Below are positions 1 to 51,532 of a stretch of DNA of 51,532 bases, in pieces. Position 1 is the first letter of the stretch. The number at the start of each line of letters is the position of its first letter. The stretch is from Gemmatimonadota bacterium (lineage in GTDB: Bacteria > Gemmatimonadota > Gemmatimonadetes > Longimicrobiales > Gaopeijiaceae), in the NCBI GenBank assembly GCA_022563405.1, contig JADFNK010000009.1, positions 1-51,532 on the forward strand, given 5' to 3'. A model generated the notes under the pieces. It did no database searches and was not told where the DNA came from. It was given only the letters and a program-made list of their open reading frames with translations. The position numbers and the translations under genes were made by a program.

Positions 1-19
1 CCGCGGACAGCCGCCCCGA

Positions 20-61
20 GATGGAGTGACACGGCGCTCCCACCACACGTGTCAGGGATCG
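20..61. repeat. Dispersed intergenic repeat, copy 1
   Basis: This stretch begins ATGGAGTGACACGGCG and ends CGTGTCAGGG. It resembles a second copy at 7293-7334 and a shorter third copy at 8429-8455. TGACACG and CGTGTCA form a 7-bp inverted repeat around a 14-nt loop directly behind the stop codon of the M1 peptidase gene, so this copy may also end transcription, although no T-run follows. Confidence 0.5.
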
Positions 62-2655
62 TCCACCCCATGAACGATCCCAGCGGCCCGATCGAGTCCA
101 TCCGTCGACTGTAGGATCTTCCCCCTGAGGCGGTGCGGGTAGTCATCCGGCAGGGCATCCAGCCACTCCTCGACCTCAGCGGCCAATCCGGGGTCGTTAT
201 GGGATCCCAGAGTCGACCCGAGCCATCTTTGCGGGAAGAAGATGTCACCTGTCCGCTGGATCTCTTCCACCATCTCCAGACTGGGGATCACGAAACGCCG
301 GGAATGACGGGTGCGCGTGGGGTGGTGCAAGTAGCCCAGGGCGCTAAGCACCCACGGCTCGCGTGCGCGATTCTCGGGATCACTCAGGCTCTCGAAGAAC
401 GCCTCTCGCACCGCCGGGTCCGCAGACAAAGCAGGGCGTACGAACAAGAATCGAGCCTTCCGATCCGGGTTGTCGATCCTCTCGAGCTGACGGTCGAGGA
501 TTTCCTCCGCGTCCCCTTCCCCCAGGATGGCGAGCGTGGTGGCCATACTCGTGTAGTCCTCGACCGAAAATTTCATGCCTCGAACCGAATCGACCTGCTC
601 CCAGATTCGTTGGAGCCGAGCCAGTCCCGCGGGCGTACTGACCACATTGCGCCAGGCGTTGAAGTAGGACGATTGCCGGGTCGCGACCGTCGTTCGTTCG
701 ACCTGACCCCAGAGCATCTCTTCGGTCGACGTGGCCTGGGCCGCTCTCTCGCCTTCACTCAGATACCCCCAGAACGTGGATCCGAGGTACCCGAGAACTC
801 GCTGGAGACTCTGCTCGTCTTCCTCTTCGACCGCACCCCGGAGGAGAAGCGCGTACCACTCGGCAACGGCGACCTCTCTCTCCAGGACGGCGTCCCAAAG
901 AGTGACCCAAGCGATACCCCTGGTCTTGGCATCCGGAATCTCGGGGAGCGTCTCGATCAGGTACTGCCGGCTTCGCGCGTCCAGATGGAAATGCCCGTAC
1001 TCGAACCCCCCTCCGTTCGGGAGAACGAAATCCGGAGCTTCGCGTCCGACCCAGTCGCCGAGCGAGATCGGCTCGCCGTCCAGGCGCACCGGAAGAGTAG
1101 TGAGCGTCCCACCGGCCGAGATCGTGACTTCCATCGTCTGGGGCCAGACGCGACCCTCACCGGCCGGATCACTCTGTGAAATTCGCAGCTCGCTGACGCG
1201 TCCATCTTCCAGCGCGAGCTCCGTGGACACCGTGGGCCTGCCCGGCTCCTCCACCCACACGCGACTCCAGTCCAACAGGTCCTCATCGCCGAGATCGTCC
1301 AGAATGCCGATCAGGTCCGGCCAGGTGGCGTTCGAGTGTGCGAACCGGGTCAGGTACTCACGCATCCCATCGCGGAAGGTCTCTTCGCCGACCAGCAGCT
1401 CCAGCTGGCGCATCACGATGGGAGCCTTCTGATAGATGATGGCACCGTAGAGCGTGCCCGCTTCCCTCAGATTCTCCAACGGCTGACGCACGGCGTTGGC
1501 ACCGGGCGTGCGGTCCACTCCGTAGGCCGTGTTGTGATGGGCCAGGAAGAACCGCAGATCGTGATTCAGGTCGGGAAAGGACGGCTGCACGATCTTGGCC
1601 GCCATGAAGTTCGCAAAGACCTCTTTGGTCCAGACGTCATCGAACCAGGCCATGGTCACCAGATTGCCGAACCATTGGTGCGCGGTTTCGTGTGCGATCA
1701 CACTCGCGCGTCCGATGATTTGGTCCTGCGTCGCCGACTCGTCCAGAAGAAGAGATCGCTGCCTGTAGAAAATCGATCCCGGATGCTCCATCCCACCGTA
1801 TTGAAAGGGCGGAATGAGCACGAAGTCGAACTTCCCGTAGGGGTAGTCGATCTGCGTGTAGTCCTCCAGCCAGTCCAGCGCCGTCTCGTGCAGATCGAAT
1901 ACGGCGTCCAGATTGCGGGCCACCTTCGCGGTATCGGTCTCGCGATGGAACATCCGGAAGGTGCGCCCGCCCCGCTCCGCCTCCTCGATCTGAAAATCCC
2001 CCACGGCAAAGGCGAGGAGATAGGTCGGGATAGGCTGCGTTTCCCGGAAGACGTACCGGGTCCGTCCTCCGTCCAGGAGCTCCTGGGATACCTCCGCGCC
2101 ATTGGCTACCGCCACCCACTCGGACGGAATCTCAAGCGTCAGGCTGAACGGTGCCTTCAGATCCGGCTGATCGAAAATCGGAAGCGAAAAATGGGCCCGG
2201 TCGGGAACGAACAGCGTGTAGAGGAAATCCGGATTTCGGTTGAGGGCCTCGTCGCCGGCCTCGAACTCGATGCTGACTTCATTGTACGAGTCCGTCGTGA
2301 ACGCGGAGTGGTCGATGGCCATGTGGTCGAAGACCGGCGTCCACTCGGCCGTCTCTCCGTTGACATGAACGCTTCGCACACGCTCGCCCGGATCCTTGAA
2401 GTCGATGACCACGGGGCTCTTGGAGTCGTCGCGTAGCGTGAACCGTGCGATCAAGGTTCCCGTGAGCGCTCCGGCGTCGCGCGGTATGCTCAGCTCATAG
2501 GCATAACTAAGATCCGCAAGCGTACCTTTCCTGTGGCGGGCGAGCTCTTCGGAAACCCCTTCCTCCAGCCGCGGCCCATCGGGCTGGCCGGCGCATCCGA
2601 CAGCGAACGTCACGAGCCCGAGCCCTACCGCCATCCGTCGCAGACCATCTCCCAC
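52..2655 (-). CDS. M1 family zinc aminopeptidase, lipoprotein (PepN-like)
   Basis: This is a predicted exported metallo-aminopeptidase that would remove N-terminal residues from peptides at the cell envelope. The zinc site is HETAH near residue 322, followed 18 residues later by the third ligand Glu (WTKEVFANF). The substrate-amine motif appears as GGMEHPG in place of the classical GAMEN. The N-terminus is a hydrophobic signal ending FAVGC, a lipobox, so the mature protein is probably lipid-anchored. The chosen start is GTG at 2655, because GGAGG lies 5 nt upstream of it. A GTG two codons earlier abuts the same Shine-Dalgarno sequence and is less likely. The length (867 aa) is normal for the family and includes a helical C-terminal half. 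The gene lies on the same strand as the M20 gene remnant, with about 30 bp between them, suggesting a peptide-catabolism pair. Family assignment is firm; the natural substrate is unknown. Confidence 0.93.
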   Translation of the reverse strand: MGDGLRRMAVGLGLVTFAVGCAGQPDGPRLEEGVSEELARHRKGTLADLSYAYELSIPRDAGALTGTLIARFTLRDDSKSPVVIDFKDPGERVRSVHVNGETAEWTPVFDHMAIDHSAFTTDSYNEVSIEFEAGDEALNRNPDFLYTLFVPDRAHFSLPIFDQPDLKAPFSLTLEIPSEWVAVANGAEVSQELLDGGRTRYVFRETQPIPTYLLAFAVGDFQIEEAERGGRTFRMFHRETDTAKVARNLDAVFDLHETALDWLEDYTQIDYPYGKFDFVLIPPFQYGGMEHPGSIFYRQRSLLLDESATQDQIIGRASVIAHETAHQWFGNLVTMAWFDDVWTKEVFANFMAAKIVQPSFPDLNHDLRFFLAHHNTAYGVDRTPGANAVRQPLENLREAGTLYGAIIYQKAPIVMRQLELLVGEETFRDGMREYLTRFAHSNATWPDLIGILDDLGDEDLLDWSRVWVEEPGRPTVSTELALEDGRVSELRISQSDPAGEGRVWPQTMEVTISAGGTLTTLPVRLDGEPISLGDWVGREAPDFVLPNGGGFEYGHFHLDARSRQYLIETLPEIPDAKTRGIAWVTLWDAVLEREVAVAEWYALLLRGAVEEEDEQSLQRVLGYLGSTFWGYLSEGERAAQATSTEEMLWGQVERTTVATRQSSYFNAWRNVVSTPAGLARLQRIWEQVDSVRGMKFSVEDYTSMATTLAILGEGDAEEILDRQLERIDNPDRKARFLFVRPALSADPAVREAFFESLSDPENRAREPWVLSALGYLHHPTRTRHSRRFVIPSLEMVEEIQRTGDIFFPQRWLGSTLGSHNDPGLAAEVEEWLDALPDDYPHRLRGKILQSTDGLDRAAGIVHGVDDP

Positions 2656-2685
2656 ACGCACCTCCGCTTTCTGTCCCGAACGGGC

Positions 2686-3543
2686 TCACCGTCCCCGTGG
2701 GCTCGGCGGCACGGTCGGGTACGTGATGCCCAACTGCTCCAAGTATGTGTCGAACCTCGTCTCGTCGAAGTAGTACTGCTCGAGTAGCGGCCTGAACGTC
2801 TTCATGGTGGACTCGTTGAGCTCGATCGCCGGCTGGTCGTCGGCCGAGATGAACGGCGTGTACTCCATGTCCTTCGTCTGCTCGTCGCGGAAGTAGGTCC
2901 AGGCTTCGGCGACCAGGTCGGGGTTCATAAAGAACTCGAGTGCCGTCATCGCGAGCGCCTTGGCCCCAGCGGTGGCGCCCTTGTGGGCGATGGGCGTGGC
3001 CATCGCGATCCCGCTCGACCAGTTATGGCCAGGCAGGCCCGGCACGTTCGAGGGGAAGCGCATGGTGACCGTCGGCACGGTCCAGGAAACGTCCCCGATG
3101 TCGTCCGAGCCACCGCTCCGGCGGCGCCCCGAAGGTGCCCTCAGCTCGGTGAGCTCCGTGGCGAGCCCGTTCGGGTCACTTTCCACCGCCTCCTGTACAG
3201 CGCGCGCGAGGGTCTGGTCTGCCTCGCTCCACTCGGGCAGTCCCACCGTCTTGATGTGCTCGTACATGGTCTCGGCGATCACCTTGTTGAAGTGCCGTGG
3301 CCAGGCCGAGCCCAGGATGCGGTAAGACATCTCGGTGTTGGTCATCAGGGCGGCACCTTCGGCCATCTGTATCCCGATGTCGAAGTTCTTCTTGATGTCC
3401 GGGTAGTCCATCTCTCGGAAGAAGTACCAGACGGCCGCTCGCTGGGGCACGACGTTGGGCTGGTCACCACCGTCCGTGATCACGTAGTGGGAACGCTGAT
3501 CGGGCCGCAGATGCTCACGTCGGAAATTCCAGCCCACGTTCAT
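2686..3543 (-). pseudogene. C-terminal fragment of a frameshifted M20 amidohydrolase (AbgB-like)
   Basis: This frame carries the end of the lid domain and the second half of the catalytic domain of an M20-family amidohydrolase (aminobenzoyl-glutamate hydrolase type). Landmarks are FRREHLRPDQRSHYVITDGG and the late metal-ligand region PGLPGHNWSS. It opens at an internal ATG (MNVGWNF) and has no signal peptide or first metal site, so alone it cannot be an enzyme. Upstream codons in the same frame read RRSALDAVELM, which continue the family sequence, so the two frames are halves of one ancestral gene. The 4-base overlap with the N-terminal half is a by-product of the frameshift, not real translational coupling. 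Confidence 0.8.
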
Positions 3544-4244
3544 GAGCTCGACGGCGTCCAGGGCGCTCCGGCGCCATGCGCCGACTCACCCACGAACGTG
3601 AACTCGGCAGACACGAGGCCAGTGCCGTTGGACGCCCCCCAGGTGACGCTCAAGTTGCTGGACACGTGCGTGAACATCACCAGATCAACGTCCTCGAAAT
3701 GACCATCCCGCACAAAATATGCCTTGGTGGCCAGCAACTCTTCGGCCACGCCGGGCCACAACACGAGCGTACCCTGGATACCCTCCCGTTCCATGATCTT
3801 CTTGAGAGCGAGTGCAGCCGTGACGTTCACCGCCTGCCCCGAGTTGTGCCCTTCACCGTGCCCCGGGGCCCCTTCGATGATGGGCTCGTGCCATGCCACC
3901 CCGGGCTTCTGACTGGCCTTGGGGATGCCGTCGATGTCGCTCCCGAACGCGATGACCGGAGAACCCGAGCCCCATGTGGCCCACCATGCGGTGGGGATCC
4001 CGGCGATCCCCTCTTCGACCTCGAAACCGTTCTCACGCAGAATCGACGTGACGTACGCGGACGTCTCGTACTCCTGGAAGCCCAGCTCCGAGAAGCTGAA
4101 GATCTTGTCCACCATGACCTGCGTGAGCTTCCTGTTGGCTTCGACTTCGCCCGTAACCTCCTCGAGTAGATCATCGAGGGATTGAGCGGTCCCATACGAG
4201 GGGACGAATAGGAGTAGCGGGGCAATCAGGGCGAGGGTCTTCAT
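3540..4244 (-). pseudogene. N-terminal fragment of a frameshifted M20 amidohydrolase, exported
   Basis: This half starts at the ATG at 4244 with a signal peptide (MKTLALIAPLLLF, cleavage probably after YGTAQ). It contains the first metal-binding region SDIDGIPKAS, the motif GHGEGHNSG and the catalytic PGVAEE dyad. Family members usually have HGCGHN; here Glu replaces the Cys. The frame breaks after GESAHGAGAPW and stops at TPSSS. The family normally continues through a second GRSALDAVEL stretch, which is found in the next frame from 3543 down. The break falls in a short repeated sequence and looks like a 19-bp deletion. The longer reading to 4307 lacks a signal-like start and is not preferred. 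Confidence 0.8.
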
Positions 4245-4617
4245 GGTGTATTCCGGCTGAGGTTGGATCCGACCATCAGCGATACGCTCCCTCGGTGTGC
4301 CAGGCAAGGGTCGTTCGGGTGGCCATGCGGCGCTTATGCTCCGGCTCAGTCAACCCACCGGGGTCGAGCGAGGCGAGACCCTCCCCTTGTAAGGCTGACC
4401 CCGAGCTAAGGTGAACGCTCGCCGTCCGGCTATCCAAGGACGAGACGATCGGATGCGTGGATGGGCAAGAATACCGCACGGCGTCAGCCTCTTCGAGCAC
4501 ACTCCGGACGAGATTCCGCCGGTTCCGGGTTGAGATCCGGCTTGAACGCCGTACGTTGCTCCTCCGAAGGCCGACCGCCCCTCCTCACTCACCTCGACGA
4601 GCCTCCGGGCGTCCACC
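4245..4617. other. Gene-less stretch with a possible degraded coding frame
   Basis: No convincing gene lies here. A 74-codon open frame on the minus strand (4276-4500) ends about 30 bp before the M20 start. Its C-terminal part (EPEHKRRMATRTTLAWHTEG) has a protein-like composition, but I recognise no family. It may be the tail of a gene cut by the arrival of the DUF1538 operon. No clear promoter or terminator was seen. Confidence 0.3.
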
Positions 4618-6378
4618 ATGAGTAAAGAAATTCGCTTTGGCGCCTTTGTCCGCGTGGCAACCCTTCGGCAAAAGGTCGTCAGCTTCAACGATCTGGTCAG
4701 GGTTAACACCGGCACGCCCAGGGACAGGGTCAGGCTGCGCCCCCTTTATGCCTACCGCCTCTTTACCCCCTATCTCTCCACCCGGCTGTTCGAGCAGGCC
4801 CGGGCCGTCATCCCGTTGGCGCTGTACCTGGTGCTATTCCAGGTATTCATTCTCCGCCAGGACATCGCCGATGCGGGAGTGCTGACTGCGGGGCTCCTCG
4901 CCGTCATCCTGGGCCTCATGCTCTTCATGGAGGGCCTCAAGCTCGGCCTGATGCCCTTTGGCGAAAGGCTGGGCAATACCCTGCCCGTACATTCGCCCTT
5001 GCCGGTCGTATTGCTCATCGTCTTTCTACTGGGTATCGGCGCAACCTTCGCCGAACCTGCGATCGGCGCATTGAAGGCCGCCGGGCAATTCGTCGACGTC
5101 ACCACCACTCCCTATTTGTACGCGCTGCTCAATCAATGGTCCGAGGCATTGGTTCTGGCCGTCGGCATAGGCGTCGGTTTCGCCGCCATACTCGGCACGC
5201 TGAGGTTCCTGTTTAGCTGGAGCCTGAAGCCCTTGATTTACCTCACCCTGGTACCTCTACTCGCTATGACGCTCTACCTGTCACAGAATGCCGACCTGGC
5301 ACCCACACTGGGGCTGGCCTGGGACACCGGCGCAGTGACCACCGGCCCGGTGACCGTACCGCTGGTGCTGGCACTCGGGGTCGGCATTGCGGGCGCAGCG
5401 GGCCGTGGCGACTCTTCCCTTTCCGGCTTCGGCATCGTCACGCTCGCCTCGCTCTTTCCGGTACTCGCCGTCCAGGGACTGGCGCTGTTCGTTTTCCACC
5501 AGCAATCCCCAGAGGCGATTGTCCTGGCCGCGCAAACGGTCTCTCTGAGCGCTTCCGGCAATTGGCTGACACAATCTCCCGGCGCAGAAATTATCGGCGG
5601 AGTCCGCGCCATTGTGCCACTCGTCCTCTTTTTACTCTTCGTGCTGTTGGTGGTCGTCAAACACAAACCGGTGCGGCCGGCGATCACCGCCTATGGCATC
5701 TTCTTGTGTGTGCTCGGCATGATCATCTTCAAACTGGGTCTGACCTACGGGCTGTCGGTGCTGGGCTCGCAGGCCGGAAGCCTGGTACCCGCCGCCTTTT
5801 CACCCCTGGATGGCATCGTCGGCTCACCCCTGTATTCCCTGTCCGCCGGACTGTTTATCGCCATCGGTTTCGCCTGGGTTCTGGGGTTTGGCGCAACCCT
5901 CGCCGAACCTGCGCTCAACGCGCTCGGCCTGACGGTCGACAATCTGACCAACGGCGCCCTGCGCAAGTCGACCTTGGTGTACGCCGTTTCCTTTGGCGTG
6001 GGCTGTGGTATCGCCGTCGGCATATCGAGAATTATCTACGACTGGCCACTGGTGTGGCTGCTCCTCTCCGGCTACGCCCTCGCCATCGTCCTCACGTGGC
6101 TCTCGACCGAGGAATTCGTCGATATCGCCTGGGACAGTGCCGGGGTGACCACCGGTCCGGTCACGGTGCCGCTGGTGTTGGCGATGGGGCTGGGTTTCGG
6201 CGAGGCCATGGGTGCCGTGGACGGTTTTGGTATTCTGGCCATGGCCTCCATTGGCCCCATCCTGTCCGTAATGGGTACCGGCCTGTGGATCAACTGGAAA
6301 ATTCAGCGTAAACACGTCATGAGCGAAGAACGACTGCCCGCCATTGACCGAACGGCACGACGGGGCAGAGCCGCATGA
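4618..6378 (+). CDS. Tandem DUF1538 integral membrane protein
   Basis: This 586-aa, strongly hydrophobic protein is made of two homologous DUF1538 halves, roughly residues 45-285 and 330-565. Each half has a GAT(F/L)AEPA motif followed by VTTGPVTVPLVLA(L/M)G. The internal duplication and the number of membrane segments suggest a transporter or channel with inverted-repeat symmetry, but the family has no settled function that I can name. The N-terminal 40 residues are basic and cytosolic. The ATG at 4618 (MSKEIRFG) is taken as the start; the Shine-Dalgarno is weak. The stop overlaps the next start as ATGA, and that gene encodes a P-II-like protein, so the membrane protein is probably controlled by nucleotide- or metabolite-sensing trimers. 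The operon is the only plus-strand unit in the surrounding minus-strand stretch and resembles gammaproteobacterial versions, so lateral gain is likely. Confidence 0.88.
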   Translation: MSKEIRFGAFVRVATLRQKVVSFNDLVRVNTGTPRDRVRLRPLYAYRLFTPYLSTRLFEQARAVIPLALYLVLFQVFILRQDIADAGVLTAGLLAVILGLMLFMEGLKLGLMPFGERLGNTLPVHSPLPVVLLIVFLLGIGATFAEPAIGALKAAGQFVDVTTTPYLYALLNQWSEALVLAVGIGVGFAAILGTLRFLFSWSLKPLIYLTLVPLLAMTLYLSQNADLAPTLGLAWDTGAVTTGPVTVPLVLALGVGIAGAAGRGDSSLSGFGIVTLASLFPVLAVQGLALFVFHQQSPEAIVLAAQTVSLSASGNWLTQSPGAEIIGGVRAIVPLVLFLLFVLLVVVKHKPVRPAITAYGIFLCVLGMIIFKLGLTYGLSVLGSQAGSLVPAAFSPLDGIVGSPLYSLSAGLFIAIGFAWVLGFGATLAEPALNALGLTVDNLTNGALRKSTLVYAVSFGVGCGIAVGISRIIYDWPLVWLLLSGYALAIVLTWLSTEEFVDIAWDSAGVTTGPVTVPLVLAMGLGFGEAMGAVDGFGILAMASIGPILSVMGTGLWINWKIQRKHVMSEERLPAIDRTARRGRAA

Positions 6379-6752
6379 AACACCGGGAAATCACGTTACT
6401 GACCGATGCATCGGTGATCACCTGCATCGTGCAACGGGGCACTGCCGACAAGATCGTGCAGGCCGCCCAGGATGCCGGCGCACAGGGGGCGACCATAAAC
6501 TATGCACAGGGTGTCGGGGTGCGGGAGCGGCTGGGGATCCTGGGTCTGGCGGTCGAAGTCGACAAGGAAGTCATCACCATCATCGTCGCCAACGACCAGG
6601 CCGACCGGGTGTTTGAATCCATGTATCTGGCAAGCAAACTCGATACGCCCGGCATGGGCATCATGACGCTCGCGGCGCTCGAGAAAATCGCCACCTATGT
6701 CCCCTCCGAACTGGTGGAAAGACTGGCCGGCAAGACCGACCCGGAAGAATGA
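6375..6752 (+). CDS. P-II-like signalling protein, first paralogue
   Basis: This 125-aa protein has the ferredoxin-like P-II layout: beta-1 (ITCIVQRG), helix, beta-2 (GATINYAQG), a T-loop region that is short and Arg-rich (GVGVRERLGIL), beta-3 (EVITIIV), a second helix, and the C-terminal KLDTPGMGIMTLAALEKI. Classical GlnB/GlnK have a longer T-loop with the modifiable Tyr51; I see no such tyrosine here, so uridylylation is unlikely. It overlaps the DUF1538 gene by ATGA and the next P-II-like gene by ATGA, so the three are translationally coupled. By analogy with GlnK-AmtB and SbtB-SbtA it probably binds the membrane protein and gates it. Family call is good; ligand unknown. Confidence 0.85.
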   Translation: MKHREITLLTDASVITCIVQRGTADKIVQAAQDAGAQGATINYAQGVGVRERLGILGLAVEVDKEVITIIVANDQADRVFESMYLASKLDTPGMGIMTLAALEKIATYVPSELVERLAGKTDPEE

Positions 6753-7102
6753 AAACAGCCACGGGCAGGAAACTCATCACCTGCATCATGCCGCATGGGC
6801 GTGCCCTGCCCGTGCTCGAGGCGCTCAAGGAAGAGCTCGGAATCCTCGCCATCATCATCCATCACGCCCGCGGCACCGGGCGCATGACTCCGCTGGCGTG
6901 GCGTGGTATCGGCGAATCATCGGAGAAGGATGTCCTGAGCGTTATCGTGCCTGCTTCACGGGCGGAGGAAGTCTTTGGCTTCATCTACGAACATGGCGGG
7001 ATCAACCAGCCTCATGGCGGAATTCTTTATCAACAACCACTGGCTAAAAGCACCGAGTTTCATCTCCCCGATTTGCCCGATGAGGGCACATCGAAGCGTT
7101 GA
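6749..7102 (+). CDS. P-II-like signalling protein, second paralogue
   Basis: This 117-aa protein shares the same fold: KLITCIMPHG (beta-1), a helix, AIIIHHARGTG, a T-loop segment RMTPLAWRGIGESSEKD, then DVLSVIVP and a second helix. It ends in GGINQPHGGILYQQPL, a Gly/His-rich tail characteristic of P-II-like partners of DUF1538 operons. It is clearly diverged from its upstream neighbour, so the pair may form two separate sensors or a heterotrimer. It starts at the ATG inside the ATGA overlap at 6749. A small GC hairpin follows the stop codon. Confidence 0.82.
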   Translation: MKTATGRKLITCIMPHGRALPVLEALKEELGILAIIIHHARGTGRMTPLAWRGIGESSEKDVLSVIVPASRAEEVFGFIYEHGGINQPHGGILYQQPLAKSTEFHLPDLPDEGTSKR

Positions 7103-7118
7103 GCCGGCCCCGTCCGGC
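7103..7118 (+). terminator. Possible weak terminator hairpin after the P-II operon
   Basis: GCCGG-CCCCGT-CCGGC directly follows the TGA. A short TTTAAAAAA stretch begins about 10 nt later, so it is not a canonical intrinsic terminator. Weak support. Confidence 0.3.
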
Positions 7119-7137
7119 CCTGCCCGTTTAAAAAAGC

Positions 7138-7275
7138 ATGGCCTTCCTCTACATGGTCAGCGGCGGATGGCGCTCGAGCTGGCGCGATCCGATGCGGGCC
7201 CAAAGCGGCTACGCACCCTTCCTCGACGCCGGGTTCACGGTCTTCTCCGTCCGCCAAGCTGCGATGTGCACCTGA
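7138..7275 (+). pseudogene. Remnant of an alpha/beta hydrolase gene
   Basis: A 45-codon frame from the ATG at 7138 reads FLYMVSGGWRSSWRDP and later FLDAGFTVFSVR. These are the strand and oxyanion-loop segments that open the catalytic domain of BD-FAE-type alpha/beta hydrolases, where FAVRHGSSP normally follows. Here the frame runs out after VFSVRQAAMCT. Neither the nucleophile elbow nor the rest of the domain is present, so this is a gene scrap. It lies immediately beside the P-II/DUF1538 operon, at what may be that insert's right edge. Confidence 0.6.
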
Positions 7276-7292
7276 TACCGAGGTCTCTCTCT

Positions 7293-7334
7293 ATGGAGTG
7301 AGACGGCGATCCCACCCATGCGTCAGGGCGTTAA
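7293..7334. repeat. Dispersed intergenic repeat, copy 2
   Basis: It begins ATGGAGTGAGACGGCG and continues through CATGCGTCAGGGCG. In the first 24 bases it differs from copy 1 at two positions; its last part matches copy 3 behind the HEPN gene. It sits just upstream of the MNT/HEPN promoter, so copies 2 and 3 bracket that module. Confidence 0.5.
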
Positions 7335-7339
7335 GCATC

Positions 7340-7368
7340 TTGTTCCGAGTTCCCGATTTGGGTACATT
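7340..7368 (+). promoter_or_regulatory. Promoter of the MNT/HEPN pair
   Basis: TTGTTC (7340-7345) and TACATT (7363-7368) are separated by exactly 17 bp. Transcription would begin around 7375, only a few bases before the ATG at 7379, implying a leaderless transcript. The spacer holds operator 1. Confidence 0.55.
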
Positions 7369-7383
7369 GCTTCCCAATATGGG
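7350..7383. promoter_or_regulatory. Tandem operator pair, TTCCCnATnTGGG
   Basis: TTCCCGATTTGGG (7350-7362) and TTCCCAATATGGG (7371-7383) are two dyad sites 21 bp apart, about two helical turns. The second is a perfect inverted repeat, TTCCCA-ATA-TGGGAA, when extended to 7385. Site 1 lies between -35 and -10 and site 2 covers the start site and start codon. This is what repression by the winged-helix domain of the downstream protein would need. Confidence 0.6.
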
Positions 7384-7999
7384 AATTATCAACTCGCCGG
7401 ACGGAGCCGGTCTGCCGACGACACTGGCCAATGCGCTGTTCACACCGGTGCAGCAGCGTGTCCTCGGCCTGTTGTTCGGCCAGCCCAAGCGACGCTTCCA
7501 AAGTGCGGAGTTGATCCGGCTAGTGGATTCGGGAACGGGCGCTACGCACCGCGTTCTGAAGCGTCTTGCCAGGAGCGGTCTGGTGCTCGAGAGCGTGGAC
7601 GGCCGGCAGAAGTACTATCAGGCGAACCCCGACTCTCCCGTGTTCGACGAGTTGGTCGCACTTGTCCGTAAGACGGTAGGTCTGGCCGGGCCGATACACG
7701 ATGCGCTGGTGCCACTCGCCGACCGAATCCGGGCGGCCTTCGTCTATGGTTCGATAGCCAGCGGCGGAGACCGCGCAGACAGCGACATCGATCTGATGGT
7801 GATCGCCGACCACCTCGACTATCCAACACTATTCGAAGCCGTGCAGGTTGCCGAAGGGCAACTCGCGCGTTCGATAGATTGTCGGGTGATGACGCCTTCG
7901 GAGTGGCAGAGCAAGCGTGCGCGCTCGGACAGTTTCGTGGCTCGACTCCAGGAGAAGCCACACGTTTTCGTTCTGGGTTCTGAAGATGACCTCCGATAA
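7379..7999 (+). CDS. Winged-helix MNT nucleotidyltransferase, antitoxin-type (MntA-like)
   Basis: The 206-aa protein joins an N-terminal winged helix-turn-helix (about residues 15-85, with ATHRVLKRLARSGLV as recognition region) to a minimal nucleotidyltransferase domain. The signature is GSIASGGDRADSDIDL: Gly-Ser at 124-125 and the metal-binding Asp136/Asp138. In HEPN/MNT pairs the MNT partner neutralises the HEPN toxin, in studied cases by adding AMP to it. The fused DNA-binding domain suggests autoregulation through the operators that overlap the promoter. The start at 7379 is chosen because it lies just behind the -10 box and begins the conserved part. An upstream ATG at 7298 would add 27 low-quality residues and put the operators inside the gene. 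It overlaps the HEPN gene by 14 bp. Antitoxin role is an inference from family and context. Confidence 0.85.
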   Translation: MGIINSPDGAGLPTTLANALFTPVQQRVLGLLFGQPKRRFQSAELIRLVDSGTGATHRVLKRLARSGLVLESVDGRQKYYQANPDSPVFDELVALVRKTVGLAGPIHDALVPLADRIRAAFVYGSIASGGDRADSDIDLMVIADHLDYPTLFEAVQVAEGQLARSIDCRVMTPSEWQSKRARSDSFVARLQEKPHVFVLGSEDDLR

Positions 8000-8408
8000 T
8001 CTCGAGAACCTGGTCGGAATCGGCCAACTGACGAAGGAACCACCGAGCGCCGACGAGCTGGCCGGGCTGAGGCGCTCAGGAGAGTCTCGCCTTTCGGACG
8101 CCGAACGGACCGACCTCTCGTTCGAGAGTCGCTTCGATCTGGCATACAACGCCGCGCACGCCCTGGCGCTGTACGCGCTCAGGCGACTGGGCTACCGGCC
8201 CAAGAACCGATACGTCGTGTTTCAAGCGCTTCCGCACACGGTCGGCCTGAAGACCGGCCACTGGCGAGTGCTCGCAAAGGCCCACGCGACCCGAAACACC
8301 GCGGAGTATGAGGGCTACCTGGAGCAGGACGAGCTGCTGCTGGCAGACATGATCGCAGCGACACGGGCGTTAGTAGACACCCTCCCTGAGGGCGGATCGG
8401 AGCCGTGA
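7986..8408 (+). CDS. HEPN domain protein, toxin partner
   Basis: This 140-aa, mostly helical protein has the HEPN pattern SRFDLAYNAAHALALYALRRLGYR and a second conserved block ATRNTAEYEG. In classical HEPN RNases the catalytic motif is R-x4-6-H; here the corresponding block is RNTAEY (residues 103-108) with no His, the variant usual in the MNT-partner subgroup. RNase activity is therefore uncertain. The ATG at 7986 lies inside the end of the MNT gene (14-bp overlap), a normal arrangement for a toxin-antitoxin pair. The longer frame opening at 7917 is a shadow of the MNT gene. Copy 3 of the dispersed repeat follows the stop codon. Confidence 0.82.
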   Translation: MTSDNLENLVGIGQLTKEPPSADELAGLRRSGESRLSDAERTDLSFESRFDLAYNAAHALALYALRRLGYRPKNRYVVFQALPHTVGLKTGHWRVLAKAHATRNTAEYEGYLEQDELLLADMIAATRALVDTLPEGGSEP

Positions 8409-8421
8409 CGGAAGCCGGATC

Positions 8422-8455
8422 TACCTGACCACCCACGCGTGTCAGGGCGTCAACC
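8422..8455. repeat. Dispersed intergenic repeat, copy 3, between convergent genes
   Basis: CCACCCACGCGTGTCAGGGCGTCAACC matches the right half of copy 2. CCTGAC and GTCAGG form a 6-bp inverted repeat with an 11-nt loop, placed between the end of the HEPN gene and the end of asnS, so it could act as a shared weak terminator. No T-run is present. Confidence 0.45.
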
Positions 8456-9740
8456 GATTCATCAACCGCGGGAACGGAATCATCTCCCGGACGTGAGGGC
8501 GTCCCGTGATCCACGCCACCGTACGTTCCAGCCCGAGTCCGAAGCCTGAGTGGGTGAACGTGCCGTAGCGCCTCAGGTCGAGATACCACGAGTACTTGTC
8601 CTCCGGAAGCTTCTCCTCCCGGATGCGCGCCAGCAGCTTGTCTAGATCGTCTTCTCGCTGACTCCCCCCGATGAGCTCGCCGTATCCGCGCACGAGCAGG
8701 TCGTTGCAGCGGACCGTCCTCGGATCGTCCGGATTCTCCTTCATGTAGAAGGCCTTCACAGCCTTCGGATAGTCATGCACGAAGACGGGCTGATCGAACT
8801 GCTCCGACAGCAACATTTCGTCGGACACCCCCAGATCGCGACCCCACTCGATCTCACTCCCGTTCTCCCGCAGAAGCGCGACGGCATCGGTATAGGAGAT
8901 GCGCGCGAAGGGCGGGGCAATCGCCTCCAACTCCGAGGTGTCGCGCTCGAGCACCTCGAACTCATGACTACACCGCTCGAGCGCCCTTTGGACGAGGTAG
9001 CAGACGAGGTCCTCCTGGAGGTCCATGTTGTCGTCCGAGTCGGCGAACGCGACCTCCGGCTCGAGCATCCAAAATTCGGTGAGATGTCGGCGTGTCTTGG
9101 ATTTTTCGGCCCGAAACGTGGGGCCGAAGCAGTACACCTTCCGAAAGGCGGGGCACGCCGTCTCGACATACAGCTGACCGGTCTGAGCCAAGAAGGCGGG
9201 TTCACCGAAGTAATCGGTCTCGAACAGCGTGCCCGCGGATTCGCCGATGGAGCTGGTGAGAATGGGCGTGTCGACGCGGACGAAATCCCGATCGTAGAAG
9301 TAGTCGTGTATGGCCTGCTCGACCTCGTGGCGAACGCGCAGGCCGGCGCGCTGGAGGCTGGACCGAAGCCAGAGATGGCGGTGATCCAAGAGGAATTCGA
9401 TCCCGTGCTCCTTGGGCTGGATCGGGTATTCCTCCGAAGCTCCGAGCAACTCCAAGCCGGTCACGCCGACCTCATATCCTCCGGGTGCGCGGGGCTCCTC
9501 CCGTACTTCACCGCTCAGGGAGACCGAACATTCCTGCGTGAGCGACTCCAGCAGCGCCCACGCGTCCTCAGGAAGCTCCTTCTTGAGAAGAACACCCTGC
9601 ACGAGCCCCGTACCATCGCGCACCACCACGAAGCCGACCTTCCCATGGCTGCGCGTGCTCTCGACCCATCCGAGAATGGTGACCGACGTGCCTACGTGGT
9701 CGGCGAGGCTTCCGACCTCGGTGATCTTTTCCTGGCTCAT
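8442..9740 (-). CDS. asnS: Asparaginyl-tRNA synthetase
   Basis: This class IIb synthetase charges tRNA-Asn with asparagine. The N-terminal OB-fold anticodon-binding domain (about residues 10-110, VTILGWVESTRSHGKVGFVV) is followed by the catalytic domain. Class II motif 2 is FRAEKSKTRRHLTEFWMLEP and motif 3 is GFGLGLERTVAWITG. The TRRHLTEFWM form distinguishes AsnRS from AspRS. Length (432 aa) is in the normal range. The ATG at 9740 (MSQEKITEV) is chosen; a GTG 11 codons upstream lacks a Shine-Dalgarno and adds nothing conserved. Upstream lie a (GACC)6 tract and recG, on the same strand. Presence of this enzyme means Asn-tRNA need not be made only by transamidation. Confidence 0.95.
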   Translation of the reverse strand: MSQEKITEVGSLADHVGTSVTILGWVESTRSHGKVGFVVVRDGTGLVQGVLLKKELPEDAWALLESLTQECSVSLSGEVREEPRAPGGYEVGVTGLELLGASEEYPIQPKEHGIEFLLDHRHLWLRSSLQRAGLRVRHEVEQAIHDYFYDRDFVRVDTPILTSSIGESAGTLFETDYFGEPAFLAQTGQLYVETACPAFRKVYCFGPTFRAEKSKTRRHLTEFWMLEPEVAFADSDDNMDLQEDLVCYLVQRALERCSHEFEVLERDTSELEAIAPPFARISYTDAVALLRENGSEIEWGRDLGVSDEMLLSEQFDQPVFVHDYPKAVKAFYMKENPDDPRTVRCNDLLVRGYGELIGGSQREDDLDKLLARIREEKLPEDKYSWYLDLRRYGTFTHSGFGLGLERTVAWITGRPHVREMIPFPRLMNRLTP

Positions 9741-9837
9741 ATCGTTATTAGAAGGCTGTTGAAGTGTGGGCACAGGGCACGGCCAACCACCCGAGTCCCG
9801 CGGGCTGCGAGGGATGAGTGGGTCGACGAGCCCTCGC

Positions 9838-9861
9838 GACCGACCGACCGACCGACCGACC
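9838..9861. repeat. Tetranucleotide microsatellite (GACC)6
   Basis: Six perfect GACC units lie in the 135-bp gap between recG and asnS, upstream of asnS. It is outside both reading frames, so length change would affect transcription or leader structure rather than phase. Confidence 0.9.
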
Positions 9862-9875
9862 AGAGTGTAATCGCG

Positions 9876-11966
9876 TCATCCGACCGAGAAAAGCTTCAGC
9901 CGCTCCGCGTACCGGTGGTCCATCAACGCCCTGATCCGCGTGACCCCGTCGCCGGCCAACTCCGGGTCCCTCTCGACGATGGCCCGAGCCCGACCCTGGG
10001 CCTCCACCAGGAGGCTCTCGTCCTTGGTGAGGTCGGCGAACCGCAGCACAGGATCCCGCCCGTGCTGTTGGGCGCCGAAGAGGTCTCCCTGCCCGCGTAT
10101 CCGCAGGTCAGCGTGAGCCACGGCAAAACCGTCTGATGTGTCCCTGAAAATCTTCAGGCGCTCCGCGGCGGCTTCACCCGGTTCGGCGATGAGGATGCAG
10201 TAACTCTTGGCGGCCCCACGCCCCACCCGGCCCCTCAGCTGGTGAAGCTGCGACAGTCCGAAGCGTTCGGCGTGCTCCACCACCATCACGGACGCGTTGG
10301 GCACGTCGATGCCGACTTCGATCACGGTGGTCGCGACCAGCACGTCGATATCCCCGGCGAGAAACGCCCGCATGACCTGGTCCTTTTCCGCGCTGGACAG
10401 CTGTCCATGAACGAGACCGACCCGCCGGTGCTGGAAGGCCTCGGCCGAGAGGCGTTCGTACTCTTCGGTGGCGGACCGCAGGTCCATCTTGTCCGACTCC
10501 TCCACCAGCGGGTACACGATGTAGGCCTGACGCCCGGCCTCGAGTTCCTGGTCCACGAGGCGGTGGACTTCGTCTCGTTTGCTCGGGTACCGGAGCAAGG
10601 TCGTCACGGGCTTGCGACCCTCCGGCATCTCGTCGAGCATGGACAAGTCGAGATCTCCGTATAAGGTCATCGCCAATGACCTGGGGATCGGCGTCGCCGA
10701 CATGATGAGCGTGTCGGGTGGAATCTCGCGCTCTCCCAATGCCATCCGTTGTCTCACGCCGAAGCGGTGTTGTTCGTCGACCACGACCAAGCCGAGGTCC
10801 CGAAATTCCACCGTCTCCTGGATCAGCGCGTGCGTGCCTACCGTGAGCGCCGCGGTACCGTCAGAAAGCGCCTTCAACGTCTTCTTTCGCTTCGCGGTCG
10901 TCAGTTGACCCGTGAGCAGGTGGACGCTCAGGCCGAGAGGCTCCACCAGCTCTCTCAGCTTGCGTACGTGCTGCTCCGCGAGCAGCTCCGTGGGCGCCAT
11001 GAGCACCGCCTGGCGTCCACTCTCGGCGGCCAGAAGCATCGCGAACAGGGCGACGATGGTCTTACCCGACCCGACGTCCCCCTGCAGGAGACGGTTCATC
11101 CTCCGGTCGGAACCCATGTCCGCGTAGATCTCGCGGAGGACTCTGGCCTGTGCTCCTGTCAGCTTGAAGGGTAAGGCCTCGTGCAGAGGCCGGATGAGCT
11201 CGTTGGTTCGCTCGAACACGAGCCCCGGCTTCAGGACGGTCTCCTGGTAACGGGCCTGGGCCTGGACGAGCTGGAGGAAGAACAACTCGTCGAAGGCGAG
11301 GCGCCGCCGGGCGGCCTCCGCGGAGCTCAGCGAGGATGGCCGATGGAGGGCCCCAAGAGCGTCCCCGAGGCCCGGCAACACAAGACTGCTCCGCTCCTTT
11401 TCGGTGAGATATTCCTCCTCCGCCACCTCCGTCAGGAGCACATCGAGATTTTTCTCGAACAGCCCCCGAAGGACCCACTGCGGGACCTGATCGCTCGCCG
11501 GATACGTGGAAAAGACGTGCCCCTTCGCCATATCGGCCGGGGAGTCGTCCGAGGCGCGAGCCAACACGGTGAACTCCCGTGGCTGAAGCTGCCTCCCGTG
11601 GAAGAACTTCACACGCCCGGTGACCAGCAGGAGATCCCCTTCGTGGAGCTTTCGCTCCAGCCAGGGCTGCCCAGGCCAGGCGCACGTGATCATCCCCGAA
11701 TCGTCCTGCAGGACGGCCTGAAAGATACGGAGGCCTTTGCGCGTGGGGATTACTCCCATCGAACGTATCCGCCCCACCGCCGTAACGTCCGCGCCGACCT
11801 CCAGGCTCCCCAACGGTTCGATCGTGGAAGCGTCGTCGTAACGTCGAGGCACGTGGTAGAGGAGATCGCGGGCGGTCACGATTCCCATCCTACCCAACGC
11901 CTCGGCCCGAACCGGCCCCACCCCCTTCAGAAACTGGACCGGCTTGTCCAGCCTGAAAAAGCTCAC
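9876..11966 (-). CDS. recG: ATP-dependent DNA helicase RecG
   Basis: RecG remodels stalled replication forks and branch-migrates Holliday junctions. The 696-aa protein opens with the helix-hairpin-helix-like segment LKGVGPVRAEALGRMGI and an OB wedge domain (about 60-160). The superfamily 2 core follows: Walker A GDVGSGKT, motif II DEQH, motif III MSATPIPRSLAMT, motif V ATTVIEVGID and motif VI HQLRGRVGRG. The C-terminal TRG region (GFAVAHADLRIRGQGDLFG) completes the family layout. It starts with GTG inside the ftsY stop (GTGA), so it is coupled to ftsY. Nothing is missing. Confidence 0.96.
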   Translation of the reverse strand: MSFFRLDKPVQFLKGVGPVRAEALGRMGIVTARDLLYHVPRRYDDASTIEPLGSLEVGADVTAVGRIRSMGVIPTRKGLRIFQAVLQDDSGMITCAWPGQPWLERKLHEGDLLLVTGRVKFFHGRQLQPREFTVLARASDDSPADMAKGHVFSTYPASDQVPQWVLRGLFEKNLDVLLTEVAEEEYLTEKERSSLVLPGLGDALGALHRPSSLSSAEAARRRLAFDELFFLQLVQAQARYQETVLKPGLVFERTNELIRPLHEALPFKLTGAQARVLREIYADMGSDRRMNRLLQGDVGSGKTIVALFAMLLAAESGRQAVLMAPTELLAEQHVRKLRELVEPLGLSVHLLTGQLTTAKRKKTLKALSDGTAALTVGTHALIQETVEFRDLGLVVVDEQHRFGVRQRMALGEREIPPDTLIMSATPIPRSLAMTLYGDLDLSMLDEMPEGRKPVTTLLRYPSKRDEVHRLVDQELEAGRQAYIVYPLVEESDKMDLRSATEEYERLSAEAFQHRRVGLVHGQLSSAEKDQVMRAFLAGDIDVLVATTVIEVGIDVPNASVMVVEHAERFGLSQLHQLRGRVGRGAAKSYCILIAEPGEAAAERLKIFRDTSDGFAVAHADLRIRGQGDLFGAQQHGRDPVLRFADLTKDESLLVEAQGRARAIVERDPELAGDGVTRIRALMDHRYAERLKLFSVG

Positions 11967-12886
11967 TCCTCGAAGACCCCCTCTACGAAATCGTCGGGAT
12001 CGAAGTCGGACAGATCGTCGACTCCTTCTCCGGACCCCACGAGCTTGACCGGTAGCCCGAACTCCTGTTGGAGACCCACCACGATACCACCACGCGCCGT
12101 ACCATCCAACTTGGTCAGGATGATACCAGACAGGTCGACCACGTCACCGAAGGAGCGTACCTGAGCCACCGCGTTCTGGCCGACGGTCCCATCCAACACG
12201 ATCAGACACTCGTGTGGAGCCCCCTCGCATCGCCGGCGGATCACGCGATCGACCTTCTGAAGCTCCTCCATGAGGTTCCTCTGTGTGTGAAGGCGCCCGG
12301 CCGTGTCCACCAGAACGACATCCACGTCCCGTGCTTCGGCCGCGACGATGGCGTCGAACGCCACAGCGGCCGGATCCCCCCCCTTTTGACCCGCGACGAA
12401 GTCCGCGCCCACCCGCTCCGCCCAGACCCGAAGCTGCTGTACGGCCCCCGCCCTGAACGTGTCGGCCGCTGCGAGCAACACGCTGCGTCCCTCGCTTCGG
12501 ATACGGTGCGCGAGCTTGGCCACGGAGGTCGTCTTACCCACTCCGTTCACGCCGACGATCAGATAGACCGTGGTACCCGTTTCCGCCACTTGAAGAAAGG
12601 AAGACCCGGCCGGCTCCAGAATCCTGGCGATCTCGTCCTTGAGGGCACGCCTCAATTCGGAGCCTCCGGAGACCTTACCCCTGCGCGCGAGCGAGCCGAC
12701 ATGGTCGACGAGTCGCATGGTTGCGTCCACGCCGAAGTCGGCTGTGAGAAGGCGCTCCTCCAGTGACTCCAACGATTCATGGTCCAAGCCCCCGACGGCC
12801 ACCCGGACATCGGTCAGCGCGAGATCGACGGCCCGTCTCCACAGCCCCTTCTTCTTCTCACCTCGCCGCTTGAATAATCGGGCCAT
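11963..12886 (-). CDS. ftsY: Signal recognition particle receptor FtsY
   Basis: FtsY is the SRP receptor GTPase that docks ribosome-nascent-chain complexes at the membrane. The 307-aa protein has the helical N domain and the G domain with GVNGVGKTTSVAKLA (P-loop), DTAGRLHTQ (G3), TKLDGTARGG (G4) and the closing GSGEGVDDLSDF. It lacks the long acidic A domain of Escherichia coli and begins directly with a short basic stretch (MARLFKRRGEKKK), as in many non-proteobacteria. The ATG at 12886 is chosen because GGAG sits 6 nt upstream; the TTG two codons earlier would start inside that site. It overlaps recG by 4 bp and follows the vWA gene closely. Confidence 0.95.
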   Translation of the reverse strand: MARLFKRRGEKKKGLWRRAVDLALTDVRVAVGGLDHESLESLEERLLTADFGVDATMRLVDHVGSLARRGKVSGGSELRRALKDEIARILEPAGSSFLQVAETGTTVYLIVGVNGVGKTTSVAKLAHRIRSEGRSVLLAAADTFRAGAVQQLRVWAERVGADFVAGQKGGDPAAVAFDAIVAAEARDVDVVLVDTAGRLHTQRNLMEELQKVDRVIRRRCEGAPHECLIVLDGTVGQNAVAQVRSFGDVVDLSGIILTKLDGTARGGIVVGLQQEFGLPVKLVGSGEGVDDLSDFDPDDFVEGVFEE

Positions 12887-12925
12887 CGTCAACTCCGGTC
12901 CATCGTCATTCCCAACCCGTGCCGC

Positions 12926-14992
12926 CTATCGTAGCCCGCCCCGCCGGCGGCCGATCCACTCGGCGGAAAGAAGCACCAGGATGAGAATATACGGACCCGG
13001 GTGGGTCCGTAGCGGAGGGCCGAGCCTCGCCCTGGACGGAGCCCCTTCCGCCGCATCCGACGCCTCAGGAGAAATGTCCACCGGTTGGCGGAGAAGTTCG
13101 AGGCTGTGGCCCTCGCTCTCGATGCGCCCATCTCCGATAGATCCATCCTCTCCGGCAAGGGTGATCCGGTACGAATACTCGGCCACCGGAAGCGCCCTGG
13201 TCCGCACAAGCCCGGCGCCATCCACTACGACCGTGGTATCGAGCACCAGCGAGTCACCGGCCGAGTCACCCACCGAGTTCTTCACGGAAAGTGCGAAGCC
13301 GACATTCCTTCCGATCAAACCGGGGGCTCGCCAGGCCATGAGCTCACGGGAACTCCACACGCGCTTCTCGGGACGTACCGGCGTGGCCCCGTCCTGCGGC
13401 GCGGACGCGAGCAGCCATCCTGCGACGCCGGCCCATAACCTACGATACGCCTCCCGGTCCGGGCCCTCACGGAACGCCCAACGCCAAAAGCCCGATGCCA
13501 GAACGACGGCCCGACGACGTCCCAGGTTTTCGTTCAGCACGAGCCCGGCCTCCACGGGTCCACTCCCCTGTCGCTGGAGCGGGATCGGCGTGGGCACTGT
13601 CCCCGGTGTCCGCCGGGGAAGGATGGCGGTCAACGGCGGCAGCCCAGTCAGATCCGCACCGGACAAGCTGGCAGCCAACGGGGACGGGGGCAGGTCCGGC
13701 GTGGCATACCACTCTCCGTCCAAGTGACCGCTGGCCTCCACGCCCGAAACCAGGGCCCCCGCCGGGTCGGACGGAAAGACGATGGCCCTGGGGGCCTCGG
13801 CGAGAGTCGTCCTCACCCAATCGGGCGCCTCTGCTCCGAGGCCGTGCAGCACCACGAAGTCCGCTCCAGCAAGAAGTTCGCGGACCTCGGCCTCGTCCAC
13901 CGGGGGTCCGACCTCGGAGCCCGAGCCGAGGCGGAGGTATCGGCCCCCGCTCAGGCTGAGAAAACCGTTGGAATCGAGTCCCGTTATCTGTGAGAGCACC
14001 GGGAGAAGAAAGCGGGGCTCCCAATCGGGTTGGAGAGAAAGAAGAACCAGACCGCCTTCCGTCGGGTCGACTTCCGTGAAGGCGGACTTGGCATCGTCAG
14101 CCTCGAATTGGTCACCCGGCAAGCTCGCGACGAGACGATAACGGACCCAACCTGTGTCACGAGGAGCCGGCAGACGGATCGTAGCGGTGGCGAGAAGGCC
14201 CGGCTCCACAGCCGGAATCCCAGCCGAAGCCACAAGACGTTCCTCCTCCCACACCTCGACCCGGATCGTATCTCCCGGATCGGTCCCCTCGGAAAACAAG
14301 GCGATCCCGACCGAAAGCGGGGTCCCTGATTCCGCGCGAGGCGGAAGCTCGAAGCGGGCGACACCCGCGTTACGCACGACCCCCCCGGTTCTTTCAAGCT
14401 CGACTCCAAAGGGGGACCGACCCAGACTGAGCTCCGCCTCCACTGGATCGTCGAGTCTCAGATCCGAGAGAACCGTTACCTCGGTGGCTCCCGCTTCCGC
14501 CACCCGGGCGAGAGCGGGCGCGAGTCTGGAGGTAGACGCCACGGGAAGTAGCGTATCGAGAGCATCGAGGGAGACGACTCGAGGAGCTTCTCCAAAGAGC
14601 AGGATTTGGGCTCCCGCCTCGGCGAGCTCCCTCGCACGCTCCAAGGCCGACACCCAGTTGGCGCCGCCCATCGTCGCATCGGCCGACGCATCGGGCCCCG
14701 CATCGCCCCCCACACCCGCCGCCCCACTGGCCACCCCACTGGCCGACGCTCCGGCCGACATACTGGTGGATGCGTCCAGCAGCACCCAGCTACCGTCGGC
14801 CCCGCCATTTCGTGGGCCACCGGGCAGCCGAGGATCCCAAAGCAACAGAAGTACCAGCACGAGAATCGAGGCGCGGATCGCGCCGAGGAACCTCCGGCCG
14901 GGGATCGGGATCTCGCGGCGCGCGTAGATCCACGCGGCGAATCCGCCCGCGCCGGCCACCAGAACTGCAAAGGCCAGCCAGGAAGAGGTCAC
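12926..14992 (-). CDS. Membrane-anchored vWA-type protein of unknown role
   Basis: The 688-aa protein has two N-terminal membrane segments (about residues 5-22 and 37-53), a long extracytoplasmic part and a last membrane segment near 670-685 (YILILVLLSAEWIG). Just after the second segment is LLDASTSM, a MIDAS-type DxSxS motif, followed by an Ala/Gly/Ser-rich low-complexity stretch (about 75-115). The middle looks like beta-sandwich domains followed by a glutamine-amidotransferase-like fold (LLAGADFVVLHGLGAEAPDW). This resembles BatA/DUF4159-type surface proteins. It starts with GTG overlapping the M23 stop codon (GTGA). Position between ftsZ/M23 and ftsY suggests an envelope role, but function is not known. 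Confidence 0.72.
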   Translation of the reverse strand: MTSSWLAFAVLVAGAGGFAAWIYARREIPIPGRRFLGAIRASILVLVLLLLWDPRLPGGPRNGGADGSWVLLDASTSMSAGASASGVASGAAGVGGDAGPDASADATMGGANWVSALERARELAEAGAQILLFGEAPRVVSLDALDTLLPVASTSRLAPALARVAEAGATEVTVLSDLRLDDPVEAELSLGRSPFGVELERTGGVVRNAGVARFELPPRAESGTPLSVGIALFSEGTDPGDTIRVEVWEEERLVASAGIPAVEPGLLATATIRLPAPRDTGWVRYRLVASLPGDQFEADDAKSAFTEVDPTEGGLVLLSLQPDWEPRFLLPVLSQITGLDSNGFLSLSGGRYLRLGSGSEVGPPVDEAEVRELLAGADFVVLHGLGAEAPDWVRTTLAEAPRAIVFPSDPAGALVSGVEASGHLDGEWYATPDLPPSPLAASLSGADLTGLPPLTAILPRRTPGTVPTPIPLQRQGSGPVEAGLVLNENLGRRRAVVLASGFWRWAFREGPDREAYRRLWAGVAGWLLASAPQDGATPVRPEKRVWSSRELMAWRAPGLIGRNVGFALSVKNSVGDSAGDSLVLDTTVVVDGAGLVRTRALPVAEYSYRITLAGEDGSIGDGRIESEGHSLELLRQPVDISPEASDAAEGAPSRARLGPPLRTHPGPYILILVLLSAEWIGRRRGGLR

Positions 14993-16302
14993 CGCGCTCC
15001 TGCGGCCGGTGCGTCACCCTCCCCGAGGACGTTCACGGCCAGCCGAACCTCCCAGGGAAGAGGAAGCCGATCGAGGAGGGCCAGGCGAGCACGGCTCTGT
15101 GTCTCCCACACCTCCCACTGCTCAATCGGGACCGGGTCGCCCGGCGGCAATTGGATGGTTTCCGGATCCTTGAAGGTGCCGTACTGCCGCATCTCATAGT
15201 GGAGGTGTGGACCGGTTGCCAGCCCCGTCATCCCCACGTACCCAATGAGGTCACTCTGGTCGACCGCACTGCCCACCCGGATCCCAGGAGCGAAACCATT
15301 CATGTGGGCATAACGCGTGGTCCATCCGTTGGAGTGCCGCACTACGATCGTGTTCCCGTAGGTGCTGTGCCTCTCCCGCTCGATCACAACGCCGTTTCCG
15401 GTCGCCCGAACCGGCGTCCCCCTGCTCGCCGCGTAGTCCGTACCCCGATGCGCTCGCCACGTCTGCAAGATCGGATGGAACCGGCTGTTGCTGAACCCAC
15501 TGGAGATCCGCCTGTATTCGATCGGGCTCCTCAGAAACCGGAGTCGTACGGAGTTCCCGTCCTCGTCATAATACGTGCCGTTCCCGTCTCCGTTCGGGTC
15601 GAACCACACAGCCTGATAGGAGCGTCCACGGTTCACCAACTCCGCGGAAAGCACGTGCCCGCGGCGCATGGTCCCGTCCGGCCGAACCGCCCGTTCGTAA
15701 GAGAACCGGAAGAAGTCCCCCGACCGGATGTCCCGGGAGAAGTCCACCTGCCACTGGAAGATATCGTTGAGATCCATGAAGAACTGGTTCAGGTTTCTGG
15801 GATCCAACCCTTCCCTGTTGTCGCTTCCGGTGACAGCCTCCCAAAGAGTCGTCTGAATCTCGCCAGACACCCACACTGTATCCGTCACCACCGGCGTGGT
15901 CATTACACTCGACCTCCAACCAGCGGGGGATGGCGTCATCCGGAGGGTCAGGTCCGCGTCGACAGCGATGTCGACTGCCCGCAACTCCGAGGGCGCAGCG
16001 GTGAACCGGCGGAAGGCAACTTCCGTACCGGGCCGCAAACGGCGAGGATCGGCGCGCTCCATAAACGCGAGAACCAGGTCGTATTGGTCGTCGTTCGGCT
16101 CCAGCATGCCCTCCAGGAGCTCGCCGAGCGTCTGGTCCTGCTTCAGCACTCGAAGTTCGACCCGCTCTGGCGCGGCCGCGAAGACCGGGGCCAGGAGGCC
16201 CACCATGGGCACCTCTTTCCCCGAGAACAGGACGAACGCCAGGCTCGAGGCCATTACTCCGAGGACTCCTATGAATCCCAATATTTTGGAGCCCGAGCCC
16301 AC
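14989..16302 (-). CDS. M23 family cell-wall metallopeptidase, membrane-anchored
   Basis: This is a LytM/Gly-Gly-type endopeptidase that cuts peptidoglycan cross-links or activates amidases. Zinc ligands are visible in FHPIL, HRGTDYAA (H...D) and the HLHYE motif, in the C-terminal third (GTPVRATGNGVVIERE, GNTIVVRHSNGWTTRYAHMN). An N-terminal hydrophobic segment (KILGFIGVLGVMASSLAFVL) anchors it, followed by an OapA/LysM-like linker. The start is placed at GTG 16302 because AAAGGAGG lies 4-5 nt before it. The frame stays open up to 16467, but that extension overlaps ftsZ and has no signal. The true product is then 437 aa. Following ftsZ directly, it is a good candidate for a septal-splitting enzyme of the EnvC/NlpD kind. 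Confidence 0.88.
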   Translation of the reverse strand: MGSGSKILGFIGVLGVMASSLAFVLFSGKEVPMVGLLAPVFAAAPERVELRVLKQDQTLGELLEGMLEPNDDQYDLVLAFMERADPRRLRPGTEVAFRRFTAAPSELRAVDIAVDADLTLRMTPSPAGWRSSVMTTPVVTDTVWVSGEIQTTLWEAVTGSDNREGLDPRNLNQFFMDLNDIFQWQVDFSRDIRSGDFFRFSYERAVRPDGTMRRGHVLSAELVNRGRSYQAVWFDPNGDGNGTYYDEDGNSVRLRFLRSPIEYRRISSGFSNSRFHPILQTWRAHRGTDYAASRGTPVRATGNGVVIERERHSTYGNTIVVRHSNGWTTRYAHMNGFAPGIRVGSAVDQSDLIGYVGMTGLATGPHLHYEMRQYGTFKDPETIQLPPGDPVPIEQWEVWETQSRARLALLDRLPLPWEVRLAVNVLGEGDAPAAGAR

Positions 16303-16432
16303 CCTGCCTCCTTTATCAATCGTTGCCGCCGGGGGGGCCTGTCCGTGCGGGCCCTCGTCTCTCCTACACTCGTGCCACTTCTCCCACTTGTCCAATTCTT
16401 CCCGTTCTTTCCGCGCCCGCCTCACGGCCGCA

Positions 16433-17662
16433 TCAGTCCATCTGGCGCCGGATGAACGTGGGAACATCGAGCTCGCTGATCTGCTCCCGCGTTACAACCC
16501 GCTCCGGCGGTCGTGGAAGGGGAACCACACTCGCCGATCCCCCACCGAGCGCTCCACCACCGAGCGCTCCACCGCCGAACGCTCTACCACCGACAGCCGC
16601 CACCTGCTGCGGTGCCTGCTGCGTAAGCTGCTCCATACGCGACTGAACTTGACGATGAGGCAACGGCGACGAAGTCTGCCTCCCAAAGTCCGGCCGAATC
16701 ACGTCGTCGAAGCCGGTGGCGATGACCGTAACCCGAATCTGTCCTTCCAACTCCGGATCATGGACCGCACCAAAAATGATCTCCGCCTCATCTCCGGCCT
16801 CTTCTTGAATAATAGTTGCTATCTGGTGTACTTCGTCAATGGCGAGATCCATGCCCCCTGTGATGTTGATCAGCACACCCTGCGCGCCCTTGATCGATAC
16901 GTCGTCCAGCAACGGCGAAGAAACAGCCTCTTGAGCGGCCTCCTGGGCCCGATTGTCTCCCTCTCCGAACCCGGAACCCATCAAGGCAGGCCCACGACAA
17001 GCCATGATGGTTCGGACGTCCGCGAAGTCCACGTTCACTTCGCCCGAAACCCGGATCAGATCGCTGATCCCTTTAGTCGCGTGTAGGAGCACCTCGTCGA
17101 CCTTCTTCAGGGCATCACGGAAGGAAGTTCCCCGCGGCACCACGGATAAGAGGCGGTCGTTCGGCACCACGATCATCGTGTCGACGGTCCTGCGAAGCTC
17201 CGCCAGGCCCTGCTCGGCCTGCCGCTGCCGTTTCTTCCCCTCGAAGGAGAAAGGCTTCGTGACGATGCCGATCGTGAGGGCACCCATTTCACGAGCGATT
17301 TCCCCGATGATGGGAGCGGCTCCGGTACCGGTTCCGCCACCCATCCCGGCGGTGATGAAGACCAGGTCGGCCCCCTCCAACACCCTACGGACCTCGTCCT
17401 GGCTTTCGGCGATGGCCTGGCGGCCCACCTCGGGCCGCGCGCCCGCGCCCAGCCCGCGAGTCAGTTTCTTACCGATCTGAAGCGTGACTTGAGCGCGTGA
17501 GCCCTTCAGCGCCTGGGCATCGGTATTCGCGCTGATGAACTCGACGCCCTCCAGGTCCTCATCGACCATTCGGTTGACGGCGTTTCCGCCGGCTCCACCG
17601 ACTCCGACAACCTTCATTCGGGCCGTTTGAAGTGGAGTGTCCTCGAATTCGAATATCATCAT
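16433..17662 (-). CDS. ftsZ: Cell division GTPase FtsZ
   Basis: FtsZ is the tubulin homologue that forms the division ring. The 409-aa protein has GVGGAGGNAVNRM near the N-terminus, the tubulin signature GGGTGTGAAP, NVDFADVRTIM (T7 synergy region) and a C-terminal conserved peptide LDVPTFIRRQMD that binds FtsA. The start at 17662 (ATG-ATG) has GGGAG 7 nt upstream. The variable linker holds three in-frame 15-bp repeats (16544-16588) coding Gly-Gly-Ala-Leu-Gly-like units. A 73-bp gap separates it from ftsA upstream, and M23 peptidase follows. Confidence 0.98.
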   Translation of the reverse strand: MMIFEFEDTPLQTARMKVVGVGGAGGNAVNRMVDEDLEGVEFISANTDAQALKGSRAQVTLQIGKKLTRGLGAGARPEVGRQAIAESQDEVRRVLEGADLVFITAGMGGGTGTGAAPIIGEIAREMGALTIGIVTKPFSFEGKKRQRQAEQGLAELRRTVDTMIVVPNDRLLSVVPRGTSFRDALKKVDEVLLHATKGISDLIRVSGEVNVDFADVRTIMACRGPALMGSGFGEGDNRAQEAAQEAVSSPLLDDVSIKGAQGVLINITGGMDLAIDEVHQIATIIQEEAGDEAEIIFGAVHDPELEGQIRVTVIATGFDDVIRPDFGRQTSSPLPHRQVQSRMEQLTQQAPQQVAAVGGRAFGGGALGGGALGGGSASVVPLPRPPERVVTREQISELDVPTFIRRQMD

Positions 17663-17735
17663 GATTTAGCTCCCATGAATGGATGGTTCGGTCTGATGCA
17701 CGCTCGATGCCCCGAGTCACTCGTTCGTCGGAGCA

Positions 17736-18965
17736 CTACAAGAATTCCTTCAGCCACGCCCAGACCTTGGACACCAGGCCGGAAGTGAGTGTCGAGGCGC
17801 CATCCCCCGTTTCGTCGTACCGGTCGGCGCCATACAGCACGAGTCCCGCGGCCGTCGCGAACTTCGGCCTTCCCACAGAGTCGGCCAGGACCGAGAGGCC
17901 TTCGCCGGGCACGCCGCTGCGTACAGGCACCGCGAACACCTGCTGGGCCAACTCCACGGTCCCATACGAGGTCGACGCGCCTCCGGTGAGCACGATGCCC
18001 GCCCCCAGCTTGTCGAACAGGCCTTCGGCCTCCAGTTCGGCTTGGACCAGGCCGAACATCTCGTCGAGACGTTGCTCGACGACGTGGGCAATCAGCTCCC
18101 GGGCGACATGCCTGACCTGACCCGGGCTCGGGCCGGGCAGCTCCACCGTCTCCTGCGGGTCCACGAGCTGGGCGAAGGCCACGCCGAAGTGCTCCTTCGC
18201 CCGCTTGGCCTCGGCAAAAGGGATCGACAAGCCCCTCACGAGATCGTTCGTAACCGTGGCCCCTCCGAACGGGAGAACCGCAAGATGTCGGAGCTCGCCG
18301 TCACAATAGACTGCGACGTTGGTCGTACAGGCACCGATCTCGACCATGGCGACGCCCACTTCCTTCTCATCCTCCGTGAGGACCGACCGGGCGGCCGCGA
18401 GGGATTCGAGCACCAGCTCCTGAACTCGGTAACCCGCCCGCTGGACCGACTTCCTGATGTTGTCCGCGACCGATGAGGTGCAGGTCACGAGATAGACGTC
18501 TGCTTCGAGCCTGGTGCCCACCATACCCACCGGATCCTTGATCCCATGACGGCTATCCACGATGTAGTCCTGGGGGATGGCGTGCAGGAGCTCACGATCG
18601 GGCGGATGGGCAACGGCGCGGGCCACCTCGTGAACGCGCTCGAGATCGAGGGCGGAGATCTCGTCGTCCATCACGGCGACCACACCCGGGGACGTGGCTG
18701 CCCGTACATGCTCGCCACTGATTCCCACGTACACCCGATCCACCTTCGCGCCGGCCATGAGCTCGGCCTCTTCCATGGCCGCTTTCACGGATTTGGTAGC
18801 GTCTTCGATATGTGTGACCACGTCTCGCATCCCCACACTCGGGGCCTGACCCACCCCGAGAATCTTGAGGTCCCTCCGCAGGAACGGATCTTCGTGGATT
18901 TCCGCGATCACCGCGCAGGTCTTGGTCGTGCCGAGATCGACGCCAGCGATCAGAATCGAGCGCAT
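17736..18965 (-). CDS. ftsA: Cell division protein FtsA
   Basis: FtsA is an actin-like ATPase that tethers FtsZ to the membrane. The 409-aa sequence begins IAGVDLGTTKTCAVIAEI (phosphate-1 motif) and has the 1C domain around GEHVRA, the phosphate-2 region MVEIGACTTNVAVY and the adenosine motif GIVLTGGAS. The C-terminal WAWLKEFL is a short amphipathic membrane-targeting helix. ATG at 18965 abuts the ftsQ stop without any gap, so the two are translated together. Standard size and order. Confidence 0.97.
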   Translation of the reverse strand: MRSILIAGVDLGTTKTCAVIAEIHEDPFLRRDLKILGVGQAPSVGMRDVVTHIEDATKSVKAAMEEAELMAGAKVDRVYVGISGEHVRAATSPGVVAVMDDEISALDLERVHEVARAVAHPPDRELLHAIPQDYIVDSRHGIKDPVGMVGTRLEADVYLVTCTSSVADNIRKSVQRAGYRVQELVLESLAAARSVLTEDEKEVGVAMVEIGACTTNVAVYCDGELRHLAVLPFGGATVTNDLVRGLSIPFAEAKRAKEHFGVAFAQLVDPQETVELPGPSPGQVRHVARELIAHVVEQRLDEMFGLVQAELEAEGLFDKLGAGIVLTGGASTSYGTVELAQQVFAVPVRSGVPGEGLSVLADSVGRPKFATAAGLVLYGADRYDETGDGASTLTSGLVSKVWAWLKEFL

Positions 18966-19745
18966 TTACCGGTCCCCCCGCTGGGCCGACGCCTTGGCAT
19001 GCAGCCCGGCATACTGGTCGGAATGCTGCTCGGCATACCCAACAACCACCTGATCATCGAACCGGAGATCGAGGACAGCTACCTTTTCATTGGGGCGCCG
19101 CAGCATGGCGTGTTCCAGTACAGTGAGACCCTCACGGAGCCGCCGGTGTGCGAGTGGCGGACGGAACCGAAGGAGAAGGTCCCCGCCCACCACGGCGGTC
19201 GCGTCTCCCCTGTCGTCGATCGCCAATTCCGAGACGAGGGCCAGGAACGTGGGATCGTCCGCCGCGAGCCGGTCCACTTCCCTCGCCAGGATCCGTAACT
19301 GGGAAGGTGAAAGCGCGGCTCCCCCCCCGGCCCTCATCAGGACGGGGAGATCCAGCCGATGTTCGACCGGGTCCAGCGGGAGGACCTCTCCATCCCGATC
19401 CACCGGTACGAGCACCGGACTGGCCACGAACGCGACCGGGGCTCGCTCTTCGATCGTGACCACGAGGGTCGCGGGAAGCTCCGCGGTGACTTTGGCGTGC
19501 CGGATCAGCGGGTGCTGCTCGAGGCGCTGCTCTATCGGCGTCAAGTCATCGAACACGCTGATGAACGGTGAAATCGACGCGGCGGCCAAGACCTGCTTCT
19601 CTTCGAGAAGGCGAGTCCCGACGACTCTGTACTCACGGGCCCGGAACCACTCGAGCTCGGCGAGGGCGTCCGGAAGCCAGGCGACGGCCAGCGCCACACC
19701 TCCGGCCATCGTTCCCCACAGAGCGACACGGAGCAGCTTACGCAT
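18966..19745 (-). CDS. ftsQ: Cell division protein FtsQ (POTRA)
   Basis: FtsQ is a single-pass divisome protein that links early and late division proteins. After MRKLLRVALWG comes a membrane segment (about residues 8-25), a POTRA domain (REYRVVGTRLL to TIEERAPVAFV) and a beta domain. The chosen ATG at 19745 has GGAGG 9 nt upstream and overlaps the end of murC by 8 bases; a GTG nine codons earlier is inside murC and less likely. FtsQ sequences diverge quickly, so the call rests on position, topology and the POTRA pattern. Confidence 0.9.
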   Translation of the reverse strand: MRKLLRVALWGTMAGGVALAVAWLPDALAELEWFRAREYRVVGTRLLEEKQVLAAASISPFISVFDDLTPIEQRLEQHPLIRHAKVTAELPATLVVTIEERAPVAFVASPVLVPVDRDGEVLPLDPVEHRLDLPVLMRAGGGAALSPSQLRILAREVDRLAADDPTFLALVSELAIDDRGDATAVVGGDLLLRFRPPLAHRRLREGLTVLEHAMLRRPNEKVAVLDLRFDDQVVVGYAEQHSDQYAGLHAKASAQRGDR

Positions 19746-21180
19746 GAGGAGTTTCCTCCAGGCGTGCCACAACTTCGTGCGCCACGCGGTCGATGGACCC
19801 AGCGCCCATCGTCAGGAGGAGGTCACCCGAAGCGAGTTCTTTCATGACGGCGTCCGCCATCGTGCTCACGTCGGCGTGATAATGTACGTCGCCGCCTGCG
19901 CGCCCAGCCGCGAGCGCAACCATCTCGCCCGTCACGCCTTCGATGGGATCCTCGCGGGCCGGGAACACGTCGGTGACCCAGATCGAATCGGCTGCGGTGA
20001 GCGCCCGCCCGAACTCATCGGCAAAATCCCGTGTGCGTGTGAACAGGTGCGGTTGAAAAACGGCCACGATCCGCCGGTCCGGGTGGGCGCCCCGTGCGGC
20101 CGCCAGCGTAGCCCGGATCTCCGAGGGATGGTGTGCGTAGTCGTCCACGATCAGGATCCCCCGCCCCAAGCCGACGGTCTGGAATCTCCTCTCGACACCC
20201 TGATAGGCCGTGAGCCCATCGCGGACGTTGCCCCAATCCACCCCGAAGCAGCGAGCCGCGGACGCGGCGCCCAGCGCGTTCAGCAGATTGTGAACTCCGG
20301 GCACCTGGAGTTCGAAGGTCCCGCGGTCGACACCCTCGTCGATCACCCGGAAGCCCATGCCGCCCGCCCTGGCCTCGACATCGACCGCACGTACCTGCGC
20401 GCCCGCGCCCAGACCATAGGTACGCACCCGAGATTCGCTGCTCGTGACGAGCCTGCTCGCCCCGTGATCATCCGCACAGATGACGGCCGACCCGTCCGGA
20501 AGGAGCCCATCGAGGAACTTCTCAAAGGCCTCGAAGACACCTTCAAGGGAACCGTAGGTATCGAGGTGGTCCGCCTCGACGTTGGTCACCACGGCCACCG
20601 CGGGCTTCAGCTCCAGAAACGACCGGTCGTACTCGTCCGCCTCGACCACATAGAGGTCACCACCGCTTCGGAGGTTACCGCCCCAGGCCGATACATGGCC
20701 GCCGACAAAGCCGGTCGGGTCCATCCCCGCCGCGGCGAGAATCTCCGTCGCCATAGCCGTAGTGGAGGTCTTGCCGTGTGTGCCCGCGACCGCCAGCACA
20801 CGACCCTGATTGACCCACTGGCCCAGGGCCTCCGCTCGTTTGAAGACAGGGATCCCCCGTTCGAGCGCCTTCTGTATCTCTGGCTGATCCCATGGGATGG
20901 CAGCGCTGACCACGAGGGCGGCCACCCCCTCCACGTGACTCGCCTCGTGCCCCTCGTATATCTCTACGTCCAGGCTCCGGAGCCGGTCGGTGCTCGGTCC
21001 CGGTCGTAGGTCGCACCCCGAGACGATTCCTCCCCGCTTCGCGAAGAGCTCGGCCAGCGCGCACATCCCGGCACCCCCTACCCCCATGAAATGCACCCGC
21101 CCCTCGTCCGAGAGCCGGCGCAGATCACGCTCACCCATTGGCGCGTTCACGACGCTCGAGTCCGGATGAAGTGCGATCAT
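19738..21180 (-). CDS. murC: UDP-N-acetylmuramate--L-alanine ligase
   Basis: MurC adds L-Ala to UDP-MurNAc, the first step of stem-peptide assembly. The 480-aa enzyme has the nucleotide-binding start VHFMGVGGAGMCALAELF, the ATP loop AGTHGKTSTTAMA, the central EADEYDRSFLEL and the C-terminal DDYAHHPSEIRATL. It starts with ATG at 21180, 6 nt behind GGGGAG, and overlaps murG by ATGA. No murB follows, so UDP-MurNAc synthesis is encoded elsewhere. Confidence 0.97.
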   Translation of the reverse strand: MIALHPDSSVVNAPMGERDLRRLSDEGRVHFMGVGGAGMCALAELFAKRGGIVSGCDLRPGPSTDRLRSLDVEIYEGHEASHVEGVAALVVSAAIPWDQPEIQKALERGIPVFKRAEALGQWVNQGRVLAVAGTHGKTSTTAMATEILAAAGMDPTGFVGGHVSAWGGNLRSGGDLYVVEADEYDRSFLELKPAVAVVTNVEADHLDTYGSLEGVFEAFEKFLDGLLPDGSAVICADDHGASRLVTSSESRVRTYGLGAGAQVRAVDVEARAGGMGFRVIDEGVDRGTFELQVPGVHNLLNALGAASAARCFGVDWGNVRDGLTAYQGVERRFQTVGLGRGILIVDDYAHHPSEIRATLAAARGAHPDRRIVAVFQPHLFTRTRDFADEFGRALTAADSIWVTDVFPAREDPIEGVTGEMVALAAGRAGGDVHYHADVSTMADAVMKELASGDLLLTMGAGSIDRVAHEVVARLEETPHA

Positions 21181-22334
21181 TGGACACTCCCCGGGCGGGG
21201 ATCCGGGAGCAGGTCCACCATCTCGCGAACAATGGCGGACGTGGCGTCCGGCTGGCTGCGCTCCCGCGCGCGCTCACTCATCGTAGCAAGCGCGTGACCG
21301 TCCTCCACCAAGCCGGTAATCGTTCCCCATAACACCTCGGCCGTCAGTCCCTCTTGATCGAGGTGTACGGCAGCTCCCGTCTGTTGCAGGGCGCGAGCAT
21401 TCAGAGCCTGGTGATTCGCGGCCGCGCTGGGGAGCGGCACCAAGATAGCCGGCACTCCCCATGCCAAGAGCTCCGCCGTCGTCATGGCGCCCGCCCGGGA
21501 CAGCGCAAGATCGGTAGCGCCCTGCACCCGAGGCATGTCCTCGATGTATGGAACCGCTCGGACCCATGGCGGATCCCCGAACGAGGAGAGCTTCTCGATG
21601 ATCGACGCGTGATGGGCCGGACCCGTCATCCAGAGCAACTGCCATTCATGCAGTTGCGCATACTCTCCCGCGGTTACGGACCTGATGGCTTCGAGCATCA
21701 ACTCATTCAGCGCCCGGGATCCTTGGCTTCCACCGATCAGCAGCAGGAGCTTTCGATGTGGATCGAGACCCATACTCAGAAGCGCGTCGCTCCGGTCGGG
21801 CACGTCCTCGGGAAGGGCTCGGATCGGACACCCTGAAACCCGCGCCACCTTCCGTGCGCGGGCGGGTAATTCCGCCACCGCTTCGGCGAACGCGAGATGT
21901 ACCTGCGTTGCCCATCGCGACAAGAAACGAGTGGTGACCCCGGGCCACGCGTTCTGCTCTTGGAGCACCAGCGGCGTTCCCATGACGGCCGCCACCAATC
22001 CCGCGGGCGCCCCGGCGTAGCCGCCCGTCACCACGACCAACTCCGGGCGGATTCGACGGTGAATTCCGACCGTGGCCACGAGCGAGGACACGAGAGCGAA
22101 GGGAACTCCGAGATTCGACCACCATTGCCCGCGGTTGATCCCTCGGATGGGAAGGAGGTGATGGTCCAGCGACCGCTCGGGGAGCACCCGAGCCTCGATC
22201 CCTCTACGTGCACCGAGGAAAAACGGCCGCACGTCCGGACGTTGCCGTACGAGTTCGTCCGCGAGTGCCAGAGCCGGGTAGAGGTGGCCCCCAGTGCCGC
22301 CCCCGGCGAAGACCACAACCGGACCCTCATGCAC
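21177..22334 (-). CDS. murG: UDP-GlcNAc:lipid I N-acetylglucosaminyltransferase (lipid II synthase)
   Basis: MurG transfers GlcNAc to lipid I on the inner face of the membrane. The 385-aa GT-B enzyme shows the N-terminal glycine loop VFAGGGTGGHLYPALALADE, the C-domain loop LIGGSQGSRALNELM and the donor-binding SRAGAMTTAELLAWGVPAIL with PLPSAAANHQ. It overlaps ftsW by 8 bp upstream and murC by 4 bp downstream. Typical length. Confidence 0.97.
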   Translation of the reverse strand: MHEGPVVVFAGGGTGGHLYPALALADELVRQRPDVRPFFLGARRGIEARVLPERSLDHHLLPIRGINRGQWWSNLGVPFALVSSLVATVGIHRRIRPELVVVTGGYAGAPAGLVAAVMGTPLVLQEQNAWPGVTTRFLSRWATQVHLAFAEAVAELPARARKVARVSGCPIRALPEDVPDRSDALLSMGLDPHRKLLLLIGGSQGSRALNELMLEAIRSVTAGEYAQLHEWQLLWMTGPAHHASIIEKLSSFGDPPWVRAVPYIEDMPRVQGATDLALSRAGAMTTAELLAWGVPAILVPLPSAAANHQALNARALQQTGAAVHLDQEGLTAEVLWGTITGLVEDGHALATMSERARERSQPDATSAIVREMVDLLPDPRPGSVQ

Positions 22335-23508
22335 GGGCCCTCCTTCCCACAGGTCTCTCGCTCGCCCGAGAGATGCTCATGAGAATCCCCAACGAAGCCA
22401 GCGTGACCACCAAGTGCGAGCGCCCGTAGGAGATCAGCGGTAGCACCAAACCGGTGGCCGGCACCAAGCGCAGTCCCACGGCCATGTGAAGGAGGGCCTG
22501 CAGGGCAATCATGCTGGTGAGACCAACCGCCAGTAACTCTCCAAAGAGGTCTGGGGCACGAGACGCGACTCGAAAGCCGATCAGAATCAGGAGCATAAAG
22601 AGGAGTACCGTCGCCGTGACGCCGATCAGTCCCCATTCCTCCCCGATCATCGCGAAGATGAAATCGTTGTGGGCCTCCGGAAGAAATCCGAACTTCTGCC
22701 GGCCCTGTCCGAACCCCACTCCGGCGACGCCGCCCGAGCCGAACGCGAGAAGTGACTGTTGCACCTGGAAGCCGGCGCCCGCCGGATCAGCCGAAGGGTC
22801 CAGGTACGCAATCAGGCGGCGGGCCCGGAAGGCGACGTCCAGCTGGTTATACAGGATCGGAGCCGCGAGCAGACCCAAGAAGAGAAAGTGGGTCAGCCGA
22901 GCCCCCGCCACGTAGACGACCAGACACCCGATCATGCCCAGGAGTAACGCCGTCGATAAGTCCGGCTCGAGGGCGATCGGTATCATCAGCGCGGCCCATA
23001 CGAGGAGGAACGGAAGCAGGCCTCGGCTCAGGCTCGAGAACTCGTCTTGCTTTCGAACCGCGCGTGCCGCCGTCCAGACGACAACGGCGACCTTGGCCAA
23101 TTCCGACGGCTGCAAGCTCAGGGCACCCACGCGGATCCACCGGCGGGCCCCTTTGGTCAAGGGCGCGATGTCCTCGGTGCCCGGCATGATCACGAACATG
23201 AGGAGGAGCCACGCCACGATGACCATCGGTAGAGCCAACCGTCGCCAAAGGTCGTGCGGGATCCAGGCGCAGACGCCGAGGATCGCCAAGCCAGCCACTG
23301 CTCCTGTCGCCTGTCGAAGAACGTAGTAGTAATCCGGCAAAGCCTGCCCCTGAGCGAGAAAAGCACTCGCGGAATACAGCGTGACCAGGCCGAGAGAGAG
23401 GAGCAGGAGTGTGAGCGTCATGATCGCCGCGGGCTCCCATCCACTTCCTATGCCCGTAGTGGGCAGAGCCAGAGGCCCGGACGGAGAGACGTCCACGGAT
23501 CGAGCCAT
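22327..23508 (-). CDS. ftsW: Septal peptidoglycan glycosyltransferase FtsW (SEDS)
   Basis: FtsW polymerises lipid II at the septum together with FtsI. About ten membrane segments are visible, with the SEDS landmarks GARRWIRVG, the loop KFGFLPEAHNDFIFAMIGEE and the closing SYGRSHLVVTLASLGILMSI. Most FtsW proteins have SYGGSS at the last motif; here it is SYGRSH. The start is the ATG at 23508, which overlaps the murD stop as ATGA. The frame is open for 49 more codons inside murD, but that part is a shadow of the murD C-terminal tail. Confidence 0.95.
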   Translation of the reverse strand: MARSVDVSPSGPLALPTTGIGSGWEPAAIMTLTLLLLSLGLVTLYSASAFLAQGQALPDYYYVLRQATGAVAGLAILGVCAWIPHDLWRRLALPMVIVAWLLLMFVIMPGTEDIAPLTKGARRWIRVGALSLQPSELAKVAVVVWTAARAVRKQDEFSSLSRGLLPFLLVWAALMIPIALEPDLSTALLLGMIGCLVVYVAGARLTHFLFLGLLAAPILYNQLDVAFRARRLIAYLDPSADPAGAGFQVQQSLLAFGSGGVAGVGFGQGRQKFGFLPEAHNDFIFAMIGEEWGLIGVTATVLLFMLLILIGFRVASRAPDLFGELLAVGLTSMIALQALLHMAVGLRLVPATGLVLPLISYGRSHLVVTLASLGILMSISRASERPVGRRARA

Positions 23509-24944
23509 CAGCGCTCGGCGTCCTTTGAAGGGGCCTTGGCCGATGAAGTGGTGTTGGCCGGCGAAGAGGTCTTGGTCGATGAAGAGGCTTTGGCCAAGGC
23601 CGCGAAACGGGCACCCCGCTCCTCGTAGTTCGTGAACATGTCGTAGCTCGAGCACGCCGGCGATAACAGGACGGTGGTCCCTGGGACCGCACGCTGAGCG
23701 GCGGCCTCCATGACCTCGTCGAAGCCTCCGGGCAGCAGCTCCACTGGCACGCGGCCGTCCAGAGCTTCGTATATGCGCGGCCCGGCCTGGCCGAAGGCCA
23801 GCACGCGGGCGTCGGCCTTGGTGAGCGCCTCGACCAGCGGCGAGAAGTCCTCACCCTTGTCCTTTCCGCCGAGCAGGACCAGCAGCGCCCCGTCGAAGCT
23901 GTTGATGGCGGACCGAGCCGCGGCCACGTTGGTCGCTTTGGAGTCGTTGACCCACCGGACACCGTTCGCCTCGGCCACCTTCTCGGTACGGTGCGGCAGG
24001 GCCGTGGCATCGGCCAGCCCCCGTCGAATGGATCCCGTAGAGGCGCCGGCCAGCCCCGCCGCGGTGGCCGCGGCCAAAGCGTTTTCGAGGTTGTGGGCTC
24101 CGGGAAGGGCGATGTCGTCGGTGTGGCCCAAAGGCTCCACCACCCCGGATAGGTCCAACGTCAGCACGTCACCGTCGAGATAAGCTCCCGGACGGCCACT
24201 GTTTGCCCTGCCGAAGTAGAAGTGACGGCCGGCAATACCCTCCGCGAGAGCAGCGACGGCCTGATCATCTCCGTTCAACACCCACCGGCTGTCGTCATCT
24301 GCATTACGGAAGAGGTTGGCCTTGTCGGCGTAGTAGGATTCCACGGTCGGATACCAGTCGAGGTGATCCGGGGCCAGATTGGTCATCACGCCTATGTCCG
24401 GCTTGAAGCGATCGATCGCCGCCAACTGGAACGAGCTCATCTCCACGACATACCACGCGGGGCTTTGCTCCCGGAGTGCGAGCTCCGACGCGGGGGGACC
24501 GAACGCGTGGCCGATGTTCCCGCCCAGCGCCACGTCGAGGCCGTCCTCCTCCAGCAGGTGCGCCACCAGAACCGCCGTGGTCGTCTTGCCGTTCGTTCCA
24601 GTCACGGCGATCAGTGGACCATCGAAGAACCGAAAGGCGAATTCAGGCTCAGAGATCCAACGTACGCCCCGTTCACGGAGCTCACTGAGCACCGGAGTGT
24701 CTGGGCGGATGCCGGGACTGACCACGACCGTATCGGCGCCGGCGATACGATCGATCGGGTGTTCTCCCAAGTCGACCTCGGCTCCGAGAGCTCGGAGCTC
24801 GGCTCCACTAGCATGAGTTGCGGTGTCAGTGCGCAAATCCGAGACATGGACTTCTCCTCCTTTTTCGAGTGCCAACCGTGCCGCCGCCCGTCCGGACGCG
24901 GCCAAGCCGACAACGGCAACTGTTTCGCCTTCCAGCGTGTTCAC
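23508..24944 (-). CDS. murD: UDP-N-acetylmuramoyl-L-alanine--D-glutamate ligase
   Basis: MurD adds D-Glu to UDP-MurNAc-L-Ala. The sequence has the N-terminal Rossmann part (VAVVGLAASGRAAARLAL), the ATP loop VTGTNGKTTTAVLVAHLL, the metal region EMSSFQLAAIDRF and the C-domain WVNDSKATN / LLVLLGGKDKGEDF. GTG at 24944 is the start, with GAGGAA about 10 nt upstream. The protein ends in a roughly 25-residue Ser/Thr/Lys/Ala tail (KASSSTKTSSPANTTSS) that the enzyme family does not need; its DNA is repeat-like (23520-23600). Confidence 0.96.
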   Translation of the reverse strand: MNTLEGETVAVVGLAASGRAAARLALEKGGEVHVSDLRTDTATHASGAELRALGAEVDLGEHPIDRIAGADTVVVSPGIRPDTPVLSELRERGVRWISEPEFAFRFFDGPLIAVTGTNGKTTTAVLVAHLLEEDGLDVALGGNIGHAFGPPASELALREQSPAWYVVEMSSFQLAAIDRFKPDIGVMTNLAPDHLDWYPTVESYYADKANLFRNADDDSRWVLNGDDQAVAALAEGIAGRHFYFGRANSGRPGAYLDGDVLTLDLSGVVEPLGHTDDIALPGAHNLENALAAATAAGLAGASTGSIRRGLADATALPHRTEKVAEANGVRWVNDSKATNVAAARSAINSFDGALLVLLGGKDKGEDFSPLVEALTKADARVLAFGQAGPRIYEALDGRVPVELLPGGFDEVMEAAAQRAVPGTTVLLSPACSSYDMFTNYEERGARFAALAKASSSTKTSSPANTTSSAKAPSKDAER

Positions 24945-24956
24945 AACGACTGTTCC

Positions 24957-26051
24957 TCACCGGATCTTGAGCGCGCTGAACGCGACCATCGCGCACAGGA
25001 TTCCCAGGATCCAAAAACGGACGACGACCTTACTCTCCGGCCATCCCAACTGCTCGAAGTGGTGATGGATCGGGGCCATTCTGAAGAGTCTTCGAGGGGT
25101 GCCGTGCCTCCACCTCGTGTATTTGAAGAATCCGACCTGGAGGACCACGGAGAGCACCTCCATGACGAAGACGCCCCCCACGATCACCAGGAGAAACTCC
25201 GCCTTGAGCAGGATGGCCATGGCCCCGAGCACACCTCCCAGAGCGAGCGAACCCGTGTCGCCCATGAAGACCTCTGCGGGATGGGTGTTGTACCAAAGGA
25301 AACCGAGGCAACCGCCGGCCACGGCGAGCGCGAGCACGGACAACTCCCCCGCGCCGGGTAGATAGAAGAGCCCGAGGTACTCGGAGTAATCCGCGCGGCC
25401 CAACAGATACGCGAAGACCGCGAATGTGGACGCGGCGATCGCCATCAAGCCGGTGGCCAGCCCGTCGAGTCCATCCGTGAGGTTCACCGCGTTTGCGGTG
25501 CCTGAGACCACGAACCCCACGAACACGACGTAGAACCAAGGATGTAGGACCAATGCGAGGTCCGAGAAGAACGGCAGCATGGTGTGGTTCGGCGCCAAAG
25601 GCGAGATCGGACGGAGGAGCAGGAAGAGCCCCAAGCCGAGTCCAAACGTCCACTGCCCCAGCATCTTGTAACGACCGACCAGGCCCGCCGTCCGCCCTTG
25701 AACGACCTTGAGGTAGTCGTCCATGAAGCCAATGGCGCCCATCGCCAGGAAGGTCATCAGCGCCAGTACCGTATACGGATTGGTCAACTCGGCCCACATC
25801 AGCGTGGAAACACCCGCCGACATGACAATCAGGGCCCCACCCATGGTCGGGGTCCCCGCCTTGACGAGATGGGTCTGCGGACCATCCGCACGCACTACTT
25901 GGCCGACGTGGGATCGCTTGAGGAGACGAATGGTCATCGGCCCCAGCACGAACGCGAGCCCCAGCGACGTAACGAGCGCTCCGGCGGCGCGGAACGTGAT
26001 GTACCGGAAGATGTTGAACACGTCACCGAGGTCGGCCAGATAGTAGAACAT
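24957..26051 (-). CDS. mraY: Phospho-N-acetylmuramoyl-pentapeptide transferase
   Basis: MraY moves phospho-MurNAc-pentapeptide onto undecaprenyl phosphate, making lipid I. The 364-aa protein has about ten membrane helices and all catalytic loops: KAGTPTMGGALIV, DDYLKVV, NAVNLTDGLDGLA, MGDTGSLALGG and the closing APIHHHFEQLGWPE. The start ATG shares one base with the murF stop (TGATG), and 12 bp separate it from murD. Confidence 0.98.
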   Translation of the reverse strand: MFYYLADLGDVFNIFRYITFRAAGALVTSLGLAFVLGPMTIRLLKRSHVGQVVRADGPQTHLVKAGTPTMGGALIVMSAGVSTLMWAELTNPYTVLALMTFLAMGAIGFMDDYLKVVQGRTAGLVGRYKMLGQWTFGLGLGLFLLLRPISPLAPNHTMLPFFSDLALVLHPWFYVVFVGFVVSGTANAVNLTDGLDGLATGLMAIAASTFAVFAYLLGRADYSEYLGLFYLPGAGELSVLALAVAGGCLGFLWYNTHPAEVFMGDTGSLALGGVLGAMAILLKAEFLLVIVGGVFVMEVLSVVLQVGFFKYTRWRHGTPRRLFRMAPIHHHFEQLGWPESKVVVRFWILGILCAMVAFSALKIR

Positions 26052-27526
26052 CAGGCTTCCAGCTCCCCGGAGGCCTGATTCGATCCGCCGAAGTCTGATT
26101 CGAACAAGGGGATCAGCCGCTCCAACGCCACACCGCGCGACGCTTTCATCAGCAGGACCTCGTCCCCGGCAAGCCTTCCGCGGAGCTCTTCGTAGGCTTC
26201 GAGCGGATCCACCGCGGAAAGGATCGTGGGCCCGGCTCCGGCGGATTCTCCCGACCGCGCCTGGGGCTGGGCCTGCGTCTGGGGCTGGGCCTGCGTCTGG
26301 GGCTGCGTCTGGGGCTGGGACTGGGTTGCTGCCCGAGCGAAGTCACCCGTGGCGACAATCAGGTCCAACCCGAGTGTGGACGCTTCGTCCAGGAGCACCG
26401 TGTGGAGCTCCTCGCTCCGCGCCCCCAGCTCGAGCATGCTTCCCAGCACCGCCACCTTGGTCCGGCCGGGCTCGAAGTCCACCAGCAGGTCCAGGGCGGC
26501 GCGCACGCTCTGCGGGTTCGCGTTGTAACAATCGACGATCAGCGTGAGTCCTCCGATGCGCCTGATCTCTCCGCGCATGTCACCTGCTTCGACCCGGCCG
26601 ACGCCGGCGGCGGCCTCAGCGGCAGGGACGTCCAACAACTCGGCGACCGTCAGCGCGAGGAGCGCGTTCTGGACCGAGTGGCGTCCCGGAACCCGGAGGT
26701 GCACGGGCTCTCCACGCCAGACGAAGCTCCAGCACCCCTGTTCGTCCACCGACGCATCGTCCGGGCGATACTCGGCGTCCGCGCCGGTCCCGAGGCCCAC
26801 GACCAGAACGTCACGGGGGATGCTCGAGGCGTATTCAGAGAGGATGGCCGGCTCCTCGCCCACGATCGCCGTTCCGTCGTCCGGAAGTCCACGCAGGAGG
26901 TCGAGCTTTTCCGCAAGCACACCCTCGAGGGACTCCAGCTTCTCGATGTGGGTCTCGGAGACGGTCGTCACGATACCGATTTGGGGCTCAGCGATCCGGG
27001 TCAGCTCAGCGATCTCCCCTGGCTCGTTCGTACCCATTTCGAGCACGACGACCTCGGCGTCATCGGGTGCGTCGAGCAGCGTCAATGGCAAACCGACACG
27101 GTTGTTCAAGTTGCCGGGTGTGGCGTGGACCCGGCGCGAACCCTCGATGGCTGCCCGGGTCAACTCCTTGGTCCCGGTCTTTCCCGATGATCCGGTGATG
27201 CCCACCACGACGGCGTCGAGCTGCCTCCGGCGATGTAAGGCGAGCTGTCCCAGCGCCAACAGCGTGTCTTCCACGGAGTAGACACAGGCACCGTCTGCCT
27301 CGACGGAGCGGGCTACCACGGCGCCCCGTGCTCCCTGACCGAGGGCGTCGGACACATAGTCGTGTCCGTCGAAGTTGTCCCCGCACAGAGCGACGAACAG
27401 GTCCCCCTCGCGAGTTGTGCGACTGTCCGTCGAGATACCCGTAAAGGTGAGGCCGCAGTCGTCATGAGGCTCAACCTGCAGAGCCGTTCTCACCTGCTCG
27501 TCCGTCCATTCGAAGGGAGGGTTCAC
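26051..27526 (-). CDS. murF: UDP-MurNAc-tripeptide--D-alanyl-D-alanine ligase
   Basis: MurF adds D-Ala-D-Ala, completing the pentapeptide precursor. Landmarks are the ATP loop GITGSSGKTGTKELT, LEMGTNEPGEIAEL, the adenine region VDCYNANPQSV and the C-domain VLGSMLELG. About residues 400-422 are an inserted Gln/Pro/Thr/Ala repeat coded by near-perfect 18-bp and 12-bp direct repeats (26261-26325), in a surface loop just past ATGDFARA. The catalytic sequence on both sides is intact. GTG start at 27526 overlaps the murE stop (GTGA). Confidence 0.95.
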   Translation of the reverse strand: MNPPFEWTDEQVRTALQVEPHDDCGLTFTGISTDSRTTREGDLFVALCGDNFDGHDYVSDALGQGARGAVVARSVEADGACVYSVEDTLLALGQLALHRRRQLDAVVVGITGSSGKTGTKELTRAAIEGSRRVHATPGNLNNRVGLPLTLLDAPDDAEVVVLEMGTNEPGEIAELTRIAEPQIGIVTTVSETHIEKLESLEGVLAEKLDLLRGLPDDGTAIVGEEPAILSEYASSIPRDVLVVGLGTGADAEYRPDDASVDEQGCWSFVWRGEPVHLRVPGRHSVQNALLALTVAELLDVPAAEAAAGVGRVEAGDMRGEIRRIGGLTLIVDCYNANPQSVRAALDLLVDFEPGRTKVAVLGSMLELGARSEELHTVLLDEASTLGLDLIVATGDFARAATQSQPQTQPQTQAQPQTQAQPQARSGESAGAGPTILSAVDPLEAYEELRGRLAGDEVLLMKASRGVALERLIPLFESDFGGSNQASGELEA

Positions 27527-29007
27527 ACCGCGTCTCCCATCCGGCCAAGCTCCTCTTCGACGATCAGCCTCTCGTCGAACGGCTCTCGCTCCGTGCCGAT
27601 GACCTGATACCGCTCGTGCCCCTTGCCGGCGAGGAGCACGAGGTCCCCCGCCCGACCCTGAGCGAGCGCGTAGCGGATCGCATCACGACGGTCCGCCATG
27701 CGCTCGAACGGGGAGCCGTTCATACCCGGTACGATGTCGTCGATGATGGATTCCGGATCCTCCGTCCTGGGGTTGTCGGACGTGATTACGACCAGATCCG
27801 CCACTTGTGCGACGGCCCGAGCCATTTCGGGCCGCTTTCCGCGGTCCCGGTCACCGCCCGCGCCGAATACGACGATCAGACGCCCGGACGTAAGGGGGCG
27901 CATGGCGGTCAGGACTCCGCGAAGCGCGTCGGGTGTGTGCGCGAAGTCGATCACTACCGTAAACGGCCTCCGCGCCACCACCTCGAGTCGTCCGGGAATC
28001 TGGGGTACGCTGGCGAGCCGCTCCGCCATGGCCTCGAGGGACATGCCGGCGACCGCACCCACACCCGCCGCCGCCAAACAATTTTCGATATTGAAGCGGC
28101 CGATGAGCGGCAGGTCGACGTCGACCTTACCCGCCGTGTTTCCCATACGGAACCTGGTTCCGGACGAACCCGGCTCAATCATGTCCGCGCGTAGGTCCGC
28201 CGGTTCGTCGATGCCGTAGGTGACGGTGCGGCACCCTTCCACGGGCAAATTCTTCCAGTGCGCGTCGTCGGCATTGATAACCGCGCAGCCGTCCTTCTTC
28301 ATGAGATTCAGAAGGTGGGACTTGGCTTCGAAATACGCGGCCATGTCGGGGTGATAATCGAGGTGGTCCTGGGACAGATTGGTGAACACCACCGCATCGA
28401 AACGCACCCCATCGAGTCGCTTCTGCTCGAGTGCGTGAGACGAGGCCTCCACGGTTACCGACCCAACACCTTCCGCGACCAGATCGGCAAACCAGGTGGA
28501 GATGGCGACGGGGCCGGGGGTCGTGAGCCCTCCGGTCCCTTCCCTCACCGAACCGTCGGGCTCGATGAGCCCGAGTGTGCCCACCGCCGCCGATGGGCCC
28601 CGTGAACCCAGGAGGTGCTGCGCGAGAAGGGCTGTGGTCGTCTTCCCGTTCGTGCCAGTCACCCCGACGGTGAACAAGTCGGCCCACGGAGAGCCGAGCA
28701 CCACGTCCGCAGCCAGAGCGGCGGCCAAGCGGCCGTCCGACACCTGGATCTGCGGAATCGCGGCCTCGGGCACGTACCGCTCCACAACAGCTGCAGCCGC
28801 ACCCATCTCGGCGGCTCGAGCCACGAAGTCATGGGCGTCCCAGGCGGAGCCGCGCCAGGCCAGGAAAAGGCTTCCGGGCTGGACCGTTCGCGAATCCTGC
28901 GTCACACCGGAAATCCTTACGTCACTCGAACCGTGGATCACTTCGATGAGGCCGGCGGCCTCGAGGGCGGTAGTGACCACGTGGAGAGCGGACGAAGGAT
29001 TAGCCAT
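27523..29007 (-). CDS. murE: UDP-MurNAc-tripeptide synthetase (meso-DAP-adding)
   Basis: MurE adds the third residue of the stem peptide. The 494-aa enzyme shows GVTGTNGKTTTALLAQHLLG (ATP loop), EASSHALEQKRLDG and the substrate-selecting motif SDNPRTEDP. DNPR marks meso-diaminopimelate specificity rather than lysine, supporting a diderm organism. The ATG at 29007 has GGAGG 6 nt upstream and overlaps the ftsI stop by 8 bp. Confidence 0.97.
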   Translation of the reverse strand: MANPSSALHVVTTALEAAGLIEVIHGSSDVRISGVTQDSRTVQPGSLFLAWRGSAWDAHDFVARAAEMGAAAAVVERYVPEAAIPQIQVSDGRLAAALAADVVLGSPWADLFTVGVTGTNGKTTTALLAQHLLGSRGPSAAVGTLGLIEPDGSVREGTGGLTTPGPVAISTWFADLVAEGVGSVTVEASSHALEQKRLDGVRFDAVVFTNLSQDHLDYHPDMAAYFEAKSHLLNLMKKDGCAVINADDAHWKNLPVEGCRTVTYGIDEPADLRADMIEPGSSGTRFRMGNTAGKVDVDLPLIGRFNIENCLAAAGVGAVAGMSLEAMAERLASVPQIPGRLEVVARRPFTVVIDFAHTPDALRGVLTAMRPLTSGRLIVVFGAGGDRDRGKRPEMARAVAQVADLVVITSDNPRTEDPESIIDDIVPGMNGSPFERMADRRDAIRYALAQGRAGDLVLLAGKGHERYQVIGTEREPFDERLIVEEELGRMGDAV

Positions 29008-31075
29008 CTCCGCCCTCCGCCACGGACGCCACGCGCACCGTGTCTCCCGGACTCACGATCGAGCCGGCCTCGGGTACCATCCGGCCCACCACGCCTGATC
29101 CATCCCACTCGACCCGAAGCCCCGCCTCGTGGATGAGTCGCGCAGCCGTCCGAACGGGGAGTCCCAGCACATCCGGCACCCTCGCCATGGTCCTAGGTTC
29201 GGGCAGCCCGTCCCCGGGCAACGCGGACCCAGGGAACCCGGACCCAGGCGACCCGGACTCGGGCCATACGGACACGTTCGACTCTTGAATGGGAGTCGAC
29301 CCTGGAGTCTCACCCAGCCGGAGTTCCGCGAATCGCGCCACGAGGGGCAGCTCACCGCCGTTGACCCTCCGTGGGGCGACGGCGAGCTCCTGCGTCCGGG
29401 CGACCTGCACGAGAGCCCGGCGATCGAGGGGTGTCGCCTTGGCCGCCAGAATGGCTTCCATCGTGGCCCGTGTAACCGGAGCCGCGACGGATCCTCCGTA
29501 GTACGACCCTTGAGGACGGTCCAACTTGACCATGACCACGAGCTGAGGGTCTTCGGCGGGAAAGAATCCGACGAAGGACGCGAAGTATTCCCCAGCTTGG
29601 TATGCGCCGCCCGAGTAAGCGCGCGACGTGCCGCTCTTGCCCGCCACCTTGAAGGTGCCGAGTCGGGCACGCGTCCCAGTTCCGTCTTCCACGACGCTGA
29701 CGAGCACGTCGGACACCTTGCGTGCCACCTCCGGAGAAATGACCCTCCTCACGGTGACGGGTGGGAAGCGGTCGGTCACCTTCCCGCTGGAATCTCGGAT
29801 CTCCCTGACGAGCCGGGGCTTCATGAGCAGGCCCCCATTCGCCAGAACCCCGTAGGCCATGGCCATCTGGAGGGGTGTCGTTGAAACTTCGTATCCGATG
29901 GCAAGAGACGCCGGCGACTGGGGGCTCCACTCCTCTGGGAGACGCAGGGTGCCTCTCGCCTCTCCGGGAAGGCCGATTCCGGTGGGTGCGCCGAGCCCGA
30001 AGTCACGGAGATTCTGGTACTGAACCGCGGGACTCATGGCTTGCGCGGCCTTCGCCACACCCACACTCGAGGAAATCTGAAGCGCTCGCGCCAATGTCAT
30101 GAGACCGTGCTCCCTGCCCACATCCTCGATCAGTCGGCCCTCCACAGTCCAGGAGCCGTCCTCCGTGTCGAACACGTCGTCGAGGGACACCAAATCGTTG
30201 TGCAAGAGGCCGGCCACGGTGAGCGGCTTGAGGATGGAGCCGGGCTCGTAGGGGGTGTTGATCGCCGAGAGGGCGTTCGTGAGCTCATCGCGAATGGACA
30301 CGATGGCGAGAACATCTCCAGTGCCCGGATCCGTGATGAGGAGATCTCCGCCTCGGGCTCCGGTCTCTCGAATGGCCTCCACCAAGGCCTGCCGCCCAAT
30401 CTCCTGCACATCCACATCGATGGTCAGAACGACCTGGCCGCCCTCCCGCGGTCCCTCCACGACGACCCTCTCCCCAGGGATCTTGCCCGTGTGATCCATC
30501 GCCTGAACGGCCTGGCCCACGGCCCCCCGGAGAATGTCGTCGTACGCCTGCTCGATACCCCCAAACGCCTCGCCTCCCCGCACGGTCCCGAGAAGACCCC
30601 TGGCCAAGTCACCTTGGGGATAGAACCGGCGGTGCTCGGGCTCGAGGTAAACGCCAGGAACGTTGTCGAGTGCTTCACGCACCGAGGGCGGAAAGGCCCC
30701 TTGGAGGACCCGCCAGCGTTTCGGCGACGTCGTGGCGGCACGTACGACCTGCTCATCCAGCCCGAGAGTCTCGACCAGGAGACGTGTCACCGCCTCCACG
30801 TCTCGGAGCTCCCCCGGGGCGACGCTCACCTTGAAGTTCTCGCGACTGATGGCCAACTCGACACCCGAGCGGTCGACCACCGACCCCCGAACCGCGGCGA
30901 TCTCCACACTGGTGTGGTGCTGGCTCGCCGCCTTCGCTCTCCAGAAGGCGCCCTGGGCGACCTGTATCTGGGCGGCCCTGGCGACGATCAGGCCTCCACT
31001 CAACAACCAGCACGCGAGAAGCACCCTCCGACGGACCTTCACCCTGGTGTCGATCGCGCGCTTTCGGCGCCTCAT
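29000..31075 (-). CDS. ftsI: Septal transpeptidase FtsI (PBP3) with PASTA domain
   Basis: FtsI cross-links septal peptidoglycan with FtsW. The 691-aa protein has one N-terminal membrane segment (about 18-36), a dimerisation domain, and the transpeptidase with the nucleophile motif PGSILKP (S280, K283), ISSSVG at about 334-339 where SxN is usual, and GKSGTSRAY as the KTG-type motif. A Pro/Gly/Ser linker with DNA repeats (29215-29280) leads to one C-terminal PASTA domain (VPDVLGLPVRTAARLIHEAG). The ATG at 31075 overlaps the ftsL stop (ATGA); the much longer open frame reaching 31408 runs through ftsL and rsmH and is not the gene start. Confidence 0.95.
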   Translation of the reverse strand: MRRRKRAIDTRVKVRRRVLLACWLLSGGLIVARAAQIQVAQGAFWRAKAASQHHTSVEIAAVRGSVVDRSGVELAISRENFKVSVAPGELRDVEAVTRLLVETLGLDEQVVRAATTSPKRWRVLQGAFPPSVREALDNVPGVYLEPEHRRFYPQGDLARGLLGTVRGGEAFGGIEQAYDDILRGAVGQAVQAMDHTGKIPGERVVVEGPREGGQVVLTIDVDVQEIGRQALVEAIRETGARGGDLLITDPGTGDVLAIVSIRDELTNALSAINTPYEPGSILKPLTVAGLLHNDLVSLDDVFDTEDGSWTVEGRLIEDVGREHGLMTLARALQISSSVGVAKAAQAMSPAVQYQNLRDFGLGAPTGIGLPGEARGTLRLPEEWSPQSPASLAIGYEVSTTPLQMAMAYGVLANGGLLMKPRLVREIRDSSGKVTDRFPPVTVRRVISPEVARKVSDVLVSVVEDGTGTRARLGTFKVAGKSGTSRAYSGGAYQAGEYFASFVGFFPAEDPQLVVMVKLDRPQGSYYGGSVAAPVTRATMEAILAAKATPLDRRALVQVARTQELAVAPRRVNGGELPLVARFAELRLGETPGSTPIQESNVSVWPESGSPGSGFPGSALPGDGLPEPRTMARVPDVLGLPVRTAARLIHEAGLRVEWDGSGVVGRMVPEAGSIVSPGDTVRVASVAEGGDG

Positions 31076-31344
31076 GGGGCACCTCCCGGGAGCAGGACCA
31101 TCTCGGAGGCCTCCGGATGGTGCATGCCGAGGTGCTCCTGGGCGAACGATGAGATCCGAGGGCCGCTGGCGAGGCCCTGAATCCGTCGAAGGAGCTCGGT
31201 CCGTTCCCATTCGGCGAGCGAAAGAGACCGTTCGAGGTGGTCGAGCTCCGCCAGCGCCTCGATGGCACGACTCTGGCGCCAGGTCACGAGACTCAAAGCA
31301 GAGAGGAGACCGGCAAACCCCAACACCAGCACGCCCAGCCTCAT
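31072..31344 (-). CDS. ftsL: Cell division protein FtsL
   Basis: This 90-aa bitopic protein has a short N-terminus, a membrane segment (RLGVLVLGFAGLLSALSLV) and a periplasmic coiled-coil-like region (ALAELDHLERSLSLAEWERT) ending in a conserved-type LGMHHPEASEMVLL. FtsL binds FtsB and FtsQ and helps switch on FtsWI. The ATG at 31344 is preferred because GGAGG lies 5 nt upstream and it overlaps the rsmH stop (ATGA); an ATG four codons earlier would contain that site. The call rests on position and topology, since FtsL has little sequence conservation. Confidence 0.88.
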   Translation of the reverse strand: MRLGVLVLGFAGLLSALSLVTWRQSRAIEALAELDHLERSLSLAEWERTELLRRIQGLASGPRISSFAQEHLGMHHPEASEMVLLPGGAP

Positions 31345-32318
31345 CCCTTCCTCCAAGCCCGGAGGCGGGCGCTGCGGGAGCGCGGGTTCCGGCGTACCTC
31401 GACGTCACTCGGACGTACGGCCTTCTTGGTCAGCACCTTCCCCAGTGGCGCACCTCGGCAGGTGCACAGCGGCATCCCCGGCGGGCAAACACAGGAGCGG
31501 CTCCAATCGCGAAACGCGTTCTTGACCAGCCGATCCTCGAGCGAGTGGTACGAGATCACCACGATCCGGGCATCCGGCGCCATCATCTCCCGAAATTCCG
31601 TGAGGCCACGTTCCAGGCTTGTGAGCTCTTGGTTTACCGCGATTCTCAGCGCTTGGAAGATCCGTGCTTTTTCCTTGGCTTTCGGAGCCCTGCCCAACGT
31701 CTTGTAGAGGACAGCGACCAGGTCGTCGCTCGTCCGGAGTGGCGTCGCCGCCCGCCGCTCGACGACACGCCGTGCGAGCCGACGGGAACGCGGTTCTTCG
31801 CCATATTCGTGGAAGATTCGAGCCAACACCTCTTCCGACTCGGAGTTGAGGACTTCCGCCGCGGTCGGCTCACCGGCTCCTGTACCGTCCATGCGCATGT
31901 CCAAGTCCACCCCGACCCTGAAAGCGAACCCCCGCCGGTCCGAGTCGAGTTGGTGAGAGCTCACCCCCAGATCGAGAAGGACTCCGGCGAGGGGCTCCGA
32001 CAGGTCGGCGGAATGAAGCGCCTCATCGAATCGCGCCTGGATGAATCGCACTCGAGCCCCGAAGGAGGCCAAGCTTCCCTTCGCCGCCTCCAAAGCATCC
32101 GGGTCACGGTCCACCGCAATGACTTCGCAGCTCGCACACTCCTCCAACAGGATGGCGGAATGGCCTCCACCTCCGACCGTACCGTCCAGATAAACGCCGT
32201 CGCCGGACGGAGATAGGAACTCCATCACCTCTCGCGCCAGAACGGGGTCGTGAAAACCGCCAGTCGACTCCGTCCGCTCGCTCACAAGAGCCTCAGCCGC
32301 TCGTAGAGGTGAAGACAC
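31341..32318 (-). CDS. rsmH: 16S rRNA (cytosine-1402 N4)-methyltransferase
   Basis: RsmH (MraW) methylates C1402 in the decoding centre of 16S rRNA. The 325-aa protein shows HDPVLAREVMEFL, the SAM loop DGTVGGGGHSAILLE, LLDLGVSSHQLD, and near the end VVISYHSLEDRLVK and the KAVRPSDVEVRRNPRSRSARLR tail. It starts with GTG at 32318, three bases after the mraZ stop. Second gene of the dcw cluster, in its usual place. Confidence 0.96.
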   Translation of the reverse strand: MSSPLRAAEALVSERTESTGGFHDPVLAREVMEFLSPSGDGVYLDGTVGGGGHSAILLEECASCEVIAVDRDPDALEAAKGSLASFGARVRFIQARFDEALHSADLSEPLAGVLLDLGVSSHQLDSDRRGFAFRVGVDLDMRMDGTGAGEPTAAEVLNSESEEVLARIFHEYGEEPRSRRLARRVVERRAATPLRTSDDLVAVLYKTLGRAPKAKEKARIFQALRIAVNQELTSLERGLTEFREMMAPDARIVVISYHSLEDRLVKNAFRDWSRSCVCPPGMPLCTCRGAPLGKVLTKKAVRPSDVEVRRNPRSRSARLRAWRKG

Positions 32319-32321
32319 GGG

Positions 32322-32753
32322 TCACCCGAAAATCTGGTTGGAGAATTTTTCGAACTCCGCGGAACCGGTGCGTGACACTCTCTCGAACTCTTCGGGTTCC
32401 CATAACTCGACCCGATCGATATTCCCCAGGAGTAAGACCTTGTCGTCGAGGCCGGCCGCCTCCTTTAACCAAGCGGGGATGAGAATCCGGCCTTGTTTGT
32501 CGGGCGAGACTTCGACCGCGCTGGACGTGATGGCCAGCACGTCCCCCCACGCCTCAGGCTGATTTCTCCGGAACGCCAGGAGGCGCTCCTGCGTGGCGGC
32601 CCAGGACGCAGCCGGAAAAAGCGTGAGGGCAGGCGCTCTCCATTGGAGCAAGACGAAGCGGTCACCTGAGGCCTCCCGGCGAAACGCCGACGGAAGGCTG
32701 ACCCGCCCCTTCTCGTCCATCTGAAACTCGAATCTGCCCAGAAAGCCTGTCAC
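32322..32753 (-). CDS. mraZ: Transcriptional regulator MraZ
   Basis: MraZ is a small ring-forming DNA-binding protein that represses or tunes its own dcw operon. The 143-aa protein has two SpoVT/AbrB-like halves, each with a DxxGR motif: MDEKGRVSLPSAFR and PDKQGRILIPAWL. The start is GTG at 32753 (MTGFLGRFEF). It is the first gene of the cluster and lies immediately downstream of 10-bp repeats resembling MraZ boxes. Confidence 0.96.
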   Translation of the reverse strand: MTGFLGRFEFQMDEKGRVSLPSAFRREASGDRFVLLQWRAPALTLFPAASWAATQERLLAFRRNQPEAWGDVLAITSSAVEVSPDKQGRILIPAWLKEAAGLDDKVLLLGNIDRVELWEPEEFERVSRTGSAEFEKFSNQIFG

Positions 32754-32756
32754 GCG

Positions 32757-32796
32757 GTGTCACTCTGTGGGTGAGAGTGGTATAGAGTGGTATACC
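32757..32796. promoter_or_regulatory. Putative MraZ-binding direct repeats
   Basis: GTGTCACTCT, GTGGGTGAGA, GTGGTATAGA and GTGGTATACC follow each other with an exact 10-bp period on the plus strand. MraZ of other bacteria binds TGGG-type repeats spaced about 10 bp apart upstream of mraZ. Here only one repeat is a perfect TGGG. The block lies between the predicted transcription start and the mraZ start codon. Confidence 0.6.
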
Positions 32797-32801
32797 GGAC
32801 C

Positions 32802-32831
32802 AAGATACGACCCAACTTCAATAGCCGTCAA
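32802..32831 (-). promoter_or_regulatory. Predicted dcw-cluster promoter
   Basis: On the minus strand TTGACG (32831-32826) and TATCTT (32807-32802) are 18 bp apart. Transcription would start near 32795, directly in front of the MraZ-type repeats. It is the only good promoter seen for the 14-gene cluster. Confidence 0.55.
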
Positions 32832-33099
32832 GCCTTTTTGGGACTAATAGTTTTCGGTTTTTGTTTGGGTGTAGGAAGCAGGCCCTGGGGGTACAAAGCC
32901 AATCATGCCAACGAGTTATGGGGTCAATAACCCGCCACGAGCCAAAGCGAATTCGGAAAAATTTCTGAAACCAGATCACCGCCCGCGGGATTTACCCACT
33001 CTTTCCCACAGGGTTTGGTGTTCCAAAGTTGGCGGGCCACGGAGAGCGCGTTGGTACCCAAGAGTAGGCCGCCGCGCTGACGTCCTGACGCGAGCACAC
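32832..33099. other. Intergenic region upstream of the dcw cluster
   Basis: No gene, repeat or RNA is recognised. Short T-rich runs near 32835-32865 may raise promoter activity. Two opposite-strand open frames here are low-quality and lack start signals. Confidence 0.5.
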
Positions 33100-33135
33100 A
33101 AAAAAAAGACGCCGCGGGAGAAAAACTCCTGCGGC
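33100..33135 (-). terminator. Intrinsic terminator of the TPR gene
   Basis: On the minus strand a 10-bp stem (GCCGCAGGAG / CTCCCGCGGC, one G-T pair) with a T5 loop is followed after three bases by eight T residues. This is a canonical Rho-independent terminator downstream of the TPR gene. Two more stem-loops precede it: 33143-33158 and 33170-33185. Confidence 0.85.
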
Positions 33136-33191
33136 GCCTGCGGCGCTCGTGAGAGCGCGGGTTCCTTCGGCGCCCTTGAGGGCGCGGCCTG

Positions 33192-34946
33192 CTAGCGGTT
33201 GGCTCGCCGGATGATCGCGTCCTGGATTTCGAGGTACGCGTTGGTGTTGTCCACGTAGATTTGGTAATCGATCGACGCTGTCCGGTCGGCATATCCCTTG
33301 CCATCTTGGAAGAGTCGGAGCGCCTGCTGGAACCTCGGCTGGGATCGGTTGGCCGTTTCCAGGGTCTCCGGCATCTGCACATCGATGGCAAGGGTAAAGA
33401 TGCTGTACCCGTGCCAGAAGTCGTACTGCTGACGACCTTCGTTGCTGACTTCGAACTGCTTGGCAAGCAGGATCAACTCGATAAAGCGAGCATAGTTCTT
33501 CGTCTGAGGCTGCACATAAGTCGCGTAGGCGTGGGTGAAGATCATGTTCCCCGCCTGGTCCGGCGAAGCCCCCTTCCCCACCGCGGTCTCCAGTACGGGG
33601 ACCGCCTCCTCGATACGCCCTACCTCGATCAGCCAGCTACCCATGCGAAGGTGAAGGTTGGGCCAATCCGGATCGATCGCCTCGATGGACGCGAGTGCGG
33701 CGACCGCCTCGGTGATCTGCCCCAATTCCTTGAGCGCCTCCGCGTGGGTGGCTCGCAGGCTCGCATCGGTGGGGTGGGCCTCGATCGCACGCTCGGAAAA
33801 CGCGATCGCTTCATCCACCTGACCCAATTTGAGCTGGGCGGCGGCTACGTTGCGGAGTTGTGTAACCAAGGTCTCCGCCCCCTTCTCGACAAAGACCCGC
33901 TCGTAGGCCGCGATGGCCTTGCCGTATAACTCGCGGACCTGAGCCGTCATCCCGTCACTTCCATCGAGCTCGGCCTCTCTCCGTATCCGCTCCGCTGCGG
34001 CGAATGCGAAGTTCCCCAACTGCTCGTAGAAGGAGACGTTGTCGGGGTCGAGTTCGACTCCCTGCTCAATGATCAGCATACCTCCGAGAGCATCCCCTTG
34101 TTGTGCCAGATCGTACGCGACGTTCATGCGCACGGACGCATTCGACGGATCCTGCTCGAGGTACCGGTTATAGAAATCACGAGCCAACTCCTCCTGGCCG
34201 TCGAGGTTGCTGGCCAAGAAACCACCGAGCAGCAGAGCGCTCTGGTGATACGGATCATACTCGAGCACGCGCTGGGTTTCCGCCAAGGACTCCTCGTAAC
34301 GGTCCGTCTCCTTGAGTACGAAGGCTCGTGTATACCGGGTCGTATTCGAGTTCGCGTTCAACTCGAGCGCCCGGTCGCACATCTGGAGCGCGTTCTCCCA
34401 CTGCAGGCTCTGGGCATACTCACCGCAAAATTGCGCCACCCTCACCTGCTCCACGAAGAGCTCGAAGCGCTGAAAGATCTCTTGGGCCGCCTGTTCCTCC
34501 ATCTTATCGGCGGACATGACCGGGGCGACCTCGAACTCTTCTCCGGTGGCACTATCCACAAACTTGATACGCTGGATCTCCCACGCCTCCTTGGTACCCG
34601 CGTATCGCGCGCAGAGCACGACCTGATAGTTCATCTGCAGGGCAAGCTGACGGGCGGTGATGCACGTGAGGCCTTCCATTTTCAGGTCGTACTCTTTGAG
34701 GGCGTCCTTGATGTCGTCCTCATCCACCGCACTGTGGGTGAGCATGTCGTCGATCAAGTCCCGCAGCTCATCCGCCAGATCCTTGCCGAAGTCGTCGTCC
34801 TCTTCGTTCAGGGGTTGGAAGTCCGGAATGAACACACGCCAGCGGCCGGTTACGGTCTGCTGGGCCTGAAGTGCCGTGCTGCCCCACAAGGTCAGCGAGA
34901 AGAGTACGGTTACACAAAAACACAGCGCGCGGCGTCCAATCATCAT
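33192..34946 (-). CDS. Exported tetratricopeptide-repeat protein
   Basis: The 584-aa product starts with a signal peptide (about residues 1-28, cleaved near ALQAQ) and a small alpha/beta domain (GRWRVFIPDFQPL to QIQRIKFVD). A run of TPR units follows from about 165 to 460, e.g. SLQWENALQMCDRALELN, RYEESLAETQRVLEYDP and KLGQVDEAIAFSERAIEAHP. TPR arrays mediate protein contacts, here in the periplasm. AGGAG 6 nt before the ATG-ATG supports the start at 34946. It lies upstream of mraZ but is closed by its own terminator, so it is a separate unit. No specific function can be named. Confidence 0.85.
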   Translation of the reverse strand: MMIGRRALCFCVTVLFSLTLWGSTALQAQQTVTGRWRVFIPDFQPLNEEDDDFGKDLADELRDLIDDMLTHSAVDEDDIKDALKEYDLKMEGLTCITARQLALQMNYQVVLCARYAGTKEAWEIQRIKFVDSATGEEFEVAPVMSADKMEEQAAQEIFQRFELFVEQVRVAQFCGEYAQSLQWENALQMCDRALELNANSNTTRYTRAFVLKETDRYEESLAETQRVLEYDPYHQSALLLGGFLASNLDGQEELARDFYNRYLEQDPSNASVRMNVAYDLAQQGDALGGMLIIEQGVELDPDNVSFYEQLGNFAFAAAERIRREAELDGSDGMTAQVRELYGKAIAAYERVFVEKGAETLVTQLRNVAAAQLKLGQVDEAIAFSERAIEAHPTDASLRATHAEALKELGQITEAVAALASIEAIDPDWPNLHLRMGSWLIEVGRIEEAVPVLETAVGKGASPDQAGNMIFTHAYATYVQPQTKNYARFIELILLAKQFEVSNEGRQQYDFWHGYSIFTLAIDVQMPETLETANRSQPRFQQALRLFQDGKGYADRTASIDYQIYVDNTNAYLEIQDAIIRRANR

Positions 34947-35366
34947 CCTTTACTCCTGCATCAGTTCGCTTAAATGTCTACTCCGAGGCCTCCTCGGACT
35001 CACTGCCCCACCAAAACCCCATCCCTTCGCCATGTGCCCGGATTTCTACAATCGCCCAAAACTACGCTACGCGCGGCGCGGGTCAACCACAATTTCCCCA
35101 AACATCCGAGGATTCGTACAGCTCATACCTCAGAAGGGGCGTTTTTGTTACACAATTGGGAGGTCGGGGCGTTTCGCTGAGAAGGCTGAACCGGAGGCTG
35201 CGAGAGGCGCCATCACGCTGTGAGAGGCGCCATCCCATCGTGCGGCGGGAGATGTACAGGCGCCTTGCGCGCGCGGCCCCGACCACCTCCATTCGGCACT
35301 TGCCACCACATCCATTCGGCGCTGCCACCAACAAGCCAACGGTTCCGGCTCGGACGAGTAAGTCAT
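34947..35366. other. Intergenic region between divergent TPR and GDPD genes
   Basis: It holds a perfect 7-bp stem TCCGAGG-CCT-CCTCGGA at 34982-34998 and a 20-bp tandem duplication at 35197-35236. The plus-strand frame leading into the GDPD gene is open from 35220, but the first 49 codons look non-native. No promoter could be fixed. Confidence 0.5.
35197..35236. repeat. 20-bp tandem duplication
   Basis: GCTGCGAGAGGCGCCATCAC and GCTGTGAGAGGCGCCATCCC are adjacent and match at 18 of 20 bases. They lie upstream of the likely GDPD start. Confidence 0.9.
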
Positions 35367-36110
35367 TTGGGCGACATCGAGATCATTGGACATCGCGGAT
35401 ATGCGGCTCGCGCGCCCGAAAATACGCTCGTTTCCCTCGAGGCCGCACTGACGGCCGGTGCGCTCGCTGTGGAGTTCGATGTCCATGTGGCGTGCTGTGG
35501 CACGCCCGTACTCATTCACGACGAGATGCTGGATCGCACTACGGACGGCGAAGGGCGGGTCTCGGCGCAAACCGTCGAGCAGTTGCGGATGTTAGACGCA
35601 GGCAGGTGGTTCGATCCAGGATTCGCCGGCGAGAGGATCCCTACCCTGGCCGACGCTCTCGATCACGTAGCCGGCAAGGCGCACCACATCTATCCCGAGG
35701 TGAAGGGAATCCGAGAGCTGTCGGACGTCGACCGTATCGTCCACATCGTTCGCAGTAGCACCATGTCCGATCGCACGACACTGATCAGCATCGACTGGAG
35801 CATCCTCGAACGCGTCAGAGCCGGAGATGCGGCCATCCGCATCGGTTTCATCGTGGTGACCGCCGATCTCTTCGACGAGGCGCTGTCACTCGCCGTGGCC
35901 GATCCGGCGGCCATCCTCGACTTGAGCCATGAAATCGTACTCCATGACCCGTCGGTCGTGCAGCGGGCGAACGACGAAGGTCTCGACGTCGTAACCTGGA
36001 CGGTCAACGAGCCCGACGAAGCGACCCGGCTGCGGCGGGCGGGTGTCGCCGGCTTCACCACCGACCACGTCGGCCGGCTTCTCGCGTGGGCCGGCCAGGA
36101 ATCGGCATAG
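35367..36110 (+). CDS. Glycerophosphodiester phosphodiesterase
   Basis: GDPD enzymes split glycerophosphodiesters from phospholipid turnover into an alcohol and glycerol-3-phosphate. Motifs are GHRGYAARAPENTLVSLEAA (His-Arg and Glu), VEFDVH (Glu-x-Asp metal site) and PVLIHDEMLDRTTDGEG (catalytic His), and the TIM barrel ends in VVTWTVNEPDEATRLRRAG. No signal peptide is present, so it acts in the cytosol. A TTG at 35367 just before the conserved IEIIGHRG is my best start; the open frame extends to 35220 without conserved sequence, so the start is uncertain. One base separates its stop from glpD, making glycerol-3-phosphate the product passed on. Confidence 0.88.
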   Translation: MGDIEIIGHRGYAARAPENTLVSLEAALTAGALAVEFDVHVACCGTPVLIHDEMLDRTTDGEGRVSAQTVEQLRMLDAGRWFDPGFAGERIPTLADALDHVAGKAHHIYPEVKGIRELSDVDRIVHIVRSSTMSDRTTLISIDWSILERVRAGDAAIRIGFIVVTADLFDEALSLAVADPAAILDLSHEIVLHDPSVVQRANDEGLDVVTWTVNEPDEATRLRRAGVAGFTTDHVGRLLAWAGQESA

Positions 36111-36111
36111 A

Positions 36112-37761
36112 ATGTCCGTTCCCCAGGAATTCAACGTGGCCGGGCGGCGTGAGGCTCTCACGCGACTCGGCCGTGACCGGTTGGATCTGCTCGTCGTCGG
36201 TGGGGGCATCACCGGCTGCGGCATCGCGCGGGACGCCGCTCTCCGTGGGTGGACGGTCGGGCTCGTGGAAAAAGAGGATTTCGGCTTCGGCACTTCCAGC
36301 CGTTCGTCGAAAATCGTGCACGGCGGGGTCCGTTATCTGGAGTACGGACACTTTCTACTTGTAAAGGAAGCGGCGCGGGAGCGAGCGGTGCTACGGACCA
36401 TCGCCCCCCACCTCGTCCATGCCCTCCCCTTCGTCTTTCCCGTATTCGGTGGCGAAAGCCTGCTCAAGATCAAGGCGGGCCTCACGGTGTTCGACTTCCT
36501 GGCCGCCTCGGACGAGCTCGAGAAACACGAGAACCTGTCACCGGAAGAAGTCAGGGAACAGCTTCCAGGGCTTCGCGATCCGCTCAAAGGCGGGGTACGA
36601 TACCCGGAATACATCACCGACGACGCACGCCTCACATTGGAGAACGCGCAGTCGGCGGCCGAGCACGGCGCGCTGGTCGTCAACCATGCGCGCGCCCAGG
36701 ATTTTCAGATGATCGACGGGCGGGTCGCCGGATGCAGCGTGGTGGATCTGATCGAGAACCGGACCGTGGAGGTGTCGACCCGAGTGATCGTCAACGCGAC
36801 GGGTGCGTGGTCGGCGGGGCTGTTGACGGAAGCCGGCTTCGACGCCGAGTTCTCGCTGATCCCGAGCAAAGGGATCCACATCCTGTTCTCTGCCGAACGA
36901 CTGCCGATCGAGGGGGCGACCTTCCTGCGTGCGACCAACGGGAAGAGGGGTCTCGCGATGCGACGCTTGGGTTTCGTCTACGTCGGAACCACCGACGATG
37001 AATACAGCGGGTCGCTCGACCGGCCACGCGCCACACGATCCGAGGTGGACGAAGTGTTGGACATGGTCAGCGACTGTTTCCCAGAGCAGAATCTCAGGCA
37101 CGACGACATTCTCGCTACTTGGGCCGGCGTGCGTCCTCTGATCCGTGAAGAGGGCAAGAGCACGCGCGACACCTCCCGCGAGGATGCGGTTTGGCATTCG
37201 CCCCCCGGGCTGATCACGGTGGCGGGCGGAAAGCTCACCACGTACCGGCCAATGGCGCGCCGGGTTCTCGAGCTTGCCGACCCGGACCTGGGGCCCGCAC
37301 CCGGACCTCCGGACCGCACGGCCACGGTGCCGCTCCCAGGCGCCGTTGTCGGTCCTGCCGGCTTGGAGGTGTACCACGCCGAGCGATCGCGGGACCTCGT
37401 CGAAGCCGGAGTCGCGGATTCCGTCGTCGAGCGACTCTGTTGGCTGTACGGGAAGCAACTCGACGATCTGCTCGCTTTAGCCGACGACGACCCGTCTTGG
37501 CTGGAGCCACTCCACGCCGAGGTGCCCGCGCTCAGGGGTGAGGTCTTGCTCGCTGTAGAGCGGGAGATGGCCCTCACACTTGTCGATTTCATGGACCGGC
37601 GGGCGGCGCTTCTTCTTTTCAGCCCGAACTTTGGGCTCGCCGGCGCGGAAGCCGCAGCAGACATCATGGCGGAAGTGTTGGGATGGGACGCGCAACGGAA
37701 AGCCGAGGAACTCGCCGAGTACCGGGAGCTTGCCGCGGAGCACACGCTACCCTCCGCGTGA
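36112..37761 (+). CDS. glpD: Aerobic glycerol-3-phosphate dehydrogenase (FAD)
   Basis: GlpD oxidises glycerol-3-phosphate to dihydroxyacetone phosphate and feeds electrons to quinones at the membrane surface. The 549-aa protein has the FAD dinucleotide motif LLVVGGGITGCGIARDAALRG, GTSSRSSKIVHGGVRYLE, the distal GGKLTTYRPMAR and a C-terminal helical cap. The ATG at 36112 follows the GDPD stop by one base; the open frame starting at 36043 overlaps GDPD and is discarded. With GDPD it forms a two-gene pathway from phosphodiesters to central metabolism. Confidence 0.95.
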   Translation: MSVPQEFNVAGRREALTRLGRDRLDLLVVGGGITGCGIARDAALRGWTVGLVEKEDFGFGTSSRSSKIVHGGVRYLEYGHFLLVKEAARERAVLRTIAPHLVHALPFVFPVFGGESLLKIKAGLTVFDFLAASDELEKHENLSPEEVREQLPGLRDPLKGGVRYPEYITDDARLTLENAQSAAEHGALVVNHARAQDFQMIDGRVAGCSVVDLIENRTVEVSTRVIVNATGAWSAGLLTEAGFDAEFSLIPSKGIHILFSAERLPIEGATFLRATNGKRGLAMRRLGFVYVGTTDDEYSGSLDRPRATRSEVDEVLDMVSDCFPEQNLRHDDILATWAGVRPLIREEGKSTRDTSREDAVWHSPPGLITVAGGKLTTYRPMARRVLELADPDLGPAPGPPDRTATVPLPGAVVGPAGLEVYHAERSRDLVEAGVADSVVERLCWLYGKQLDDLLALADDDPSWLEPLHAEVPALRGEVLLAVEREMALTLVDFMDRRAALLLFSPNFGLAGAEAAADIMAEVLGWDAQRKAEELAEYRELAAEHTLPSA

Positions 37762-37807
37762 AGCCTGGCCCTTCCCGAGACGACGTCCCGCTTCCCACAC
37801 CCCTTCA

Positions 37808-37862
37808 TTGTACTCCCACCCTTAATCCGCTACCATCGGAGACGAGTTGATAACGATTCTCA
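37808..37862 (+). promoter_or_regulatory. Promoter with Fur box
   Basis: TTGTAC (37808-37813) and TACCAT (37831-37836) are 17 bp apart. TGATAACGATTCTCA at 37848-37862 matches the 7-1-7 Fur consensus TGATAATnATTATCA at 12 of 14 positions and would sit just past the transcription start. Iron-replete Fur should therefore block the downstream ATPase gene. Confidence 0.65.
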
Positions 37863-37880
37863 ATCGCGTTTGCTAACGAT

Positions 37881-38981
37881 ATGCCGGTAATCGACCTGGA
37901 AAATGTGGGCAAGAGTTATTGGCCGGGGCCCGTTCAGGCCCTGTCCGACGTAACACTCGATGTCCATGAGGGCGAGATCCTCACCCTGCTGGGCCCCAGC
38001 GGATGTGGTAAGACCACCACCCTGAGGCTCATCGCCGGGTTCGAAGCTCCGGATGAAGGCACGATTCGGGTCCGCGACGCGGCGGTTTCGGGCAACGGTG
38101 ACTGGATTCCTCCGGAACACCGCGGCGTGGGTATGGTCTTCCAGGACTACGCCCTTTTCCCCCATTTGTCGGTGGGAGAAAACGTCATGTTCGGGCTCCA
38201 TGGGCGGCCAAGAAAACAACGCCCCGGGCGCGCCAAAGAAGTACTCGAGCTTCTCGACCTGTCGCACCACTTCGACCGATACCCGCATGAGCTCTCCGGC
38301 GGGCAGCAGCAACGAGTGGCGCTCGCACGTGCGATCGCACCGGAGCCCGTCGTGGTGCTGATGGACGAGCCGTTCAGCAATCTGGACGCGCATCTCCGCG
38401 ACAATGTTCGTGACGAAGTCATCGGAAGTCTGAGGTCGGCGGGAATCACCTGTATTCTGGTGAGCCATGACCAGAGAGACGCCTTGGCGGTCTCCGACCG
38501 CGTGGCGGTCATGAACCAAGGGAAAATCGAGCAGGTCGGAACGCCCTTGGAGATCTACAAACATCCCGAATCGATCTTCGTGGCCACGTTCGTGGGCCGT
38601 ACCAACCTGCTCCAAGGGCGTATCCAGGGCGTCGACGGGTGTGTGCTCACCGATTTCGGATCCTTCTGCCGCGTGGATCGTTCCGGGCTCCCGGAGGGTG
38701 CACCCGTCATGGTCTCGGTGCGGCCTGAGGGGTTTACGCCCTCCGAGCACGGCCCGCTCCGGGGCTCCGTTACGTCCACGACGTATACGGGGAGTGCCGT
38801 CGAAGTGGAAGTTCGGCTGCCGACCAAGGCTGGAGGACACCGCGCCATCACCGTGCACCTCCCGACGACCGAGAGTTATGCCACCGGAGACGAGATTCGG
38901 CTTGCCATCGTTCCCGACTACGCCTCGGTCGTCCGAAACTCCTGCGAGTTGTTGGGCTTCAGTCCCCAGTCCGCAGAGTAA
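37881..38981 (+). CDS. ABC transporter ATPase, FbpC/PotA-like (probable ferric iron uptake)
   Basis: This 366-aa ATPase powers an importer. It has Walker A LLGPSGCGKTTTLRLI, Q-loop VFQDYALFPHLS, signature LSGGQQQRVALARAI, Walker B VVLMDEPFSNLD and the H-loop LVSHDQRDALA. A C-terminal TOBE/MOI-type beta domain (about 240-355) follows, as in FbpC, PotA and sugar-importer ATPases. The Fur box in its promoter points to iron(III). No permease or binding protein is next to it, so its partners are elsewhere. Its 3' end overlaps the convergent histidine kinase gene by 23 bp. Confidence 0.88.
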   Translation: MPVIDLENVGKSYWPGPVQALSDVTLDVHEGEILTLLGPSGCGKTTTLRLIAGFEAPDEGTIRVRDAAVSGNGDWIPPEHRGVGMVFQDYALFPHLSVGENVMFGLHGRPRKQRPGRAKEVLELLDLSHHFDRYPHELSGGQQQRVALARAIAPEPVVVLMDEPFSNLDAHLRDNVRDEVIGSLRSAGITCILVSHDQRDALAVSDRVAVMNQGKIEQVGTPLEIYKHPESIFVATFVGRTNLLQGRIQGVDGCVLTDFGSFCRVDRSGLPEGAPVMVSVRPEGFTPSEHGPLRGSVTSTTYTGSAVEVEVRLPTKAGGHRAITVHLPTTESYATGDEIRLAIVPDYASVVRNSCELLGFSPQSAE

Positions 38982-40755
38982 AGGAAAAGGCACTCCCCCG
39001 GCCGACTTCGGTTTCGACCTCAATCCGAGTGCCGTGGGCCTGGAGAATTCCGTCGACGATGGCGAGGCCCAACCCAGCGCCCCGCGTGCCGTCCGCGTGT
39101 CCCTTCCAAAAGCGATCGAAGAGGTGCTGCTCCATTTCGGACTCGATACCCGGGCCCGTATCCGAAACCGTGACCGATACCCCGCCCGGCGCTCTTGACG
39201 CCGCCACCGTAACCCGCCCGCCCGCCTCAGTGAACTTCAGTCCATTGTCGATGAGGTTGGACATCACCTGCACGATCCGATCACGATCCGCTTCCACCGG
39301 AGGCAGGTCTGCCGGAACGCGTACCGTGAGCTCGACCCCTTCTTCATCGGCCTCCCAGCGCATTTGGGAGAAGACTTCTTCGAACACCTCGGTCATGTCC
39401 ACTGACTTGGTCCGGACCGAGAGCCGCCCGGCCTCGATCTGCGCCACGTCCAGGAGATCCTGGATCAACCGGTTGATGCGCTCCGCTGCCCTGGCGATGA
39501 TCTCGAGATGTTCTCCCCGCCGCTCCGAAGGCATCGGAACATCCGCCAAGAGCTCGGCCGCCGCGGCGATTGTGCCGACCGGATTCCGGAGATCGTGGGA
39601 CACGACCGCCAGCACCTCGTCCCTCGCTCTCACGGCGTCCCGTAGCGCCGCCTCCGCCGCTCGAATTTCGGTCATGTCGGTGAAGGTGAGGACGACGCCG
39701 CGCACATTCCGCCCGTCCTTCATCGGACTGATGATGAGCTGGACAGGGAAGGACGTCCCATCCTTGCGCCACAACACGTCATCCGGAACACGAACGGTTT
39801 CACCCGAGCCCAACGCCATGTGAACCGGGCAGTCACTCTCCGAATGTTTGCCGCCGTCGGCCTTGGTGTGATGGATCCGGCGGTGCACGGCCTGTCCACG
39901 CAGCTCGCGCGGGGAGTAGCCGAGCAGTCTCGACCCGGCTTCATTGAGGAACGTGCAGTTCCCATCCTGATCGACACCGATCAGGCCGTCGGCGGTCCCC
40001 CTGAGGATCGAGCGCATATCTCGACGTACCGTCACGGTTTCCAGCCGGCGTTGTGTCTCGCGCCGAGCGAGATTCTGGAGCCTCAAGCCGACGAACATCA
40101 TCGAGAACACGCCCAAGACGGCCAGGCCGACGGTACCCAAAGTGACCCAGAACTGCCACATACGCTGGATCTCCAGACGGCTCCGCGCCACGGCCGCGTC
40201 GCGGATCAGTCGGTCCTCGAAGGTCCGCACCGCCACCCTGACGGAATCGTAGCGGGCACGATCGTCCTCCATGCGATCGCGAAACGCACGGGGATCGGTC
40301 GAGAGAGGGCTCTCCCCCGGGAGCGGTGGGAGATCGGTCGAGAGGGGACGCTCCCCCATGAGTTCCGAATGGAGCACCTTCCAGTTCCTGTTGTGGGTCT
40401 CGACCCGGCTCAGCTCCACCAGGTAGGTCGGCGGCATCCCGCTGATCACCCGCCTCAGGTCGCTGAGGAGTTGGCTCTCCCGTTCGAGGTGGCCCCGATA
40501 GCGGGCGATGGAGCTCGAGTCACCCGAACTCACAAACCGCTCGACTTCCGTCATTTCCCGATCGTAGACCAGCTGAATCTCGGGAATCATTGGGCGGGCC
40601 AAAGAGAATACGGTGAGTTCCCGCTCCAGCGCAGCCTCCTGCCGTGCGAGAAAGGCCGGCACCAGTGCCAACGCCAGCAGCGCGAGGAAGGAAACGCCCA
40701 AAGCGGCCACCCACCACCGAGACCGCCCAACCCTCGGCACAGCGCCGGAGTCCAT
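38959..40755 (-). CDS. Membrane sensor histidine kinase with PAS domain
   Basis: The 598-aa kinase has two membrane segments (about 15-36 and 203-225) around a helical periplasmic sensor (CHASE3-like), then a PAS domain (about 248-365), HisKA with VVSHDLRNP (His387) and HATPase_c with SNLIDNGLKFT (N box), DTGPGI (G1) and GAGLGLAIV (G2). It would autophosphorylate and pass the phosphate to a response regulator, which is not encoded nearby. Residues about 136-160 hold a 13-residue near-duplication coded by 39-bp repeats at 40293 and 40332. The ATG overlaps the mobA stop (ATGA). Signal sensed is unknown. Confidence 0.92.
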   Translation of the reverse strand: MDSGAVPRVGRSRWWVAALGVSFLALLALALVPAFLARQEAALERELTVFSLARPMIPEIQLVYDREMTEVERFVSSGDSSSIARYRGHLERESQLLSDLRRVISGMPPTYLVELSRVETHNRNWKVLHSELMGERPLSTDLPPLPGESPLSTDPRAFRDRMEDDRARYDSVRVAVRTFEDRLIRDAAVARSRLEIQRMWQFWVTLGTVGLAVLGVFSMMFVGLRLQNLARRETQRRLETVTVRRDMRSILRGTADGLIGVDQDGNCTFLNEAGSRLLGYSPRELRGQAVHRRIHHTKADGGKHSESDCPVHMALGSGETVRVPDDVLWRKDGTSFPVQLIISPMKDGRNVRGVVLTFTDMTEIRAAEAALRDAVRARDEVLAVVSHDLRNPVGTIAAAAELLADVPMPSERRGEHLEIIARAAERINRLIQDLLDVAQIEAGRLSVRTKSVDMTEVFEEVFSQMRWEADEEGVELTVRVPADLPPVEADRDRIVQVMSNLIDNGLKFTEAGGRVTVAASRAPGGVSVTVSDTGPGIESEMEQHLFDRFWKGHADGTRGAGLGLAIVDGILQAHGTRIEVETEVGRGSAFSFTLRTGD

Positions 40756-41393
40756 CAGGGGCTCGCTGGTGCGCGGAGGGCCCGGGGGTCGAGGAGATCC
40801 TCAGCGCGATCCCGCTCCTCCACCGTATTCACGTTCAGGAAAGTGGTTTGAGCGTCCGCGACCCGCGCTACGGCATCTTCACCGATGAACGCAGCCCCAA
40901 CGGCATTGGCCAGTGCACGTAAGGACCGGTCGTCGGAGTGGAGTCTGCGCTCGACCTCCGCCTTACACGTCGATCGGTACAACGCGCAAAGGGGCTCCGG
41001 CCCCTCCGAGCCAACGGGAACTACCGCCGGCGCGTCGTCATTCCAGTCGAGGATCGTTCGAAGGAGGGCCTCATTTACCATCGGCATGTCACACCCGAGA
41101 AGAAACACTCCATCGTCACCCCTTTCACTGGCCCATTGAAGCGCCGTCCATAACCCGCCGAGCGGGCCGAGTCCAGCTTCCAGATCGGGCCGAGTGGGGA
41201 GGCCCAGCGTGGCTTCCACACCCTCCTCATCCGATATGACGCCAACGGGCAAGCCTGCCGCCTGAAGCGCACGCACGCCCCAGCTCGCCATCGGCGCACC
41301 GGAGAGCGGCGCCAACACCTTGGACCGGCCAAAACGGCGGCTTTCCCCTCCGGCCAGCATGACGCCGAAAATCCTCTCGGGGGGAGGAGTCAC
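40755..41393 (-). CDS. mobA: Molybdenum cofactor guanylyltransferase MobA
   Basis: MobA adds GMP to molybdopterin to form the bis-MGD cofactor of DMSO-reductase-family enzymes. The nucleotidyltransferase motif is MLAGGESRRFGRSKVLAPL; further landmarks are GLGPLGGLWTALQWA and LLGCDMPMVNEALL with the metal-binding Asp. The C-terminal FLNVNTVEERDRAE is typical. GTG at 41393 is chosen; another GTG nine codons upstream is possible. Coupling to a sensor kinase gene by ATGA is unusual and may only reflect gene packing. Confidence 0.9.
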   Translation of the reverse strand: MTPPPERIFGVMLAGGESRRFGRSKVLAPLSGAPMASWGVRALQAAGLPVGVISDEEGVEATLGLPTRPDLEAGLGPLGGLWTALQWASERGDDGVFLLGCDMPMVNEALLRTILDWNDDAPAVVPVGSEGPEPLCALYRSTCKAEVERRLHSDDRSLRALANAVGAAFIGEDAVARVADAQTTFLNVNTVEERDRAEDLLDPRALRAPASP

Positions 41394-41468
41394 CGAGTGA
41401 ATCCGTCCGCCCCAGTGCACGCCTTGAATCCCTCGGACCCGGCGAGGCCGAAACGGCTCATGGAGAGA

Positions 41469-41747
41469 TCAATCTTCCAGCAGAGGCCTCTTCGCGTCCT
41501 TGGCCCCGAGCGCCGCGCCGGTCCCGACACCGGCGCCGAAGACGAGGGCCGTGCCAAGGCCCACCAGCGGAAGCACTCCCACCACGGGAAGCGCTACGAC
41601 GGTCGCTGCAGCGCCGGCCATCACACCGAGCGACGGCTTCTCCACGAGGCTCGTAAACCGTAGTCGGCGTCCGACGAAACTCCGGGCTCTTCTATGCCCA
41701 AAAATTCCCACCGCCCCCGCGATACCCATTCCAAGCAGCGTGAGCAT
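41469..41747 (-). CDS. Small glycine/alanine-rich membrane protein
   Basis: This 92-aa protein has an N-terminal hydrophobic segment (LTLLGMGIAGAVGIFG), a basic patch (HRRARSFVGRRLRF) and one or two further hydrophobic segments (VMAGAAATVVALPVVGVLPLVG, GTALVFGAGVGTGAALG). The basic patch would face the cytosol. I recognise no family. Codon composition matches the neighbours, and it lies on the same strand as mobA, 75 bp away, so it is probably a real gene. Confidence 0.6.
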   Translation of the reverse strand: MLTLLGMGIAGAVGIFGHRRARSFVGRRLRFTSLVEKPSLGVMAGAAATVVALPVVGVLPLVGLGTALVFGAGVGTGAALGAKDAKRPLLED

Positions 41748-42092
41748 AATTCACATCCTTGCCTATAAGTCGGTCGTGGGGGCTCCCGCCCCTGAGCAGA
41801 GCACGTACGCCCCACTCTATTCTAAACCCTACGACCACTTCATTGGATCCGTTTCACGAGAGGACTCCGGATCCGCGCATCCGTTCATCGGCGACACGCT
41901 TGCTTCCGTGCCTCGGAAAAACCCGGTCGTTGCTGCAGCAAATGACGCCTCAGCGTCGGCGCGGCGCCGCTGCGTCGGCGGTGCGGCAGAGGGCTATTTT
42001 TTCGTTGCGCCGTACGTTTACCGCGGGTAGCGTTGAAATAGAGCCCTACGCTCGACGTGCAGCGCCAAGATGACTCAATCAGGAAGTAAACG
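41748..42092. other. Intergenic region between divergent genes
   Basis: No gene is supported. It includes a GC-rich stem GGGGGC-TCCC-GCCCC near 41777-41791 and the palindrome TTGCTGCAGCAA near 41930. The barrel-protein promoter should lie in the right half; TTGCGC and TAGCGT 17 bp apart around 42005-42032 are a weak candidate. Confidence 0.4.
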
Positions 42093-42728
42093 ATGAAAAC
42101 TCTTCGTATTGTGGCCACGATATTGGCCCTTACCGCACTCCCCGTCGAGGGGCAGTTGGAATTCTCCGCCGGGATGAACCTGTCCGATATAACCGGATCA
42201 CTGGGCGGCACGGACATCGAGAATCTCGGCAACCGCGCTGGAATGGTCTTCGGGATCGATCTGGTGATTCCGATGGGCGGCGTGGGCCTCAACCTCGGGG
42301 CCGGTTGGGCGCAAAGGGGTGTGGAGGACTTCCTCACGAACCCCGGAACGGCCGAGGAGGTCGCGGTGTTGCTCGACCTCCGATACATCGAAGTACCGGT
42401 TCACATCCGTGTGCCGGTGGTGTCTTCCGGACCCGTCTCACTCAACCTCGTGCTCGGCCCGACCTTCGGGTTCAAGATCGGATGTGACGTCGTCGCCGCC
42501 GGTCTCTCCCCCGACCAGAGATGTGCCGGTTTGGCTCCCGACTTGAAGAAGACCGATATCGGCGCCACAGCGGGCCTTGGCCTCAGCTTTAGCCTGGGCG
42601 GAATCATATACGCCGGATTCGACGTTCGAGCTACAACCGGAATGACCTCGATCAGCAACGTCTCGGCGAATTCGCTGAAGAACCGGACCTTCACGGCCCA
42701 GACCCACATCGGTTTCGGGATCTTCTAG
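42093..42728 (+). CDS. Outer-membrane beta-barrel family protein
   Basis: The 211-aa product begins with a signal peptide (MKTLRIVATILALTALPVEGQ) and continues as alternating amphipathic strands with glycines (FSAGMNLSDI, GVGLNLGAGWAQRG, YIEVPVHIRVPVV, ATAGLGLSFSLGG), ending in the aromatic residue typical of outer-membrane barrels (HIGFGIF). It resembles the PorT/OmpW-like small barrel group. AGGAAG precedes the ATG by about 7 nt. It stands alone; function is unknown. Confidence 0.8.
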   Translation: MKTLRIVATILALTALPVEGQLEFSAGMNLSDITGSLGGTDIENLGNRAGMVFGIDLVIPMGGVGLNLGAGWAQRGVEDFLTNPGTAEEVAVLLDLRYIEVPVHIRVPVVSSGPVSLNLVLGPTFGFKIGCDVVAAGLSPDQRCAGLAPDLKKTDIGATAGLGLSFSLGGIIYAGFDVRATTGMTSISNVSANSLKNRTFTAQTHIGFGIF

Positions 42729-42821
42729 AAGAACGCCAGGAATCGTCAGCACCTAGCACCCTCGACCTCGGGGCCGAGTCCCCAGCCGGCAAGGCCCCGT
42801 CCGACGCGGTCCCATGGCCTC

Positions 42822-42837
42822 GCGCACGCCCGTGCGC
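42822..42837. other. Perfect GC hairpin between genes
   Basis: GCGCACG-CC-CGTGCGC forms a 7-bp stem about 95 bp after the barrel gene. No T-run follows, so a Rho-independent terminator role is unproven. The rest of 42729-43021 shows nothing recognisable. Confidence 0.5.
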
Positions 42838-43021
42838 GCCGTGTGGATCCTCTAAACCTCGCTCAGACCGTTGTTGTATTCCTCCCCCAGATTGCACGAA
42901 CTCGGTCGAGTACCATATTGGTCCGACACGGGTCGGCCACTGACGCTCGAATGGTACTCCTGATGACCCAAGCGACCGGACCGGGAAAGATGCAATTTCA
43001 TCGTTGTCGAGGAGGACGGAT

Positions 43022-43822
43022 ATGAGGCTTCTACTGACCGGCGCTGTCGCGCTCCTGTTCGCGTTGCCCGTACAAGCACAACTGGCACCCCCCAATTCAG
43101 CCGGCGTGACGTTCGCACACGTTCATCTCAACGTCACCGACGTCGACGCCCACACGAAAATCTGGGTCGAACAATTCGGCGGCGTAGCGGTGCAGAAGGG
43201 GTCGCTGAGAACGGTCAGGTTCCCGAACATGCTCGTCGTGTTCAACGAGAGGACACCGACCGGAGGCTCGCAGGGCTCGGTGATGGATCACTTCGGCTTC
43301 AAGGTCCGCAACCTCGCGGAGGTGCTCGCGTCGTGGCGCGCGGCTGGGTTGGAGGTGCAGTCCGAGTTCACGGGCGCCGAGGGCTACCCGAACGCTTATG
43401 TGATGGCGCCGGACGGCGTCAGATTCGAGTTGCAGGAAGACCCGCAACTCCCCATGAAGGCGGCGGGGTACCACATCCACTTCTTCGCGCCAGACTATCT
43501 CGAGCTCTTGGACTGGTACGTGGACATTTTCTCGGGCGTTCAGGCCTCGCGTGGAAACATCGAGACGACGGTGAATATCCCCGGCCAGAACCTCAGCTTC
43601 GCCACTTCTCGAACGGAGCGCGAGCCCACACGAGGCCGCGCCATCGATCACATCGGGTTCGAAGTCGATGATCTCGAGCCGTTCATAGAGAGGCTCGAGG
43701 CTCGTGGCATCGAGTTCCAGCTGGGTTATACGGAGATAGCGTCCATCGAACTCAAGATAGCCTTCTTCACCGATCCGTCGGGCGTTTACATCGAGCTGAC
43801 CGAGGGATTCGACGAGTATTAG
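43022..43822 (+). CDS. Exported VOC (glyoxalase/dioxygenase-fold) protein
   Basis: The 266-aa protein has a signal peptide (MRLLLTGAVALLFALPVQAQ) and two vicinal-oxygen-chelate modules, roughly residues 25-140 and 145-262. Each has the paired beta-alpha-beta-beta-beta pattern: FAHVHLNVTDVDAHTKIWVE and GYHIHFFAPDYLELLDWYVD at module starts, and RAIDHIGFEVDDLEPFIERL near the end. Metal-ligand candidates are the His residues in these strands and Glu in IELTEGF. Export is unusual for VOC enzymes. The ATG at 43022 has GGAGG 6 nt upstream; an ATG six codons earlier overlaps that site. Substrate unknown. Confidence 0.85.
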   Translation: MRLLLTGAVALLFALPVQAQLAPPNSAGVTFAHVHLNVTDVDAHTKIWVEQFGGVAVQKGSLRTVRFPNMLVVFNERTPTGGSQGSVMDHFGFKVRNLAEVLASWRAAGLEVQSEFTGAEGYPNAYVMAPDGVRFELQEDPQLPMKAAGYHIHFFAPDYLELLDWYVDIFSGVQASRGNIETTVNIPGQNLSFATSRTEREPTRGRAIDHIGFEVDDLEPFIERLEARGIEFQLGYTEIASIELKIAFFTDPSGVYIELTEGFDEY

Positions 43823-44040
43823 GCGCAGCGGTTCTGAATCGGGAGGGCGCAAACGAAGGACCGATTTCCGAGGAGCGCGAGATTCTTGCAGTTCCGTTCA
43901 CTTTTTGACTTCGTGGAAAATGCCTGCGACGTTGATCATGACGGTGGGGTCTTCCTCATGTTGCGAATGAGGAAGGGGAGCGCCACGGCACTGTCGTCGT
44001 CACGCTATTCTTCGAGGAACCAACAAGAGCGGAGGGGAAA

Positions 44041-44928
44041 TTGACCCGTCAGATCCCCTGGCTACGCGTCTTCGTACAAGGCGCGGTGATCGTCGGCCCC
44101 ATTCTACCGGCGTTGCTAGCCACCTCGGCTGCGGCGTCCGCGCAGCTCCCGGTCACTCGGGGCCAGATCTGGGGTTCAAACGAGCGTCGCTACAGCTCTC
44201 CCATGCGAACCGGCCTGCCGGAGTCCAGCGGTGGTTTCATGTTTTGCCGACTCTGGTACAACACCTCCCGGAGCATGCCCTCGGGCCTCGGATGGAGCAC
44301 CGACTATCCGGCCGCCGACAACAACTTCATGACGCGCTTCGAGGAGTTGACTCCCACGTACATCGAGCGCTGGAAGAACGGGGACCCGGGGATCGCGGCG
44401 GTGCGGGCCACTGATCCCGACATCTTCAGGTGCCCGTTCCTCTTCATGACGGATCCCGGCTCGGTCACTTTCTCGGAGGCGGAGATCGCGGCCCTCCGGG
44501 ACTATCTCCTCAAGGGTGGCTTCCTTTGGGCCGACGACCTCTGGGGCAACCGAGCCTGGCGCTATTTCGAGACTGAGATGAGCCGGATCTTCCCCGAGTA
44601 CTCGATCGAAGAGATCACACCCGAGCACAAGCTCTTTTCCGTCCTCTATGTGGTGGAGGAGGTCCCCCAGATCCCGTCTTACCAGTCTTGGAGCCGCAGC
44701 GGCGGCCGTAACGGCGGCCAGACCTCCGAGTTCGGAGCGGAGACGGCCGTTCCCCACCTTCGGGGCATCTTCGATGACAACGGACGACTGCTCGTACTGG
44801 TCAGCTTCAACACCGACATCGCGGACGGCTGGGAGCGCGAGGGCGACATACCTTTTTTCTTCTACACCTTCTCGCCACCAGCCTACGGCCTCGGGATCAA
44901 CATCCTCATCTGGGTGATGAGCCACTGA
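44041..44928 (+). CDS. Exported DUF4159 protein
   Basis: The 295-aa protein has an N-terminal hydrophobic export signal (FVQGAVIVGPILPALLATSA) and a DUF4159 domain, a glutamine-amidotransferase-like fold, seen in FMTRFEELTPTY, FLFMTDPGSVTFSEAEI, LRDYLLKGGFLWADDLWG and the C-terminal PPAYGLGINILIWVMSH. Start is TTG at 44041, with GGAGG five bases upstream. DUF4159 proteins are envelope proteins of unknown function. Its stop codon lies at the edge of a 17-bp tandem repeat array. Confidence 0.82.
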   Translation: MTRQIPWLRVFVQGAVIVGPILPALLATSAAASAQLPVTRGQIWGSNERRYSSPMRTGLPESSGGFMFCRLWYNTSRSMPSGLGWSTDYPAADNNFMTRFEELTPTYIERWKNGDPGIAAVRATDPDIFRCPFLFMTDPGSVTFSEAEIAALRDYLLKGGFLWADDLWGNRAWRYFETEMSRIFPEYSIEEITPEHKLFSVLYVVEEVPQIPSYQSWSRSGGRNGGQTSEFGAETAVPHLRGIFDDNGRLLVLVSFNTDIADGWEREGDIPFFFYTFSPPAYGLGINILIWVMSH

Positions 44929-44992
44929 CGTCGTGTCAGGTCTGACCTCGCGTCAAGCCTGACGTCGCATCGAGTCTGACCCGCTCAAGTCA
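44925..44992. repeat. 17-bp-period tandem repeat, four units
   Basis: CTGACGTCGTGTCAGGT, CTGACCTCGCGTCAAGC, CTGACGTCGCATCGAGT and a fourth divergent unit beginning CTGACCCG start at 44925, 44942, 44959 and 44976. The spacing is exactly 17 bp each time. The array spans the whole gap between two convergent genes and includes both stop codons. Confidence 0.85.
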
Positions 44993-45917
44993 CCGGCGCC
45001 ACGATGATCGTCACGTCCGTGTCGCTATAGAGGCCACCGTCGTCCGCGCGGCCCCGGAGCACGTAAGTACCCGGCCGATCGAAGGTGACTTGAACCGTCC
45101 ATTCCCCGTCCTCCGGTACTGGGGGTCTGGTGAAAAGCGGCGCCCAGGGTGAGTTGGCACCGGCCCGCGTATCCTCCCAGGTCTTGATCTGCGGGGGATC
45201 GAACTTCACTTCGCTCTCACCCCGAAAAACAAACCACGACAAGTGCAGCCCGTTGACCTTTTGCACGGTAAAACGCACGGGCGGACGCAGCGCGGCTCCG
45301 GGCAGAGTCGGGGGGCCGTCGCTTGGACGGGGGGTACGAATGGGGCCGACCCGTGGTAGATCGTCATCGGTGATGCGTGCCACGAGCGTCACCGGCTGCC
45401 CGACCGTAACCCTTCGGACCGGGTCCCCCACCAGCGTGATGGCCGGCGGGGTGTTGCGTCGGGACTCCTCGGTGCTCACGCCGATACCGAGCGCCCCAGT
45501 CTCGGAAGCGATCACCATGTAGTCGAGTCTGTAGTCCAGCCGGAGCGTTCCGTAGGCGGCCTCGGTTTTTCCTTTGGTCGTGAGCGTCCAGACCAGCTCC
45601 TGATCGCCGAAGTCCGCCGGCACCCGAACCTTGAACACGTATCGGTTGCGGCGCGGAAGAAGGTGGGTCGGCTGGCCTTGATCCGCGGGCCCTGGCGAGA
45701 TGTGGTTCTCGGCGCCCACGGGAACGTCCACCTCCTCCTGCCAGTTCCGGTTCATGTACCCGAACACGAGGTTGAACGACCCGTCCTCATTCTCCTCCCA
45801 CCCTTCGAACGCGGGCGAGACGTTCTGGCCCTGCTGGTAGGCGAGTTGGGCGTTCGCCTGCTGGCTCGTCACCAAGACAGCCAGCGCCAAGAACCCGAAC
45901 CGCACGACTCCAGCCAT
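44985..45917 (-). CDS. Secreted protein paired with a cytochrome c/PHM-like protein
   Basis: This 310-aa protein has a signal peptide (MAGVVRFGFLALAVLVTSQQ, cleaved near ANAQ) and a beta-rich body with NLVFGYMNRNWQEEVDVPVG, QPTHLLPRRNRYVFKVRVP and the closing TYVLRGRADDGGLYSDTDVT, which looks Ig/PKD-like. I do not know its function. GGAGG six bases before the ATG at 45917 decides the start; an ATG ten codons upstream lies three bases after the cytochrome gene stop but has no ribosome site. It follows that gene on the same strand, an arrangement I recall from Acidobacteria/Gemmatimonadota-type genomes. Confidence 0.75.
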   Translation of the reverse strand: MAGVVRFGFLALAVLVTSQQANAQLAYQQGQNVSPAFEGWEENEDGSFNLVFGYMNRNWQEEVDVPVGAENHISPGPADQGQPTHLLPRRNRYVFKVRVPADFGDQELVWTLTTKGKTEAAYGTLRLDYRLDYMVIASETGALGIGVSTEESRRNTPPAITLVGDPVRRVTVGQPVTLVARITDDDLPRVGPIRTPRPSDGPPTLPGAALRPPVRFTVQKVNGLHLSWFVFRGESEVKFDPPQIKTWEDTRAGANSPWAPLFTRPPVPEDGEWTVQVTFDRPGTYVLRGRADDGGLYSDTDVTIIVAPVT

Positions 45918-45949
45918 CGTCTGCCTCCGAGAGTTGCGTTTCTGCATGG

Positions 45950-47338
45950 CTAATTCGGTATCACCATACACAGCGGACACCCAACCACGTGATCGTTGAT
46001 CCCGAGATTGAGGTTCTCCCGCCGCTGGGCCATCTCCTCCACGAACTGCTCGTCGCTGAGCGAGAGCTTCATGCCGAGGTCGATGAACATGTTGGCCACG
46101 GAGCGATTTCCCGCCCCCTGCCAGTTCCTCGCGTCTGGGATGTTGCGGTTCCCTGCCGTGTTGTCCATGTAGCCGACGATGTGCAGGATCGTCCCCTTCG
46201 GCAGCAGCGGCTGGTAGTTATCGGCGAACGCGTACCCTCGGACCCAGTTGTGGTCGTATCCGGTGCAAACGAGCGTCTCGACGTTGAAGCCCCAGATCGC
46301 CTCCAGGCACATCCGGTCCCCGGGCGCGTGCAGGTGCGGCTCGAAGGTGACGATCTTGGTATGCTGTTGCAGCACCGTATACGCGTGCAACTCCTGATTC
46401 TTTTCTTCGGGCTTGATATCGATGTCGGAGCCGTTGGCTACGATGTAGCCCGCGGACCTGTACTTCGGCTCGTAGCCCACGGGATGGAACTTGAACCCGA
46501 CCTCGAGATGAGCTCGCGTATCCGTACCGTTCGAGTGCATATGGATCGAGCTGGGCACGAGGACCGACCCCGCCCTCAGGAGCTGGCCGGCGTCGACATC
46601 GAAGATGTCGGGGTTGCGACCCACTTCGTGAACGGGCCAGGTGGTGCTTCCCGCGCCGGGAGCCCGCGTGCTGAAGAGCATGTGGTGGAAGACGTACAGG
46701 CCGCCGACCGTCTCCCGGTCTAGTCCCCCCCTTTCCTTGACATCGTTGATCTCTCTGATCTCGACGGAGGCCACGTACCGGTCTTCCGTGAGCTCGGGTA
46801 TCGCAATACCCTCGAGAGCACCCCACCAGTCGGGAGCATCAGCCTCCACCACGACCTCTGCTGTCGACACGATCAGGTCCGGCTCCCCCAGCCGCCAACC
46901 CACCGCGTCCGCGAAAACCAGGGCCGGCGGCATGTCCGCCAGATCACCCTCCGGTGTGCCGTTGCGCGCCCACGTGGCTATGGCCGCGACCTCTGCGTCG
47001 CTCAGCGACGGATCGTCCTTGTATTGCTGAATGCCGATGTCCTTCTCGACGTACCACGGCGGCATCGTCCCCTGGCGGTCCCGGATACCCGTGCGCCGCA
47101 TCATCGCCATCGCGTGGGGTTGCACATCCTCGTACGTGACGAGCGGCATCGGCGCCACGCCGTTCGGCCGATGGCACTGCTGACAGCTCCGCTGGAGAAT
47201 CGGCACGATGTCCTTCGTAAAGGTCACCCCATCGGCCTCTTGCGCCACGACAGGGGCGGGTAAGGCAAACGCGGCAAGCGCGAACACGGCAAGCGCGGTG
47301 CCAACGATGGATTTCCACTCGATCATTAGACGGGACAT
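45950..47338 (-). CDS. Cytochrome c domain fused to a PHM-like (copper monooxygenase-like) domain
   Basis: The 462-aa exported protein has a signal peptide (ends VVAQ) and a short cytochrome c domain with CQQCH (heme site) near residue 55 and MPPWYVEKD nearby. The long C-terminal part has His-rich blocks HHMLFSTR, SIHMHSNGTDTRAHLE, TFEPHLHAPGDRMCLE and YDHNWVRGY, and MDNTAG near the end. These resemble the two-copper sites of ascorbate-dependent type II copper monooxygenases. If so, the heme domain may replace ascorbate as electron donor; this is inference. The ATG at 47338 has AAGGAG 8 nt upstream. Confidence 0.8.
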   Translation of the reverse strand: MSRLMIEWKSIVGTALAVFALAAFALPAPVVAQEADGVTFTKDIVPILQRSCQQCHRPNGVAPMPLVTYEDVQPHAMAMMRRTGIRDRQGTMPPWYVEKDIGIQQYKDDPSLSDAEVAAIATWARNGTPEGDLADMPPALVFADAVGWRLGEPDLIVSTAEVVVEADAPDWWGALEGIAIPELTEDRYVASVEIREINDVKERGGLDRETVGGLYVFHHMLFSTRAPGAGSTTWPVHEVGRNPDIFDVDAGQLLRAGSVLVPSSIHMHSNGTDTRAHLEVGFKFHPVGYEPKYRSAGYIVANGSDIDIKPEEKNQELHAYTVLQQHTKIVTFEPHLHAPGDRMCLEAIWGFNVETLVCTGYDHNWVRGYAFADNYQPLLPKGTILHIVGYMDNTAGNRNIPDARNWQGAGNRSVANMFIDLGMKLSLSDEQFVEEMAQRRENLNLGINDHVVGCPLCMVIPN

Positions 47339-47370
47339 TATGCACACTCCTTAGGGAACGGGCCTCTGAA

Positions 47371-47400
47371 AAAATACAAAGGCTACACCCGGCGCGTCAA
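47371..47400 (-). promoter_or_regulatory. Promoter of the cytochrome/PHM-like operon
   Basis: On the minus strand TTGACG (47400-47395) and TATTTT (47376-47371) are 18 bp apart, about 33 bp upstream of the start codon. The remainder of the gap to 47629 holds nothing recognisable. Confidence 0.6.
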
Positions 47401-47629
47401 ATGCGGGAGGCGGCGAGGTGAGTACTATGCGGGAAGGTCGGCGGGCAGCGAGCGCTCAGCTCAGTCCGGGGTGTCTCTCTCCAGGCCGTCTCCGGGCTCA
47501 AGAATAGCCTGGCTCGAGGATCGGGACTCACAGCACTCTCGCTTGCGACACGACGCCATGATAGAATGGCTCCGCTGCAAGCTCACCCGCCGCTATCTGC
47601 TACAGGGCGGCGACACGGGAGGTGCGTAG

Positions 47630-48076
47630 ATGAGGTGGTTTCCTACCGCAGTCATGCTATTGGCCGCCACTGCGTGTGCCAGCGCTCCAGTCGCACGAAA
47701 CTTTGACGACGTCGCCGATTATCGCGCAGTTTCGTTCGGCGAAATCTGGGACATCGTTGTAGATATGTTCGGTGACCGGAACTGGCCGATTGAGAGCTCG
47801 GAGCGAGATAACGGGACCATCAGCACCGAGTGGACGAGCAACGACGACGCTTCGTATCGAGATTGTGGAAGCGCTGGGTTCCGGGCGACCGACAGCGACC
47901 CTATGGGACGCCTCAGCGCGGTCGTGCGTGAGACCGCCAACGGAGTTTCCGTAAGGGTCACCACGAGCTGGCGAGTAACCAGAAATTCCGCGAATTCCAT
48001 ATCCAGTGTGGAGTGTCTCTCGACCGGGATGTTGGAACGGGAGCTGCACGACGAGGTGCGGCGGCGGCTGCGATAG
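47630..48076 (+). CDS. Small exported protein, possible lipoprotein
   Basis: The 148-aa protein starts MRWFPTAVMLLAATACASAP, a hydrophobic leader ending at a Cys that may be lipid-modified, although the lipobox is not ideal (Ala at -3). The mature part has an alpha/beta pattern (AVSFGEIWDIVVDMFGDRNW, GTISTEWTSND) of the kind seen in BamC- or DUF-type periplasmic lipoproteins; two Cys (DCGS, VECLS) could pair. GGGAGG lies 7 nt before the ATG. Function unknown. It is the last intact gene before the element scar. Confidence 0.7.
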   Translation: MRWFPTAVMLLAATACASAPVARNFDDVADYRAVSFGEIWDIVVDMFGDRNWPIESSERDNGTISTEWTSNDDASYRDCGSAGFRATDSDPMGRLSAVVRETANGVSVRVTTSWRVTRNSANSISSVECLSTGMLERELHDEVRRRLR

Positions 48077-48092
48077 AGCTAGGGTGGGCGCT

Positions 48093-48145
48093 GGGGCCAC
48101 ATCACGGCGCCTCGGCTCGAACCTGTGACCTCCTGGGTGTAAAGC
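48093..48145 (-). repeat. att-like repeat A (hybrid; tRNA-Val 3' segment)
   Basis: The right part, 48117-48145, is identical over 29 bp to 51368-51396 and corresponds on the minus strand to the anticodon loop through the T-loop of tRNA-Val(UAC). The left part, 48093-48132, matches 51305-51344 at 38 of 40 bases. The copy therefore looks like a recombinant of sites B and C, and marks the left border of the decayed element. Confidence 0.75.
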
Positions 48146-48381
48146 ATGTCTGGAAGTACACGATTCCGGTGGTTTTCGCCTAGTTTCTGGCTTTTTTGCC
48201 CGTTCTTGCCCGGTCAGAAGGCGTCCGACAACCGTTTTCAACCGCTCTGCGGGATGCAAAGACATAAGACGCTTAGAACGCGATTCTGGGCTTCCGACGG
48301 GCTTCTGCTTGCGCCTACCGGCCCGCTCTCGGATGTTGAACGCGGTCTGATCGCGGCACCCGCGTCTACAAGGAGATGACC
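48146..48381. other. Intergenic region inside the left edge of the element
   Basis: No gene is supported. TGCGGGATGCAA at 48248-48259 recurs near 51185-51196, so both element edges share scraps of sequence. Confidence 0.4.
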
Positions 48382-49788
48382 ATGCGCCCCCTTGCCTTGA
48401 TTGCAGCCGTACTCTCCAGCCTCACGCTCCTGCCGGTCGCCGTCATTGGACAGACCACTGTCGAAGACACGGTCCGCCAGGCACCGTTATTTGAGGCAAC
48501 GATAGACGATCCAGACCTGGTAATGTCTCTGAAGGAGATTGCTAGAGAGCGAAACCGCTCTTGGTTGAAAATTGATCTCGTTTCAGGATCGGGGGTCGGG
48601 TCATCGCTGTGGATGGTCTGCCAGGTTCGCCTCCTGACGGAGCTGCGAGGCTTCAGCCATTTCGTCGTCCTCGAACAGGTCAGTGATGTGGACGGTGCGA
48701 TGGAAATAGGGTTTCTTCAGTCCGATAGTGTCGACCTCAAGGCCGAGTTTGGCAAAGACGACTTTGAGTACGGTGAAGGGTTGATTGTAGGCCCTGAGAT
48801 GTGTGCCGGTCGGTCACTCCAAACTGACACGCTTCGCCTCCTGCCGACGCGTCTGACTCTGGGATCCGGGCCGCCCCTGGCCCGTCAGATACTGCCAGTC
48901 CTTCAGCCCAGCGAACTCTGCAGCGATCAGCCCGGCACGGCCATCGCGACGTTCGAGGATGCTGAGCTGGAGGTATGGGTCCGGCGGGCTACGCTCTCGG
49001 TCGGTGCCCAGGACGATCTCACCTGCGGCTTGGTATCGGGGTTGGCGGACCTAGGGGCCATCTCCGCTCGGATCGAGAGTCTGGTTGGCATCCAGAATCT
49101 CACGAGTCTGAGCACCCTCGTCCTCACCAACAATGCGATCACCGACATCAGTGCGCTGCGCGGGCTCACCAGCCTCACGACCCTTCACCTCGCCTTCAAC
49201 TCGATCAGCGAGATCAGTGCGCTGCGCGGGCTCACGAACCTGACGACCCTCGGGCTCAACGGAAACTCGATCAGCGACATCACCCCACTGAGTGGGCTTA
49301 CGAACTTGACGTCCCTCGATCTCGGGTCCAACTCGATCAGCGACATCAGCGCACTGACCGCGGTCACGAACTTTAGAGCTCTCAGCCTCAGCGCGAACTT
49401 CAACCTCACTGATATCCAGCCTCTGCTAGACAACGCGGGGCTCGGAGCGGGCGATGATGTCAGCCTCGATGGCACCAACGTGAGTTGCGCCGACATAACT
49501 CTGTTGGTAGCCAAAGGAGTGACGGTGGGGTCCAACTGTCCGACTCCGGCCCAAGCAACGGTTGCAATAGAAGACAACCAATTCAATCCCTCAAACCCGA
49601 ATATCGTCGCGGGCGGCACCGTGACCTGGACGTGGACCGGCGCGAACCAGCACAACGTGACGTTTTCAGTCGGTACGAGCTCGGTGACCCAATCGTCGGG
49701 AACGTTCAGTCGTGACTTTTCCACGCGGGTACCTTCGCTTTCCTCTGCACGGTCCACGGGACGTCCGGCACCGTCCTCGTGTTATTAG
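48382..49788 (+). CDS. Exported leucine-rich-repeat protein with frameshifted C-terminal cupredoxin domain
   Basis: The 468-aa product has a signal peptide (ends AVIGQ), an unfamiliar N-terminal domain (about 25-225), and four to five internalin-like 22-residue leucine-rich repeats (about 235-345; e.g. LTNLTTLGLNGNSISDITPL) coded by 66-bp DNA repeats. It then enters a cupredoxin domain (VAIEDNQFNPSN, GGTVTWTWTGANQHNVTF). After RDFST the frame is lost: another frame reads GTFAFLCTVHGTSGTVLVL, the copper-ligand Cys-x2-His end of the domain, and stops at 49796. One missing base near 49727 explains this. The ATG at 48382 is used because AAGGAG lies six bases upstream. LRR plus cupredoxin is a rare combination. 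Confidence 0.75.
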   Translation: MRPLALIAAVLSSLTLLPVAVIGQTTVEDTVRQAPLFEATIDDPDLVMSLKEIARERNRSWLKIDLVSGSGVGSSLWMVCQVRLLTELRGFSHFVVLEQVSDVDGAMEIGFLQSDSVDLKAEFGKDDFEYGEGLIVGPEMCAGRSLQTDTLRLLPTRLTLGSGPPLARQILPVLQPSELCSDQPGTAIATFEDAELEVWVRRATLSVGAQDDLTCGLVSGLADLGAISARIESLVGIQNLTSLSTLVLTNNAITDISALRGLTSLTTLHLAFNSISEISALRGLTNLTTLGLNGNSISDITPLSGLTNLTSLDLGSNSISDISALTAVTNFRALSLSANFNLTDIQPLLDNAGLGAGDDVSLDGTNVSCADITLLVAKGVTVGSNCPTPAQATVAIEDNQFNPSNPNIVAGGTVTWTWTGANQHNVTFSVGTSSVTQSSGTFSRDFSTRVPSLSSARSTGRPAPSSCY

Positions 49789-49834
49789 GTGAGTAGAAGG
49801 CCACGGCGAAGCTCGCCATCCTGCGACGAGCGGG

Positions 49835-50356
49835 TTGTTGCTACTGGGGCTGGTCCTGCAAGCTCTTGGCGATCTTTCACCGGTCTCCATTGAAGGGGGC
49901 CGTAATCCGGTGTGGGCACATAACGGTCGAGAACTCATCTATCTGGCTGCCGACAACTCGTGGGTCGTGGCCACAGTGCGGACCGATCCCGATTTTTCGG
50001 TGGAATCGAGGGCACTGTTTGCCTCAGCAGAGGGGTTCGTCTTGGAGCAACCAACTCGCCTTTACGACATCTCACTTGACGATCAGCGTTTGCTCGCCGT
50101 CCTTGAAGATGACTTTGATGAGGCTGCGTCCATCGTCCTTCGGATGGGTAACGATGGTGACGTATCTAAGAGCTCGTACCGTGACTGGGCCATCTTTAGG
50201 GAGTTTCGCCAATCCAAGGAGTTTGCCTCAGCCTTCGAGAAGGTTTTCGGGGAGCCGTTCCAGATTGAAGAACGCTCCACTATCGAGGCCGACTCTAAGG
50301 CCGATGCAGAGGAGCCTGAGGTCGCCAAGTCCGATCAGAACGGGGCTGACACTTGA
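49835..50356 (+). pseudogene. Chimeric fragment of a PD40/TolB-like propeller gene
   Basis: About residues 15-95 (GGRNPVWAHNGRELIYLAAD, VRTDPDFSVESRALF, TRLYDISLDDQRLLAVL) match the last blades of PD40 beta-propellers, as found at the end of serine/threonine-kinase or TolB-like proteins in this phylum. The kinase and earlier blades are missing. The last 75 residues are different: DWAIFREFRQSKEFASAFEKVFG resembles the tail of TPR-type proteins, followed by an acidic end. The start codon is arbitrary. Probably a joint of two broken genes, although the frame is open. Confidence 0.55.
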
Positions 50357-50396
50357 ATCAAGCAAGCGAGTCCTGCTTTGGCGGTGACCATCCAGA

Positions 50397-50425
50397 ATCT
50401 GAGGCTCCGTCCTCTCGCATCCTGA
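50397..50425 (+). repeat. Short second copy of an integrase segment
   Basis: ATCTGAGGCTCCGTCCTCTCGCATCCTGAC resembles ATCTGAGGCTTCGCTGCATCCTGAC at 50575-50599, the first recognisable part of the broken integrase gene. A partial duplication or a scrap of another integrase. Confidence 0.5.
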
Positions 50426-50576
50426 CTACTTACCCGCCGGGTTAATGGGGGGGGGCCTGGGGGGTTGGCCCCTTACTTACGGCCTGGCCTTCACGTCCCC
50501 CCAGTTTCAGCCAGACTGCTTCGCGCCCTGACGACCGGATCGCAAGCCAGCCGTCCTGCGATGTGACGCTGCGGAT

Positions 50577-51158
50577 CTGAGGCTTCGCTGCATCCTGACC
50601 CTCGCCCGCCACACGGGGCGCCGAGAGAACGCCATCTGCCAACTACTCGCGAGTGACTTCCTCCGCAAACAGGACGACGTTGAGGCTGTGCTGAGCGCCC
50701 TTGGACTCGATGAGCGTCAGGCGAAGTACTTTCTCCCCATGGTGGCATCCGGTGGAGGGCTGAAACGGACAAAACGGGACGCTACACAGTGACCCCGATC
50801 AGACAGGACGTCCGCGAGGCGATCGACATCTACCTACGGAAGGGCCCCCGTACCTACGGAAGGGCCCCCGCGTCGGTGATGTGCCCCTCTTCCCTTCCCC
50901 GAAAGAGAACAGCAAACCCATCCGCCGGGACCTCACCGCTCGGTGGCTCCTGAAAGCTGAGAAGCTCGCAGGGGTGCCGAAGCTGGCCGGCGGCCAGTTC
51001 CTCACCCCTACCGGAGGCTGTGGGCGACTGAGCGCAAGGATCTACCCGTCCAGGACGTGGCAGCGGCGGGTGGATGGAAGACGGTGGAAACGGTCCAGCG
51101 GCTCTACCAACAGGCGGACGGAGCGACCACGCTGGCGGCGGTAGAGGCCGGACAATGA
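50577..51158 (+). pseudogene. Broken tyrosine recombinase (integrase), C-terminal catalytic domain
   Basis: Three frames together spell one catalytic domain. Frame one has LRLRCILTLARHTGRRENAI with the first catalytic Arg. After a shift near 50735, frame two has PHGGIRWRAETDKTGRYTV and VREAIDIYLRKGP. A perfect 20-bp tandem duplication (50831-50870) breaks the next part, after which VGDVPLFPSPKENSKPIRRD and ARWLLKAEKLAGVPKL follow. A third break near 51005 lies in the HxxR region; the last frame reads YRRLWATERKDLPVQDVAAA and ends LYQQADGATTLAAVEAGQ, with the nucleophile Tyr. The N-terminal core-binding domain is absent. It would have catalysed integration at the adjacent tRNA site. Confidence 0.85.
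50831..50870. repeat. Perfect 20-bp tandem duplication in the integrase remnant
   Basis: TACCTACGGAAGGGCCCCCG occurs twice in a row. Removing one copy restores the integrase reading frame across the site, so the duplication is one of the inactivating changes. Confidence 0.95.
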
Positions 51159-51223
51159 CGCAGGGTCTCTTTTTCTTGTGCTCCTGCGGGATGCAATCCG
51201 AAATTATTAGGCTCTTTGTCAGT

Positions 51224-51244
51224 GGGCGGTACAGGATTGACCTG
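51224..51244 (-). repeat. att-like repeat D (tRNA acceptor/T-stem piece)
   Basis: GGGCGGTACAGGATTGACCTG matches the acceptor and T-stem of site C apart from a small loss in the T-loop. Its left flank, from 51211, also matches the left flank of C (25 of 28 bases over 51211-51238 against 51341-51368). Confidence 0.7.
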
Positions 51245-51304
51245 CGGGGGCCCCTACGGGGCCTCCTCGGTCGGCTCGGCGGTCAGTATCTGGATCCGCT
51301 GCGC

Positions 51305-51344
51305 GGGGCCACATCAGGACGCCTCGGCTCGAACCTGTGACCTC
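51305..51344 (-). repeat. att-like repeat B (T-loop piece)
   Basis: The 40 bp match repeat A at 48093-48132 with two differences. The tRNA-derived core is TCGAACCTGTGACCTC; the sequence to its left is not tRNA. Confidence 0.7.
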
Positions 51345-51353
51345 TTTCTCAAT

Positions 51354-51397
51354 GGGCGGTACAGGATTCGAACCTGTGACCTCCTGGGTGTAAAGCC
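51354..51397 (-). other. tRNA-Val(UAC) 3' half (att site C), 5' half missing
   Basis: On the minus strand this reads GGCTTTACACCCAGGAGGTC and then the T-arm CACAGGTTCGAATCCTGT and acceptor ACCGCCCA. The UAC anticodon loop, variable loop, T-arm and acceptor strand are intact, but the sequence ahead of it (from 51398 up) has no D-arm, 5' acceptor strand or 5' anticodon stem. It cannot be a working tRNA gene; it is what remains at the far end of an element that inserted into a tRNA. No CCA is encoded. Confidence 0.8.
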
Positions 51398-51498
51398 GGA
51401 TTGGGGGACCCCGGTTTTCACAGTTTTCGGGGTAGAATAAGGGAATCATCCACTATTCCCGAGTACGATTTTCGATCCATACATGGGGTTAGTGGACC

Positions 51499-51522
51499 CG
51501 AACATACACGCGAACATACACG
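51499..51522. repeat. 12-bp tandem direct repeat at the window edge
   Basis: CGAACATACACG occurs twice in a row. It lies about 100 bp beyond att site C and could be an arm-type recombinase binding site. The rest of 51398-51532 shows no gene. Confidence 0.8.
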
Positions 51523-51532
51523 GTCTCCAGAT

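Follow-up and report, generated by a model that had tools for sequence, protein, structure and literature searches.

A tandem DUF1538 membrane protein linked to two unlike PII-like proteins suggests PII gating of a probable bacterial cation/H+ antiporter

Na+(Li+,K+)/H+ antiport by UmpAB of Halomonas zhaodongensis requires both of its subunits (PMC5484666), and within the DUF1538 family antiport has been measured for this UmpAB of one Halomonas only. The pair is active in E. coli with no accompanying PII gene, indicating that PII is dispensable for transport as such; the paper describing UmpAB makes no mention of PII (PMC5484666). PII-gated transporters are an already known kind. In GlnK–AmtB and SbtB–SbtA, the T-loop of the PII protein enters the transporter (PMC8352866, PMC8395244), and a 2023 review names Amt, Nrt, Urt and SbtA as PII-controlled transporters, noting that such control seems restricted to transporters able to act as trimers (PMC10710835). 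Here, we analyze a locus in which a tandem DUF1538 membrane protein is encoded directly upstream of two unlike PII-like proteins.

The locus lies in a 51,532-nucleotide stretch of a Gemmatimonadota metagenome-assembled genome (MAG; GCA_022563405.1, contig JADFNK010000009.1), hereafter called the window. Three ORFs follow one another on the same strand, each overlapping the next (Table 1). The initial annotation had described a three-gene operon of a tandem DUF1538 protein and two P-II-like proteins coupled by ATGA overlaps, and the ORFs, the overlaps and the Pfam matches agree with it.

Table 1. Features of the operon at window positions 4618-7102.
Feature	Position	Strand	Size	Description	Basis
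Fused tandem DUF1538 protein	4618..6378	+	586 aa	~14 TM segments	Pfam PF07556 twice, NCBIfam, AlphaFold2, conservation
UmpA-like half	~57-285 (protein numbering)				
UmpB-like half	~329-566 (protein numbering)				
ATGA stop/start overlap, DUF1538/PII-1	6375..6378	+			Sequence
PII-1	6375..6752	+	125 aa	PII-like; shortened T-loop carrying G-x-G-V-R-E-R-L-G	Pfam P-II, orthologue identity
ATGA stop/start overlap, PII-1/PII-2	6749..6752	+			Sequence
PII-2	6749..7102	+	117 aa	Fast-evolving PII-like paralogue, motif lost	Profile match, tree
Segment common to window and L004	4583..7104	+		87.8% nucleotide identity	blastn

A search of the host genome found one ordinary PII elsewhere and no DUF1538 locus other than that of the window. 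DUF1538 is rare in the Gemmatimonadota, exceeding the cut-off in 1 of 297 genomes, which is the window's own. Within the Gemmatimonadota one further copy was found, L004, which resembles the window solely across the segment listed in Table 1, with differing flanks (blastn); in tree distance, Pseudomonadota come next. The three genes thus behave as one cassette, in the manner of a horizontally transferred unit. Two further ORF pairs were observed in the window. At 7298-8408 (+), a HEPN-like ORF, which has no Pfam match, overlaps an ORF for a Pol-beta nucleotidyltransferase whose N-terminus is HTH-like; the pair looks like an MNT-HEPN toxin–antitoxin. At 2686-4307 (-), two overlapping ORFs, neither of which has a Pfam match, appear to be frameshifted fragments of a single peptidase/amidohydrolase-like gene.

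Scanning with the window DUF1538 protein, a single genome being taken for each species, yielded 80 loci. The survey was widened to whole genomes of the Pseudomonas order, of the Alphaproteobacteria and of the phyla of the Bdellovibrionales, Helicobacteraceae and Lentisphaerae loci, and plasmid records were also added. The order DUF1538–PII-1–PII-2 on a single strand was found in 79 of the 80 window-type loci, the remaining one being cut by a contig edge. A PII domain is located directly downstream of, or fused to, 190 of 199 unique DUF1538 units. Of the remaining nine units, five stop at a contig edge, two consist of an UmpA ORF with UmpB and PII after it, one has an upstream PII and one (L313) is PII-less. 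Complete units with an adjacent or fused PII therefore number 190 of ~192 and come from at least seven phyla. These counts indicate that the arrangement is not due to chance. They also bear out, at the level of genetic linkage, the initial suggestion that the transporter is coupled to PII-like regulators, a coupling further supported by natural DUF1538–PII fusions; in the proposed genome survey, PII proved to be no rare companion of DUF1538. L313:3947-5299 (-), the only complete surveyed unit without a nearby PII, has lost the conserved Glu in its first half and carries AHP in place of AEP.

Pfam recognizes two DUF1538 stretches in the membrane protein (PF07556, 357.8 bits, E 1.9e-107, cut-off 22.6). 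Its halves score 209.8 bits against UmpA and 172.6 bits against UmpB (NCBIfam NF041627/NF041628), where the equivalog cut-offs are 490 and 500 bits and are not reached; they are two homologous DUF1538 units fused in one chain. Among 392 genomes of the Pseudomonas order, none exceeded the UmpA equivalog cut-off, the best reaching 428 of 490 bits. In the AlphaFold2 model (pLDDT 91.2, pTM 0.89), helices are broken at two AEP and two TTGP motifs. Conservation analysis identified E146, D236, R196, E430 and D506 as invariant, and the four acidic residues among them sit at or near the helix breaks. The distribution of Lys and Arg fits an N-in, C-in topology with seven TM segments per half, which would make the halves inverted repeats. 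Such an arrangement would explain the requirement for both UmpA and UmpB, and this topology would place the DUF1538 C-terminus, the site of PII fusion, in the cytosol. The DUF1538 sequence had no credible match in the PDB, and Foldseek returned no PDB or viral structure, SbtA included, for the model at E<=0.001; the fold thus cannot be assigned to a named one. By analogy with UmpAB, the DUF1538 family is probably a sodium/potassium–proton exchanger of the bacterial membrane.

PII-1 is matched by Pfam P-II (PF00543) with 27.2 bits (cut-off 25), and PII-2 reaches 17.7 bits, below that cut-off. In profile–profile comparison, the PII-2 family is matched to PII-1 relatives at 99.3% probability, and its profile hits PDB PII chains with an E value of 6.8e-5. 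Both proteins are therefore real PII-like proteins, as first described. In GlnK, K90, R101 and R103 are ligands of the ATP phosphates, Q39 is a ligand of 2-oxoglutarate (2-OG), and Tyr51 is the uridylylation site of the T-loop. The column of Tyr51 falls within a five-residue T-loop deletion in both the PII-1 and PII-2 families, consistent with the earlier remark that neither protein has the uridylylation tyrosine. In the alignment, K90, R101, R103 and Q39 of canonical GlnB/GlnK are replaced in both proteins, whereas PII-1, and for the most part PII-2, retains a Lys at position 58. In almost all DUF1538-linked PIIs the T-loop tip that carries Tyr51 is absent, and Q39, K90, R101 and R103 are mostly missing, which makes canonical ATP/2-OG sensing unlikely. 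All DUF1538-linked PIIs were grouped apart from canonical PII in a tree with two canonical rows only. The closest solved PII relative, PDB 9p1x, contains 12 copies of one PII chain and 6 of a different one; it is probably the NifI1/NifI2 complex, and we found no mention of 9P1X in the open-access literature.

The two proteins evolve in very different ways. PII-2 is monophyletic (SH-aLRT 99) and joins PII-1 (94) on a long stem. Mean pairwise identity is 60% for PII-1 (85 orthologues) and 33% for PII-2, and the RxxLG loop motif is present in 74 of 85 PII-1 sequences versus 4 of 85 PII-2 sequences; each protein has its own set of conserved residues. Given the fast evolution of PII-2 and the absence of the conserved T-loop motif, PII-2 looks like a specialized partner more than a second equal sensor. 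The two unlike PII-like proteins originally described thus stand, but a pair of equal sensors looks less likely.

The window operon represents one of several architectures (I–VII) found across bacteria. Architecture I comprises UmpA, UmpB, one PII and a CBS-domain protein (PII in 30/30 and CBS in 29/30 of one set), the CBS domain being matched by Pfam. Architecture II has a fused DUF1538 protein of ~500 aa with PII and CBS, and architecture III, the window type, a fused protein of ~600 aa with PII-1 and PII-2 and without CBS. A single chain with two PII domains accompanies the fused protein on Clostridia plasmids (IV), and a single chain with three PII domains accompanies a fused protein of ~620-750 aa in the Pseudomonas order, the Bdellovibrionota and the Lentisphaerae phylum (V). 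Architecture VI consists of true fusions, namely DUF1538x2–PII single ORFs of 641-650 aa in Campylobacterota and a UmpB–PII single ORF (L138); Pfam supports both parts of each. In architecture VII, a lone half-size DUF1538 is followed by PII (L269:3142-4201 (-); a 234-aa DUF1538, the only match in its genome, and a 103-aa PII), and this half-size protein possibly forms a homodimer with dual topology. One gene cluster (L224, L225 and L226) contains two DUF1538 systems of different subtypes side by side; an additional PII precedes UmpA. The number of PII domains thus varies from one to three in systems with two DUF1538 halves. Dozens of such systems have a single PII and others have three PII domains, and the proposal of one sensor per half is rejected. 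The two unlike PIIs of the window are one common version of this arrangement.

Besides PII, the CBS protein is the only recurrent direct neighbor, in the subclass other than that of the window. It was observed downstream of the single PII in the UmpA/UmpB and fused ~500-aa systems (small CBS proteins in L219-L231, L239-L242, L249-L251, L255, L256, L272-L274 and L278-L307), and may be an adenyl-nucleotide sensor that replaces the second PII. The transporter motif co-varies, with few exceptions, with the T-loop motif of PII: TTGP, as in the window protein, goes with RxxLG, and TTST, as in the two-gene UmpA/UmpB relatives, goes with the KxFFG of single PIIs. This co-variation could stem from a single deep split.

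In systems with several PII domains, one domain is conserved (PII-1, TRI-d2, TAN-d2) and its partner domains diverge fast. In the triple-PII chains, RxxLG occurs in the middle domain in 8 of 9 cases and never in the outer two. Pfam detects one PII domain in each of two such proteins, the third domain in one and the second in the other. The triple-PII chain of L258 was modeled, from 11 sequences only, as three β-α-β-β-α-β units with a pTM of 0.77, and the model matches PII structures in Foldseek. We judge this pTM too high for loosely strung domains; the model suggests that the domains pack compactly, a pseudotrimer being the simplest possibility.

Taken together, these data make it likely that the operon codes for a UmpAB-type secondary cation/H+ antiporter and its own cytosolic gate of the PII type. 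We favor this reading because of the near-constant presence of PII, the natural fusions, the UmpA/UmpB matches and the invariant acidic residues. It also draws on the topology pattern, the motif co-variation, the single conserved PII per system, the L258 model, the two-chain complex of 9p1x, and the fact that two-gene UmpA/UmpB units likewise carry PII and CBS. Weighing against it are the scores of the halves under the equivalog cut-offs, the placement of the two-gene UmpA/UmpB relatives in the TTST subclass, the activity of UmpAB in E. coli without PII, and, for nucleotide sensing, the loss of K90, R101 and R103. In the mechanism we propose, the DUF1538 halves would form inverted repeats of ~7 TM segments each around the invariant Glu/Asp pairs, which would carry ions and protons. 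A PII trimer would dock on the cytosolic face of the transporter and lock or release it according to the small ligand that it binds, as in GlnK/AmtB and SbtB/SbtA; the first ligand candidate is an adenyl nucleotide or a cyclic nucleotide. PII-1 and PII-2 would probably belong to one heterotrimer, in which PII-1 would retain the conserved docking and sensing surface and PII-2 would be a derived subunit that completes the ring. Since the DUF1538 transporter is not evidently three-fold, docking of part of the PII ring might suffice, leaving the other copies free to diverge.

This scheme can be taken further, tentatively, to an ion antiporter with a fold unmatched in the PDB that is gated by an asymmetric PII ring of one sensing and docking subunit and one or two platform subunits. 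The subunits would have specialized because the transporter is pseudo-two-fold and not a trimer. With similar reserve, such specialization might extend to the single-chain triple-PII pseudotrimers and the antiporter-fused PIIs. If true, an asymmetric ring would break the view of PII control as limited to trimeric transporters.

A rather unlikely alternative to the mixed trimer, close to the dual sensing initially imagined, is that PII-1 and PII-2 form separate homotrimers, each with a ligand of its own and both acting on the one transporter. Window-type loci devote a gene to each protein, and the conserved residues differ between the two, as would be expected for dual sensing, and the two-domain chains of Clostridia could likewise form two stacked homotrimers. 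However, the apparently compact model of the triple-PII chain fits mixed trimers, PII-2 evolves fast without a conserved T-loop motif, and many systems have only one PII.

We also regard it as improbable that the window subclass carries another substrate, such as bicarbonate or another anion, instead of performing UmpAB-like cation antiport. The scores of its halves, both under the UmpA and UmpB cut-offs, and the presumed site motif (TTGP versus TTST) would accord with a change of substrate, and SbtB–SbtA is a PII-gated bicarbonate transporter (PMC8352866). Nevertheless, the family, the invariant acidic residues and the type of gene partner are all the same, and no carbon-fixation gene was recognized among the recurrent operon neighbors. 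Bicarbonate uptake is not our first guess because the DUF1538 family has measured Na+(Li+,K+)/H+ antiport in UmpAB. Finally, that the PII-like proteins are soluble or regulatory proteins simply co-transcribed with the transporter and making no contact with it, by analogy with the paired NifI1/NifI2 that act on a soluble enzyme (PMC9765008), is very improbable in view of the single-polypeptide DUF1538–PII fusions and the near-universal adjacency across phyla.

The linkage ties a widespread family, in one member of which Na/K–proton exchange has been measured, to its own PII subfamily in at least seven phyla, and a gated antiporter would place ion and pH balance under the influence of a metabolite sensed by PII. 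The almost constant PII beside or fused to DUF1538 points to an apparently undescribed gating of ion transport, and the natural fusions and single-chain triple PIIs offer ready experimental handles. A search of the open-access literature found no report of DUF1538 or UmpAB with PII; the pairing, like the fusions and the triple-PII chains, appears to be novel. Sant'Anna et al. in 2009 reportedly linked a PII group to cation efflux genes, and this group may overlap with the DUF1538-linked PIIs.

Compared with known systems, the window operon resembles UmpAB in its two homologous DUF1538 units, which align to UmpA and UmpB, but differs in being one fused chain, below the equivalog cut-offs, with two PIIs and with TTGP where the two-gene relatives have TTST. 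As in GlnK–AmtB, a cytosolic PII trimer would be genetically linked to a membrane transporter; however, the window PIIs lack Tyr51, K90, R101 and R103, their T-loop is five residues shorter, and there are two unlike PIIs with a transporter of a different family. SbtB–SbtA shares with the window operon a non-canonical PII-like partner and a secondary transporter with inverted repeats (PMC8352866), although SbtB was only a partial and weak match (E 0.0075, residues 5-41). The archaeal nitrogenase regulators NifI1/NifI2 provide the closest parallel for two adjacent unlike PII genes, both needed and acting on one target (PMC9765008); their target is a soluble enzyme, whereas that of the window pair would be a membrane transporter.
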